DNA of 49,898 nucleotides from Flavobacteriales bacterium (lineage in GTDB: Bacteria > Bacteroidota > Bacteroidia > Flavobacteriales_D > Sanyastnellaceae), in the NCBI GenBank assembly GCA_016780385.1, contig JADHLY010000009.1, positions 1-49,898 on the forward strand. The letters are read 5' to 3'. A program made the position numbers and the translations under genes. This document shows positions 1 through 49,898 of the stretch, piece by piece. Position 1 is the first letter of the stretch, and each line of letters begins with the position of its first letter. Below the pieces are notes generated by a model, which was given only the letters and a program-made list of their open reading frames with translations, was not told where the DNA came from and searched no databases.

Positions 1-1
1 T

Positions 2-412
2 TTTGCCGACTTTGAAACCAACGGTGGCAGCGTCGTGGCCAATGACGTCAATGGCGGCTCCGTCTTCATCTATCCAGGCCTCGAACCAGCGGCCTTCCCC
101 GATGCCGATGGCCACGTGCTCATCGCTCAACTCACCACAGATGGAGAAGTCAGCCTCACGGTCAACCTCCAGTCTCGAACGGCAGACGGCGAGAACCCAC
201 AAATCCTGCAGCAGAGCTTGACCTTCCAGGAGGTCAGCGAATGCTTTGGTGACTTCAACAACGACGGCCTCATCGGCATCGGAGACCTGTTGATCCTGTT
301 GGGCGACTTCGGCTGTACGTCAGGTTGCTCCTATGACATGAACGGCGATGACGGCGTCACCACTTCTGACATGCTCGTCATGCTCGCCATCTTCGGAACG
401 AGCTGCGAATGA
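2..412 (+). CDS. 3' end of a secreted protein with a dockerin-like C-terminus (partial)
   Basis: The reading frame is open from the first bases of the window, so this is the C-terminal 136 residues of a longer protein. The GTG at 35 is internal, not a start. The first ~75 residues (NDVNGGSVFIYPG, then LIAQLTTDGEVS) resemble the N-terminal domain of the giant protein at 26637-34967, which has GQFTTDGELS at the same place. The last ~56 residues hold two EF-hand/dockerin-like motifs (DFNNDGLIGIGDLLILL and DMNGDDGVTTSDMLVML) framed by cysteines and end in SCE. Dockerin-type motifs bind calcium. No T9SS sorting domain follows. The stop overlaps the next start in ATGA, so translation of the two genes is probably coupled. 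Catalytic function, if any, lies outside the window. The frame is certain; the role is unknown. Confidence 0.85.
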   Translation, partial: FADFETNGGSVVANDVNGGSVFIYPGLEPAAFPDADGHVLIAQLTTDGEVSLTVNLQSRTADGENPQILQQSLTFQEVSECFGDFNNDGLIGIGDLLILLGDFGCTSGCSYDMNGDDGVTTSDMLVMLAIFGTSCE

Positions 413-2583
413 AGCACCTGACAGTACTGACTTTCCTGGTGGCCTTGGGTGGTGTGTGCACCGCTCAGGTGTCCCAAGGAGGGCATCCTTGGCAATGGGG
501 TGCGGCTGTGGACCTTCCGGATTTCCCCGAATTGAGCACGGAAGCCCTTGACCTGAATGCCCTGGCGGCAGAAGATGCCGTTACGGACCAATTCAAGGAA
601 GCCCCATGGCGTTTTGGGGTAGAGCGGGAGGTGGACCTCGGGCTTGAGGATGCCGGGGCTTGGACTTTCGAGAAGGGCCGCTGGATATGGCGGCTGGGCA
701 TCCATTGTCCGGGCGCCACGGGCATTGGCCTGCATTTGGGAGAATTCGACGTCCCAGAGGGTGCCGTCTTGTACGTCTGGAATGCGGAGCGCACCCGATT
801 CTTAGGTGGATTCACAGAGGCCAATGAAAAGGAATGGGGCAGCCTTGCGCTGGGCCTACTGGATGCGGACCGCGTTGTGATTGAGTACCAAGAGCCGATG
901 GCGGTTCACGGGGAAGGCGTCGTGCGCATCGCCCAAATCGTTCACGGCTACCGCGAACTGTTGCTTCACCCTGACAACCCTGCCCCAGCCTCGAGCATGG
1001 GACCCTTCGGAAACTCAGGAGCGTGCAACATCAACGTCAATTGCCCCATTGGTGCGGATTGGCAGGTGGCCAAAAAGTCGGTGGCGCTCATCACCAACGG
1101 TGGCTTTGCGGTCTGTTCGGGAGCCCTGGTCAACAACACGGCCGAAAACGGCACCCCTTACTTTCTGACGGCCAACCACTGCTTGGGCAACCCCAACACC
1201 TGGGTGTACTACTTCAACCACGAAAGCAGCAGCTGCTCGGGCTCCACAGGGCCCACGAATCAAAGTGTCTCCGGTGGCACTCTATTGGTCAACAGCGGTG
1301 CAAGCGATGTGGCCCTGATCCAATTGAGTTCGACCCCTCCGAGCAGTTACGATGTAGAGTATGCCGGTTGGGACGCCAGTGGTTCGACCCCCAATTCCGC
1401 TGTGGGCATTCACCACCCCAGTGGTGACGTCAAAAAGATCTGCTTCGAGAACAATGCCCCCTACACTTCGACAGCCGGCGGAGCCCAGGTCTGGTGGATC
1501 AACCAATGGGAGGACGGCGTGACGGAGCCGGGGTCTTCTGGTTCACCGTTGTTTGACCAGAACGAGCGCATCATCGGACAGCTGTACGGTGGTGCTGCTG
1601 CCTGCAGTGGATCCAACAACAACGGCGCCTATGATTACTACGGCCGCATGGATGTCAGCTGGGGCAATGGGGTCTCCACCTATCTGGACCCCCTCAATAC
1701 CGGCCAACTGACCATCGACAGCTACCCCACAAATTCCAATGCCAATGCCGGCTGTACGTTGCCCTCTGCCTGCAACTACGACCCTGACGCATTGGAGGAC
1801 GATGGCTCATGCTTGATCGATGACGCCTGCGGCGTATGCGGCGGCGATGGCACCAGCTGCACGGGGTGCACGGATGCCGCGGCGTGCAATTACGACGGTG
1901 CAGCGACCATAGACGACGGAAGCTGTCTGTATCCGCCGGCCGGAGAGCCGTGTGACTGCGATGCAGAGGGCGCATTGGACGCCGTACTTATGGCCAATGA
2001 GGCCTCGGTGATTTACAGCTTTGATGCTGCCGGAGCGCCCGAGACGCTGACGTTTTCGATGGATTGGACCAATACTGGCGGAGGCGGAAATTGGCCAGCC
2101 GACTTGGCATTGGCCATCACCGCACCGGACGGAAGCTGCGGCGCTGTTGGGGGGTACAACTCCTCCCCCGCAGGGTGCACCAGTATTGGCGACTACACCC
2201 TGTGGCCCAGCGATTGGCAGACCTCCAATGAAGGGGCATATTCGGCCACCTTGGACCTCTCCGACATGGCCTTGTCCGGCAACGGAACGTGGCAATTGTA
2301 CCTATTCAATGGATACAGCACCTCTTCAGGTGCGCAGTTCGACGCCAGTTGGAGCATCTCCGGATTGTGCAACGCCGATGGGGGCGGCGGTGGACCGGGA
2401 GGACCAAGCGACTGCCCGCCGGACTTGGATGGAGACGGCACCGTAACGGTGTCAGACGCCCTGATCCTGTTGGGTGAATTTGGCTGCCTGTCCAATTGCA
2501 ATGCCGACCTGACCGGCGACGACCAAGTGACCACTTCCGACATGTTGGTCTTCCTCGGCGCCTTTGGCGAACCCTGCGAGTGA
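409..2583 (+). CDS. Secreted trypsin-like serine endopeptidase with P-domain-like and dockerin-like C-terminal modules
   Basis: 724 residues. A signal peptide (MKHLTVLTFLVALGGVCTA) precedes a pro-region to about residue 200, then a chymotrypsin-fold protease of the lysyl-endopeptidase type. The catalytic triad is readable: His257 in TANHC, Asp300 in SDVALIQL and Ser377 in GSSGSP. Residues ~445-515 carry two cysteine-rich CTDxxACNY units like those repeated in the giant protein at 26637-34967. About 525-655 resembles a proprotein-convertase P/jelly-roll domain (NWPADLALAITAPDG, NGTWQLYLFNGY). The last 56 residues are a double dockerin-like module (DLDGDGTVTVSDALILL, DLTGDDQVTTSDMLVFL) ending in PCE, matching the end of the upstream gene. 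The protein is presumably exported and degrades extracellular protein. Family and triad are clear; Lys specificity is inferred only from family resemblance. The start overlaps the upstream stop. Confidence 0.93.
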   Translation: MKHLTVLTFLVALGGVCTAQVSQGGHPWQWGAAVDLPDFPELSTEALDLNALAAEDAVTDQFKEAPWRFGVEREVDLGLEDAGAWTFEKGRWIWRLGIHCPGATGIGLHLGEFDVPEGAVLYVWNAERTRFLGGFTEANEKEWGSLALGLLDADRVVIEYQEPMAVHGEGVVRIAQIVHGYRELLLHPDNPAPASSMGPFGNSGACNINVNCPIGADWQVAKKSVALITNGGFAVCSGALVNNTAENGTPYFLTANHCLGNPNTWVYYFNHESSSCSGSTGPTNQSVSGGTLLVNSGASDVALIQLSSTPPSSYDVEYAGWDASGSTPNSAVGIHHPSGDVKKICFENNAPYTSTAGGAQVWWINQWEDGVTEPGSSGSPLFDQNERIIGQLYGGAAACSGSNNNGAYDYYGRMDVSWGNGVSTYLDPLNTGQLTIDSYPTNSNANAGCTLPSACNYDPDALEDDGSCLIDDACGVCGGDGTSCTGCTDAAACNYDGAATIDDGSCLYPPAGEPCDCDAEGALDAVLMANEASVIYSFDAAGAPETLTFSMDWTNTGGGGNWPADLALAITAPDGSCGAVGGYNSSPAGCTSIGDYTLWPSDWQTSNEGAYSATLDLSDMALSGNGTWQLYLFNGYSTSSGAQFDASWSISGLCNADGGGGGPGGPSDCPPDLDGDGTVTVSDALILLGEFGCLSNCNADLTGDDQVTTSDMLVFLGAFGEPCE

Positions 2584-2600
2584 CCCCAACCGCTCCCACC

Positions 2601-2628
2601 AAAAAACCCCGCATTGGCGGGGTTTTTT
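2601..2628. terminator. Bidirectional intrinsic terminator
   Basis: A perfect hairpin (ccccgc-attg-gcgggg) is flanked by six A on the left and six T on the right, so it can terminate the protease transcript from the left and the tRNA-Leu transcript from the right. Confidence 0.9.
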
Positions 2629-2633
2629 GATTG

Positions 2634-2718
2634 TACCCGGAGCGGGACTTGAACCCGCACGGCCCTACGGGCCAACGGATTTTAAGTCCGTCGTGTCTAC
2701 CAATTCCACCATCCGGGC
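2634..2718 (-). tRNA. tRNA-Leu (anticodon TAA)
   Basis: On the minus strand an 85-nt cloverleaf is readable. The acceptor stem is GCCCGGA/TCCGGGT with a G-T first pair, the D-loop segment is TGGTAGACAC, the anticodon stem-loop is ACGGACTTAAAATCCGT with TAA, a long variable arm (class II) follows, the T-arm is GCGGGTTCAAGTCCCGC, and the discriminator is A. The long variable arm and A73 fit leucine. CCA is not encoded. A possible promoter element, GAACTTCG, lies just upstream at 2726-2733. Transcription from the minus-strand gene at 2785-3264 is also possible. Confidence 0.96.
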
Positions 2719-2784
2719 GGAGGTGCGAAGTTCATCATTGAAGGGGAAACATCCTTGTGGAATCCCTTGAATTCCTGGGCGGGA

Positions 2785-3264
2785 TCAATCGAGGTGGTCC
2801 GAGACCCAGCGGACGCCAGTCCAAATCAGCTCTGCGAATTGCCCATTGGTATCATACTGGCGTGCCTTGGTCAACCAATTGCCCGCCATGTCCTGCAAGT
2901 ACACCTGCTGGTCGTCCATGTCGGGTTGCTTCTCAACCGCCAGCCTGAAGGATTGGCCGGGGTACTCTCCGTCGGGGACCGTTACGTAGAGGTAGGGAAA
3001 GGTGAAGTCTTCCGCGATGTAGAAATCGTAGCCCAACGGGAGCACCCCAATGGTATCGGGGTCAAAATGCAAAATCGAAGGGGCGGAAGGCTGGACCTCA
3101 AAAGGGAGTCCATAGATGGCAAGCACCGCAATGACATCGCTTGCGCCAACACTGCCATCGTTGTTGGCATCGGGATTGAACGCCTGTGCCTGTCCCGACA
3201 TCGCCATGACGAGGGCCAAAGAGACGAGGGTTACACGGATGTAAAAGTGGGCCGCTGACGTCAT
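2785..3264 (-). CDS. Small exported protein with one N-terminal dockerin-like motif
   Basis: 159 residues. The N-terminus has a basic start and a hydrophobic stretch (RVTLVSLALVMAMSGQAQA), consistent with a signal peptide cleaved after AQA. Directly after it comes a single EF-hand/dockerin-like motif (NPDANNDGSVGASDVIAVLAIYG). The remaining ~100 residues match no family I can name; they have a beta-rich pattern (DFYIAEDFTFPYLYVTVPDGEYPG) and an aromatic C-terminus. The start is chosen because it gives a complete signal peptide. A later in-frame Met would truncate it. It shares the dockerin-like motif type with the two genes at 2-2583 but places it at the opposite end. It may be co-transcribed with tRNA-Leu 66 bases downstream. 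Function unknown. Confidence 0.8.
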   Translation of the reverse strand: MTSAAHFYIRVTLVSLALVMAMSGQAQAFNPDANNDGSVGASDVIAVLAIYGLPFEVQPSAPSILHFDPDTIGVLPLGYDFYIAEDFTFPYLYVTVPDGEYPGQSFRLAVEKQPDMDDQQVYLQDMAGNWLTKARQYDTNGQFAELIWTGVRWVSDHLD

Positions 3265-3280
3265 TTTCAGGTGATCTACC

Positions 3281-3315
3281 TAAATATACTGACTATTTAC
3301 CGATTTATTATACAA
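3281..3315 (-). promoter_or_regulatory. Candidate promoter of the small dockerin-like gene
   Basis: In the AT-rich 3265-3415 gap, which contrasts sharply with its GC-rich surroundings, the minus strand reads TATATTTA at 3288-3281, one base off the Bacteroidota -7 consensus TAnnTTTG. A TTG lies at 3315-3313, 24 bases upstream, slightly longer than the usual -33 spacing. It would drive the gene starting at 3264. On the plus strand, TATCTTCG a little before 3416 could serve the sugar operon. Confidence 0.4.
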
Positions 3316-3415
3316 TTTCACCCTCTCTTTCACATCGAGCGGGGCGCATTCATCACCCGGTTGGCCTTATCCCGCAATCCCGAAGACCGCCGCTATCTTC
3401 GCGCCAAACAGCGCA

Positions 3416-4591
3416 ATGGAACAGGAAGCACCGCTCCACATGGTGGACCTGAAGGGACAATACGCCCACATTCAGGATGACATAGACCAAGCGGTATTGG
3501 ACGTGGTGAAATCCGGGGCCTTCATCCAAGGGCCTGCGGTCAAGGATTTTACCAAGGCCTTGGCCACTTGGCTCGGGTCTACTGATGCCGATCCCATCCA
3601 CGTCATTCCCTGCGCCAATGGCACGGACGCCCTTCAGGCCGCCTTCATGGCCCTTGGGCTCGAGCCGGGGGACGAAGTGATCACGCCCTCCTTTACCTAT
3701 ATCGCCACGGTGGAGGTCATCCAATTGCTCAGGCTCACCCCCATCATGGTGGATGTCGACCCTGACACTTTCACCATGGACCCCGAGGCGGTGGCAGCGG
3801 CCATTACGCCCCGTACCAAAGCCATTTTGCCCGTGCATCTTTATGGGCAGTGTGCCGATATGACCGCGTTGAATGCGCTGGCTGAAGCCCATGGTTTGTT
3901 TGTTGTGGAGGACACAGCGCAGGCCATCGGATCGACTTGGAACATGGAGGCAGACGCAGCGAAAGGCGCTGTTGCCGGCACCATGGGCACCATTGGGACG
4001 ACCAGTTTCTTCCCTTCCAAGAACCTGGGCGGATATGGAGACGGTGGGGCTTGCTTCACGCGGGATGCTGACTTGGCAGAGCAGCTGCGGATGATTTGCA
4101 ACCATGGTTCGCGCCAGCGCTATGAGCATGAGATGATTGGCATGAATAGCCGCCTCGACAGCATCCAAGCGGCCATTCTTGGGGTGAAGCTCCCCCACTT
4201 GCACGGCTACAATGCGGCGCGGCGGGCAGCTGCTGAACGATATGACGCGCTGTTTGCCGATCACCCGCTGATCACAACGCCCGTCAGACACCCCCGTTCG
4301 CACCACGTGTTTCACCAGTACACCCTCAAACTGGGGCAACCCGGTGACGGTCCTGAGCGCCGCAACGCCTTGGCTGAGCACCTGACCATGTCGGGAATTC
4401 CCTTCGGCATTTATTATCCCAAGCCAATCCACCTTCAAGGGGCATTTACTGCGCTTAACCTGCCCCATGCTCCCTTGCCCGTCACCGAAGACCTGACGAA
4501 CAGGGTCATCAGTTTGCCCATGCATACTGAACTTTCCGAAGCCCATACCCTTCAGATTGCCTCTGCGGTCCGGAAGGGCCTGATTTCGTAA
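3416..4591 (+). CDS. DegT/DnrJ/EryC1/StrS-family sugar aminotransferase (WbpE-like)
   Basis: 391 residues, normal for this PLP-dependent fold-type I family, which transfers an amino group from glutamate to a keto-sugar nucleotide. The N-terminal MVDLKGQY, the substrate/PLP segment CANGTDAL, the DEVITPSFTYIAT motif and the EDTAQAIGS motif are all present. The Schiff-base lysine is Lys202 in FFPSKNLGGYGDGGA. It is the first gene of the sugar-nucleotide cluster. With the downstream UDP-HexNAc dehydrogenase (7518) and hexapeptide acetyltransferase (6919) it resembles the WbpA/WbpE/WbpD set that makes 2,3-diamino-2,3-dideoxyglucuronate sugars. The 3-oxidase (WbpB) needed for that route is not here, so the exact keto-sugar substrate is an inference. 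The start has no Shine-Dalgarno sequence. Its TAA stop is part of the next promoter element. Confidence 0.93.
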   Translation: MEQEAPLHMVDLKGQYAHIQDDIDQAVLDVVKSGAFIQGPAVKDFTKALATWLGSTDADPIHVIPCANGTDALQAAFMALGLEPGDEVITPSFTYIATVEVIQLLRLTPIMVDVDPDTFTMDPEAVAAAITPRTKAILPVHLYGQCADMTALNALAEAHGLFVVEDTAQAIGSTWNMEADAAKGAVAGTMGTIGTTSFFPSKNLGGYGDGGACFTRDADLAEQLRMICNHGSRQRYEHEMIGMNSRLDSIQAAILGVKLPHLHGYNAARRAAAERYDALFADHPLITTPVRHPRSHHVFHQYTLKLGQPGDGPERRNALAEHLTMSGIPFGIYYPKPIHLQGAFTALNLPHAPLPVTEDLTNRVISLPMHTELSEAHTLQIASAVRKGLIS

Positions 4592-4596
4592 CTTTG
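4589..4596 (+). promoter_or_regulatory. -7 promoter element TAACTTTG upstream of ugd
   Basis: TAACTTTG is an exact match to the Bacteroidota TAnnTTTG element. Its first three bases are the stop codon of the aminotransferase gene. It would start transcription near 4601, giving a leader of about 20 bases before ugd, and so an internal promoter within the sugar operon. Confidence 0.6.
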
Positions 4597-4622
4597 CGGG
4601 TCTACTCTGGACCTGCCTTATC

Positions 4623-5938
4623 ATGAAAATTGCTGTTGTTGGAACCGGTTACGTGGGCCTCGTGACGGGCACGTGCTTTGCGGAAACTGGAAACGACGTC
4701 ATCTGCGTGGACATCGACGAAAAGAAAGTCGAGCGCATGCGCAATGGTGAAGTTCCCATTTACGAGCCCCACCTCGACGTGCTCTTTGAGCGGAACATCG
4801 CAGCGGGTCGCTTGACCTTCACCACGGACCTTGCTGAGGCCATCGAACCCGCCGAAGTGATTTTCCTGGCCTTGCCTACGCCCCCAGACGAAGATGGCAG
4901 TGCCGACTTGAGCTATGTGCTCGGAGTGGCCGACCAGCTCGGCCGCATGATGACCGAATACAAGGTCATCGTCGACAAGAGCACAGTCCCTGTGGGAACG
5001 GCAGAAAAGGTAACCGCCGCAGTCGCCGCCCATGCCACCGTGGATTTCGACGTGGTATCCAACCCCGAATTCCTCCGCGAAGGGTATGCCGTTGACGACT
5101 TTTTGAAGCCTGACCGCGTTGTGATCGGCGTCGGCAGTGACCGTGCTGAAGAAGTCATGACGCGCTTGTACAAGCCATTTGTACGCCAGGGCAATCCGCT
5201 CATCGTGATGGACGAACGCAGTGCAGAGCTCACGAAATATGCGGCCAACGCTTTCCTCGCCACGAAAATCACGTTCATGAACGAGATCGCGAACTTCTGC
5301 GAGAAGGTCGGGGCCGACGTGGACAAGGTCCGCCGCGGCATTGGCACCGACACCCGCATTGGGCCCCGCTTCCTCTTTCCCGGCATTGGTTATGGCGGCA
5401 GCTGTTTCCCCAAAGACGTGCAGGCGCTGCACAAAAGCGGAGGAGAAGCCGGTTTTGATTTCAACATTCTCACCAGTGTGATGCAGGTCAATGAAGCCCA
5501 GAAAACGGTGCTGTTTGATCCCATTCTGAAGCGATTCAACGGTGACCTCTCCGGCGTTCACATCGCCCTGTGGGGCCTGGCCTTCAAGCCGGAAACGGAC
5601 GACATCCGCGAGGCACCCGCCTTGTACATGATTGAGAAGTTGATCGACGCCGGTGCCACCATCACAGCCTTTGACCCGGAAGCGATGGACAATGTGAAAG
5701 AACGGATTGGCGACCGCATCCAATATGCTCCTAACCTCTACAGCGCATTGGAAGGGGCGGACGCCCTGCTCATCTGCACGGAGTGGCAAGTATTCCGGAC
5801 CCCTGACTTTGACCGCATGCAACAGGGGCTGAACACGCCTTGTGTTTTTGACGGCCGAAACCTCTACGATGTCGACGACATGGAGCAACGGGGTTGGGAA
5901 TATGTTTCCATCGGCCGCAGGGCCGCATCGACGGCAGG

Positions 5939-5942
<4 letters not shown>
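4623..5942 (+). CDS. ugd: UDP-glucose 6-dehydrogenase
   Basis: 439 residues, the usual length. The enzyme oxidises UDP-glucose to UDP-glucuronate with two NAD+ in the cytoplasm. The N-terminal Rossmann motif is [16 protein letters not shown]. Other family signatures are [21 protein letters not shown] and the catalytic [14 protein letters not shown] with Cys261. The C-terminal UDP-binding domain begins near residue 310 with [18 protein letters not shown]. Its product is the substrate of the UDP-xylose synthase encoded next, whose start codon overlaps this stop (ATGA at 5939-5942). The pair therefore makes UDP-glucuronate and UDP-xylose. A second, divergent dehydrogenase of the same superfamily lies at 7518. 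Start chosen at MKIAVVGTG, where the family normally begins. Confidence 0.97.
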
Positions 5943-6918
<976 letters not shown>

Positions 6919-6922
<4 letters not shown>

Positions 6923-7521
6923 GTGCCCCGGTGACCGATCAAGACTGGTTCGCCCACGAAACTGCGGTGATTGATGCGGGATGTTCCATTGGTGCCGGTA
7001 GCAAAGTCTGGCACTTCAGCCACATCATGCCGGGCGCTGTGCTGGGCGAAGGTTGCAACATCGGTCAAAATGTGGTCATCAGTCCAGAGGTCGTGCTGGG
7101 GCGCAACGTCAAGGTGCAGAACAACGTCAGCATCTACACGGGCGTCACTTGCGGCGATGATGTGTTCCTCGGGCCGTCATGTGTCTTTACCAACGTCATC
7201 AACCCACGCAGTGCGGTGGTCAGGCGGGGGCAATATGCAAAGACCCATGTCGGTCAGGGTGCGACCATCGGCGCCAATGCGACCATCGTCTGCGGGCATG
7301 ACATCGGCGACTATGCCTTCATCGGCGCCGGCGCTGTCGTCACCAAAACCATCCCTGCCTACGCCCTTGTGGTCGGTAACCCTGCCCGTCACATTGGTTG
7401 GATGAGCGCCCATGGCCACCGGCTTGAATTCGGGCCCGATGGCACCGCTTCCTGTCCGGAATCACAACAGCATTACGCACTGATAGACGGCGCAGTGCGC
7501 CCCATTGAGACATCAGCATGA
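6919..7521 (+). CDS. Left-handed beta-helix sugar N-acetyltransferase (WbpD/WlbB-like)
   Basis: 200 residues. Hexapeptide repeats ([IVL]-G-x4) run through most of the protein: [53 protein letters not shown] and so on. The [17 protein letters not shown] and FTNVINPRS segments are characteristic of acetyl-CoA-dependent N-acetyltransferases acting on UDP-3-amino sugars (WbpD/WlbB). The enzyme would acetylate the 3-amino group introduced by the aminotransferase at 3416. It is flanked by four-base overlaps with the genes on both sides, so translation is probably coupled. The last ~45 residues after [10 protein letters not shown] are a short metal-binding-like or oligomerisation tail seen in this family. 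QdtC/FdtC-type acetyltransferases for dTDP sugars are the main alternative, given rmlB nearby. Confidence 0.9.
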
Positions 7522-8825
7522 AAGACTTACACCAGCAACTGCTCGACAAAGACGCGACCCTTGCGGTCATCGGCCTCGGCTATGTGGGGCTGCCCATCGC
7601 CCTCGCTTTTGCGCGCCACATCCGCGTCATCGGATTTGATATCCACGCCGGGCGGGTAGAGCAGATGAAGCAGGGAATTGACCCCAGTGAAGAACTGGAG
7701 CCATCGGCCTTCGAAGGGTGCGACATCTCCTTCACTGCAAACCCAGCGGACCTCAAAGCGGCCCAGTTCTTCGTGGTGGCCGTCCCTACACCCATCAACG
7801 CCACAAATCAGCCCGACCTCACCCCTTTGCTTTCGGCGTCCAAAACAGTGGGCCAGGCACTGTCGCCCGGTGATTATGTCGTCTACGAAAGCACGGTCTA
7901 CCCCGGCTGTACAGAAGACGACTGCATCCCTGTCCTCGAGGCCGAGAGTGGGCTGACCTTTGGCCAGGACTTCAAAGTCGGCTACAGCCCGGAGCGCATC
8001 AATCCAGGCGACAAGGTGAACACCATCGAGACCATCGTGAAGGTGGTGAGTGGAAGCGATGAAGAGAGCCTGGACGTGATCGCCCGTACCTATGACCTCG
8101 TCGTCAAGGCCGGCACGCACCGCGCTTCGAGCATCAAGGTCGCCGAAGCCTCCAAGATCATCGAGAACACCCAGCGGGACGTCAACATCGCCCTGATCAA
8201 CGAGCTCAGCATCATCTTCAACCGGGTGGGCATCAACACCTTTGAGGTGCTCGAGGCCGCCGGTACGAAGTGGAACTTTCTGAAATTCACGCCAGGCCTT
8301 GTTGGAGGGCACTGCATTGGCGTCGATCCTTACTACCTCACATGGCGGGCCGAAAAGCTGGGTTACCACGCCAAGGTGATCAACTCCGGACGCTATGTGA
8401 ATGACAGCATGGGCTACTATGCGGGCAAGCAGGTGGTGAAGCGCTTGTTGGAGAAGGGGGTCAACCCCCTGGAGGCCAAGGTGCTCGTCATGGGCGTCAC
8501 CTTCAAGGAAAACGTCTCCGACATCCGCAATTCCAAGGTGTTCGATGTGATCCGCGAGCTCCGTTCGTTCAACGTGGAGACCGATGTGGTCGACCCCTAT
8601 GCCTCGGCGGATCAGGTGGACAGAGAATACGGTGTGACCTTGTCTGAAGCACCGTCAGAGGCGGCTTATGATGCGGTCATCGTGGCGGTCAACCACAAGG
8701 AGTATGTCGGTTTCGATGCCGCTTCCTTCCACCGGTTGTACAAGCGGTCCGACCTTGGGTTCCTCGTGGACATCAAGGGCATATACCGCCACCTGAGCGC
8801 GGAACTCAACTACTGGAGCTTCTGA
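7518..8825 (+). CDS. UDP-N-acetylhexosamine 6-dehydrogenase (WbpA/TviB-like)
   Basis: 435 residues. A nucleotide-sugar dehydrogenase of the UDP-GlcNAc/UDP-GalNAc branch, oxidising C6 to the uronate with NAD+. The Rossmann motif is VIGLGYVGLPIALAF. The branch is indicated by VAVPTPIN, YESTVYPGCTED, GYSPERINPGD, ENTQRDVNIALINE and the catalytic LVGGHCIGVDPYYLT with Cys266, which differs from the GGSCFPKD form of the upstream ugd. The C-terminal domain begins near VMGVTFKENVSDIRNSK. It fits with the acetyltransferase (overlapping ATGA start) and the DegT aminotransferase as part of a diamino-uronate pathway. It could equally supply plain GlcNAcA or GalNAcA to a capsule. The epimer specificity cannot be read from the sequence. 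Confidence 0.94.
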   Translation: MKDLHQQLLDKDATLAVIGLGYVGLPIALAFARHIRVIGFDIHAGRVEQMKQGIDPSEELEPSAFEGCDISFTANPADLKAAQFFVVAVPTPINATNQPDLTPLLSASKTVGQALSPGDYVVYESTVYPGCTEDDCIPVLEAESGLTFGQDFKVGYSPERINPGDKVNTIETIVKVVSGSDEESLDVIARTYDLVVKAGTHRASSIKVAEASKIIENTQRDVNIALINELSIIFNRVGINTFEVLEAAGTKWNFLKFTPGLVGGHCIGVDPYYLTWRAEKLGYHAKVINSGRYVNDSMGYYAGKQVVKRLLEKGVNPLEAKVLVMGVTFKENVSDIRNSKVFDVIRELRSFNVETDVVDPYASADQVDREYGVTLSEAPSEAAYDAVIVAVNHKEYVGFDAASFHRLYKRSDLGFLVDIKGIYRHLSAELNYWSF

Positions 8826-8827
8826 TC

Positions 8828-9907
8828 ATGGCCGAAATCGTCCACCACCCCAAAGTCTTGTTGGTCACCGGCGGCGCCGGCTTCATCGGCTCGCATGTGG
8901 TGCGCCGATGGGTTACCCGCTACCCCGAAGTGCGCGTCATCAACCTCGACGCCTTGACCTACGCGGGCAACTTGGCCAACCTCAAAGACATCGAGCACGC
9001 TCCGAACCACCGGTTTGTCAGGATGGACATCGGAGATACCGATGCCGTCGCACAGCTGTTGCGCGAAGAAAAGGTGGACACGGTCATGCACCTCGCCGCC
9101 GAAAGCCATGTCGACCGGAGCATTTCCGGCCCGATGGCCTTCCTCGAGACCAATATCATGGGCACTGCCTCCCTCCTGTCGGCCTGCCGCACGGTGTGGA
9201 CGGAACAGGGTGGATTTGAAGGCAAGCGGTTTCACCACGTCTCCACCGACGAGGTGTACGGCTCCCTTGGCGAGGAGGGCTTCTTCACGGAAGACACCGC
9301 CTATGATCCACGGAGTCCTTACAGCTCCTCCAAAGCGGCAAGTGATCACATCGTCCGGGCGTGGCACCACACCTATGGTCTGCCCATCGTGCTGTCCAAC
9401 TGTTCCAACAACTACGGCTCCTTCCAATTCCCGGAAAAACTGATCCCCTTGTTTATCCGAAATGCCGTTCAGAAGAAACCCTTGCCCGTCTACGGTCAAG
9501 GCGTGAACGTGCGCGATTGGCTGTGGGTCGAAGACCACGCCTCGGCCTTGGAGGTCATCATCACCTGTGGTGCGGACGGCAGGACCTACAACATCGGTGG
9601 AGAGAACGAGTGGAAGAACATCGACCTCATCCGTTTGATGTGCCGCCAACTCGATGAAAAATTGGACCGCAACGCAGGCGAAACCGAACAGCTCATCACC
9701 TACGTGCAGGACCGCGCTGGGCACGACATGCGATACGCGATTGACGCCACGCGCCTGCGGGAGGAACTCGGATGGCGGCCGTCCATCACCTTCGAAGAGG
9801 GCTTGGCCAAAACCATCGACTGGTACCTCGACAACGGAGACTGGCTGGACGAAGTGACCAGCGGAGCGTACCGCGATTACTACGACAACCAGTACGGAAA
9901 CCGCTGA
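8828..9907 (+). CDS. rmlB: dTDP-glucose 4,6-dehydratase
   Basis: 359 residues. An extended SDR that converts dTDP-glucose to dTDP-4-keto-6-deoxyglucose, the entry to rhamnose and many deoxysugars. The NAD+ motif is TGGAGFIGSHVV. The catalytic Asp141-Glu142 lie in STDEVYGS, and Tyr165 and Lys169 in SPYSSSKAASDH. The family segments LDALTYAGNL, HLAAESHVDRSI, NCSNNYGSFQFPEKLIPL, VRDWLWVEDH and DRAGHDMRYAID are all present. It starts two bases after the wbpA-like stop and its stop shares one base with the next start, so it belongs to the same operon. RmlA, RmlC and RmlD are not in the window. The keto-sugar may therefore feed a different amino- or deoxysugar, or the partners are elsewhere. Confidence 0.97.
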   Translation: MAEIVHHPKVLLVTGGAGFIGSHVVRRWVTRYPEVRVINLDALTYAGNLANLKDIEHAPNHRFVRMDIGDTDAVAQLLREEKVDTVMHLAAESHVDRSISGPMAFLETNIMGTASLLSACRTVWTEQGGFEGKRFHHVSTDEVYGSLGEEGFFTEDTAYDPRSPYSSSKAASDHIVRAWHHTYGLPIVLSNCSNNYGSFQFPEKLIPLFIRNAVQKKPLPVYGQGVNVRDWLWVEDHASALEVIITCGADGRTYNIGGENEWKNIDLIRLMCRQLDEKLDRNAGETEQLITYVQDRAGHDMRYAIDATRLREELGWRPSITFEEGLAKTIDWYLDNGDWLDEVTSGAYRDYYDNQYGNR

Positions 9908-10674
9908 TGGGTTTTTGGTCGCGGCTGTTCGGAAAAGGAGAGGATCAGGGCAGTGCTCCTGACCGCGAACCGCTGGACCTTTCAGTTTTCCGTTACGACT
10001 TCCACAGCCACCTTGTTCCCGGGGTGGACGATGGGGCACCTGACTTGGCCGCATCAATGGAGATGATCGATGCACTGGTCTCCCTCGGCTACCAAGGCGC
10101 GGTCACCACACCCCATGTGATGGCGGACATGTACCCCAACACACCTGAGACCTTGCTGCCTCCTTTTGAGCTCCTTCAACAGGCCGTTGCCCAACGACAC
10201 CCCCACTTCTCATTGGCCTTGGGCGCAGAGTACTTCCTCGATGCCAACCTGCTCGACACCGTGCAGCGTGATGGCGCGCTGTTGACCCCTGGCGGAAGGC
10301 TATTGTTCGAACTCGCATTCTCAGCGCCGCCTGATGCCGGATTGCTCCAAGAATTCATCTTTGAGGCCCAAGTCAAAGGACTGCAGCCCGTGCTGGCCCA
10401 CATCGAACGCTACCCATACTGGCACGAGGAATTGCACCGTTTCGAAGAACTCCAAGAACAAGGGGTATGGCTGCAGGTCAACGCAGCCTCCCTCGCCGGA
10501 GCCTACGGACCCGAAATCCAAGGCGCGGCTGAAACCTGCATCGAAAAAGGGTGGGTTCAACTGCTCGGCACTGACGCCCACGGCATGCGGCACATCGACG
10601 CATTGAATGCGGCTCGGGTCCGCCCTGCCTTGCACACATTGGCCGATCAGGCCAAGAATTCCAGGTTGTTCTAA
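9907..10674 (+). CDS. CpsB/CapC-family PHP-type tyrosine-protein phosphatase
   Basis: 255 residues. A metal-dependent phosphatase of the PHP superfamily; family members dephosphorylate the tyrosine autokinase that controls chain length and export of capsular polysaccharide. PHP metal ligands are visible in YDFHSHLVPGVDDG near residue 30, TTPHVM, a Glu in ALGAEYF, LAHIERYPYW and LLGTDAHG. The start at 9907 overlaps the rmlB stop by one base and gives MGFWSRLFGKG, a short basic N-terminus typical of Bacteroidota members. A longer frame from 9772 runs inside rmlB and is not credible. Its place at the end of the sugar operon supports a role in capsule or exopolysaccharide regulation. The cognate Wzc-like kinase is not in the window. 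Confidence 0.92.
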   Translation: MGFWSRLFGKGEDQGSAPDREPLDLSVFRYDFHSHLVPGVDDGAPDLAASMEMIDALVSLGYQGAVTTPHVMADMYPNTPETLLPPFELLQQAVAQRHPHFSLALGAEYFLDANLLDTVQRDGALLTPGGRLLFELAFSAPPDAGLLQEFIFEAQVKGLQPVLAHIERYPYWHEELHRFEELQEQGVWLQVNAASLAGAYGPEIQGAAETCIEKGWVQLLGTDAHGMRHIDALNAARVRPALHTLADQAKNSRLF

Positions 10675-10707
10675 ACCTGCATTTCACAGGAGGAGTAAGA
10701 GAAAACC

Positions 10708-11034
10708 TCAGCCAACAGGGGCGAGGCGGATGACCATCCCGTCCATGTCGTCCTTGAGGTGCAGCTGGCAACCGAGCCGACTGTTGTCCTCCACGTGGAA
10801 GGCCTCGTCCAACATGTCTTCTTCGTCGTCGGACTTCTCGGGCAAATCAGCAGCAGCCTCTTGCTCCACGTAACAATGGCAACTGGCGCACATTGCCATT
10901 CCGCCACAGGTCCCCTCGACGGGCAACTCGGCGCTCTTACAGAGTTCCATGACGTTCATGTTCATATCGGTAGGGGCCTCCAGCTCGTGGGAGACGCCTT
11001 CGCGATCGATGACAGTGAGACGAATGGTGGACAT
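10708..11034 (-). CDS. [2Fe-2S] ferredoxin, adrenodoxin/Isc type
   Basis: 108 residues, the usual size. An electron carrier. The four cluster ligands are Cys43, Cys49, Cys52 (C-x5-C-x2-C in GTCGGMAMCASC) and Cys89 (RLGCQL), the spacing of the adrenodoxin/Fdx subfamily. Between ligands three and four there is a strongly acidic stretch (EKSDDEEDMLDEAF), expected to bind reductase or partner proteins. It begins two bases after the stop of the NADP-reductase gene at 11037, so the two are one transcript and likely one electron-transfer pair. Nearby Fe-S assembly genes (NifU-type, Mrp) suggest Fe-S biogenesis or a reductive biosynthetic step. It converges on the sugar operon, with 33 bases between. 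Confidence 0.93.
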   Translation of the reverse strand: MSTIRLTVIDREGVSHELEAPTDMNMNVMELCKSAELPVEGTCGGMAMCASCHCYVEQEAAADLPEKSDDEEDMLDEAFHVEDNSRLGCQLHLKDDMDGMVIRLAPVG

Positions 11035-11036
11035 GG

Positions 11037-12044
11037 TCAGAATCCGTTGACCCCGTTGACCGTCGTGTACTTCAGCACGAGGTTCTTATCGGGGTAGATG
11101 CGTTTGAAGGCGCTCTGCACCATCAGTGTGGCTTCGTGGAAGCCACAGAGGATGAGCTTGAGCTTACCGGGATAGGTATTGATGTCACCAATGGCATAGA
11201 TGCCCTCGACGTTGGTGCTGTAATCGAAGGTGTCCACCTCGATGGCGTTCTTGGTGATGTTCAGGTTCCAGTCAGCGATGGGTCCCAGTTTGGGACTGAG
11301 GCCAAACAAGGGCACCCAATGGTCCGTTTCCAATTGGATTTCCCCTTCGGTTTTGTGCTTGACCGTAACGGCCTCGAGCTGGCCTTCGCCACCCACTCCC
11401 ACTACTTCTCCGTTGGTCAGGAGGCGGATGCGACCCGCCGCAGCGAGGTCCAATACTTTCTGTACGCTGTCCGGGTGTCCGCGGAAGCCGTCTCTGCGGT
11501 GGACGAGGGTCACCTCTGAGGCAACGCCATCGGCCAAGAAATTGGTCCAGTCCAAGGCGCTGTCGCCACCTCCACTGATGACCACCTTCTTGCCGCGGTA
11601 GAACTCGGGATCCTTGATGATGTATTCCACACCGTGGTCCTCATAGTCCGCGAGCCCTTCCACAGGTGGTTTCCGGGGTTCAAAACAGCCCAGACCGCCC
11701 GCGATGGCGATGATGGGCGCCCGGTGGACCGTGCCCCGGTTGGTGGTCACAATGAACTGGTCTTCTTCGTCCTTGACGATGGTCTCCGCCCGCTCTCCCA
11801 AGGTGAAACCGGGTTGGAAAGGCTTGGCTTGCTCCATGAGCTGGTCCACCAGATCGCCCGCCAAAATCTCCGGATAGGCGGGGATGTCATAGATGGGCTT
11901 TTTGGGATAGATCTCGGCACATTGTCCCCCCGCCTGCGGCAAGGCATCAATGAGGTGACAACGCAGCTTGAGCAAGCCGGCTTCGAAAACGGTGAAGAGC
12001 CCGCAAGGGCCGGCACCGATGATGAGGATGTCCGTCTGGATCAT
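11037..12044 (-). CDS. Ferredoxin--NADP(+) reductase, thioredoxin-reductase-like (YumC type)
   Basis: 335 residues. A two-dinucleotide-domain flavoprotein moving electrons between NADPH and ferredoxin. The FAD motif is DILIIGAGPCGLFTVFEAG, with the second FAD contact at IYAIGDINTYPGK. The NADPH domain has VVISGGGDSALDW and LVHRRDGFRGH. It lacks the redox CxxC of true thioredoxin reductases, and the C-terminal extension after GFHEATLMVQSAF is typical of the YumC/TrxR-like FNR class. QAGGQCAEIYPKKPIYDIPAYPEI is the family's ferredoxin- and flavin-contact region. The downstream ferredoxin is its likely partner. A promoter-like TAACTTCG lies 14 bases upstream of the start. Confidence 0.95.
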   Translation of the reverse strand: MIQTDILIIGAGPCGLFTVFEAGLLKLRCHLIDALPQAGGQCAEIYPKKPIYDIPAYPEILAGDLVDQLMEQAKPFQPGFTLGERAETIVKDEEDQFIVTTNRGTVHRAPIIAIAGGLGCFEPRKPPVEGLADYEDHGVEYIIKDPEFYRGKKVVISGGGDSALDWTNFLADGVASEVTLVHRRDGFRGHPDSVQKVLDLAAAGRIRLLTNGEVVGVGGEGQLEAVTVKHKTEGEIQLETDHWVPLFGLSPKLGPIADWNLNITKNAIEVDTFDYSTNVEGIYAIGDINTYPGKLKLILCGFHEATLMVQSAFKRIYPDKNLVLKYTTVNGVNGF

Positions 12045-12058
12045 GATGAAAAGCGCAG

Positions 12059-12066
12059 CGAAGTTA
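12059..12066 (-). promoter_or_regulatory. -7 element TAACTTCG upstream of the ferredoxin reductase
   Basis: One mismatch to TAnnTTTG on the minus strand, ending 14 bases before the start codon at 12044. It would make a leader of about 10 bases for the reductase-ferredoxin transcript. Confidence 0.45.
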
Positions 12067-12111
12067 GTTTCTGAGCCGTCTGTGAACGCAACAACACCGA
12101 AGCTGTCGTGT

Positions 12112-12384
12112 TCAACCCATCGCCGAACTCGGCATGTTGACTGCCACCACCTCGGTGACCTCAGGTACGACGCGCCGCACTGCCTCTTCTACGCCCGCCT
12201 TCATGGTCATGGCGGCTTGGGCACAATGGGCGCATGCCCCCTGGAGTTCTACTTCCACTACGAGGTTGTCCCTGACGCCGACCACCTTGATGTCGCCACC
12301 GTCGGACCGCAAAAAGGGACGCAGCTCTTCGAGGGCGCGGTCGATGCGCGCGGTCAGCTCACGGGTATCCGATGGCGTGCTCAC
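12112..12384 (-). CDS. NifU-like C-terminal domain protein (Fe-S cluster carrier)
   Basis: 90 residues forming only the NifU C-terminal (Nfu) domain, which binds a bridging [4Fe-4S] cluster at a homodimer interface and delivers it to target proteins. The family signature is RPFLRSDGGDIKVV, followed by the cluster-binding Cys51 and Cys54 in GACAHCAQA; the x-x between the cysteines is Ala-His instead of the more usual Gly-Ser. The start is GTG. It lies nine bases after the mrp stop on the same strand, and a TAAATTCA element overlapping that stop sits four bases before the GTG. Pairing with Mrp is typical of Bacteroidota and indicates late Fe-S cluster assembly. Confidence 0.93.
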   Translation of the reverse strand: MSTPSDTRELTARIDRALEELRPFLRSDGGDIKVVGVRDNLVVEVELQGACAHCAQAAMTMKAGVEEAVRRVVPEVTEVVAVNMPSSAMG

Positions 12385-12388
12385 GGCG

Positions 12389-12396
12389 TGAATTTA
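12389..12396 (-). promoter_or_regulatory. -7 element TAAATTCA, four bases before the nifU-like GTG
   Basis: Minus-strand TAAATTCA (two mismatches to TAnnTTTG), then CGCC, then GTG. The first three bases are the TAA stop of the upstream mrp gene. The spacing repeats that of other genes in the window and predicts a leaderless mRNA. Confidence 0.4.
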
Positions 12397-13512
12397 AGCA
12401 GGAGAAGTGGGCGCGGTGGCGCGGGCCGGCTGATCGGCCAGCACTTCGAGCATGCGGTCTGTCAAAGCCGCGATGGCCTTGGCAGCTTCCGTCCCCTCTT
12501 GCAAGGCAGCAGGACGACCGGCATCACCTGCCTCGCGGATGGCCTGAACCAACGGCAACTCCCCTAGGAACGGGGTGTCCGAAGCCTCCGCGTAGCGCTT
12601 CACACCATCGCGACCGAACAGGTGGTACTTGCGGTCCGGCAGGTCTGGTGGCGAGAAGTAGGACATGTTCTCCACCAGTCCCAGCACGGGTACATTGATG
12701 CTTTCCAATTGAAACATCGACACCCCTTTCCGCGCATCGGCCAATGCAATGTCCTGTGGCGTGCTCACGACCACTACGCCGCTCAGTGGGACGAGTTGCA
12801 CCAAGGAGAGGTGCACGTCGCCCGTCCCGGGTGGCAAATCGATGAGCATGTAGTCGAGCTCACCCCAGTCTCCGTCGGTGAACAATTGGCCCAACGCCTT
12901 GGCCGCCATGGGGCCGCGCCAAACAATGGCCTGATCTGGGTCCGCAAAGAATCCGATGCTCAGCATCTTGACGCCATGGGCCTCCACAGGGCCGATCATG
13001 GATTTGCCCGCCCGCTCCACAGGAAGGGGCTTCTCGCGGACCACATCAAACATGGTGGGCATGCTGGGACCGTGGATATCGGCATCGACGAGTCCCACGC
13101 TGTGGCCGCGGCGGGCCAACTCCACAGCGAGGTTGGCGGTGACCGTGCTCTTGCCTACGCCCCCTTTGCCACTGGCGATGGCGATGATGTGCTTGACCCC
13201 CGGCAAGACCTTTCTGGTCTCGACGGTGCGCTCATTGGTGCCGAGCGGCACGACCTCGACCTCAGGGGCGATGGCGAGGGATGTCTTGTTGGCGAGCTTT
13301 TCCAATGCGAACTCCACGGCTTCGCGCATGCGCTGCCGGGCGTGCATCGCCGGGCTGGACGATTTTACGCGCACCCGAGCCTGCCATTGGCCTTCTTGTT
13401 CTTCCAACGACACCACCTCGACCAGGTCGAGGGTCACGATGTCCTTTCCCAGTTCAGGTTCTACCACCCCGCTGAGGGCCTCGAGAATGTGCGCTTTGGT
13501 CAATGATGCCAT
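12394..13512 (-). CDS. Mrp/ApbC-type P-loop ATPase, Fe-S cluster carrier, with N-terminal MIP18/DUF59 domain
   Basis: 372 residues. Residues 1-90 form a DUF59/MIP18 domain (EPELGKDIVTLDLV) and 105-350 a MinD/Mrp ATPase. The deviant Walker A is SGKGGVGKST at 114-123. VDADIHGPSMPTMF, LIDLPPGTGDVHLSL and STPQDIALADARKG are Mrp signatures. The family binds and transfers [4Fe-4S] clusters in the cytoplasm. Proteobacterial ApbC has a CxxC after ENMSYF; here the segment is ENMSYFSPPDLPDRKYHLFG with no cysteine, as I recall for Bacteroidota homologues. Cluster chemistry may therefore differ or be shared with the adjacent NifU-type protein. Start chosen at MASLTKAHIL, with GAACTTTG and a four-base spacer immediately upstream. 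Confidence 0.95.
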   Translation of the reverse strand: MASLTKAHILEALSGVVEPELGKDIVTLDLVEVVSLEEQEGQWQARVRVKSSSPAMHARQRMREAVEFALEKLANKTSLAIAPEVEVVPLGTNERTVETRKVLPGVKHIIAIASGKGGVGKSTVTANLAVELARRGHSVGLVDADIHGPSMPTMFDVVREKPLPVERAGKSMIGPVEAHGVKMLSIGFFADPDQAIVWRGPMAAKALGQLFTDGDWGELDYMLIDLPPGTGDVHLSLVQLVPLSGVVVVSTPQDIALADARKGVSMFQLESINVPVLGLVENMSYFSPPDLPDRKYHLFGRDGVKRYAEASDTPFLGELPLVQAIREAGDAGRPAALQEGTEAAKAIAALTDRMLEVLADQPARATAPTSPA

Positions 13513-13515
13513 GCC

Positions 13516-13893
13516 TCAAAGTTCGGTCGAAGGGTCCCAGTATCGTGTGTCAAAGTCCACCACTTGCGCATCGATCACCGCAACGCCCTCTGCGCGCAGC
13601 CTCTCGGCCATGGTTTCCGGGGTGGGGAAATGCATCCGACCCGTCAACAGTCCATGGCGGTTGACCACGCGGTGGGCCGGCACTTCGTCTGCGTTCCTGC
13701 CGTTTTCGAGGGCGCGGTTCATGGCCCAGCCCACCATGCGGCTGGAACGCGCGGCCCCCAGGTATCGGGCGATGGCACCGTAGCTGGTCACCCGGCCCGG
13801 TGGAATCAACCGCGCCACCGCATGCACATCGCGCTCAAAGTCCCCAGACCCCGGTCGCGAGGTCGGTGCATGTACCGATGTTCCTTCGGTCAT
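13516..13893 (-). CDS. Alkyltransferase-like (ATL) protein of the MGMT family, catalytic Cys replaced
   Basis: 125 residues. It has the DNA-binding domain of O6-alkylguanine-DNA alkyltransferases: IPPGRVTSYGAIARYLG (winged helix), SSRMVGWAMNR (arginine finger region) and VPAHRVVNRHGLLTG. In active MGMT the motif is PCHRV with the acceptor cysteine; here it is Pro72-Ala73-His74-Arg75-Val76, so no alkyl transfer is possible. ATL proteins bind O6-alkylguanine, bend DNA and hand the lesion to nucleotide excision repair. The N-terminal 18 residues are a poorly conserved Pro/Ser/Gly tail. It overlaps trmB upstream by four bases (ATGA) and is followed by mrp. The ATL class is clear; a repair role is by analogy with E. 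coli and yeast ATLs. Confidence 0.9.
   Translation of the reverse strand: MTEGTSVHAPTSRPGSGDFERDVHAVARLIPPGRVTSYGAIARYLGAARSSRMVGWAMNRALENGRNADEVPAHRVVNRHGLLTGRMHFPTPETMAERLRAEGVAVIDAQVVDFDTRYWDPSTEL
13517..13524 (-). promoter_or_regulatory. -7 element GAACTTTG, four bases before mrp
   Basis: Minus-strand GAACTTTG (one mismatch) followed by AGGC and ATG. The element overlaps the end of the upstream alkyltransferase-like gene, whose TGA uses its last two bases, so mrp may have its own leaderless transcript. Confidence 0.45.
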
Positions 13894-14573
13894 ACCTGCG
13901 TTCTCAGGTAGTGAATTTTCTTGCCCTCCTCAAGCCACCGCGCTTCGTAATAAGTGCGGATGTTGAGGACATCGGCAAAGTCGGCTGGAACCCGGTGCAC
14001 CAGGTCGCCATACACGTCAGCCGAATCTTCCAAAATCGGAAAGCCCGCCGCCTTCCAACCTTCTTTGGACAAGGTGTACAGCAATGGGCTGTCGCTTTTG
14101 ACGTGCACCAGTCCTCCCGGCACCATAAACCCGCGATAGCGCTCGAGGAACAGCTCTGAAGTAATGCGCTTGGTCCCCTTCTCGTCCTTGGGCTGGGGGT
14201 CCGAAAAAGTGAGCCAAATCTCGCTGACCTCGCCTTCGACAAAGAAATTTTGGACAAACTCAATTTTGGTGCGCAAGAAGGCGACGTTGTTGAGCCCTTC
14301 TTCCTGGCTGGTTTTGGCTCCGCGCCAAAACCGGTGCCCCTTGATGTCCACGCCGATGAAGTTGCGGTCGGGGTGCCTTCGGGCCAGTCCCACCGTGTAT
14401 TCTCCCTTGCCGCACCCCAACTCCAGGGTGATGGGGTGATCGTTGCCGAAGACCTCGCGTGCCCACTTCCCCTTGTTTACGCCGGCCCCATCCACGATGG
14501 ATTTGAGTTCCGGTTCGAACACGTGGGAAAATGCTGCGTTTTCCTGCCATTTGCGGAGCTTGTCCTTGCCCAT
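13890..14573 (-). CDS. trmB: tRNA (guanine-N7-)-methyltransferase
   Basis: 227 residues. A SAM-dependent enzyme that methylates N7 of G46 in the tRNA variable loop. The SAM motif is LELGCGKGEYTVGLA, followed by NFIGVDIKGHRFWRGAK. The TrmB signature is LTFSDPQPKDEKGTKRIT (family consensus FPDPWPKxxHxKRR); here SDPQPKDEKG is the Bacteroidota form. The reading frame stays open far upstream to 14912, but that part lies opposite the divergent glycosyltransferase. The ATG at 14573 gives the family's usual N-terminus (MGKDKLRKWQEN) and has TAATTTCG six bases upstream. The ATL gene overlaps its stop. Confidence 0.95.
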   Translation of the reverse strand: MGKDKLRKWQENAAFSHVFEPELKSIVDGAGVNKGKWAREVFGNDHPITLELGCGKGEYTVGLARRHPDRNFIGVDIKGHRFWRGAKTSQEEGLNNVAFLRTKIEFVQNFFVEGEVSEIWLTFSDPQPKDEKGTKRITSELFLERYRGFMVPGGLVHVKSDSPLLYTLSKEGWKAAGFPILEDSADVYGDLVHRVPADFADVLNIRTYYEARWLEEGKKIHYLRTQV

Positions 14574-14579
14574 GAAGGG

Positions 14580-14587
14580 CGAAATTA
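14580..14587 (-). promoter_or_regulatory. -7 element TAATTTCG, six bases before trmB
   Basis: Minus-strand TAATTTCG (one mismatch to TAnnTTTG) in the 20-base gap between the divergent trmB and glycosyltransferase starts. It would give trmB a leader of at most a few bases. Confidence 0.5.
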
Positions 14588-14593
14588 CGCCGC

Positions 14594-15736
14594 ATGCTCG
14601 GTGCTTCAGATACGACTTCACATCACATGGTCCCTGGACAGCACGTCCTCTTTGCCATTTTGGATTGGGGAATGGGCCATGCCACCCGGACTTGGCCCTT
14701 GATGTTGGCCACGCGAGCGGCAGGGGCGCAGGTGACGGTGGCTTCCCGAGGAACGGCCGCCGCATGGCTTCAGGAACGCATGAAAGCGGCAGACGCTGAC
14801 GGCGGGGGGCAAGGTCAACCTGCTTGGTCGTTCGTGGAGAAGCCCGGCACAGAGATCCGCTACGCCAATGGGCGTCGTACCCTGCCCACCATCGCCCTTC
14901 AAATGCCCGCATTCCTCAGCAGCATAGCCAAGGAGCGCGCATGGACAAAAGACATCATCGAGCAGCGGGGCATCACCCATGTGATCAGCGACAATTGTTA
15001 CGGTGCTCACTCCCCGAAGGGCCACATCCCTTCCGCCCTCATCTCTCATCAGGTCTCCCCTCCTGTCCCGAACATTGTGCGGGGGTTGGCACGGGCCCAA
15101 GTGCGCCGCTGGGCCGCCCATTTCAGCCAGGTCTGGATTCCTGATAGTGGTGAAGGGGAGATGGCCGGATACCTCTCCGTTCCACCTTTTACGCACCCGA
15201 AGTTTATCGGCCCGTTAAGTCGGTTTTCTGCCATGGATGACGCGCCGGTACCATCCCAGGAGTCGGCATCCGATTGCCCGCCACTCGTGGGCATGGTCAG
15301 TGGCCCTGAGCCGCAGCGAAGCCTCATGGAAGCGGCGCTGCTGGAATGCTTTCAGCGGGATGGTCGGCCCGCCGTGATTTTTTCGGGGCGGCCTGAAGGG
15401 GGGCAGCGGCAAGTTGGTGCAGTCCGCATTCTTCACCATGCGGATGACCACCACATCCGACGGGCCCTGCTCGGCGCATCGTGTATCATATGTCGCAGTG
15501 GTTACACCAGCCTGATGGACCTCGCCACCCTCGGGGTTCAAGCCGTTTTGGTGCCCACCCCAGGACAACCGGAGCAGGAATACCTCGCCCGGCATTGGGC
15601 GCAACGCTGGGGCTGGCAGCACCTCCCCCAGGCCGAATTGTCTCGCTTTCAGCCCCGCGATCTGGCCGAAACGCCGGTCAAACTTCCCGCTGCGGCCAGC
15701 CAAGCCCAACAACTGATCCGCGACTGGCTGGCCTGA
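14594..15736 (+). CDS. MurG-like (GT28-type fold) glycosyltransferase, substrate unknown
   Basis: 380 residues, or 369 if translation starts at the second Met (MVPGQHVLFAILDWG), which fits the fold better. The N-terminal FAILDWGMGHATRTWPLM matches the GT-B glycine-rich loop of MurG/GT28-type enzymes that accept lipid-linked or small acceptors. The C-terminal half has a donor-binding-like ICRSGYTSLMDLATLGVQAVLVPTPGQPEQEYLA, the position where MurG binds the UDP-sugar. The function in this subgroup is not known to me; a cell-wall or exopolysaccharide glycosyl transfer is an inference from fold. It diverges from trmB with a 20-base gap and ends 32 bases before tadA. Confidence 0.75.
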   Translation: MLGASDTTSHHMVPGQHVLFAILDWGMGHATRTWPLMLATRAAGAQVTVASRGTAAAWLQERMKAADADGGGQGQPAWSFVEKPGTEIRYANGRRTLPTIALQMPAFLSSIAKERAWTKDIIEQRGITHVISDNCYGAHSPKGHIPSALISHQVSPPVPNIVRGLARAQVRRWAAHFSQVWIPDSGEGEMAGYLSVPPFTHPKFIGPLSRFSAMDDAPVPSQESASDCPPLVGMVSGPEPQRSLMEAALLECFQRDGRPAVIFSGRPEGGQRQVGAVRILHHADDHHIRRALLGASCIICRSGYTSLMDLATLGVQAVLVPTPGQPEQEYLARHWAQRWGWQHLPQAELSRFQPRDLAETPVKLPAAASQAQQLIRDWLA

Positions 15737-15756
15737 ATTCAGGCCCCGCCCCGCAT

Positions 15757-15764
15757 TAACTTGC
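15757..15764 (+). promoter_or_regulatory. Possible -7 element TAACTTGC, four bases before tadA
   Basis: TAACTTGC then CGCC then ATG. It has two mismatches to TAnnTTTG, but the same octamer lies upstream of tRNA-Ser and the four-base spacing recurs in the window. Confidence 0.3.
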
Positions 15765-15768
15765 CGCC

Positions 15769-16221
15769 ATGACCGAAGACGAGCGCTTCATGAAGCAAGC
15801 CCTTGATCAGGCGCACAGGGCGGCCGAAATCGGTGAGGTTCCCGTGGGCGCTGTGATTGTGGCCGGAGGCCGCACCATCGCCCGGGCGCACAACCTCTGC
15901 GAAAGGCTGCATGACTTCACGGCCCATGCAGAAATGCAGGCCTTCACGGCGGCCTCCGAATACCTCGGCGGGAAATTCCTCGATCAGTGCACCCTCTATG
16001 TGACGCTCGAACCGTGCCCCATGTGCGCCGGGGCGGCTTTTTGGACCCGGATTGGCCGCGTCGTATACGGGGCCAAAGACGAAAAACGCGGGGGTCTCGA
16101 CTTCACCGGCAAGCGCGATGAAGGCCTGCTGCACCCGCGCACGGAACTCATCGGGGGCGTGCTCGAAGCCGAGTGTGCAGACCTCTTGACCACCTTCTTC
16201 GCCCGGCGGCGGAAAAGCTGA
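15769..16221 (+). CDS. tadA: tRNA-specific adenosine-34 deaminase
   Basis: 150 residues, standard size. A zinc-dependent deaminase that converts A34 of tRNA-Arg(ACG) to inosine. The zinc ligand and proton shuttle are His53 and Glu55 in TAHAEMQAF. The other ligands are Cys83 and Cys86 in LEPCPMCAGAA. VPVGAVIV and RVVYGAKDEKRGG are also typical of TadA. Start at MTEDERFMKQAL matches the family N-terminus. It sits between a glycosyltransferase and mgtE, all on the plus strand, each seemingly with its own start-proximal promoter. Confidence 0.96.
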   Translation: MTEDERFMKQALDQAHRAAEIGEVPVGAVIVAGGRTIARAHNLCERLHDFTAHAEMQAFTAASEYLGGKFLDQCTLYVTLEPCPMCAGAAFWTRIGRVVYGAKDEKRGGLDFTGKRDEGLLHPRTELIGGVLEAECADLLTTFFARRRKS

Positions 16222-16231
16222 CCCGCCCCAC

Positions 16232-16239
16232 TACTTTTG
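16232..16239 (+). promoter_or_regulatory. -7 element TACTTTTG, four bases before mgtE
   Basis: An exact TAnnTTTG match lying between tadA and mgtE, followed by AGGT and GTG. This spacing supports the GTG at 16244 over the GTG two bases earlier, and predicts a leaderless mgtE mRNA. Confidence 0.65.
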
Positions 16240-16243
16240 AGGT

Positions 16244-17596
16244 GTGGAGCAACTGAACCGCGAATACCTCGACGTCCTCTCGGAGGAAATCGCCAACCGG
16301 AAGGATGACCTTCTCCGGGAAAGGATGGATGCATTGCACCCCGCGGACATCGCGGACATCCTGGACCGCCTGGATGTCTTGGAGGTCCAATACCTCTGGA
16401 ACCTCATCAAGACAGAGGAGCGGGGAGACGTACTGATTGAACTCGAGGAAGACGTCCGGGTCGCCTTGATGGCCAACCTTTCGGACCGGGAGATTGCAGA
16501 GGACCTTCTGGAAAACCTCGATTCGGACGACGCAGTAGACGTGGTCTCGGAGCTGCCCGAAGAGCGCGCTGCACAGGTCATTCAACAACTGGACACCGAA
16601 GACAGGGAGGACCTGCTCACCCTGTTGCGCTACCCGGAGGGCACAGCCGGCGCCCTCATGGGCACCGAGCTCATCCGCGTCGAACTCGATTGGACCGTCT
16701 CGCACGCCATCCGGGAGATGCGGAGGCAGGCCGAAGACGTAGAGACCGTGCACAGCGTGTATGTGGTCAATGCTTCAGGACAATTGCTCGGTCGCTTGTC
16801 GTTGAAGCGCTTGCTTTTCACAGCCAACAGCACCAAAAGCACCATCGGCGACCTCTTCGACGAGGGCAATACACGGACCGTCAAGGTCGATGAGCCCGAC
16901 GTCACGGTCGTCCAGATGATGAAGAAATACGACCTCGTGGCCCTCCCCGTGGTCGACGACCACAACCGGCTGCTTGGTCGCATCACCATCGACGACGTGG
17001 TCGACCTCATGGAAGAGGAGGCCGAAAAGGACTACCAACTCGCCAGTGGTTTGAGCGACGAAGTCGAGAGCGATGACTCGCTGTGGGAAATGACCCGAGC
17101 GCGCTTGCCTTGGCTGCTCATTGGCCTCTCTGGCGGCCTCGCGGGTGCTTACGTCATCGGGGCCTTCGACATAGAGCGCTTTCCCTCCATGGCCTTGTTC
17201 ATTCCCCTCATCGCGGCGATGGGCGGCAATGTGGGGGTACAATCCGCGGCCATTGTCGTGCAAGGGCTGGCCACAGGCCGCAAGCCCAGTGATTCCCGAT
17301 TGTTGCCCCGGTTGATCAAAGAATTTTCGGTGGCCTTGCTCAATGGGGCGATCTGCTCAGCCGTCATCCTCGGTGCCAGCCTCGCGCTCGGCTACGGATG
17401 GAGCCTCAGCATCACGGTCAGCTTGGCGCTCATCGCCGTCATCATCTTCGCCGCGCTGTTCGGAACGTTTGTGCCTTTGACGCTGGACCGCTTCAAGATT
17501 GACCCCGCCCTGGCAACCGGTCCCTTCATCACCACTGCCAACGACATCATTGGCCTGATCATTTACTTCGGTATCGGTGTGCTCATGGCCGCTTGA
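16244..17596 (+). CDS. mgtE: Magnesium transporter MgtE
   Basis: 450 residues, full length. An inner-membrane Mg2+ channel gated by cytosolic Mg2+. Residues ~1-125 form the acidic N domain (HPADIADILDRL, LLENLDSDDAVDVVSELPEE). Two CBS domains follow at ~130-255 (RYPEGTAGALMGTELIRV, RLLGRITIDDVVDLMEEEAEKD). Five membrane helices fill ~285-450, with the pore-type PLIAAMGGNVGVQSAAIVVQGLA and the closing TTANDIIGLIIYFGIG. The start is GTG with no Shine-Dalgarno. No M-box or other Mg2+ riboswitch can fit, because the gap to tadA is only 22 bases; regulation is presumably by the CBS/N-domain gate. The stop is two bases before the next gene's ATG. Confidence 0.96.
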   Translation: MEQLNREYLDVLSEEIANRKDDLLRERMDALHPADIADILDRLDVLEVQYLWNLIKTEERGDVLIELEEDVRVALMANLSDREIAEDLLENLDSDDAVDVVSELPEERAAQVIQQLDTEDREDLLTLLRYPEGTAGALMGTELIRVELDWTVSHAIREMRRQAEDVETVHSVYVVNASGQLLGRLSLKRLLFTANSTKSTIGDLFDEGNTRTVKVDEPDVTVVQMMKKYDLVALPVVDDHNRLLGRITIDDVVDLMEEEAEKDYQLASGLSDEVESDDSLWEMTRARLPWLLIGLSGGLAGAYVIGAFDIERFPSMALFIPLIAAMGGNVGVQSAAIVVQGLATGRKPSDSRLLPRLIKEFSVALLNGAICSAVILGASLALGYGWSLSITVSLALIAVIIFAALFGTFVPLTLDRFKIDPALATGPFITTANDIIGLIIYFGIGVLMAA

Positions 17597-17598
17597 AG

Positions 17599-18543
17599 AT
17601 GAAGGTGCTCTTTCTCGATACCGTGCACCCCATCCTGGCGGAACGGCTCACCGGTGCGGGCATGACCTGTGTCGACGAAACCAAGGCCCATCCACAACAA
17701 GCCATCCAAGCCCACCCCGACTCCGAAGGAATCGTACTGCGCAGCCGCATTCGGGTAGATGCCACATTGATGGATGGGTTGCCCAACCTGCGGTTCATTT
17801 GCCGCTCGGGGGCTGGACTCGAAAACATCGACCTTGCCTCCGCCAGCGCCCGCAACATACAGGTGTTCAACAGCCCTGAGGGCAACCGCGACGCGGTCGG
17901 AGAGCACGCCCTCGGCATGCTGTTGTCCCTCATGAACCTCCTGCGGGAGGCAGACCATTCCGTCAAGGCGGGACAATGGGACCGAGAAGGGCACCGCGGT
18001 ACTGAGTTGTCAGGCCGCACGGTAGGCATATTGGGTTACGGTCACATGGGCAGCGCGTTTGCCGGCAAACTCACGGGCATCGGCTGCCGCATCATCGCCC
18101 ACGACCCCTACCGCCATGATGTGGACGGCGACCACGGTGGGAAGGTCACGGCCGTCGATCTCCCCACACTTCAGCGTGAGTCAGATGTGTTGAGCATCCA
18201 CTGTAACCTGACCCCCGAAACCAGAGGCCTGGTGGACCGTGCCTTTCTATCCGGTTTTGCCAAACCCATCTTCCTGATCAATACGGCCCGGGGGCCCATT
18301 GTAAGCTCCTCAGGCTTGCTCGACGCCCTCCAGTCGGGACACGTCATCGCCGCCGGACTGGACGTCTTTGAACGGGAAACCACCAGCTTTGAGACGGTGG
18401 CCAGCGAAGGCGACCCGATTTGGATGCGGCTCATGGCCCACCCCCGGGTACAAGTCAGCCCGCACGTGGCGGGCTGGACTGAAGAAAGTTATGTGAAGCT
18501 GTCGGCCTATCTCGCCGACAAGGTCATCGCCGCATTCGGCTGA
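17599..18543 (+). CDS. D-isomer-specific 2-hydroxyacid dehydrogenase (phosphoglycerate-dehydrogenase-like)
   Basis: 314 residues from the ATG at 17599 (a TTG at 17593 is possible but overlaps the mgtE stop). An NAD-dependent dehydrogenase of the SerA/LdhA superfamily. The substrate-domain motif is ICRSGAGLENIDLASA, and NRDAVGEHALGMLLSL precedes the NAD domain. The nucleotide motif is VGILGYGHMGSAFAGKL. Catalytic candidates are the Arg in LINTARGPIV, the acidic residue in AAGLDVFERE and the His in SPHVAGWTEES. No ACT domain follows, so it is not a feedback-regulated long SerA. Substrate unassigned; D-3-phosphoglycerate or glyoxylate/hydroxypyruvate are the usual options. It converges on the exbD gene with one base between. 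Confidence 0.88.
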   Translation: MKVLFLDTVHPILAERLTGAGMTCVDETKAHPQQAIQAHPDSEGIVLRSRIRVDATLMDGLPNLRFICRSGAGLENIDLASASARNIQVFNSPEGNRDAVGEHALGMLLSLMNLLREADHSVKAGQWDREGHRGTELSGRTVGILGYGHMGSAFAGKLTGIGCRIIAHDPYRHDVDGDHGGKVTAVDLPTLQRESDVLSIHCNLTPETRGLVDRAFLSGFAKPIFLINTARGPIVSSSGLLDALQSGHVIAAGLDVFERETTSFETVASEGDPIWMRLMAHPRVQVSPHVAGWTEESYVKLSAYLADKVIAAFG

Positions 18544-18544
18544 A

Positions 18545-19009
18545 TCAGTTGGTGCGCTCCCGGGAGTTCGCCGAGTACAGCACCTTCAAGGCGGAAGCCT
18601 TTCTCAATTCCTGCTTGACGTCGGTCACGACGCCCATCTTGGTGTCTTGGTCCACCTTCATGGACACCCACATCTTGGTCTGCTCCGCTTCTGCCAAGGT
18701 CAGGCGCTCATTCTCCACCCAATCGCGGATCAATGCGACGTCTGCGAACTGGTCGTTCAGCTGAATCACTGGCTCAGTGCCGTAGCGCTTGTCCTGAGGG
18801 GGGCCGATGTTGATGTAGCGGATCAAGTGCTTCTTCTCAATCTTGTAGATCTCTGAAGCCTCTGGACGCACCACCTTGACCATTTCCTCCTCCGTACGCA
18901 ACACAGTGGCCACCATGAAGAAGAAGAGCAGCATGAAGACGATATCGGGCAAGGAGGCGGTTGAAATCGCCCCTGACTCTCGCTTGCTGTTTTTCTTGAA
19001 CTTACCCAT
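18545..19009 (-). CDS. ExbD/TolR-family energy-transduction protein (second copy)
   Basis: 154 residues. A short basic cytosolic N-terminus (MGKFKKNSKRESG) leads to a single membrane helix. The conserved Asp of the proton path lies in SLPDIVFMLLFFFMV. The rest is periplasmic and ends with the usual beta-strand repeat (VVTDVKQELRKASALKVLYSA). ExbD/TolR proteins pair with ExbB/TolQ to turn the proton gradient into work on the outer membrane, for example TonB-dependent uptake. It is the last gene of a four-gene minus-strand unit and its start shares a base with the stop of the larger ExbD gene. Confidence 0.92.
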   Translation of the reverse strand: MGKFKKNSKRESGAISTASLPDIVFMLLFFFMVATVLRTEEEMVKVVRPEASEIYKIEKKHLIRYINIGPPQDKRYGTEPVIQLNDQFADVALIRDWVENERLTLAEAEQTKMWVSMKVDQDTKMGVVTDVKQELRKASALKVLYSANSRERTN

Positions 19010-19761
19010 TAGTAGTATCCTTGGCTGGCATCGCGCGGCTCCGCTTCGGAGATGCGCTGAGGATAAACGAGGCGGATCGCCTTGATCTTGTCGAGCAAGC
19101 TCTCCTGTTTCGTTCTGTTGTAGCGCTCCTCGAGGGAGGCGTACGTTTCGTTGAACTTGGCGAGGGCCAATTCGTCCCGCAATTCATTCACCGCTGCTTC
19201 CAGTTCGTTTTGCACCTGGAGGTACAAATCGTATGAAGTATTGCGGTCCGTCTGCAAGCTAATCAACGCCGAACCGGGCAGCTCGCGGTAGTCTCCGCCG
19301 AACAACTCAATCGCCGTCAGCTTCTCCCTCACCTTTTCGGCGCGCTTGTTCTGACCGGCCGCAAGGAAGCTCTGCTCCAAGGCCAACAGTTCAGACTTCC
19401 GCACCCATTGACGCTCGGGATACTTCAAATTTTCGTCGCTCAACGTGACGTTGGGGCGCTCGGGGTGGAGCAGGCCTGTGCCTGTAGCGACCAGGAAATC
19501 CTTGGCGCCGTCCTTCAACTCCCCGATGGACATGACCTCCTTCTCGACGAGCAATTCATCTCGGAAGTTCGTTCGGACGTTGTAGACGTCGCCGTCTTTG
19601 ACCTCCTGCTGCTCCATGTCTGGGGGCACCGGGGGAGGCAGCTGACGCTTCACGCCTTCATCGCTGTCGATGGTGGTCGTTACCAACCAGAAAATCAGCA
19701 GCAGGAAGGCGATGTCGGCCATCGATCCCGCATTGATTTCTGGTATTTCTCTGCGAGCCAT
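19009..19761 (-). CDS. ExbD/TolR-family protein with enlarged periplasmic region
   Basis: 250 residues, about 100 longer than a typical ExbD. The N-terminus is canonical: MARREIPEINAGSMADIAFLLLIFWLVTT, with the membrane-embedded Asp in SMADIAFL. The periplasmic part carries the expected strand segment (YNVRTNFRDELLVEKEVM), then a long helical, charged insertion (~110-215) with coiled-coil character, including LLALEQSFLAAGQNKRAEKVREKL and VQNELEAAVNELRDELALAKFNE. It ends in a Bacteroidota-like IKAIRLVYPQRISEAEP segment. The insertion probably meets a partner in the periplasm; that is inference. It is encoded between a small membrane protein and the second ExbD. Confidence 0.9.
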   Translation of the reverse strand: MARREIPEINAGSMADIAFLLLIFWLVTTTIDSDEGVKRQLPPPVPPDMEQQEVKDGDVYNVRTNFRDELLVEKEVMSIGELKDGAKDFLVATGTGLLHPERPNVTLSDENLKYPERQWVRKSELLALEQSFLAAGQNKRAEKVREKLTAIELFGGDYRELPGSALISLQTDRNTSYDLYLQVQNELEAAVNELRDELALAKFNETYASLEERYNRTKQESLLDKIKAIRLVYPQRISEAEPRDASQGYY

Positions 19762-19767
19762 GAGCGC

Positions 19768-20220
19768 TTAGAGCCAGTTCTTGAGGATGGACTTGCCTTC
19801 CACCGCCAGGATGGATACCAAGGCCAAAATCCCCAGGATGTAAATGAATTGAATGCTCGCGTCGGCGATTTTCACGTCCTGCTCCGTGACCGTCGCGCCT
19901 CCTGCCAGCATGGCTGAAGTCACCGTCGTATCAGCGAGGCTCCAAGCGATGAAGCCCGCCACAAAGAACACCACAAAGCCGATCAAGGCACCCATGGCGC
20001 GCTTGGGTTGAGCGGTCAACTTCTGGACGAAGTGGAAAATACCAAACCCGAGGATCGCGACCACACAGACTACGCCGGTGTAGAGGTTCAGGCTGACGAG
20101 ATTTTCGACGGAACCCGTGGGGTCGTCGCTGTTGATGGCGGACACCACCCAGATGCACCCCAATGCGATGATCAGGATACGGAGGGCGATGAGGGCCGTT
20201 CGGATGACGTTGGCTTGCAT
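19768..20220 (-). CDS. Small integral membrane protein within the exbB-exbD unit
   Basis: 150 residues with four predicted membrane helices: about 8-28 (TALIALRILIIALGCIWVV), 45-66 (LYTGVVCVVAILGFGIFHFV), 76-97 (MGALIGFVVFFVAGFIAWSL) and 125-142 (FIYILGILALVSILAVEG). I recognise no named domain. Its place between exbB and the long exbD, six bases before the latter, and the absence of any TonB suggest it is a component or accessory of the same complex, as in many Bacteroidota ExbB/ExbD loci. No function is assigned. Confidence 0.85.
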   Translation of the reverse strand: MQANVIRTALIALRILIIALGCIWVVSAINSDDPTGSVENLVSLNLYTGVVCVVAILGFGIFHFVQKLTAQPKRAMGALIGFVVFFVAGFIAWSLADTTVTSAMLAGGATVTEQDVKIADASIQFIYILGILALVSILAVEGKSILKNWL

Positions 20221-20250
20221 GGTACTGCTTTAGTGCGACCGCAAAACCGA

Positions 20251-21102
20251 TCAGCCGTTCAACTTCTTGCGATAGACGAGGTCCACGAGGTCCATGGACG
20301 CCTCTTCCATATCGAAGACAATGCCGTCGATCTTGGAAAGGATGTAGTTGTAGAAGATCTGAAGGATGATCGCCACCACAAGACCGGATACGGTCGTGAT
20401 CAACGCCACCTTAATACCGCCCGCAACAATCGAAGCGTTGATGGTGTTGGCCTGGGCAATCTTGTCAAAGGCCTCGATCATACCGATGACCGTACCCATA
20501 AATCCGAGCATGGGCGCCAAGGCGATGAACAAGCTGATCCAGCTCAAACCGCGCTCGAGCTTGGTGCTCTCCAAGCTGCCGTAATCTTCTACCGCCTTGG
20601 CGAGCTCTTCGTAGCTGCCGCCGCTGCGGTCCAAACCTTGGTGGAAGATGGCGGCCACAGGACCCCGCTCATTGGAGCAGACTTCCTTGGCAGCATCCAC
20701 ACCTCCGCTGTTCATGGCGTCCTCCACCTTGGTCAAGAGACCCTTGGTGTTGGTGGTGGCCATGTTGAGGTAAATGATGCGCTCGATGGCCAAGGCCAAT
20801 CCGAAAATCAAACAGAGGACAACGAAGCTCATGAAGAGTACGCCACCCTCGATGATGCGCAGCTTGATCTGCTGGCGGGCGCCGGTCACTTCGACCGTCT
20901 CTTCTGGCATGGCTGGGGCCTCTTCAGCCATCGGTGCGGCCGGAGCAGCAGCACTGTCCATCATGGCAGAATCGGCCATGGCACTGTCAGGGGCCATGAC
21001 GATCATGGAGTCGCCTGACATAAAAATGGTATCTCCTTCCTGAGCGATAACAGGAGCGGTAAACATGAGGGCCACTGCAAAGAGGGCGAACAACTTCTTC
21101 AT
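20251..21102 (-). CDS. MotA/TolQ/ExbB proton-channel family protein with N-terminal signal peptide and Met/Ala/Pro-rich segment
   Basis: 283 residues. The start at 21102 gives a clear signal peptide (MKKLFALFAVALMFTAPVIA), and no conserved sequence precedes it. Residues ~22-75 are a low-complexity segment rich in Met, Ala, Pro and acidic residues (MADSAMMDSAAAPAAPMAEE). The ExbB core follows: one helix at ~88-110 (VLFMSFVVLCLIFGLALAIE), a cytosolic part, and two helices around LFIALAPMLGFMGTVIGMIEAF and GGIKVALITTVSGLVVAIILQIFYNYI, the TolQ/ExbB signature. It is the lead gene of the unit, with a good promoter at 21160-21191 and a 58-base leader. With the ExbD proteins it would form the motor for outer-membrane energisation. 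Confidence 0.93.
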   Translation of the reverse strand: MKKLFALFAVALMFTAPVIAQEGDTIFMSGDSMIVMAPDSAMADSAMMDSAAAPAAPMAEEAPAMPEETVEVTGARQQIKLRIIEGGVLFMSFVVLCLIFGLALAIERIIYLNMATTNTKGLLTKVEDAMNSGGVDAAKEVCSNERGPVAAIFHQGLDRSGGSYEELAKAVEDYGSLESTKLERGLSWISLFIALAPMLGFMGTVIGMIEAFDKIAQANTINASIVAGGIKVALITTVSGLVVAIILQIFYNYILSKIDGIVFDMEEASMDLVDLVYRKKLNG

Positions 21103-21159
21103 GGTGAAGGGATGAATCGTGGTTGTGTCGTTGTGAGCGAACCTTTGGCCCGCGAGGGG

Positions 21160-21191
21160 CGAATTTAGGCAATCGACTTCCACCTTGACAA
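21160..21191 (-). promoter_or_regulatory. Promoter of the exbB-exbD unit
   Basis: Minus strand: TTG at 21191-21189 (-33), a 21-base spacer, then TAAATTCG at 21167-21160 (-7). This is the best paired Bacteroidota promoter in the window and the same -7 octamer as upstream of the giant gene. It leaves a leader of roughly 50 bases before 21102. Confidence 0.6.
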
Positions 21192-21230
21192 CCACAAAGG
21201 CAACTAAGGTGACGAAATCATTCAGTTGCC
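21192..21230 (-). terminator. Possible terminator after the pirin gene
   Basis: An inverted repeat, GGCAACT at 21199-21205 and AGTTGCC at 21224-21230, with an 18-base loop, begins three bases after the pirin stop and is followed on the minus strand by TTTGTGGTTGT. The stem is short and the U tract imperfect. Confidence 0.35.
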
Positions 21231-21232
21231 GT

Positions 21233-22180
21233 TTACAACTCCCCCATTCTGCCGGCCCTGTAGTCGGCGATGCAGCGCTGAATTTGGTCTCTATTGTTCA
21301 TCACAAAAGGACCGTAGGAGACGACAGGCTCGTCCAAAGGCTGCCCCCCGAGCACGATGAACTCCGCTCCTTGCGCACTGAAATAGCGCAGTACGTCACC
21401 GCCGCGGTGATACAGCGCGAGTTGCTGTGGACTGAGTTCCCGCTGACCTTCCAACTCAAGCTGCCCCTCCACGATGTGGACGAAGGCGTTGTGTTCGGGA
21501 GCGACTGGCAGGTCCAGGCGCCCACCCGGATTGAGGTGGACGTGATAGTAGAAAGCCGGGCTGTGCAACTCCGTCGGCGCCGCTTGACCGAAAGCTGATC
21601 CCATCAAGACTTTGATGCGGTATGCCTCCGTTTCGATGACCGGAAAATCGGCCTTGTCCCTGAGCGTGGTGATGGGCGGGCTGAATTTGTGCGCTGCGGG
21701 GAGGTTCAACCAAATCTGGAAACCGTGGACGACCCCGCCGTCCCTTCTGATTTCCATGCTGCTCACCTCTTCATGAATGGCACCGGATCCCGAGCTGAAC
21801 ACCATGAACTGGCCCTCGCGATAAATCAGGTCGTTGTCCAAACTGTCCGTGTGCCGACCGCTGCCCGAGAGCAAATAGGTCGTCGGTGCCACCCCGGCAT
21901 GAGGGTGCGCTTTGATGTCCATCCCCAAGGTGCCCGGATCAATCTGCAAGGGCCCGAATTCATCGAGCATGACAAAAGGAGACACAAGATCCGTCTGGTC
22001 GCCTGCGAATCCCCGCAGCACCGGAACGTTTTGCACCATGGTCCGCTTGCACTCCAACACCTTGGCCACCTTTCGCTCTCCTCCTTCAGCCCACATGCCA
22101 GAAGCTGCCCGCAACCAACGCGGTGTGGCCACGGCGGCGCCAACAATGGCTGAGCCCTTTAGAAATCGCCTGCGCAACAT
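21233..22180 (-). CDS. Pirin-family bicupin protein with Tat-type export signal
   Basis: 315 residues. The C-terminal ~280 residues are a pirin: PFVMLDEFGP, the metal-binding KAHPHAGVAPTTYLLSG, SGSGAIHEEV, HGFQIWLNLPAAHK, and a C-terminal pirin domain with YYHVHLNPGGRLDLPV. Bacterial pirins are iron-binding cupins, some with quercetin 2,3-dioxygenase activity. What is odd is the N-terminus MLRRRFLKGSAIVGAAVATPRW, a twin-arginine signal (RRxFLK plus a hydrophobic stretch), predicting export of the folded metalloprotein to the periplasm. Most pirins are cytosolic. The start at 22180 is supported by a TAACTTTA element five bases upstream. Substrate unknown. Confidence 0.92.
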   Translation of the reverse strand: MLRRRFLKGSAIVGAAVATPRWLRAASGMWAEGGERKVAKVLECKRTMVQNVPVLRGFAGDQTDLVSPFVMLDEFGPLQIDPGTLGMDIKAHPHAGVAPTTYLLSGSGRHTDSLDNDLIYREGQFMVFSSGSGAIHEEVSSMEIRRDGGVVHGFQIWLNLPAAHKFSPPITTLRDKADFPVIETEAYRIKVLMGSAFGQAAPTELHSPAFYYHVHLNPGGRLDLPVAPEHNAFVHIVEGQLELEGQRELSPQQLALYHRGGDVLRYFSAQGAEFIVLGGQPLDEPVVSYGPFVMNNRDQIQRCIADYRAGRMGEL

Positions 22181-22185
22181 GGACT

Positions 22186-22193
22186 TAAAGTTA
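22186..22193 (-). promoter_or_regulatory. -7 element TAACTTTA, five bases before the pirin gene
   Basis: One mismatch to TAnnTTTG on the minus strand, followed by AGTCC and ATG. It predicts a leaderless or nearly leaderless transcript. Confidence 0.45.
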
Positions 22194-22265
22194 ACCGATA
22201 CTGGCCACTGCGGCGTTCACCTGGATGAAGTTCGGTGAGCGTGCTCAGCGGGGTGGGGCAGACAT

Positions 22266-22294
22266 AAAAAAAGCCGGCGGTGAGACGCCGGCTT
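22266..22294 (-). terminator. Intrinsic terminator of tRNA-Ser
   Basis: A nine-base-pair stem (AAGCCGGCG/CGCCGGCTT with a six-base loop) lies immediately downstream of the tRNA on the minus strand, followed by a seven-base U tract (A run at 22266-22272 on the plus strand). Confidence 0.9.
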
Positions 22295-22300
22295 CGTTTG

Positions 22301-22388
22301 CGGAGAGACGGGGATTCGAACCCCGGATACCCTTTTGGAGTATACACGCTTTCCAAGCGTGCGCCTTAAGCCACTCGGCCACCTCTCC
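22301..22388 (-). tRNA. tRNA-Ser (anticodon GGA)
   Basis: On the minus strand an 88-nt class II tRNA is readable. The acceptor is GGAGAGG/TCTCTCC, the D arm contains GGCCGAGTGGCTTAAGG, the anticodon stem-loop is CACGCTTGGAAAGCGTG with GGA, the long variable arm is TATACTCCAAAAGGGTA, the T arm is CGGGGTTCGAATCCCCG, and the discriminator is G, as expected for serine. CCA is not encoded. Confidence 0.97.
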
Positions 22389-22425
22389 TCATTGCAGCGA
22401 GGGAAACCCTGTGCTGAATGGGCGC

Positions 22426-22433
22426 GCAAGTTA
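22426..22433 (-). promoter_or_regulatory. Possible -7 element TAACTTGC upstream of tRNA-Ser
   Basis: Minus-strand TAACTTGC lies 37 bases before the mature tRNA 5' end, in the 99-base gap to the asparaginase gene. The same octamer precedes tadA. The tRNA could also be reached by read-through from the asparaginase gene. Confidence 0.3.
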
Positions 22434-22487
22434 CCGAATAAACCAACGCAGAATGCAACTGATTTGCGGCCCGAAGGGGCCCCATCC

Positions 22488-23534
22488 TCATCGGATCATT
22501 TCGGCAGGGGTCTGCTCTCCAGCGATGTCGCGCTTGAAGGCCATGCGCAAGCTTTCGCGATCAGCGTGAAGGCCGGCCAAGACCATGAGCTTGGTTACTG
22601 CCGCCTCCAACGTAATGTCCAGGCTGGGCTCCACACCAATGCGGGTCAGCCCCGCACCTGTCACGTAACGATTGGCATCCACTGAACCCACTGCACATTG
22701 GGTCACATTGACCAAAAACACCCCCCTGTCTTGGGCGGCAGTTAAGATGCCCAAGAACAACGGATCGCGCGGTGCATTGCCCGATCCATAGGTGCGCAGC
22801 ACGGCGGCCCGCAGTCCGGGAATGGTCAACTGGTGTGACAGCGCCTCGGGCGTCATGCCGGGGATCAAATGGACCACCGTTACACCGGGATTCAGGTCTT
22901 CCAGCAAACGCGCGTCCCCGCGGGGACGCAAGAGCAAATCCCTCCGAAAGCGCACGTGGACCCCGACCTCCGCCAAGGCGGGGAAGTTGGGGCTGAGCAA
23001 CGCTTGGAACCCTTCGGCATCCTGCTTGTGGGAGCGGTTGCCGCGAATCAGCTCATCGCCAAAATAGATGACGACTTCTCGGATCAGCGGGCCGCGTTCA
23101 GGGTCCGCTGAGTCCCATTTGCCCGCAATCTCAATGGAGGTCAGGAGGTTTTCCTTGCCGTCCGTTCGGACCACCCCGATGGGGAGTTGGCTGCCCGTCA
23201 GCACGATGGGCTTTCCGAAGTTGGGCAGCATGAAACTGAGTGCGCTCGCCGTGTAGGCCATGGTGTCCGTGCCGTGCAATACCACGAACCCGTCGTAGCG
23301 GTCGCGCCGATGAAACAGCAAACGCGCCAATTCGCCCCAACGCTCGATGGACATGTCGCTGCTGTCAATGGGCGCCATGGGCTCATACTCCAACGCCACC
23401 TCCAAGGCGTCGATCTCCGGGATGCGCGCACGCAGATGCTCAAACTCAAAAGGCCTCAACTCCCCGGTGTCCGGGTCTTCCATCGAACCGATGGTGCCTC
23501 CGGTGTAGACGAGCAAAATCCGCGCCAGGCTCAT
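22488..23534 (-). CDS. ansA: Type I (cytoplasmic) L-asparaginase
   Basis: 348 residues. Hydrolyses L-asparagine to aspartate and ammonia. The first catalytic threonine is in LLVYTGGTIGSM near residue 14; the second motif FVVLHGTDTMAYTASALSFML carries the Thr-Asp pair, with the supporting lysine in VVRTDGKENLLTS. There is no signal peptide, which points to the cytoplasmic type I enzyme. The C-terminal domain has LRTYGSGNAP and VTQCAVGSVDANRYVTGAGL. The first base-pairs of the start overlap the tatD stop (ATGA at 23531-23534), so the two are translated from one mRNA. Confidence 0.95.
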   Translation of the reverse strand: MSLARILLVYTGGTIGSMEDPDTGELRPFEFEHLRARIPEIDALEVALEYEPMAPIDSSDMSIERWGELARLLFHRRDRYDGFVVLHGTDTMAYTASALSFMLPNFGKPIVLTGSQLPIGVVRTDGKENLLTSIEIAGKWDSADPERGPLIREVVIYFGDELIRGNRSHKQDAEGFQALLSPNFPALAEVGVHVRFRRDLLLRPRGDARLLEDLNPGVTVVHLIPGMTPEALSHQLTIPGLRAAVLRTYGSGNAPRDPLFLGILTAAQDRGVFLVNVTQCAVGSVDANRYVTGAGLTRIGVEPSLDITLEAAVTKLMVLAGLHADRESLRMAFKRDIAGEQTPAEMIR

Positions 23535-24346
23535 GACATTGCGGGGTTTAGGGCCGGGAGACGGAAGAGGCGCTCCGCATTGGCGGTGGTCAGGGCGGCC
23601 ACTTCAGCCAAAGGACGCTCGAGCACATCGGCCACACGCTGCCCTACGAGGGCGGTGTAGGCGGGTTCATTGCGCTGGCCCCTATGGGGGACCGGAGCGA
23701 GATATGGACTGTCTGTTTCCAATATGATGCGGTCCTCGGGAATGTGCGGGATGACCGCTTCCATCCCCGCTTTCCTGAAGGTGGTCACCCCACCCAGGCC
23801 GAAATGGAAACTGCCATAGCTGCTGATTTTCTCCACCTCATCACGCCCTCCGGTGAAGCAGTGAAACACCCCACGCAACGCAGTCTCCGTGTATTGGTCC
23901 AATACCTCAAAGGTGTCCTGGAAGGCCTCCCGGACGTGCAAGACCACTGGCAAGTCGCGCTCCAGCGCCCAACCAATCTGGGCATGAAAAGCAGCGATCT
24001 GCAACGCGCGGGTCTTCTTGCCCCGAAACAAGTCCATGCCTATTTCGCCTACAGCGATGCACGGCTCCGCATCCAGGGCTGCCAAAATGGGCGTGCATTC
24101 CTTCTCCCACTGCTCATCGACGTGACAAGGATGGAGGCCCATCATGGGGAAACAGCGACCGGGATGGGCCTCGACCAGCGCCAACAAAGGCCCCACGCTT
24201 TCTGCATCGATGTTGGGCAAGAGCAGGCGTTCGATGCCAGCGTCCACAGCGCGCTGCATCGCCTCAGCCCTGTCCTCCGCAAAAGCGTTGACGTAAAGGT
24301 GGCAGTGGGTGTCAATCCAATTCAACTTGGCATCCGAAGCGGTCAT
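23531..24346 (-). CDS. tatD: TatD-family metal-dependent DNase/hydrolase
   Basis: 271 residues. An amidohydrolase-like TIM barrel; family members are 3'-5' exonucleases or D-aminoacyl-type hydrolases. Metal ligands are seen in WIDTHCHLYVNAF (HxH near residue 13), AVGEIGMDLF, VVLHVREAF, GVFHCFTGG and LETDSPYLAPVPHRGQRNEP. An upstream Met at 24415 is in frame but inside hemJ. The ATG at 24346 is chosen because it gives the family N-terminus and has an exact TAATTTTG promoter element five bases upstream. Downstream asparaginase overlap is four bases. Confidence 0.93.
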   Translation of the reverse strand: MTASDAKLNWIDTHCHLYVNAFAEDRAEAMQRAVDAGIERLLLPNIDAESVGPLLALVEAHPGRCFPMMGLHPCHVDEQWEKECTPILAALDAEPCIAVGEIGMDLFRGKKTRALQIAAFHAQIGWALERDLPVVLHVREAFQDTFEVLDQYTETALRGVFHCFTGGRDEVEKISSYGSFHFGLGGVTTFRKAGMEAVIPHIPEDRIILETDSPYLAPVPHRGQRNEPAYTALVGQRVADVLERPLAEVAALTTANAERLFRLPALNPAMS

Positions 24347-24351
24347 CTTGG

Positions 24352-24359
24352 CAAAATTA
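24352..24359 (-). promoter_or_regulatory. -7 element TAATTTTG, five bases before tatD, containing the hemJ stop
   Basis: An exact TAnnTTTG match on the minus strand. Its first three bases are the TAA stop codon of hemJ. Five bases (CCAAG) separate it from the tatD ATG, predicting a start of transcription at or next to the start codon. Confidence 0.6.
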
Positions 24360-24911
24360 CGCCCCGTCACCGTCCTTGCGGTGGAGCCGGGCTTTTTGGT
24401 ACCGCTTGATGGCAAAGGTCAATAAGAGCGCCAGGCCCAAAATCCCGGCGACGCCCCACACCCAGCCCACAGCATCGCGCAGCACGATGAGAAACACCAC
24501 CGCGATCAAGATGACAGTGGGCACCTCATTGAAAAAACGCAGCCGGATGGAACTCGCCTTTGGGCTTCCCGCCTTGCACTCTGCCAGCACCCTGGCCCCG
24601 AGGAACATGTATGCCCACAGCAGTCCGACAAACCCCAGCTTGACCCACATGAACGGCAGGGTGAGCCATACCGGGTTCCACACGATCAGCGCGATGCCAA
24701 AACCCGTCGCCAGAATACCGCTGGGCAGGGTGATGGCCGCCCACAGGCGGCGCTCCATAATGCGGAATTGGGGGATCAGCACATCGCGCTCGACCGGCGG
24801 TCGCTCATCGGCTTCCCGGTGATAGATGAACAGGCGGAACAGATAAAACAACCCTGCAAACCAGGTCACCACGAAGATGATGTGAAGGGCCTTGAGGACG
24901 TCGTACGTCAT
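24357..24911 (-). CDS. hemJ: HemJ-type protoporphyrinogen IX oxidase (CopD/UPF0093 family)
   Basis: 184 residues with four or more membrane helices. HemJ oxidises protoporphyrinogen IX to protoporphyrin IX in the inner membrane, the penultimate haem step in organisms lacking HemG/HemY. The conserved His10 is in LKALHIIFVVTWFAGLFYLFR, and the essential Lys lies in PFMWVKLGFVGLLWAYM. The frame extends open to 25331, but that part runs opposite the thioesterase gene. The ATG at 24911 gives the family start and has CACCTTTG-CACC directly upstream. The charged C-terminus (KRYQKARLHRKDGDGA) is cytosolic. Only the family is evident; HemJ activity is inferred from the conserved His/Lys pair. Confidence 0.9.
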   Translation of the reverse strand: MTYDVLKALHIIFVVTWFAGLFYLFRLFIYHREADERPPVERDVLIPQFRIMERRLWAAITLPSGILATGFGIALIVWNPVWLTLPFMWVKLGFVGLLWAYMFLGARVLAECKAGSPKASSIRLRFFNEVPTVILIAVVFLIVLRDAVGWVWGVAGILGLALLLTFAIKRYQKARLHRKDGDGA

Positions 24912-24915
24912 GGTG

Positions 24916-24923
24916 CAAAGGTG
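24916..24923 (-). promoter_or_regulatory. -7 element CACCTTTG, four bases before hemJ
   Basis: One mismatch to TAnnTTTG. The string TTTGCACCATG is shared exactly with the DUF4301 gene (43372), and lpxD has TTCGCACCATG. Confidence 0.5.
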
Positions 24924-24990
24924 AAGGAGTGTTGTCGAATTCCGACCATGGGCATTCCGGGCCGACCTTTGTGGCGCAAACCGCGACGAC

Positions 24991-25506
24991 ATGGCCCCAA
25001 AGACCCGCCTTGCGAAGGAGACCTTCGCCACCACCACCCACATCGTCCTGCCCAACGACACCAATGTCTTGGGCAACCTGATGGGAGGACAGCTCCTGAA
25101 TTGGATGGACATAGCATCGGCGATCAGCGCCAACCGCCACTGTCGCCGGGTGGTGGTCACGGCTGCAGTGAACAACGTTTCATTTGACCAGCCCATTCGC
25201 TTGGGGGATACCGTCACCATCGAAGCCAAAGTCAGCCGCGCCTTCAGCAGCTCCATGGAGGTGTTCATGGAGGTTTTTGTGGAGGACAATGCCACCGGAG
25301 AGCGGTCCAAATCCAACGAGGCCATGTACACCTTTGTGGCGGTAGACCAATTGGGGGCGCCGATTGGCGTGCCTGAACTCGTGCCTGAAACCGAAGAGGA
25401 GCAGCGGCGTTTCGAAGGGGCGCTGCGCCGCCGTCAGCTTAGGCTCATCCTCGCCGGAAAAATGAAGCCACAAGACGCCACAGAGCTCAGGGCCTTGTTT
25501 GATTGA
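24991..25506 (+). CDS. Acyl-CoA thioesterase, hotdog fold (YciA/ACOT-like)
   Basis: 171 residues. Hydrolyses acyl-CoA to free acid and CoA. The family motif is VLPNDTNVLGNLMGGQLLNWMDIAS, which contains the catalytic Asn/Asp. AAVNNVSFDQPIRLGDTVTIEAKV and SSMEVFMEVFVEDNATGERSKSNEAMYTFVAV complete the single hotdog domain. A short charged C-terminal tail (EEEQRRFEGALRRRQLRL) is helical. Length and motif order match single-domain bacterial ACOTs. It is divergent from hemJ and its 3' end overlaps the convergent GT9 gene by 20 bases. Confidence 0.92.
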   Translation: MAPKTRLAKETFATTTHIVLPNDTNVLGNLMGGQLLNWMDIASAISANRHCRRVVVTAAVNNVSFDQPIRLGDTVTIEAKVSRAFSSSMEVFMEVFVEDNATGERSKSNEAMYTFVAVDQLGAPIGVPELVPETEEEQRRFEGALRRRQLRLILAGKMKPQDATELRALFD

Positions 25507-26539
25507 GGACAGCGTCCACCGCAGCGATGATGCGCTCGGGTGCAATGCGTTCCGGACAGCGCACCTTGTGTCGGCACCGGTCCCCAAGGCGGCTGCACGG
25601 CCGATCGCGCGTTGGCCCCTCCGGCTCAAGAGAGCGGGTTGCAGGGTGTGGCCGCCAAGGCCCCATCCCAAGGGCGGGTGAGGTGCACCCCCACAGCACG
25701 ACCATCGGTGTTTGCAGCGCAGCGCCCGCATGCATCGCCCCGGTATCTCCGACCACGAGCAATGCGGCCTTGCCAATCCGATCGAAGGTGGCCCCCCAAT
25801 CTTCCTGGCCACATCGGTTGTCGACATCGGCCTCCGCAAAGGAAGCGGCCAGTTCCGCCCCTACCTGAGCTTCATCTGGCCCTCCAATCAAATCCACGGC
25901 CCAACCTTGTTGGACCAAGTGCACCAACACATCGTGCCAGTGGGCCTTCGGCAGGGCTTTGCCCACATGGGCAGCCCCCAAGGCCAAGGCGATGCGCGGC
26001 GGGCGATGCGCCGAGTTGGGCGCCGACTCCCCCGTCTCTTGTGTGGTACCCGCGGGCAGCAAAAGCCCTCCGATGTCGCCCTGGCCGGCCATCACTTCAA
26101 GGGCCGCTCCGAAGGGCCGCAAGGTGTCGAGGTAGCGCTGCACCACATGCTCGCCTTTCAGCCGATCCACACCGAAACGCACGAGCAGGATTTTGGCGAG
26201 GCTCTTCTTGTCGACGGTCAAATCCAATGTCCCCCCCTGCCTGAGTGCCCGTTTCACAAACCCCGATCGGGCGTTGGCGTGCAGGTCCACGACGTAATGA
26301 AAACCAACCTCAACCAATTCGGACTCCACCTCTGCAGTGGTGCGATCAATGGTCCACACCTTGCGAATGCCCTCCAGACCTTGGACTGCGGGCGCAAAGG
26401 GAGACTTGGTGAGGAAATGGACCTCCACGTCGCCTTCCAGCATCGCGTGCAAGGCACGGACCACGGGCGACGTGAGAATGACGTCCCCCATGCTGGAGAA
26501 ACGGACGACGAGGACACGTGTAGGGCCTGTCTGCGACAT
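25487..26539 (-). CDS. GT9-family glycosyltransferase (heptosyltransferase-like)
   Basis: 350 residues. GT-B fold, ADP-heptose:LPS heptosyltransferase family. The N-terminal RVLVVRFSSMGDVILTSPVVRAL is diagnostic. YVVDLHANARSG, ALALGAAHVGKALPKAHWHDVL (acceptor and donor region), IGGPDE and LVVGDTGAMHAGAALQTPMVVLWGCTSP (nucleotide-sugar site) follow in order. In this family the Gly-Asp-x-Gly-x-x-His motif binds the donor. The role is most likely adding a core sugar to LPS; specificity is not readable. It fits a cell-envelope theme with the lpx genes. The 3' end overlaps the thioesterase gene. Confidence 0.92.
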   Translation of the reverse strand: MSQTGPTRVLVVRFSSMGDVILTSPVVRALHAMLEGDVEVHFLTKSPFAPAVQGLEGIRKVWTIDRTTAEVESELVEVGFHYVVDLHANARSGFVKRALRQGGTLDLTVDKKSLAKILLVRFGVDRLKGEHVVQRYLDTLRPFGAALEVMAGQGDIGGLLLPAGTTQETGESAPNSAHRPPRIALALGAAHVGKALPKAHWHDVLVHLVQQGWAVDLIGGPDEAQVGAELAASFAEADVDNRCGQEDWGATFDRIGKAALLVVGDTGAMHAGAALQTPMVVLWGCTSPALGMGPWRPHPATRSLEPEGPTRDRPCSRLGDRCRHKVRCPERIAPERIIAAVDAVLNQTRP

Positions 26540-26559
26540 CGAGCGGGAAGGTAGCCTCC

Positions 26560-26595
26560 AAAAGCAGGAAGCCGCCCCCTTTCGGGAGCGGCTTC
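26560..26595 (-). terminator. Terminator of the giant surface-protein gene
   Basis: A 12-base-pair hairpin with one mismatch (26568-26579 with 26584-26595, loop of four bases) lies about 40 bases past the stop of the giant gene. On the minus strand it is followed by CTGCTTTTGG, a short U-rich tail. Confidence 0.65.
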
Positions 26596-26636
26596 AGCTT
26601 CAAGCGATTTGGTAAACGCTCTCCTCTAGCCTGGAA

Positions 26637-29600
26637 TCACTCTGAAACCAGGAGCTTCTTGACCACCACGTAGTCGGAACTGGACAGGCGCACCTGATAC
26701 ATTCCACTGGTCAACGAGTTGGCGTCGATGTCGAGCACGTACTGGACTTCCTCGCTGGCATTGCCATCGAACAACTCCTGGACGAACTGTCCGCTCATCG
26801 TGTACAGGTCGATGCGCAAGCGCATATTGTTGGTCACGATGAAGCCCAACGTGCTGTAGTCGTTGGTCGGGTTCGGCTGCAATCCTGTAATGCGGATGGG
26901 GTCCTTCAAGTTGCTCACCCCTGCTGTGATGTCGATGGGAGAATGGCTGTGGCCACCGCTCACCGTCACATTGTCGAGGTTGTTGAACTCACCCGTACCG
27001 AGGTCGGTGTAATCGAACTCAGTGGTGTTGCCGCAATCATCGGTGATCGTGTAGCTGTAGTCGATCTGCCATCCGAGGCAGCAGTCCATGTCGAAGAAGA
27101 TGTCACCACTGGAGGACAGGATGCCCTGGCTGACGCCGTCCACGACAAGCTCACCGCTGTAGAAGAACCATGCGCTACCGCCGTAGTTCTCGTTCTTGTT
27201 GTTGGCGCCCTCACCGATCTGGAGGCCGTAGTAGGCATTCAATGGCTGGTGCTGCAAGGCGAACTCAGATCCAGCGTAGGCACCTGTACCGGACATGGTA
27301 CCGTCTGCCATCACGTAGTAGATCCACTCCGTCCAGATTTCAATGCCGGGGAAGATGTCCGCGCAGTCCTTCTTGTAGTTGTGCATACCGGGCTCGGCAA
27401 GCCACTCATTCCAGTCGAATGCTCCTTCGTAGATGGCGTCAAAAATGAAACCGTCTCCGCTGGCATTGGCCACCTCCAGCACGATGTGCATCGCGCTGTC
27501 CGGTGCGATCTCAACAATGCTGCTGCCGCCTTCCACGATGGTGAAGCTCTCCGCTCCAGGGAAGTTGAACAAGCGCACCACTTCTGGATCTCGGTCATCA
27601 CAGGTCTCCCCGTTCTCTCCGGCCTCCACGTCAAGTGGCATGCAGAACTTGGCCACGTCAGCTGTGGGGAGGTATCCGCTCTCTACAGAAGAGAATGAGA
27701 GGGTCACCTCACTGTCACAGTTGTCAGCGTATGAGACATCGCAAGGGGCTGGAATCTCCGTAAAGTCGAAGATGTCACTCAGCCCATTCTGGTTGTCATC
27801 ACCGCAAGCGTACTCCACGATTTCGTCGTTGCTGATGCCACAAGTCAAAGTGAACTGAGGCGCCATTTCGTCGAGGACCGTGATGTCCTGCGTGGTGGTG
27901 ATGGTGTTCTCGTTCCCGCAGTCGTCTGTGGCCACGCTCGTCCACGTACGGGTGAAGGTGTAGCTTCCTTCGTCGGCTGCGTCACCGTCGCTGCAGGTCT
28001 GCACATTCGGGCTGTCCATGTAGGTCAACACGTTGGCCACATCGCTGTCGCAGTTGTCGGACGTCGTGACGGTGGGAATGCCCGTGGCCACATCGCTGCG
28101 GTCCGTCTCGCAGTCGCCATCGAGGTAAAGCGTCACGGGTGCGAGCGTCTCAATGGTTTGTGAGGGGTTGACATTGTCCTCCACCGTGATCAATTGATCC
28201 ACGGTAACCGAGGTGCTGTTGCCGCAGTCGTCCGTTGCCGTGAAGCTGAACGTACGGGTAAACACGTAGCTGCCGTTCACAGCATCGTCATCGCCACCAC
28301 AGGTGTACTCCGGCGCACTGTCGCTGAAGCTCGTCTCCACGGTCACGTCACTGTCACAAGCGTCGCTCGTGGTGTGGGTCGCGTATCCGAGGGTCCCCGT
28401 GGTCAAGTCCGTGCTGCAGTCTGCGTCCAATTGAACCAGCTGGTCTGCAGGCGCTTCAGCGCTGAGCAATGGCGCAGTGATGTCGTTGACCATGATGGTC
28501 TGGACATACTGATCGCTGCTGGCGTTGCCGCAATCGTCCGTGGCCGTTGCCGTCCATGTCCGCTCGAAGGTGTAGCTGCCTTCAGCACTGCCGTCGGCGT
28601 CGCTGCAGGTATACTCCAAAGCGCTGTCGGCGAACTCAATGGTGATGGAGACGTCGCTGTCGCAGTTGTCCGTGGCTGAGGCCGTGGCCTCACCCGCTGC
28701 ACCTGGCGCTGTGTCCACCGTGCAGTCAGCAGCCAAATCCGTGTTGTAATCGGCGGGGCCGCTGATGGTGACCATCGGGCTGATCTCATCGTTTACGGTG
28801 AAGGACTGGTCGTGCGTCAGGGTCGTCTCGTTGCCGCTGTCGTCAGTGGCCACTGCCGTCCAGCTGCGCGTGAAGGTGTACGAACCTTCGGCGAGGCCGT
28901 CGCCCGTGCAGGTGTAGATCGGTGCGGAATCCATGTGGAAGACCGCAATGGTCACGTCTCCGTCGCAGTTGTCCGTGGCTTCGGCCGTCACCAGATCGAG
29001 GCTGAGGTCCGCTTCGCATTCTGCATTGAGCGTCTCCACGCGGTCTGCAGGCCAAGTGACACTCAGGCTCGGCGCCAGAGCGTCCGTGACCGTGATCACG
29101 TGCTCGCAGTAGCTGTTCGACTTCCAATTCTCATTCTCACATGCGTCCTGCGAAGAGAACACGCGGGTGAACTGGTAGCTTCCGTTGTGCGCGGCGTCTT
29201 CATCTCCATAGATGTAGTCAGCACCGTCCGTGGCCGCAGCACCTGGGAGGTCCACAAACATGATGTCCTCGAAGGTCACCTCAGGGTTTGCGTCGCAGTT
29301 GTCGGTGACCGTAGCCATACCGGTCACGTCCGTGCTCACGTCCGTGGTGCAGTTCTCATCGAGGAACACCTCGATGTCCTCAGGACAGAAGTCGAACTCC
29401 GGTGCGAGCGTGTCCACAGTGGCCACGTATTGGATGGCCGATTCAGACTCGTTGCCGCTGTCGTCCGTCACGTACCAAATCCGCACGTAAGTACCGGGGC
29501 AAGATCCTGAGGTTAAGAAGGCCATGGAAATCTCATAGGTGAGCTGTCCGTCACCGTTGTCCGTGGCATGCAAAGGCAAGACGCTGACATCATAGGGGTC

Positions 29601-32600
29601 AGGCATGTCACCACACGTGATGGGCGCTGGATAGAGCTCATCGGGGTTGCCGTCAAACATGGGCGCCTCCTCGTCGGTAAAGGTCAAGACCTGCATGCAG
29701 GTCAATACCGTCTCGTTGCCGCAGTTGTCCGTGGCGGTCACCGTGAAGGTGCGCTGCAGTTCATAGTCGCCTTCGTTCTCATCGTCTGAGTCGGTATCCA
29801 AGGCCACGGCCACATCTTCATAGGTGTAAGCCACTGCAACGTCGCCATCACAGTTATCGCTGACCACCCATGTGGGCTCTCCGTTTGTAGCAATGCTCAG
29901 GTCACCATCGGCGAAGGGCACATTGGTGTACAGGATGTCATCGGGACATTGGATGCTGAGCATGGGCGCCTGCGTATCCTGGACCTCGATGGTCTGAGAC
30001 TGGCTGTGGATATTGCCCGCGCAGTCTGAGGTTTCCCACGTGCGGGTCAAGGTATACGTGTCCTCACATGCACCGTCCGTGCGGACTTCACCCATATAGG
30101 CGATCTCCGGACCGTTGTCGCAGTTGTCGAGCGCCGCCAATGTGCCGAGGTCAGCCACAGCGGGTACGGCATCGCATTCCACCGTCACGTCCGCAGGGAA
30201 AGCGGTGAATTCAGGCGCGGTCGTGTCCTCCACCGTGATGTACTGGATGTGCTCGGTGTAGTTGCCTGAGCAATCCGTCGTGCTGTAAGTACGCTTGATG
30301 GTGTACTCCTGATTACACGGCGTGGTCAGGATCAAATCACTGTACGACACCACAGCTTCGCTGTCACAGTTGTCCAGGGCTTCGGCGTGCATGCCATCGC
30401 CTGGCGTGAATTCGGGCACGGCGTAGAAGGTTCCGAGCTCGTGCTGGACGAAGCCGGTCAGGCTCTCATCGCTGCACTCCAATGTGTAGTCGGCTGAAGC
30501 CAACGTCCACTCGGCAGATGTGCGGTCGGTCACCACAACAATCTGCTGGAAAGTGGACATGTTGCCACACATGTCATAGGCCGTGTAGTCGACGATGAAG
30601 TCATCCCAGCATCCCGCAGAGAGTGGGGTGCATTCGGTCTCCACATGGCTGAGTTCACAGTTGTCCACGACGGTGATCAAACCCACGCTATTCAGGTACT
30701 CATAAGAGCAGTCCATCCAGAGATCGCACTCGAGGGTGTCGATGCCATCCGCCAAGAATGATGGCGCAATGGCGTCTTGAATGTCGATGCGCTGGTTGTC
30801 GGTCTCAGCCGTTGCGTTGCCGCAGCTGTCTGTGGCGATGGCCGTCCAGGTACGGATGATGCTGTAGCAACCCGTGCTCACACTGTCGACGACGACGTCG
30901 CTGTAGTCCAGACCGGTATCGGCCAAATCACAGTTGTCGGCGTAGGTGGCCTCAGCCACTCCAGTATTGGTGGGATCGAGGTCAACAAAACACAGTCCGT
31001 TGACATTCAACGTGACGTCTGAAGGCGCGGTCACCGTCACGTCAGGAGCAGTAGTGTCCTCGATGGTGATCGCCTGCACATGGTAGGTCTGGTTGCCAAA
31101 GCAATCCGTAGCCACCCAAGTACGGTTCAGCACGCGGCAGCTGCTCGCGGTGTATTCCGCGGTTGTCTCTCCCACAAGCTCCACACACACGTACACGGTA
31201 TTGCCATCGGCAAAACCTGAAGTGTTGGGATCGAATCCTGCAGCGCAACCGTATTCGCTGTCGTCGCAGTTGTCGGTGAAGAGCACAATCTCATCTTCGG
31301 CCAGGTTGTCGGCCAACCACTGCTCGCTATCGTCGCAAGTAATGGTGGTATCGGGAGCGCCCGATACGTAAACCGGCGCCGTCACGTCGTCGCGGGTCAC
31401 TGTTTGGACGATTTCCGTGGCCACGTTGCATTGGTCGTCAAAGGCGATGTAGTGGAACTCCACGTACTCTCCTTCGATGCAGTTGGTCGGCATGTCACAT
31501 GAAGGCTCGAGCGTGGCGATCACGTCACCCGCAAAGCCCATGGCATCCTCGCCGGCGATTGAACCGCTCCAGCTAAACCAACCTGAGAAGCCGTTGTCTT
31601 CGCAGTTGTGGTTGTTGGCTCCGTTTCCGAGCTGGAAACCGAAGTATTCGCTGGCTGGCTGGTGGCTGAAGTGAATCAACGTACCGAAGTCCCATGCACC
31701 TGGACCGCCTACCGCGTAGGAAGCCTCGTTGTTCAAGGTGTACACCGTCCAGAGGTCGGTGTTGGTGGCGCAACCGTAGTCGTTCTTGAATCCGCCAGCC
31801 CAGTCGGCACCGACAGTGCGGCCCTCGAAGAAGAGGTGAATCTCCAAACGCAGTGAGTTGTCCTCCGTGTCCATGACCATACCCTGCATCAGGGCCGTAC
31901 CATTTTCGAACTGCTGGAAGGAAACACCACCGTTGGCGATGTCCTCGATGAAGTAGTGGCTGCCGCCCATGTCTCCGTTCATGTCGTAGAACTGGAGCAA
32001 GGCGTCAGGGCCATTGTTGAAGTTGGGGTCATCACCTGCAGTGACGGCATTCCAGATTTGTGAAGTCCCTCCTCCTGAGCAGATCTGATTCCGACCATCG
32101 GTGCGGTTCTTGACCGTCACGACGTTGTCCAGCTCGAGGTCGTTACACGCGAAGCCGGTCGCTTCAGCAGCGGTGGCGGCCACGAGCTCGCTCTCGCACT
32201 CCACCGTATAGTCGGCGAGGTCTCCGTCAATCACGAGGTTGGCACAGCCCAAGCAAGGGTCGGCGCTCTCCAATGGAATGACTTTGCTGATGGCGTAGAG
32301 GTAGCTGTTGCCATTGAAACGGTAACCTCCGTTCTCGATAAGGAACGCTTCGCCCTCGGCATTGAGCAGGCGGGCTTGCCCCCCTTCTTCAGTGTAGCTA
32401 AACGCCTCGCCATAGTAGTTGTTGTAGACGTCTCCTTCGCTCAAGGTCTCGCACAATCCAGGGAAGACGTGACCGACAATAAGGTCACTCAATACATCCA
32501 CAGACAGGACATTGAGGTTGTAACCAGCCTCGCCCCAGGCATCATCCACAGGCAAGAAGATGGAACCGCAGTCAGAGCCCGCAACTGCAGGAACAACCAG

Positions 32601-34967
32601 GTCGCCATTGCCGGAAGCAATCAAACCCGCAATGAGGTCATCTGAAGGATTCTCGAGGGCCATGTTCAAGAGGGCCACTGAGCTGTCGATGGGCGCGCCG
32701 TCAGCGAGGGCGACTTCCACACCTCCACCTGTTACGGCTAAAGCTTCATCCTCATTACAGATGCCGTCATCGTCGAGGTCGTTCAGGCAACCACCGTCAC
32801 AGTCGACATATCCGACGCCGTAGAGATCCTCAGGATACTCACAGGTACCGGCATCCGTTGCAGCGGGGTTGTAGTTACATGCCGCTTCTTCCTGACAACC
32901 CACAATTTCAAAGGGGTCACATGTGCCGTCACCGTCGGTATCCTCGAGGCAATTTCCTGCACAATCGTACCCCTCATCGGCGTAGTCGCAGGTTCCAGCA
33001 TCGGTGGCTGCGGCGTCATAGTTACACGCGGTGTCGTCCTGGCAGCCGATCACTTCGTCCTCATCACATACGCCGTCACCGTCCGTATCGTTGTAGCAGT
33101 TGCCGTCACAATCGAGGTTCGTGATGCCTCCGTTTTCATCGACAGCATAAACGCACAGGCTGTTGTCGGAGTCCGTGAAGTCACCTGTATTACAAGCTTC
33201 TGGATCCGTGCAACCCGCGAGCTCTTCCTCATCGCACACACCGTCGCCATCTTCGTCGTTCAGGCAGCCTCCATCACAGTCGACGTAGTCAACACCATAG
33301 ATGTCGACGGGGTACTGACAAGAACCATCGTCATCCGTAGCGGGGGCGTCGTAGTTACAAGCCGCATCATCCGTACATCCGGGAACCTCTTCCTCGTCGC
33401 ACACGCCATCCTCATCGGCGTCATTCAAGCAGCTGCCATCACAGTCTACGATGTTGTCAGGGAAACCTGCGGGATAGGTACACGTGCTGTTGTCGGTATC
33501 CGTGAACACCCCTGCATTACACGCATTGGGGTCAGTACAACCTGCGGTTTCGTCTTCATCACAGATGTCATCACCATCGGCGTCATTGTCAATCACGACA
33601 CCATTCTCGCAGGTCTGGCAGATTCCGTCCAAGAACGTACAGGAACCATCGTCAATGATGGCCGCAGCATCGTAGTTACAGGCGGTCGCATCCGTACAAC
33701 CGGCGCAAGACGTGAACTCACAAGAGCCATCATCATCTGTCGCGAGCGGGCTGTAATTACAGGCACCTGAATCTGTACAACCCAAGACTTCATCCTCATC
33801 ACAAATGCCATCATCGTCAGCATCATTCAAACAATTGCCGGCGCAGTCCAAGTTGTCGGCGGCAGGAAATGTGCAAGAAGCATCGTCATCCGTGGCAGTG
33901 GGCTCGTAGTTACACGCCTCCTCGTTGGTGCAACCTGCAATTTCATCCTCATCACAAATGCCGTCTTGATCGGAATCGTTCAAGCAGTTGCCGGCACAGT
34001 CCAAGTTGTCGGCAGCAGGGAACGTACAAGAGGTGTCATCGTCCGTGGCCGTAGGCTCGTAGTTACAGGCTTCCTGGTCGGTACAACCGGGGATCTCGTC
34101 CTCGTCGCAGATGCCGTCCTCGTCAGCGTCATTCAGGCAAATGCCATCGCAGTCGACGTTGGCGCTGCCATAGAGGTCCAAGGGGAATTCGCAAGAGCCG
34201 TCATCTTCTGTGGCGAGCTCGTTGTAGTTACATGCCGCCGCGTCAGTACAACCCAATACCGGACCGCCCGCTCCGAAGTAGAAGGTGTCACGGAATTCCG
34301 TGGATCCATCGCCGTTAATGAACACCTGGCAGTACAGCTGGCCGCTCAATTCTCCGTCCGTCGTGAACTGACCGACGAGCACTTTGAGGTCGTCACCTGC
34401 GATGCCGTTTGAGTCTCCGTTCAAAGCGTACCAAGCTCCACCGATGGCATCGTCAATGGCGATGTTGCCACCGGGCAGTCCGCCACCTGGGTCAAAGTTG
34501 GTCGACCAAGGGTTATCGGTAGACTGAACCGTCGCAATGGCGGCTTCACCTGCCGCAGCGTTGGGAACGCCTTCGAGGCCAATCGTTACCCAGCTGTCGT
34601 ATGGAAGGTCCGGGTACACCGGAAACAGCAAAGAATTGATGCCGTTTGGCGTGGCCGCTCCCAATACAGCATGATAGAAACTCGTGGTGGTCTCGATCAA
34701 GGTGGGGTTGGTGATGTCACCTGAAACCGAAGACATGAAGTCATCGGCGTTGTTCATGGTGACGTACAGTCGGGTGCTGCTGAATCCCGTCAAGTCAGTG
34801 ACGCCGAGCGCACCGACCAAAATGCCGATGTCTTCATTGACGACAGTAACCTCAAGGGCATAGCCTTCGGGCGCTGGAGCGGAATTGACAGCAACTTGTT
34901 GCTGGGAAAAGACGGTGGTGAGGCCGCAAAAAAGGGCTACAACCAGGTTGATGGTCTTGGACATCAT
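26637..34967 (-). CDS. Giant secreted repeat protein (CTDxxACNY/TSP3-like, FAS1-like, ~13 HYR modules, T9SS type A sorting domain)
   Basis: 2776 residues. Signal peptide 1-22 (MMSKTINLVVALFCGLTTVFS). Residues ~25-236 form an N-terminal beta domain also seen in the gene at window start. About 237-743 contain ten ~50-residue units combining GCTDxxACNY with DxDxDGICDEDE calcium-binding strings (thrombospondin type 3-like). About 745-895 is FAS1-like (IFLPVDDAWGE, LLNAEGEAFL). A module of unknown type lies at ~955-1160 and recurs at ~2465-2630. Between them sit about 13 HYR-like beta modules (ending in DTTAP or similar, with ATDNCD). The last ~85 residues are a T9SS type A sorting domain (LQPNPTNDYSTLGF, YTMSGQFVQELF, SGMYQVRLSSSDYVVVKKLLVSE). 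It probably forms a long calcium-stiffened surface or matrix adhesin; no enzymatic domain is visible. No frameshift seen. Confidence 0.93.
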   Translation of the reverse strand: MMSKTINLVVALFCGLTTVFSQQQVAVNSAPAPEGYALEVTVVNEDIGILVGALGVTDLTGFSSTRLYVTMNNADDFMSSVSGDITNPTLIETTTSFYHAVLGAATPNGINSLLFPVYPDLPYDSWVTIGLEGVPNAAAGEAAIATVQSTDNPWSTNFDPGGGLPGGNIAIDDAIGGAWYALNGDSNGIAGDDLKVLVGQFTTDGELSGQLYCQVFINGDGSTEFRDTFYFGAGGPVLGCTDAAACNYNELATEDDGSCEFPLDLYGSANVDCDGICLNDADEDGICDEDEIPGCTDQEACNYEPTATDDDTSCTFPAADNLDCAGNCLNDSDQDGICDEDEIAGCTNEEACNYEPTATDDDASCTFPAADNLDCAGNCLNDADDDGICDEDEVLGCTDSGACNYSPLATDDDGSCEFTSCAGCTDATACNYDAAAIIDDGSCTFLDGICQTCENGVVIDNDADGDDICDEDETAGCTDPNACNAGVFTDTDNSTCTYPAGFPDNIVDCDGSCLNDADEDGVCDEEEVPGCTDDAACNYDAPATDDDGSCQYPVDIYGVDYVDCDGGCLNDEDGDGVCDEEELAGCTDPEACNTGDFTDSDNSLCVYAVDENGGITNLDCDGNCYNDTDGDGVCDEDEVIGCQDDTACNYDAAATDAGTCDYADEGYDCAGNCLEDTDGDGTCDPFEIVGCQEEAACNYNPAATDAGTCEYPEDLYGVGYVDCDGGCLNDLDDDGICNEDEALAVTGGGVEVALADGAPIDSSVALLNMALENPSDDLIAGLIASGNGDLVVPAVAGSDCGSIFLPVDDAWGEAGYNLNVLSVDVLSDLIVGHVFPGLCETLSEGDVYNNYYGEAFSYTEEGGQARLLNAEGEAFLIENGGYRFNGNSYLYAISKVIPLESADPCLGCANLVIDGDLADYTVECESELVAATAAEATGFACNDLELDNVVTVKNRTDGRNQICSGGGTSQIWNAVTAGDDPNFNNGPDALLQFYDMNGDMGGSHYFIEDIANGGVSFQQFENGTALMQGMVMDTEDNSLRLEIHLFFEGRTVGADWAGGFKNDYGCATNTDLWTVYTLNNEASYAVGGPGAWDFGTLIHFSHQPASEYFGFQLGNGANNHNCEDNGFSGWFSWSGSIAGEDAMGFAGDVIATLEPSCDMPTNCIEGEYVEFHYIAFDDQCNVATEIVQTVTRDDVTAPVYVSGAPDTTITCDDSEQWLADNLAEDEIVLFTDNCDDSEYGCAAGFDPNTSGFADGNTVYVCVELVGETTAEYTASSCRVLNRTWVATDCFGNQTYHVQAITIEDTTAPDVTVTAPSDVTLNVNGLCFVDLDPTNTGVAEATYADNCDLADTGLDYSDVVVDSVSTGCYSIIRTWTAIATDSCGNATAETDNQRIDIQDAIAPSFLADGIDTLECDLWMDCSYEYLNSVGLITVVDNCELSHVETECTPLSAGCWDDFIVDYTAYDMCGNMSTFQQIVVVTDRTSAEWTLASADYTLECSDESLTGFVQHELGTFYAVPEFTPGDGMHAEALDNCDSEAVVSYSDLILTTPCNQEYTIKRTYSTTDCSGNYTEHIQYITVEDTTAPEFTAFPADVTVECDAVPAVADLGTLAALDNCDNGPEIAYMGEVRTDGACEDTYTLTRTWETSDCAGNIHSQSQTIEVQDTQAPMLSIQCPDDILYTNVPFADGDLSIATNGEPTWVVSDNCDGDVAVAYTYEDVAVALDTDSDDENEGDYELQRTFTVTATDNCGNETVLTCMQVLTFTDEEAPMFDGNPDELYPAPITCGDMPDPYDVSVLPLHATDNGDGQLTYEISMAFLTSGSCPGTYVRIWYVTDDSGNESESAIQYVATVDTLAPEFDFCPEDIEVFLDENCTTDVSTDVTGMATVTDNCDANPEVTFEDIMFVDLPGAAATDGADYIYGDEDAAHNGSYQFTRVFSSQDACENENWKSNSYCEHVITVTDALAPSLSVTWPADRVETLNAECEADLSLDLVTAEATDNCDGDVTIAVFHMDSAPIYTCTGDGLAEGSYTFTRSWTAVATDDSGNETTLTHDQSFTVNDEISPMVTISGPADYNTDLAADCTVDTAPGAAGEATASATDNCDSDVSITIEFADSALEYTCSDADGSAEGSYTFERTWTATATDDCGNASSDQYVQTIMVNDITAPLLSAEAPADQLVQLDADCSTDLTTGTLGYATHTTSDACDSDVTVETSFSDSAPEYTCGGDDDAVNGSYVFTRTFSFTATDDCGNSTSVTVDQLITVEDNVNPSQTIETLAPVTLYLDGDCETDRSDVATGIPTVTTSDNCDSDVANVLTYMDSPNVQTCSDGDAADEGSYTFTRTWTSVATDDCGNENTITTTQDITVLDEMAPQFTLTCGISNDEIVEYACGDDNQNGLSDIFDFTEIPAPCDVSYADNCDSEVTLSFSSVESGYLPTADVAKFCMPLDVEAGENGETCDDRDPEVVRLFNFPGAESFTIVEGGSSIVEIAPDSAMHIVLEVANASGDGFIFDAIYEGAFDWNEWLAEPGMHNYKKDCADIFPGIEIWTEWIYYVMADGTMSGTGAYAGSEFALQHQPLNAYYGLQIGEGANNKNENYGGSAWFFYSGELVVDGVSQGILSSSGDIFFDMDCCLGWQIDYSYTITDDCGNTTEFDYTDLGTGEFNNLDNVTVSGGHSHSPIDITAGVSNLKDPIRITGLQPNPTNDYSTLGFIVTNNMRLRIDLYTMSGQFVQELFDGNASEEVQYVLDIDANSLTSGMYQVRLSSSDYVVVKKLLVSE
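27670..31398 (-). repeat. Array of about 13 HYR-like module repeats
   Basis: About 13 consecutive protein modules of 75-110 residues, each opening with [DE]D-x2-AP and carrying a (A/S)TDNCD-type loop, W/F-rich strand (YTFTRTWTA) and DDCGNxT turn. They correspond to residues ~1190-2435. Units 9-12 (27877-29092) are much more alike than the rest. HYR domains are immunoglobulin-like and common in adhesive surface proteins. Confidence 0.85.
32736..34256 (-). repeat. Ten tandem CTDxxACNY/TSP3-like coding repeats
   Basis: Ten units of about 150 bases encode GC[TQ][DNE]xxACNY (or ACN in two), a T(D)DDGSC segment and DxDGICDEDE (variants DGVCDEE, DGTCDPF). Four to six cysteines per unit and a dense Asp pattern fit calcium and disulfide stabilisation. 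The units are diverged enough not to be a recent slip expansion. Confidence 0.9.
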
Positions 34968-35255
34968 GTCAAGCGAATTGGTTAAACGCGGGTTTTGTGG
35001 TTCTCCGAAGAGAGTCTCGAATTTAATAAGCGAAGGGTGGATTATATGCCCCGTTTACAAACTCATCGTTATCAAATTCCAAATAGAACCCATATTTATC
35101 GATGTTTTCGTTCATTTCATCGAATCTTCTACTCTAATATTTGAGCGTATATAAAATTATATGGCCTTCACTCACGCCTACTTTCCCCATCACCCCCTCC
35201 TCCATTTTTTCACTTTCCCTGCACATGAAGTGCACCAATGCCGGGAGAAGTTTGC
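34968..35255. other. AT-rich intergenic region between the giant gene and tRNA-Phe
   Basis: About 290 bases, markedly more AT-rich than the rest of the window, without a credible gene. It holds the candidate promoter of the giant gene on the minus strand (35018-35025). TTATATGG/TATATAAAATTAT stretches around 35145-35162 show no clear hairpin. The plus-strand promoter of tRNA-Phe lies at its right edge. Confidence 0.7.
35018..35025 (-). promoter_or_regulatory. -7 element TAAATTCG of the giant gene
   Basis: Minus-strand TAAATTCG, identical to the octamer upstream of exbB, lies 50 bases before the start codon. No clear -33 TTG is seen at the expected distance. Confidence 0.45.
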
Positions 35256-35263
35256 TACATTTG
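35256..35263 (+). promoter_or_regulatory. -7 element TACATTTG of tRNA-Phe
   Basis: An exact TAnnTTTG match 11 bases upstream of the mature tRNA 5' end, so the primary transcript would carry only a few extra 5' bases. Confidence 0.6.
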
Positions 35264-35274
35264 CCGCCCACTTT

Positions 35275-35347
35275 GGTACCATAGCTCAGGTGGTAGAGCA
35301 ATGGATTGAAAATCCATGTGTCCCTGGTTCGAATCCAGGTGGTACCA
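35275..35347 (+). tRNA. tRNA-Phe (anticodon GAA)
   Basis: 73-nt cloverleaf. The acceptor is GGTACCA/TGGTACC (all Watson-Crick), the D arm contains AGCTCAGGTGGTAGAGCA, the anticodon stem-loop is TGGATTGAAAATCCA with GAA, the T arm is CCTGGTTCGAATCCAGG, and the discriminator is A. CCA is not encoded. Confidence 0.97.
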
Positions 35348-35355
35348 CACCTACG

Positions 35356-35389
35356 ACAAGCGGACTTCGGTCCGCTTGTTGCATTTTAA
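35356..35389 (+). terminator. Terminator after tRNA-Phe, UUCG loop
   Basis: A perfect 10-bp stem (ACAAGCGGAC/GTCCGCTTGT) closed by a TTCG tetraloop with the stabilising C-G pair, followed by TGCATTTT. It ends eight bases before the aroB start codon, so aroB needs read-through or a promoter inside this hairpin region. Confidence 0.75.
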
Positions 35390-35396
35390 GCCCCTC

Positions 35397-36467
35397 ATGG
35401 AGTCCACGCGCATCCCGTCACATGTTCACATTGACCCCGTTTTTAGCCATTTAACGGATTGGTTGACCCAACACAACCCGAGTTCGGTTGTGGTGGTCAG
35501 CGATCCCATGACGGAGAAATGGTGTCTGCCCACCCTTACCCCTCACCTCCCCCCTGGCACACAGTTCCTTCGCTTGGGCCAGCATGGCGAAAAAATCAAG
35601 TCCCTCGAACATGCCCACGCCCTGTGGGACAGCTTCGACGGCATGGGCATGGACCGGAACGGTTTGGTCATCGCCCTCGGGGGCGGCACCATTACCGACC
35701 TCTCAGCCTTTGCCGCCAGTACGTATTTAAGGGGCCTTTCATTTTGGCTGCTGCCCACCACCTTGCTCGCCATGGTCGATGCGGCCATCGGCGGAAAGAC
35801 AGGCATCAATTTTCGCGGCCTCAAAAACCGGATCGGCACCTTCGCAACGCCCGCTGGCATCAGCATACACCTTCCCTTTCTGGATTCCCTCAATGCCCGC
35901 GAAATGGCCAATGGTTGGGCAGAACACATCAAGCACACATTGATCAGCACCCCTGATGCCATCAACTGTTCTTGGGAAGGCCCCATGGAACAAGCCGAGC
36001 CAGCAGCCTTCCTTCACGCCATTGAATCTTCCATTTCGATCAAAAGCGCGGTGGTTGATCAGGACTTTGAAGAGCGCGCAGGTGCGCGGAAAGTGTTGAA
36101 CTTCGGACACACGGTGGGGCACGCTTTGGAGAGTTGGGCACTTTCAAAGGACTTGGAGCTCAAGCATGGTGAGGCGGTCGCCTGGGGCATGCGGGTCGCC
36201 TTGAAAATGAGCGAAGAGCACCCTGCTTGTCCTCGGGTACAGACAGGTGCATTTGATGCCGTTTCCCGCTCTATCGCCCGCTTGATTCCCCTCCCTTGCG
36301 AACTGCCATCGGCCGACGTCCTGTGGGACTTGATGTGCACGGACAAGAAAAACACCAATGGCGAGGTGAACATGATCCTGCTGAACGGAGCTGGGCAGCC
36401 CATTTTGAACGCCACTGTCACATTTGATGCGGTCCAACACGCCATCCACAATCTTCCTTCAGGATGA
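35397..36467 (+). CDS. aroB: 3-dehydroquinate synthase
   Basis: 356 residues. Second step of the shikimate pathway: DAHP to 3-dehydroquinate, requiring NAD+ and a divalent metal. Readable motifs are the NAD-binding IALGGGTITDLSAFAASTYLRG, LPTTLLAMVDAAIGGKTGIN, the metal-site Glu in NGWAEHIKHTLI and the His-rich KVLNFGHTVGHALES and LKHGEAVAWGM. An in-frame ATG at 35316 is inside tRNA-Phe and not used. The ATG at 35397 (MESTRIPSHVHID) lies just after the tRNA terminator. Slight deviations from enterobacterial AroB (short C-terminus) are normal in Bacteroidota. lpxD follows after 49 bases. Confidence 0.95.
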   Translation: MESTRIPSHVHIDPVFSHLTDWLTQHNPSSVVVVSDPMTEKWCLPTLTPHLPPGTQFLRLGQHGEKIKSLEHAHALWDSFDGMGMDRNGLVIALGGGTITDLSAFAASTYLRGLSFWLLPTTLLAMVDAAIGGKTGINFRGLKNRIGTFATPAGISIHLPFLDSLNAREMANGWAEHIKHTLISTPDAINCSWEGPMEQAEPAAFLHAIESSISIKSAVVDQDFEERAGARKVLNFGHTVGHALESWALSKDLELKHGEAVAWGMRVALKMSEEHPACPRVQTGAFDAVSRSIARLIPLPCELPSADVLWDLMCTDKKNTNGEVNMILLNGAGQPILNATVTFDAVQHAIHNLPSG

Positions 36468-36504
36468 ACCGATACATCCATTGAGGCAACGGAGCTCTGC
36501 ACCT

Positions 36505-36512
36505 TAATTTCG
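36505..36512 (+). promoter_or_regulatory. -7 element TAATTTCG, four bases before lpxD
   Basis: One mismatch to TAnnTTTG, followed by CACC and ATG. Probably the lipid A operon promoter, producing a leaderless lpxD mRNA. Confidence 0.55.
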
Positions 36513-36516
36513 CACC

Positions 36517-37566
36517 ATGGAGGTTACCACCCTCGACGTGGCCCATCTGTTGGATGGCCTTTTGGAAGATGCACCGGCCCAGAAGCTTTCAGGGTTCGCC
36601 GGTATTGAAGATGCGGCAAAAGGCGACCTCACCTTTTTGGCCAATCCCAACTACGAAGCGCACCTATACACCACCCATGCTACAGCGGTCTTGGTGTCCA
36701 AGGATTTTCACCCGACCGCCCCACTTCAGGCAGGGACACACTTGATCCGCGTGGACGACCCTTATGCCGCCATGGCCAAGCTGATGCAGGCATATGGCAA
36801 CCAGGAGGCCGCAATGCCTAGAGAAACCCATATCCATCCATCGGCAGTCGTCGCAGAAACCGCCCACATCGCCGGGGGTGTCCATATCGGTGCGCTATGC
36901 ACGGTTGGTGAGAACAGCCATATTGGAGAGGGCACACGCATGCTGGCTGGCAGCATGGTCGGCGAAGGCTGCCACATAGGGAAGGCCGTGACGCTGGGCA
37001 TGCGCAGTGTCGTTGCGGACAAATGCACGATTGGAGACCATTGCACTTTGCAAATCGGCGCCATCATCGGAGCGGACGGATTCGGTTTCGCCCCCACTGA
37101 AGACGGTTATGAGAAAATCCCACAACTGGGTACCGTGACCCTCGGACCCGGATGTGAAATTGGGGCTGGAACCACCATTGACCGGGCCACCTTGGGAGAG
37201 ACTGTATTGGGGGAAGGGGTCAAATTGGACAACCTCATACAGGTGGCCCACAATGTGCGCATCGGAGACCATACGGTGATCGCTGCCCAAACGGGCATTG
37301 CCGGATCCACCGTCATCGGAGCCCACTGCATGATCGGAGGCCAAGTGGGCATCAATGGACATATCCAGATTGCCGACGGAACCAAAATAGCCGCCAAAAG
37401 CGGCATCACAGCGAGCATCAAAGTCACTGGACAAGTCATGCAAGGCAACCCTGCGCAGCCCATCAAGCAACACCAACGGATGCAACTTGCTTTGAGAAAG
37501 CTCGCAAAAGAATTCACCCGAAACAGCCAGGGCGCAGGTGCGAATACTGCAACGTCCAAGGCCTGA
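36517..37566 (+). CDS. lpxD: UDP-3-O-(3-hydroxyacyl)glucosamine N-acyltransferase
   Basis: 349 residues. Third step of lipid A synthesis: acyl-ACP-dependent N-acylation in the cytoplasm. The N-terminal uridine-binding domain (~1-105) has [16 protein letters not shown] left-handed beta-helix follows with many hexapeptides ([38 protein letters not shown]) and the LpxD signature [25 protein letters not shown]. The catalytic His is expected in [22 protein letters not shown]. The C-terminal helices end the protein. First of four contiguous genes lpxD, lpxC-fabZ, lpxA and an ABC ATPase. Confidence 0.96.
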
Positions 37567-37582
37567 GATTGAGAGTCCCCAA

Positions 37583-39025
37583 ATGAACAAGGAGAATTCC
37601 CCCACTCCAGAGAAAATCCAGCAGCAGACCCTCGCCGGTGCTTTCACTTGCGAAGGTGTAGGCCTGCACACCGGACAATCCTGCAGCGTCACCGTGAAGC
37701 CAGCGGAAGCCGATCACGGCTACGTGTTTCAGCGCATGGATCTGGAAGGCCAGCCTCTGGTGCCTGCAGATTGTGATTTGGTTGTAGAAACACGACGCGG
37801 CACCACCCTCGAGAAAAAAGGAGCCCGCGTTCACACCACAGAGCACCTGCTCGCCGCCCTCTACGGATGCGGCATCGACAACGCCCTCATCGAAATGACA
37901 GGGCCCGAAGTGCCCATCATGGATGGAAGCAGCTGGCCTTTTGTCGCGCACATCGAAGAAGTGGGTTCCGTGACATTGGAAGCCGACCGCCACATCTTCA
38001 GGCTCAATGAGTCCATCACCTACCACGATGGACAAGGCGTCGAAATGCTGGCCGTTCCCCCCGTCAAGGATGAATTTCGGGTCACGGTCATGGTGGACTA
38101 CCAAAGCCCCATCCTTGGAACCCAACACGCCAGCATGTACCACTTGGGACAATTCGTCTCCAAGATCAGCCGGTGCCGCACATTTGTCTTTCTCAAGGAG
38201 GTCAAGCACCTGCTCGAGCAAGGCCTCATCAAAGGTGGAGACCTCGACAATGCGATTGTTTTGGCCGAACGAGAGTACAGCCAATCAGAACTCGATGACA
38301 TCGCGCAGCTCGCGGGGAAAAAAAGCCTTCAGGTCGAGCCCGGCAAGATTGGCGTGCTCAACAACACCAAGCTCCAGTTTGAGAATGAGCCAGCGAGGCA
38401 TAAACTCTTGGACATCGTCGGCGACCTCGCACTCACGGGCTTTTTTATCGAAGGCCATGTACTCGCAGGCCGACCTGGGCACGCTGGTAATGTGGCTTTT
38501 GCCCAATTGCTCAAGCGCAAGCGCAACGCGGAAGCGGGCATTCCCCATTACGATCCCCGCGTAGAGCCTTTGATGGACATCCACGACATCGAGAAATTGT
38601 TGCCGCACCGCTACCCCTTTTTGCTGGTCGACAAAATCATCGAGCGACAAGACGATAGCATCATAGGGCTTAAGAATGTCACAATGAACGAGCCCTTCTT
38701 TCAAGGGCACTTCCCGGGCAATCCTGTGATGCCGGGCGTACTCCAAATCGAGGCCATGGCCCAAGTCGGCGGCATTTTCGCGCTCAGCGGTGTGGAGGAC
38801 CCCGAAAACTGGTCCACCTACTTCATGAAGATCGACAATGTGCGCTTCAAGCAAAAGGTGATACCCGGCGACACCATCCTTTTCAAACTGCAGCTCGCAA
38901 GTCCCATTCGACGGGGCCTTGTCCACATGACTGGACGTGCCTACGTCGGCAGCAAACTCGTGTCCGAGGCGGAGATGCTCGCCCAAATCATCCGTGACCG
39001 GGTCACAACTTCTTCAGAAGCATGA
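37583..39025 (+). CDS. lpxC-fabZ: Bifunctional LpxC deacetylase / FabZ hydroxyacyl-ACP dehydratase
   Basis: 480 residues. LpxC (~1-310) removes the acetyl group from UDP-3-O-acyl-GlcNAc, the committed lipid A step. Zinc ligands lie in HTTEHLLAALYG and in HKLLDIVGDLAL, and the catalytic His in GRPGHAGNVAF. FabZ (~330-480) dehydrates 3-hydroxyacyl-ACP; its catalytic His is in LLPHRYPFLLVDKI and its Glu in NPVMPGVLQIEAMAQ. The fusion is characteristic of Bacteroidota and couples the competing uses of hydroxyacyl-ACP. Start chosen at MNKENSP, 16 bases after the lpxD stop; the in-frame ATG at 37538 lies in lpxD. The stop overlaps the lpxA start by four bases. Confidence 0.96.
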   Translation: MNKENSPTPEKIQQQTLAGAFTCEGVGLHTGQSCSVTVKPAEADHGYVFQRMDLEGQPLVPADCDLVVETRRGTTLEKKGARVHTTEHLLAALYGCGIDNALIEMTGPEVPIMDGSSWPFVAHIEEVGSVTLEADRHIFRLNESITYHDGQGVEMLAVPPVKDEFRVTVMVDYQSPILGTQHASMYHLGQFVSKISRCRTFVFLKEVKHLLEQGLIKGGDLDNAIVLAEREYSQSELDDIAQLAGKKSLQVEPGKIGVLNNTKLQFENEPARHKLLDIVGDLALTGFFIEGHVLAGRPGHAGNVAFAQLLKRKRNAEAGIPHYDPRVEPLMDIHDIEKLLPHRYPFLLVDKIIERQDDSIIGLKNVTMNEPFFQGHFPGNPVMPGVLQIEAMAQVGGIFALSGVEDPENWSTYFMKIDNVRFKQKVIPGDTILFKLQLASPIRRGLVHMTGRAYVGSKLVSEAEMLAQIIRDRVTTSSEA

Positions 39026-39822
39026 GCCAAGCCGAAACCGATTCATTGATCTCGCCGATGGCGTCGGTGCACCCCGATGCTCAAATCGGAGAAGGCGTCA
39101 CCATTGGCCCTTTCGCCACCATCGAAGCGAACACCCAGATTGGACCGGAGACTTGGATTGGGCCCAATGCCACGGTGCTGAGTGGTTCCCGAATCGGTGC
39201 CCACTGCCGCGTCTTCCCCGGCGCTGTCATCGGCGGTATGCCGCAGGACCTCAAATACGCCGGAGAGAATACCACAGTAGTGGTCGGAGATCACACCACC
39301 ATTCGTGAGTGCTGCACGATCAACCGCGGTACCACAGATCGCATGACCACCCGTGTGGGCTCTCATTGTTTGCTGATGGCCTATACCCACATCGCCCATG
39401 ACGCCGTGGTCGGCGACCATTGTGTCCTTGCCAACAATGCCAACATCGCAGGCCATGTGACGGTAGAAGATTGGGTCATCATCGAAGGGGTGGTCGCAGT
39501 GCAACAGTTCGTGAGAATCGGACAACACGCCTTTGTGGCAGGAGGGTCGCTGGTCCGAAAAAACATCCCCCCTTATGTGAAGGTCGCCCGCGAACCGTTG
39601 AGCTACATCGGCGTCAATGCGATCGGGTTGCGCCGCCGCGGGTTTGCCGACGAATTCGTGCGGGCAGTGGAAGACATCTACCGCACCCTGTATGTCACAG
39701 GGGGCAACATGTCGCAGGCCCTGAAGGTCGCTGAGCTTGAATTGCCGGTGAGCGACGCCAAGGAAACCATCCTCGATTTCATCCGCGCCTCGGACAAAGG
39801 CATCGTGCGCGGTCCGTTCTGA
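39022..39822 (+). CDS. lpxA: UDP-N-acetylglucosamine acyltransferase
   Basis: 266 residues. First lipid A step: transfer of a 3-hydroxyacyl chain from ACP to UDP-GlcNAc. The hexapeptide beta-helix covers ~10-190, with the LpxA signature VFPGAVIGGMPQDLKYAGENTTVVVGDHTTIREC and the catalytic His in LLMAYTHIAHDAVVGDH. The C-terminal helical domain begins at IGLRRRGFADEFVRAV. It follows lpxC-fabZ with an ATGA overlap, the standard Bacteroidota order, and shares a base with the ABC ATPase start. Confidence 0.97.
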   Translation: MSQAETDSLISPMASVHPDAQIGEGVTIGPFATIEANTQIGPETWIGPNATVLSGSRIGAHCRVFPGAVIGGMPQDLKYAGENTTVVVGDHTTIRECCTINRGTTDRMTTRVGSHCLLMAYTHIAHDAVVGDHCVLANNANIAGHVTVEDWVIIEGVVAVQQFVRIGQHAFVAGGSLVRKNIPPYVKVAREPLSYIGVNAIGLRRRGFADEFVRAVEDIYRTLYVTGGNMSQALKVAELELPVSDAKETILDFIRASDKGIVRGPF

Positions 39823-40454
39823 TGTCCGGCTCCGCCCTTGGTATCGCAGTAGATGTGGTGGGGAAACGCCACGGTAGGGTATGGGTCCTGCGCAAAGTGA
39901 GCCTGACCCTTGAGCCGGGCGACACCCTCGCCATTTTGGGCGCCAACGGAAGCGGGAAGTCCAGTCTGCTCAGGCTGATGTGCGGTTTTGACCGCCCCAG
40001 CGAAGGCGCCGTGACCTGGCGCACCGGAACACAGGCTTTGGACGCCATGCAGGTACCCATGAACATTGCCTATTGCGCACCGGACCAAGCGTTGCTGGCA
40101 GACCTGACCGTGGGCGAGCACATACAGCTGCACCAAAAACTGCGTCCCGCCCTGCCGGAATCGGATGTACACACCGTATTGGAACTGTCACTGCTTGCTG
40201 CAAAAGGACATGTTCGCGTACGGGACTTGAGCTCTGGCATGCGGCAACGGCTGGCATTGGCGCTCGCCTTTTCGACAGATTGTGCAGCGCTGTTTCTCGA
40301 TGAGCCCACCTCCCACCTCGACCGCGCAGGTAAATCCTGGTATGCCGAGCTGGTTTCAAGCTGGCAGAAGGGCCGGTCCTTGGTGGTGGCTTCGAACCAT
40401 GATCCAGGGGAGTATCCCGGGGTAAAGACCGTGTGGGAATTCCCCGCGTTCTGA
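39822..40454 (+). CDS. ABC transporter ATP-binding protein downstream of lpxA
   Basis: 210 residues, a single nucleotide-binding domain. Walker A is LGANGSGKSSLL at 39-50, the signature is DLSSGMRQRLALALAF, Walker B is ALFLDEPTSHLD, and the switch His is in ASNHDP. The short length and CcmA-like pattern suggest a half-transporter ATPase. No permease gene is adjacent, so the partner must lie elsewhere. Its start overlaps the lpxA stop by one base, implying co-translation with lipid A synthesis. Export of an envelope component is a guess. The T-rich end of the gene (tgatttttttaaatttt after the stop) may mark the operon end. Confidence 0.85.
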   Translation: MSGSALGIAVDVVGKRHGRVWVLRKVSLTLEPGDTLAILGANGSGKSSLLRLMCGFDRPSEGAVTWRTGTQALDAMQVPMNIAYCAPDQALLADLTVGEHIQLHQKLRPALPESDVHTVLELSLLAAKGHVRVRDLSSGMRQRLALALAFSTDCAALFLDEPTSHLDRAGKSWYAELVSSWQKGRSLVVASNHDPGEYPGVKTVWEFPAF

Positions 40455-40583
40455 TTTTTTTAAATTTTAATCCCTTGATTTACTGTGCCTTACGGCGCAA
40501 TCTCGTGCTGTACCCCCCACATTTTGAAACCAAGAAGGAAACCATGCCGTAAAGGGCCTTGAATCCACACAAACCTCTTCAGA

Positions 40584-41891
40584 ATGATTCGCACAATTTC
40601 CCTTACCCTCGCCCTCTTGGGCACCTTCTTCCAGACCGCCTCAGCTGTTACTCCTCAGGAGGAGCTGTGCAAGGTGGAGCAGGACTACATCAACACCGCC
40701 ATCTTTGTTGACGGCAACTTCACCCAGTCTTTCCGGACTTGCAGCAAAGGCGCCATTTCGTATGTCGAGCTGATCGCCGCAGTTGACTTCAACGGAGGCT
40801 ACCTCGACGTGGCCATCCTCGATGACGACTACACCCGCAAGGCCATGACGACGGTGACCGCCGCTAACTACAATGGCACCAGCCTGTTGCTGAGCAACCT
40901 TGCCATTCCGGCTTTGAAAAATGACGGCTTCACGATCATGGTTCGTGCCCATGAAGGCGCTACATGTGTCATTCCTGGCACCGAGGAAGCCCATCAGTTT
41001 GTCGGCGAAGCCCGCCTGAACAACAGCGTGCTCAACAAAAACGCCAAGTTCTCTTCAGGCATTCGCGGCGCAGAGCCCACATTGGATGCTGCCAATGACG
41101 GAAAGAAGTCCGGAATTAGCACCGACGATGTGCCCGCCAACGTCATGAGCCGCTCCGCTTCTGGCTTGGACCTGGCTGTGTCTGGTGACTGCATCATGGC
41201 TCAGCGCGAGTCAAACGGTGTCATCAACGTCAACGGCGGTGGTTTCATGCAAACCTTCACTTCTTGCAACCGCGGACGTGTGGTTGAAATCAAGTTGGCC
41301 ACTCCATTTGTTGCTGCTGGTTTTGACTACGAGTACGCCCTGCTTCACTTCAACGGAGACCTGATCTCTACCGGCACCTTCAACAACGAGAACGTAACCG
41401 ATGGTGAACTCAAACTCACCTTTGATGACGGCAGTGTTCGTAAGGACCAGCGCCTCGCCTTGAAGGTGATGTGCCCTGAAGGCGCCCGCATGGCCATCTT
41501 GGCCAAGGGTGTAAACAACACTGACTTTGGCCGCCTCTACGTAAACGGTCAGGCTGTGCCCTACAATACTGCCATGGCTGCAGGCCTCGAAGTGGCCGCC
41601 GCTGAAGATGTCCAAGCCACCAATGAGGACCGCGCCGAAATTTCTCTGAGCGCCTTCCCCATCCCCTGTGGTGATGTCCTCAACGTCAATATCCGCGGAA
41701 CCTTGCAAGACGGCGCCCTCCTCCAGGTGCTGGATCATCAAGGCATGCCCGTGAAAGCCATCTCACTGACGGCTGGTACGTTGGACCGTCCTGTGCGCTT
41801 CACGGACCTCGGAAACTTGCGCCCAGGCATCTACAGCCTGCGCCTCTTGAGCGGACGCCAAGTGGTATCCATCCGGATCCTCAAAAGCTGA
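40584..41891 (+). CDS. Secreted protein with two related beta domains and a T9SS sorting domain
   Basis: 435 residues. Signal peptide MIRTISLTLALLGTFFQTASA. Two domains follow that look alike, ~25-145 (VDGNFTQSFRTCSKGAISYVEL...LDVAILDDD) and ~205-330 (VNGGGFMQTFTSCNRGRVVEIK...YEYALLHFNGD), each with a conserved Cys-x-[KR]-G turn. About 150-200 is an Asn/Ser/Ala-rich linker. The last ~80 residues form a T9SS type A sorting domain (AFPIPCGDVLNVNI, VLDHQGMPVKAI, LRPGIYSLRLLSGRQVVSIRILKS), so the protein is predicted to cross the outer membrane by T9SS. Function unknown. Upstream 40455-40583 is AT-rich without a clear -7 match. Confidence 0.88.
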   Translation: MIRTISLTLALLGTFFQTASAVTPQEELCKVEQDYINTAIFVDGNFTQSFRTCSKGAISYVELIAAVDFNGGYLDVAILDDDYTRKAMTTVTAANYNGTSLLLSNLAIPALKNDGFTIMVRAHEGATCVIPGTEEAHQFVGEARLNNSVLNKNAKFSSGIRGAEPTLDAANDGKKSGISTDDVPANVMSRSASGLDLAVSGDCIMAQRESNGVINVNGGGFMQTFTSCNRGRVVEIKLATPFVAAGFDYEYALLHFNGDLISTGTFNNENVTDGELKLTFDDGSVRKDQRLALKVMCPEGARMAILAKGVNNTDFGRLYVNGQAVPYNTAMAAGLEVAAAEDVQATNEDRAEISLSAFPIPCGDVLNVNIRGTLQDGALLQVLDHQGMPVKAISLTAGTLDRPVRFTDLGNLRPGIYSLRLLSGRQVVSIRILKS

Positions 41892-41910
41892 ACCTCATTC
41901 TGAACGCTTC

Positions 41911-41946
41911 AAAAAAGGCGGTCTTCTTCGGAAGGCTGCCTTTTTT
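41911..41946. terminator. Bidirectional intrinsic terminator, UUCG loop
   Basis: A 16-bp stem (two G-T pairs; 41911-41926 with 41931-41946) closed by TTCG and flanked by A6 and T6 runs. It lies between the T9SS protein gene and the converging DUF4301 gene and can serve both. Confidence 0.92.
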
Positions 41947-41950
41947 GCTG

Positions 41951-43372
41951 TTAGGCCTTGTGCTCCGGACGCAGGAGATCAAATACGGTCTTGACAGGAG
42001 CAAACGTGTGGGATGGCACCTCTACAAACAGGGTGTTCCATCGGCCCATGGCCCCATTCCACAGCCCTGGATGCTCCAACCCCACCAAGGGCCGGCCACC
42101 ATATGACTTGGAGACCAGGAAATCTCGCCGATGATCGACGAACCGATCCAAATCGTACGGGGTGCCGTCGGCGCGGTGCAGCACGCACACCAAGTCCACG
42201 GGATTGAAATGGGTCGCCCCAGCGATGCAATTGCCGATTCTGGGGTCACCCAGGTCCATTTCTGCAGATTCTACAATCTGAGCCCGCAAGGTGCCCTCAT
42301 CATCCCGGAGCCAAAAAGGGCCTCCACCCGGCTCTCCTTCATTGCGCACCATGCCGGCGACCAACAAAGGGCGATCCAATGCGTCGCGCAGGGCCTGCTC
42401 GCCCACGACCCGGGATTCGCCGGGGTAGCTCATGCCCCTACCGAGCCACATTTCTGCCAGTCGGGTATTGCCCGCTGACAGTGCCTCCAGGGCTTCCGTC
42501 CTCGATTCCTTGAGCTCGGCTGCCAAACCCAATAACGCTTTGCGCCAGGGCAATACCTTATCATGGGCTGTTGTGGGGCGCACATTGTCGATGTTTTTGA
42601 TGCTCAGCAAGGCACCCGGATGGGCCTGCGCGAGATCACACATGTTGCGGAGCAGCGCTCCGTGGCCGCCAGGCCTGAACAGCGGTGTACCATCTTCCTT
42701 GAGGAAGGGCTTTCCTTGACTGCCCATGGCCATGGCATCTGTGGCGGGATGTTGCACTGAAGTCGTGACTTCCACACCGAGGTCATCGGCCCATTGCTCA
42801 AGCCGTTGTGCCCAATGTTCCCGGCCCGAGTCGGGCAAGGTGAAGTGCACTTTTGGAGACTCCGCGTGTGGCAGGGTGGCCTTCCATTCGTGCATGTGCT
42901 CTTCAAACGCCGTTCGGGCAACCAATCCGTACATGTGAAAAGGCAGCCCTCCCTTCGGCTGGGTCGGCAACGCGAGCCGTTCCATGATCGCTTCCAAGCG
43001 TTCCTCAATGGTGTCGCAACGACCCGAAGACTCCGCCACACTCCGAAACGGGAAGGCGTCCCAACTCGCATCAAATTGGCTCACCGCCTCCCGGTTGCCG
43101 GAGGCGAGGGGTTTGAACATGCGGCTGGCCGCTCCGCTGGCCGGCACAAAACGCACGGCTTCTTGGCTGCTGAGCTGGGCACCGCGCTCCGCGAGTCGGT
43201 CCATCGCCTTGCCAGAAAGTGTCTTGATGCCTTGGCCGCGTTGGCACGCTGCTTCTGGCTGACAATGGGAAGGCCCTTGTTGAAGCCGCGCCCACTGCCT
43301 GTTCAATTCTTCCTCTGAAATGCCATGCTCTTGGGCAGCAGCAACAAATTCAGGAGGAAGGGTAGAAGGCAT
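41951..43372 (-). CDS. DUF4301-family protein
   Basis: 473 residues from the ATG at 43372, chosen because TATTTTTG-CACC precedes it; the frame extends six codons further to 43390. I recognise the overall pattern of the Bacteroidota DUF4301 family: VRFVPASGAASRMFKPL near residue 75, KGGLPFHMYGLVARTAFEEH, GHGALLRNM, SIKNIDNVRP, EPGGGPFWLRDDEG and SKSYGGRPLVGLEHPGLWNGAMGRWNT. The GxASRMFK-like and FRPGGHGALL stretches resemble nucleotidyltransferase/NDP-sugar pyrophosphorylase-type loops, and that resemblance is all that suggests a role. It has no signal peptide and is presumably cytoplasmic. It lies downstream of the HPt gene on the same strand. Confidence 0.8.
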   Translation of the reverse strand: MPSTLPPEFVAAAQEHGISEEELNRQWARLQQGPSHCQPEAACQRGQGIKTLSGKAMDRLAERGAQLSSQEAVRFVPASGAASRMFKPLASGNREAVSQFDASWDAFPFRSVAESSGRCDTIEERLEAIMERLALPTQPKGGLPFHMYGLVARTAFEEHMHEWKATLPHAESPKVHFTLPDSGREHWAQRLEQWADDLGVEVTTSVQHPATDAMAMGSQGKPFLKEDGTPLFRPGGHGALLRNMCDLAQAHPGALLSIKNIDNVRPTTAHDKVLPWRKALLGLAAELKESRTEALEALSAGNTRLAEMWLGRGMSYPGESRVVGEQALRDALDRPLLVAGMVRNEGEPGGGPFWLRDDEGTLRAQIVESAEMDLGDPRIGNCIAGATHFNPVDLVCVLHRADGTPYDLDRFVDHRRDFLVSKSYGGRPLVGLEHPGLWNGAMGRWNTLFVEVPSHTFAPVKTVFDLLRPEHKA

Positions 43373-43376
43373 GGTG

Positions 43377-43384
43377 CAAAAATA
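43377..43384 (-). promoter_or_regulatory. -7 element TATTTTTG, four bases before the DUF4301 gene
   Basis: An exact TAnnTTTG match on the minus strand, followed by CACC and ATG, the clearest of the leaderless-type sites. Confidence 0.65.
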
Positions 43385-43425
43385 CCCCAAGCACTCGGCC
43401 TCACGACACCTACAGCTGAAATGGC

Positions 43426-43854
43426 TTAGGCCCGCCGATGCAATCGCCGGCTCGGGCGGAGGCGTTCAGAATCGGCGTCAGCACTGGTGCGAGCCTGATG
43501 CATGCCTTGTCGTTCGCGGTCTGCGCGTAAGGCTTGCAGTGCGGACTCCAAGCGGAGCGCGGCCCGCTCCAAGAGCGGGGCGAGAATGTCAGCCGAGCCG
43601 CCCGATCGCGAGGCCTGTTCAATCGCCAAGACATCTTCCAGCAGTGGCTGCATGCCCAGCATGCCCACACTGCTTTTGGCCTTGTGCGCGAGTGGGTGCA
43701 GTTCGCTCCACTTGTCCTCTTGGCCCAGCCGGGCCATGGCGGCGAAATACCGCGGCACCTCAACCTCGAAAATATCGAGGATGCGCAAGACCATGGCTTC
43801 ATTGCCTTGGAACACCTGCTTGAGGTAATCGAGGTTGTACTGTTTCGCGGACAT
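43426..43854 (-). CDS. Stand-alone histidine phosphotransfer (HPt) domain protein
   Basis: 142 residues. The HPt four-helix bundle has its phospho-accepting His57 in LHPLAHKAKSSVGMLGM, the classical HxxKxSxxxxG pattern. It would relay phosphoryl groups between a hybrid sensor kinase and a response regulator. No kinase or regulator is in the window, so it is an orphan. Residues ~110-142 are an extra, Arg-rich, poorly structured tail (SERLRPSRRLHRRA). It is divergent from galE with a 74-base gap and lies upstream of the DUF4301 gene. HPt assignment is firm; partners are unknown. Confidence 0.88.
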   Translation of the reverse strand: MSAKQYNLDYLKQVFQGNEAMVLRILDIFEVEVPRYFAAMARLGQEDKWSELHPLAHKAKSSVGMLGMQPLLEDVLAIEQASRSGGSADILAPLLERAALRLESALQALRADRERQGMHQARTSADADSERLRPSRRLHRRA

Positions 43855-43916
43855 ATTGGAACCGGTCGGATCTGCTCCGACCCTGCCTCTACGTCTGCGG
43901 GCCCTGAAAGGTTACC

Positions 43917-43924
43917 GATATTTG
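43917..43924 (+). promoter_or_regulatory. -7 element GATATTTG, four bases before galE
   Basis: One mismatch to TAnnTTTG, followed by CAGC and ATG, matching the spacing seen at other start codons. Confidence 0.45.
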
Positions 43925-43928
43925 CAGC

Positions 43929-44957
43929 ATGTCATCCACGCCCCACTCTCCGCGCATCCTCGTCACCGGTGGTGCCGGCTTCATAGGATCCCATACGGTG
44001 CTCGCATTGGCAGAGGCCGGCTATGCGCCCGTGATTGTGGACGACTTGCGCAACAGCCGCTCCGAGGTGCTCGATGGCCTCGAACGCATCATGGGCCACC
44101 GCGTGGAGTTTCACGGTGTAGACTGCGGAGACCGGTCGGGAATGGCAGCTGTCTTTGCCCAGCCTGTGCATGGCGCCATTCACTTTGCCGCAGACAAGGC
44201 CGTGGGTGAAAGTGTCGCCTCGCCAGAGCAGTACTTCTCCAACAACATCGGTGCCACGGCCAACCTCACGGCCATGCTGCGCGAAGCAGGAGTGCAACAC
44301 CTGGTGTTCAGCTCCTCGTGCACGGTCTATGGCGAAACCGAAACTTTGCCCGTCGCAGAGTCAGCACCCGTCCAGCCGGCGGCTTCGCCTTATGGCTACA
44401 CCAAACAGGCCTGCGAGCATTTGCTCAGATACAGCCACAGTGCAGCGGACGGTGCCTTGGGTGTTGCCCTGCTCAGGTACTTCAACCCCATCGGCGCCCA
44501 TCCCTCCGCTGAAATTGGTGAGTTGCCCATCGGCACCCCAGCTAACCTCGTGCCCTTCCTGACTCAAAGCGTGGCGGGATTGCGCCCTGCGTTGACCGTA
44601 TTTGGAGATGACTATCCCACACCAGACGGCACCTGCATCCGAGACTACCTTCACGTGTGTGACCTCGCTGAAGCCCATGTCGCGGCCCTACAATGGCTCG
44701 AAAAGAGCGCCGGAGCGCTGGAGGCCTTCAATCTGGGGACCGGACAAGGCAGCAGCGTCAAAGAAGTGATTGCGGCTTTCGAAGCGGCGACCGGCATGCC
44801 GGTCCCCCATCAATTCGGAGACCGCAGGCCGGGAGATGTCACCGCCATCTATGCCGATGCCGCCAAAGCGGCTGAGCTTTTGGGATGGCGCACCCAGCGT
44901 TCGCTGCAGACCTGTCTGGCCGATGCTTGGCGGTGGCAGCAAAAGCTGTCGGCTTAG
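43929..44957 (+). CDS. galE: UDP-glucose 4-epimerase
   Basis: 342 residues. Interconverts UDP-glucose and UDP-galactose (possibly the GlcNAc forms) using bound NAD+. The NAD motif is VTGGAGFIGSHTVLAL. The catalytic Tyr155 and Lys159 are in YGYTK, with the preceding SSSCTVYGETE carrying the Ser/Thr. RYFNPIGAHPSAEIGE, DGTCIRDYLHVCDLAEAH and NLGTGQGSSVKEVI are GalE signatures, and HFAADKAVGESV fits true GalE. It supplies precursors for envelope polysaccharide, and its start has a promoter element four bases upstream. It converges with the PAP2-like gene with three bases between. Confidence 0.96.
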   Translation: MSSTPHSPRILVTGGAGFIGSHTVLALAEAGYAPVIVDDLRNSRSEVLDGLERIMGHRVEFHGVDCGDRSGMAAVFAQPVHGAIHFAADKAVGESVASPEQYFSNNIGATANLTAMLREAGVQHLVFSSSCTVYGETETLPVAESAPVQPAASPYGYTKQACEHLLRYSHSAADGALGVALLRYFNPIGAHPSAEIGELPIGTPANLVPFLTQSVAGLRPALTVFGDDYPTPDGTCIRDYLHVCDLAEAHVAALQWLEKSAGALEAFNLGTGQGSSVKEVIAAFEAATGMPVPHQFGDRRPGDVTAIYADAAKAAELLGWRTQRSLQTCLADAWRWQQKLSA

Positions 44958-44960
44958 CGC

Positions 44961-45575
44961 CTAGAGTACGACCCCCAATTCCACAACGCTCCGCACTACG
45001 GCATAACCCAGAAGAAACCCAAGGGCCAGCTCACCGGGGGTATGCACACCCAATCGCATGCGGGACCAGCCCACTGTGCCTGCCACGGCAAAACCGATGG
45101 GCAAAAAGTCGGCCATTCCGAGCCCGTGGAGCAAATCAAAAGACCACCACGCCCCCAAGGCGCCGCCTTGGGCAAGCAGGTGCATGCTCACCTTGATCCA
45201 GCGGGTCATCAACATCGCCAGAGCCAAGGCGAGTATCATCGCAAAAATGAGCGACAACACCTCCTTCGGCAGGAAGACCCCAGGTCTCGTCAACGCGTAG
45301 TAGCCCAGCAATTGATAGAACATCACCACCAAAAAGGGCACCCAGCGTTCTTGTCGCTGTGAAGCTTCGAGGTCACTCAATGCGCCGCGCCGGTGCAATA
45401 CATACAGGGAAATGGCCGGCGCGATGGCGTTGATGAGCAGTATGGACAGCACGTAGACCATCATGGCCGGCTGCAACCTGAGCCAAGGGTCCACGGACCA
45501 CAGCAGGAGAAACACAATGAGCGGCATCCACAATGGATGCAACACGTAAGAAATCACCAAGGCCAGGCTGCGCAT
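44961..45575 (-). CDS. PAP2-like integral membrane protein downstream of rpoN
   Basis: 204 residues, about six membrane helices (LVISYVLHPLWMPLIVFLLLW, MMVYVLSILLINAIAPAISL, WVPFLVVMFYQLLGYYAL, VLSLIFAMILALALAMLM and others). The pattern KVSMHLLAQGGA followed by SRMRLGVHTPGELALGFLLG corresponds to the second and third motifs of PAP2-type phosphatases (SxxH and SRxxxxxHxxxxxxxG), with a Ser-Met-His in the middle motif. First-motif residues (K-x6-RP) are not obvious, so activity is uncertain. It begins one base inside the rpoN stop and belongs to the asnS-rpoN transcript. A lipid or undecaprenyl phosphate substrate would be an inference. Confidence 0.8.
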   Translation of the reverse strand: MRSLALVISYVLHPLWMPLIVFLLLWSVDPWLRLQPAMMVYVLSILLINAIAPAISLYVLHRRGALSDLEASQRQERWVPFLVVMFYQLLGYYALTRPGVFLPKEVLSLIFAMILALALAMLMTRWIKVSMHLLAQGGALGAWWSFDLLHGLGMADFLPIGFAVAGTVGWSRMRLGVHTPGELALGFLLGYAVVRSVVELGVVL

Positions 45576-47029
45576 CAGAGTTCCTTCCGCAGGCGTGCAA
45601 CGGGTATGCCCAGCTGTTCCCGATACTTGGCCACGGTTCTTCGGGCGATGCGGTATCCCTTTTCCTGGAGCACATTCATCAGCTTTTCGTCACTGAGCGG
45701 CTTGCGCTTGTCCTCGGCCTCTACGGCCTCTTCCAGGATTTTCTTGACTTCTCGGGTGGACACCTCCTCTCCACTTTCGGTGGTCAGAGACTCGCTGAAC
45801 AGCGACTTGAGCAAGAAAGTACCATAAGGGGTCTGGACGTACTTGGAGTTGGCCACCCGAGAGACGGTACTGATGTCCATGTTGATGCGCTCAGCCACAT
45901 CCTTGAGGATCATGGGCTTCAAATCCGTCTCGTCGCCGGTCAAGAAGTAAGCCTCTTGAATCTGAAGGATGGCCTGCATGGTCACCCGCAATGTGTTCTG
46001 ACGCTGTTTGATCGCATCGATGAACCACTTTGCGGCATCGACCTTGCGCTTGACAAACGTGATGGCCTCCTTCTGGGCACGGTCGGGGTCCTTGGCCGCA
46101 GCGTAGCCTTGCATCATCTCCTGGTAGTCTTGGGAAACCTTGAGCTCGGGGGCGTTCCGGCCATTGATTTGGAGGCGCAGCTCATCCCCTTCCACGGAGA
46201 CGTGAAAATCAGGGACCACCGCTTGGATGGGACGGGCGTTGTCCGAACCGGAATTGCCGGGTTTGGGGTTGAGCCGCGTGATTTCAGCCACAGCCGCCCT
46301 GAGGGCGTCCTCTCCCACTTCAAATCGCGCCACCAGTTTATCGTAGTGCTTCTTGGTGAAGGCGTCAAACTGCTCTTCCAGAATGCGGCGGGCGAGGCGC
46401 AGCGCAGGCGTTCCATCGGCATCCTGCCCCTCCAGTTTTCGGTCGATTTGCAGCAGCAGACACTCCCGAAGGTCTCGGGCCCCAACGCCTGCCGGATCCA
46501 ATTGGTGCACCATCTCCAATACCGCTTCGAGTTCTTCCTCACTCACTTCCACCCCTTGGCCGAAGGCCAGATCCGAGGAGATGGCATAAAGGTCGCGCCG
46601 CAGATAACCAGCCTCGTCGAGGTTACCGATGAGAAAAGTGGCCAGCATGCGCTGGCGGTCTGAAACGGGCCGCAAGCCTACCTGTGCAATCAGCCGGTCC
46701 GAAAAAGTCTCACCAGCACCGAATGCCGTCTCGCGGTCCTCGTGCTCGGCGTGGTTGTTGACGGCGTACTTGTACCCCGGTGTCGGGTCATCCAAATAGG
46801 CGTCAAAATCGAAGTCTTCCCGGGTTTCACCCCGGTCATCGTCAAGACCGTCTGCGCTGTCCACATTGGCCTCCTCATCGCGGCCTTCCTCCAGCGCCGG
46901 ATTGGCCTCCAATTCTTCTTTGATCCTCGCCTCCAGCTCCAAAGTGGGCACCTGCAACAGCTTCATCAACTGAATCTGCTGGGGACTCAGCTTCTGTTGC
47001 AGCTTTTGTTGGAGGCTTTGCTTGAGCAT
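45575..47029 (-). CDS. rpoN: RNA polymerase sigma-54 factor
   Basis: 484 residues. Sigma-54 directs RNA polymerase to -24/-12 promoters and needs an AAA+ activator. Region I (MLKQSLQQKLQQKLSPQQIQLMKLLQVPTLELEARI) is Gln-rich as expected. An acidic region II follows (~45-110, EGRDEEANVDSADGLDDDRGE). The core-binding and HTH parts come next (RINMDISTVSRVANSKYVQTPYG). The RpoN box ARRTVAKYREQLGIPVARLRK closes the protein. The start at 47029 gives the family N-terminus; an ATG at 47053 would add eight residues. It lies 35 bases after asnS. Its activator is not in the window. Confidence 0.97.
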   Translation of the reverse strand: MLKQSLQQKLQQKLSPQQIQLMKLLQVPTLELEARIKEELEANPALEEGRDEEANVDSADGLDDDRGETREDFDFDAYLDDPTPGYKYAVNNHAEHEDRETAFGAGETFSDRLIAQVGLRPVSDRQRMLATFLIGNLDEAGYLRRDLYAISSDLAFGQGVEVSEEELEAVLEMVHQLDPAGVGARDLRECLLLQIDRKLEGQDADGTPALRLARRILEEQFDAFTKKHYDKLVARFEVGEDALRAAVAEITRLNPKPGNSGSDNARPIQAVVPDFHVSVEGDELRLQINGRNAPELKVSQDYQEMMQGYAAAKDPDRAQKEAITFVKRKVDAAKWFIDAIKQRQNTLRVTMQAILQIQEAYFLTGDETDLKPMILKDVAERINMDISTVSRVANSKYVQTPYGTFLLKSLFSESLTTESGEEVSTREVKKILEEAVEAEDKRKPLSDEKLMNVLQEKGYRIARRTVAKYREQLGIPVARLRKEL

Positions 47030-47064
47030 GTGATAAGATAACGCCCGAGGCACCGATGCAGTAC

Positions 47065-48495
47065 TCAGAATTCTGCGTTCAGCGGTGTTCGGGGAAATGG
47101 AATCACATCTCGGATGTTGGTCATGCCAGTGGCAAACATCACAAGGCGCTCAAATCCAAGGCCAAAACCCGCGTGGGGTGCCGTGCCGAAGCGGCGCGTG
47201 TCGAGGTACCACCACACGTGGTCTTCCGGGATATTGAAGTCCGCGCATTTCTGCTGCAGCATCTCCAACCGCTCCTCACGTTGGCTGCCGCCGACGAGTT
47301 CGCCGATGCCGGGCACCAATACGTCCATGGCCGCCACGGTCTTGCCGTCGTCGTTGGCCCGCATGTAGAAGGCCTTGATTCCGGCGGGATAATCGGTGAG
47401 GATAACCGGCTGCTTGAACTTCTTCTCGACGAGCCAGCGCTCGTGTTCGCTCTGCAGGTCAATGCCCCACTCCACGGGATACTTGAACTTCTTCTTTTTG
47501 AATGGCTTGGAGTTTCTCAGGAGATCAATCGCCTCCGTGTAGGTGATCCGGATGAAGGGGTTCTCGGTGACGAATTTGAGCCTTTCGATGAGGCCCATTT
47601 CGTTGCGCTGGTCAGCGGGCATTTGCTTTTCGGCATCGGCTTCGCGTTTGGCGAGAAAGGCCAACTCCGCGGGGTAGCGCTCCAAGATGCGCTGAAGGAC
47701 GAAGCGCAAACAATCCTCCGCCAGGTCCATGTTGTCATTGAGGTCGTTGAACGCCACTTCCGGCTCGATCATCCAGAACTCGGCCAAATGGCGGGAAGTG
47801 TTGCTGTTTTCGGCGCGAAACGTAGGACCAAAGGTGTACACCTTGCCAAGTGCCATGGCCCCCAACTCAGCTTCCAGCTGGCCACTGACGGTCAGGTTGG
47901 TTGGTTTTCCAAAGAAGTCGGCGCCATGGTCTACCGCGCCATCCTCTGTGCGCGGAACGTTTTCGAGATCCAGCGTCGTCACTTGGAACATTTCGCCGGC
48001 GCCTTCTGCATCACTGCCGGTGACAATGGGCGTATGCAGCATATTGAAGCCCTCCTGATTGAAGTACTCGTGGATGGCATACTGAAGGCCGTGTCGCAAA
48101 CGGAACACGGCATTGAAGGTGCTGGTGCGGAAACGGAGGTGCGCCTTCTCGCGCAGGAACTCCATGGTATGCCGCTTCATCTGAATCGGATACACCTCGG
48201 GGTCGGCATCCCCCAGTACATCGAGCGCACTCACCTCGATCTCTGTGGCTTGGCCCTGTCCCTGGCTCTCGATGAGCCTGCCGGTGGCGGTGATGGCCGC
48301 TCCCGTGGTCAGCCGCTTGCGCAGGGCTTCATCGGTGTTGTCGCGGTCCAGTACCAACTGCAGATTGGTGAGGCTCGATCCGTCGTTGATGGACAAGAAC
48401 TGGTCGTTGCGAAAAGTCCGCACCCAACCGCATATGGTCACTTCGTGGCCGACAAGGGTGGTGTCGAGCAATTGAGAAATTGTGTGGCGCTTCAC
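47065..48495 (-). CDS. asnS: Asparaginyl-tRNA synthetase
   Basis: 476 residues. Class IIb synthetase. The N-terminal OB fold (~1-115) binds the anticodon: VTICGWVRTFRNDQFLSINDG. The catalytic core has motif 1 near FRLRHGLQYAIHEYFNQEGFNMLHTPI, motif 2 in FGPTFRAENSNTSRHLAEFWMIEPE and motif 3 in HAGFGLGFERLVMFATG. SNTSRHLAEFWMIEPE is the Asn-type sequence and distinguishes it from AspRS. The start is GTG at 48495 (VKRHTISQLL), which matches where the family begins; a frame from TTG at 48555 would add 20 unrelated residues. The upstream promoter element at 48553-48560 gives a leader of about 50 bases. Confidence 0.95.
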   Translation of the reverse strand: MKRHTISQLLDTTLVGHEVTICGWVRTFRNDQFLSINDGSSLTNLQLVLDRDNTDEALRKRLTTGAAITATGRLIESQGQGQATEIEVSALDVLGDADPEVYPIQMKRHTMEFLREKAHLRFRTSTFNAVFRLRHGLQYAIHEYFNQEGFNMLHTPIVTGSDAEGAGEMFQVTTLDLENVPRTEDGAVDHGADFFGKPTNLTVSGQLEAELGAMALGKVYTFGPTFRAENSNTSRHLAEFWMIEPEVAFNDLNDNMDLAEDCLRFVLQRILERYPAELAFLAKREADAEKQMPADQRNEMGLIERLKFVTENPFIRITYTEAIDLLRNSKPFKKKKFKYPVEWGIDLQSEHERWLVEKKFKQPVILTDYPAGIKAFYMRANDDGKTVAAMDVLVPGIGELVGGSQREERLEMLQQKCADFNIPEDHVWWYLDTRRFGTAPHAGFGLGFERLVMFATGMTNIRDVIPFPRTPLNAEF

Positions 48496-48552
48496 GTTGT
48501 CGTCTTTTGAAGAAGGGCAATCACTGTGCCCGGAATCGTTCCGAGCACCTTG

Positions 48553-48560
48553 CAAAGATG
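48553..48560 (-). promoter_or_regulatory. -7 element CATCTTTG upstream of asnS
   Basis: One mismatch to TAnnTTTG on the minus strand, in the 72-base gap between the ABC ATPase gene and asnS. It would give asnS-rpoN-PAP2 their own transcript with a leader of about 50 bases, unlike the leaderless-type sites. Confidence 0.4.
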
Positions 48561-48567
48561 CGGCGAT

Positions 48568-49266
48568 TCACGCCTTTACGGCGTCTTGTTGCTGGTCCTT
48601 GGCCACAACACCGTCTCGAAGGCGCACCACCCTCTTGGTGTGGGCGGCAATGTCCTCCTCGTGGGTGACGATGATCACGGTGTTTCCGGCCGCATGAATT
48701 TCCTCGAAAAGCGCCATAATTTCTATGGATGTCTTGGTGTCGAGGTTGCCCGTAGGTTCATCTGCAAGCAACAAGTCAGGCCGGTTCACGAGGGCCCTGG
48801 CGACGGCAACGCGCTGTCGCTGACCTCCCGAGAGCTCATTGGGCCTGTGGTCCATGCGGTCCGCCAAGCCCACCTGCCCCAGGACTTCAGTTGCGCGCTG
48901 CACCCGCTCGGCCTTGCCTACCCCAGCATACACCATGGGCAATGCCACATTTTCGAGGGCGGTGTAACGCGGCATGAGGTTGAACGTCTGAAACACAAAA
49001 CCGATGCGCCGATTGCGAATGTCAGCCAGGGCGTCATCATCGAGCTTGCCCACGTCCTCTCCAGCGAGGTGATATTGCCCCGAAGTGGGGGTGTCCAAGC
49101 AACCTAACATGTTCATTAGCGTTGACTTACCAGACCCGGACGGCCCCATCAATGCTGTGTATTCTCCTTTGTCGATGTCCAGTGAAAGCCCCCGCAAGGC
49201 GTGCACTTGTTGCTCACCCACCTGATAGGTCTTCCACACATCTTGCACCCGTATCAACGCCGACAT
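48568..49266 (-). CDS. ABC transporter ATP-binding protein, MacB/LolD type
   Basis: 232 residues. Walker [11 protein letters not shown] at 41-50, Q-loop [21 protein letters not shown], signature [16 protein letters not shown], Walker [13 protein letters not shown], and switch His IVTHEEDIA. The pattern, including [13 protein letters not shown], is that of LolD/MacB/FtsE-like (type VII) ATPases, which power lipoprotein release or export via a permease with one large periplasmic loop. No permease gene is adjacent. The start at 49266 is four bases after TACCTTTC; the longer frame to 49359 is not conserved. The C-terminal tail is short. Confidence 0.93.
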
Positions 49267-49270
49267 GGCC

Positions 49271-49278
49271 GAAAGGTA
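49271..49278 (-). promoter_or_regulatory. -7 element TACCTTTC, four bases before the ABC ATPase gene
   Basis: One mismatch to TAnnTTTG on the minus strand, then GGCC and ATG, again with four-base spacing. Confidence 0.4.
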
Positions 49279-49357
49279 CCAACGGCCGCCCTGTTCTATC
49301 CGCCTATCGATGACCACATTTGCCGACTTCCTCTCTATTTTGAGCTCGAAACCTGCC

Positions 49358-49898
49358 ATGACTCAGACGCGCCCCTTTCAGGCCCTCAAGGCCATTAAAC
49401 TGCTGCCCGTGCTCTTGTTGGCGCTGTGCACCTCTGTCCATGCTCAACTGGTCACTGACCCTACCGTTACGCCAGAAGAAGCTTTGGTGGACTACCTGCT
49501 CGGAGAGGGTGTAGAGGTCAGCAACATCACTTTTAGTGGAGACTTGAACCAGATTGGCAGTTTTGACGCCACGAATACCAACATCGAGATTCCCGACGGC
49601 ATCATGCTGGCGACCGGCAATATTTCCTTCGCCATCGGCCCGAACAACAGTGGCTCCTCCAGTCTGGACGGGGGCAACTCCGGTGCAGGTGACCCCGACC
49701 TCACACAGTTGAGCACCTTCAACACCAACGATGCCGCCATCTTGGAGTTTGACTTCGTTCCCACGGGAGACTCCCTGATTTTCAACTACATATTTGGTTC
49801 CGAGGAGTACAACGAATACGTCTGTGGTTCGGTCAATGACGCCTTTGGGTTCTTCTTGTCCGGCCCTGGGATTGACGGTCCATATTCGGACGATGCCG
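49358..49898 (+). CDS. Choice-of-anchor L domain secreted protein (5' part only)
   Basis: Runs off the window end; 180 residues are visible. The signal peptide is [20 protein letters not shown]. Then comes a domain with [42 protein letters not shown] and [46 protein letters not shown]. The EFDFVPTGD and [10 protein letters not shown] strings are the signature of the choice-of-anchor L domain of Bacteroidota secreted proteins, normally followed by repeats and a T9SS domain. Divergent from the ABC ATPase gene; the ATG at 49358 is chosen because it gives a complete signal peptide. Confidence 0.88.

Follow-up and report, generated by a model that had tools for sequence, protein, structure and literature searches.

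What is the role of a C-terminal module that ends two adjacent secreted proteins at the place where a T9SS sorting domain would normally sit? The question is raised by the first two genes of the window, by which we mean the whole stretch of 49,898 nt analyzed here from a Flavobacteriales bacterium of the Sanyastnellaceae (assembly GCA_016780385.1, contig JADHLY010000009.1, positions 1-49,898, forward strand). The window's own genome comprises 1.86 Mb and is 84% complete. The relevant features are as follows.

2-412, forward strand: 3′ portion of a gene for a secreted protein (5′ end beyond the window), from the ORF list; the C-terminal 57 residues are the module
239-409, forward strand: double dockerin module 1, with halves a (239-316) and b (326-409) on either side of a spacer (317-325), from sequence, own-genome search and alignment A1
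409-2583, forward strand: trypsin-like secreted protease of 724 residues, from the ORF list; N-terminus like a signal peptide
2410-2580, forward strand: double dockerin module 2, with halves a (2410-2487) and b (2497-2580) on either side of a spacer (2488-2496), matched by NF041540 (dockerin_GC) with 32.8 bits
2785-3264, reverse strand: secreted protein of 159 residues with one half-unit, NPDANNDGSVGASDVIAVLAIYG, right behind the signal peptide, from the ORF list; weak match in the own-genome search (E 0.14)
26637-34967, reverse strand: secreted protein of 2776 residues with HYR-like repeats and a T9SS type A tail at 26646-26876 (Por_Secre_tail 32.4 bits, TIGR04183 30.5 bits, both above cut-off)

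Module 1 reads ECFGDFNNDGLIGIGDLLILLGDFGC-TSG-CSYDMNGDDGVTTSDMLVMLAIFGTSCE-stop and module 2 reads DCPPDLDGDGTVTVSDALILLGEFGC-LSN-CNADLTGDDQVTTSDMLVFLGAFGEPCE-stop. Both comprise 57 residues directly before the stop codon, are 56-57% identical to each other and repeat in each half the pattern C-x2-D-x-[DNT]-x-D-x6-D-x4-L-x2-FG. Four Cys residues are present per module, located before loop 1, after half 1 (GC), before loop 2 and one residue from the end. A preliminary description of this DNA had reported that both proteins end in a Cys-framed double dockerin-like module and that neither has a T9SS sorting domain. The sequence and a search of the window's genome agree with the former, and no T9SS tail was matched in either protein in Pfam or NCBIfam (TIGR04183/PF18962).

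The two genes overlap by ATGA. Protease residues 236-390 correspond to Pfam Trypsin_2 (E 5e-10), and the partial protein had no other Pfam or NCBIfam match above cut-off outside its module; the 159-residue protein had no family match in these databases. The 2776-residue protein shows the contrasting tail type, T9SS-A, within the same window. It contains repeats like GCTDATACNYDP...DDGSC plus many HYR-like repeats, and the same Cys-rich repeats are found ahead of the dockerin tail in numerous carriers of the module.

Identity and fold of the module

The protease module scored above the curated cut-off (29 bits) of NCBIfam NF041540, "GC-type dockerin", and profile positions 1-67 aligned to residues 669-723 of 724, i.e., over the full length and at the C-terminus. 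Module 1 scored 15.1 bits, below this cut-off, and from its sequence (the identity given above and a common alignment, A1) is to be classed only as a close homologue of an NF041540 member. The domain family has already been named by NCBIfam, and its model misses most copies in the window's genome, where only 3 modules exceed the cut-off. Pfam Dockerin_1 (PF00404) gave 13.9 and 13.7 bits, below its gathering score of 22.9.

An AlphaFold2 model of the protease module, based on an alignment of 48 sequences, had a mean pLDDT of 94.6. Its best solved match was the type II dockerin 2y3n_B, which was ranked first by Foldseek (TM 0.87) and aligned with a Z score of 10.4 and an rmsd of 1.4 over 57 residues. 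The same structure was detected by a sequence profile search of the PDB (E 6e-11) ahead of calmodulins (best 3e-7). Therefore, the module folds as a dockerin and not as a generic EF-hand pair, which confirms the dockerin-like assignment first made by eye of the sequence. A Cys lies at or near the end of the module, which has neither a hydrophobic helix nor a basic tail and thereby differs from PEP-CTERM/exosortase and sortase anchors. It is also distinct from T9SS sorting domains, given the lack of TIGR04183 and PF18962 matches and the existence of module-rich genomes without SprA.

Cys occurrence was compared across approximately 125 double modules, parsed from sequences of two phyla. The terminal Cys (first and last) were either both present or both absent; 8 modules had neither, and 7 apparent exceptions were read as parsing errors from the examples printed. 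The middle Cys pair was present or absent independently of the first/last pair. Because of this covariation on the one hand and independence on the other, the pattern fits disulfides that would link first to last and middle to middle Cys. It is known that dockerin termini are clasped intramolecularly by non-covalent contacts (PMC5934362). In the mechanism we propose, the tag would fold at the C-terminus into a compact dockerin with two EF-hand-type calcium loops and one helix each, a disulfide between first and last Cys would clasp the module ends, and the turn of many copies would hold a second disulfide (CxxxC). Both calcium binding and the disulfides are predicted features of this model.

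Placement and exchange with T9SS tails

A search of the window's genome with module 1 yielded 43 matches (best paralogue E 5e-17), well beyond what chance would give. Of 41 unit-bearing ORFs, 38 had the unit ending 0-2 residues before the stop, with a Cys there; 20 of these C-terminal carriers had a double module and 18 a single half. The three remaining ORFs were two whose half-unit directly follows the signal peptide and one of 46 residues without Cys. Thus, the expectation that the module is always C-terminal held for nearly all ORFs of this genome and failed for a few copies that are N-terminal or internal. Such N-terminal half-units and internal modules would argue against a strict sorting signal, and would be compatible with a docking module.

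The reversed placement was seen in the window protein at 2785-3264 (reverse strand) and at L024:2075-2749. The 46-residue ORF (L028, ~2243-2380, on contig C49 of genome G000) has no signal peptide and resembles a double dockerin that has degenerated (MTLSDLLQLLANFMQPVTKANAMYDLNGDGMITTSDLILLLSQLL); it is flanked by two tRNA-like stretches.

By a simple hydrophobicity rule, 25 of 29 carriers with complete 5′ ends appeared to have a signal peptide. Carriers were functionally unrelated and included trypsin-like and metalloproteases, GH81, amylase, nucleases, lysyl oxidase, plastocyanin and lamin-tail proteins. Approximately 49 ORFs of the same genome had T9SS type A tail matches, some of them below cut-off. 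Both tails occurred together in none of the 41 unit-bearing proteins, and the sole ORF on both lists represented a sub-threshold internal match. The mutual exclusion of module and T9SS domains, which had been proposed as a check, is therefore observed in the window's genome.

The relationship between the two tails is best seen in protein families that contain both. Homologues of the protease body across the order carried a module tail in 20 cases, a T9SS-A tail in 41 and both in none, and a protease paralogue in the window's genome itself ends in a T9SS tail. In the protease tree, module rows grouped in a single clade (100/99), which also contained a few truncated rows and lay within the T9SS-A rows. 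A second family is represented by adjacent genes on contig C41. Up to the tail, these tandem paralogues share 68% identity over 421 residues; beyond that point they diverge, one carrying the module and the other a T9SS tail. Mixed tandem pairs recur in several genera among relatives, across which this family has 18-19 module rows and 37 T9SS-A rows. TIGR04183 confirmed the T9SS labels at E≤0.01 for 36 of 37 rows here and 40 of 41 in the protease family.

For the C41 family, a single clade of module rows was rejected (AU p 2e-97, or 1e-85 without the longest module branch). The tree, obtained by quick searches and containing long branches, had three tail changes, or two once one long-branched row was dropped, suggesting that the tail changed at least twice and probably three times. 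The likely polarity, with the T9SS tail first, rests on the outer rows, all of which are T9SS-tailed. A third pair, in the NCBIfam choice-of-anchor B family, has one module-tailed and one T9SS-tailed member.

As judged from these alignments and trees, the exchanges show that module and T9SS tail are alternatives for one and the same position and that the module has repeatedly replaced the tail. The idea that it is an alternative sorting or anchoring signal gains support: the module sits at the T9SS tail position, and it excludes and replaces T9SS tails. It looks like a second address label beside the T9SS tail. Tail exchange was not described in the openly licensed papers that we searched for GC-type dockerins, dockerins together with T9SS, and Flavobacteriales dockerins. 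Nor did we find in them the Cys-pair pattern, the single-half form or the lineage-specific uniformity presented below.

Distribution and the putative receptor

Among 249 genomes of the order, the module was detected (E≤1e-5) in 84 of 91 genomes of the window's family versus 9 of 158 outside it. Most module-bearing genomes of the family had at least about 26 scored places each. Module-poor genera and one other family have mainly kept one protein, with a single half-unit tail. A conserved Flavobacteriales protein with a YRGAF...NWLSDWSYSQVLGAT motif has such a tail and is often the sole carrier in module-poor genomes (L129, L130, L134-L136, L138-L140, L146, L150). Low-copy relatives were also considered as pointers to a dedicated partner gene next door; instead, they show one conserved YRGAF-type half-unit protein.

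A scan of species genomes with a four-row module alignment detected the module in uncultured Flavobacteriales, in Phycisphaerales and in other Planctomycetota, mostly 0-2 residues before the stop; a few copies were internal. Module-rich Planctomycetota had 10 to 126 NF041540 matches per genome. Of the 27 Flavobacteriales genomes with the module that were examined, 26 had SprA/Sov, compared with 0 of 23 module-rich Planctomycetota genomes, with one genome on each side placed by its module type and SprA result. The suggestion that the module is restricted to genomes with porU/sov is contradicted by these Planctomycetota. PorU is present in the window's genome. SprA was also found in both module-poor relatives tested (G062 and G104), and therefore its co-occurrence with the module carries little weight. 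A pattern search for PEP-CTERM tails as the Planctomycetota counterpart gave only spurious antisense ORFs.

These data bear on the possibility that the module is a new T9SS sorting domain, recognized directly by the translocon and sortase of the T9SS as are tails of types A, B and C. The occurrence of SprA in module-bearing Flavobacteriales, PorU in the window's genome and the replacement of T9SS-A tails in place are consistent with such a role. However, the same module is found at the same place in Planctomycetota genomes that have no SprA, and SprA is found in relatives that are poor in modules. In addition, T9SS tails have an Ig-like beta fold, whereas the module has the alpha-helical fold of a dockerin. 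We consider this explanation very unlikely.

A dockerin fold naturally directs attention to cohesins. None had been visible in the preliminary description, and Pfam cohesin (PF00963), a profile that may miss a divergent cohesin, gave no match at E≤1 in the window's genome (84% complete). Pfam cohesin was also missing from most module-rich genomes, including G282 with its 126 modules. The initial impression thus stood for the window's genome, but isolated cohesin-like domains do occur in a minority of relatives. One such domain, above the Pfam cut-off, lies within a protein that itself ends in a double module (L222, contig C45 of G049), with another module gene approximately 5 kb away. On contig C215 of G264 (Phycisphaeraceae; L221, L230, L232), three neighboring ORFs have cohesin-like matches and one ends in a dockerin module, making this a possible scaffold locus. 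The 2776-residue window protein was considered as a scaffold and rejected, as it has HYR-like repeats and a T9SS tail and no cohesin match at E≤1.

A classical cohesin-dockerin assembly of the planctosome type would be one particular form of docking, with a cohesin as the receptor; tagged enzymes would be held by a scaffoldin with cohesins that diverge too far to be matched by Pfam. The closeness of the fold to type II dockerins, the cohesin-like domains of some relatives and the planctosome hypothesized in Nemodlikiaceae, which are freshwater Planctomycetes (PMC6461901), favor it, but the absence of Pfam cohesins from the window's genome and most module-rich ones, and from the giant repeat protein of the window, makes it unlikely in our assessment.

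Evidence for a common partner came mainly from one Phycisphaeraceae genome (G282, 3.0 Mb; L336-L355), which had the 126 NF041540 matches noted above. Its modules are highly uniform (LTIFDFLAFQN) on unrelated proteins. Nineteen of them, taken from the top of the match list, averaged 78% identity to one another (MAFFT), while 1 of 153 pairs of protein bodies was related; identity to modules of other genomes was 32-34%. Identical residues shared a codon in 66% of cases, a modest excess over the 58% expected from local codon usage, and uniformity is therefore not explained mainly by recent copying of DNA. Uniformity on unrelated bodies, together with divergence from other genomes, points to one common partner or recognition surface per lineage. 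Modules of the window's genome are approximately 47% identical to one another, and therefore the uniformity argument rests mainly on Planctomycetota.

Uniformity also helps to assess whether the module is a passive C-terminal cap, i.e., a knob stabilized by calcium and disulfides that shields secreted proteins from exoproteases and has no partner. A cap would account for the very C-terminal position, the confident fold, the covariation of terminal Cys, the sufficiency of single halves in 18 carriers and the lack of a common function among carriers. Yet it does not need uniformity of the kind seen for the 19 modules on unrelated proteins, which differ from those of other lineages, and it leaves unexplained the exact address-tail position in tandem paralogues. 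We find a passive cap decidedly unlikely.

On balance, the module is rather probably a general C-terminal docking or address tag, cohesin-like in its logic, with a putative receptor. The carrier would be exported via Sec by means of its N-terminal signal peptide, and one face of the folded dockerin would dock, non-covalently and in a calcium-dependent manner, onto a receptor common to all tagged proteins of a species. We infer that this receptor, and with it the final location of module proteins, most likely lies at the cell surface or within an extracellular scaffold. Having no T9SS tail, carriers could equally stay in the periplasm, and such retention remains an alternative. The tag would do the job of the T9SS C-terminal domain for its own cargo, as an alternative to T9SS and not a branch of it, and a duplicated gene could leave one product on T9SS and direct the other to the dockerin receptor. 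A stronger version, rather improbable at present and offered tentatively, is a new T9SS-independent targeting system of marine Flavobacteriales and Planctomycetota, with a disulfide-clasped dockerin signal and a dedicated non-cohesin receptor, that competes with T9SS for cargo families in Flavobacteriales.

If the docking tag reading is correct, large fractions of the secretomes of uncultured marine bacteria bear an address label that is mostly missed by current annotation, and dockerins would be a general envelope-sorting device beyond their part in the cellulosome. Tandem paralogues with the tail as their main difference would represent a natural experiment, with one body and two addresses in many species, whose destination is directly testable.

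Comparison with known systems

The closest described family is the GC-type dockerin NF041540, which the module resembles in the score of the protease copy, in C-terminal placement and in the abundance of Planctomycetota members. The name "domain-anchored protein" suggests that NCBI curators already suspected anchoring. In contrast to the tails described here, the NF041540 model does not represent single halves. The cellulosomal type II dockerin of Bacteroides cellulosolvens (2y3n_B) has the same fold with two calcium-loop/helix repeats, and the clasped module ends recall the intramolecular dockerin clasp (PMC5934362), although in the module the clasp would be a disulfide. Unlike cellulosomal dockerins, however, the module is found on carriers that are not cellulosomal enzymes, has no matching cohesin in the genome and commonly occurs as a half.

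The planctosome hypothesis for Nemodlikiaceae likewise involves secreted peptidases with dockerins of a non-cellulosomal kind, includes lamin-tail and HYR domains as components and requires cohesins on an LTD anchor plus an adaptor (PMC6461901). Here, neither a cohesin-LTD anchor nor an adaptor was detected, and dozens of secreted proteins with no relationship to one another carry the module. With the T9SS type A domain (TIGR04183/Por_Secre_tail), the module shares the extreme C-terminal position, the occurrence on many unrelated secreted proteins and interchangeability within families. The two are nevertheless unrelated in sequence and fold, and whereas the type A domain is tied to T9SS, the module is also used by Planctomycetota that lack this system.
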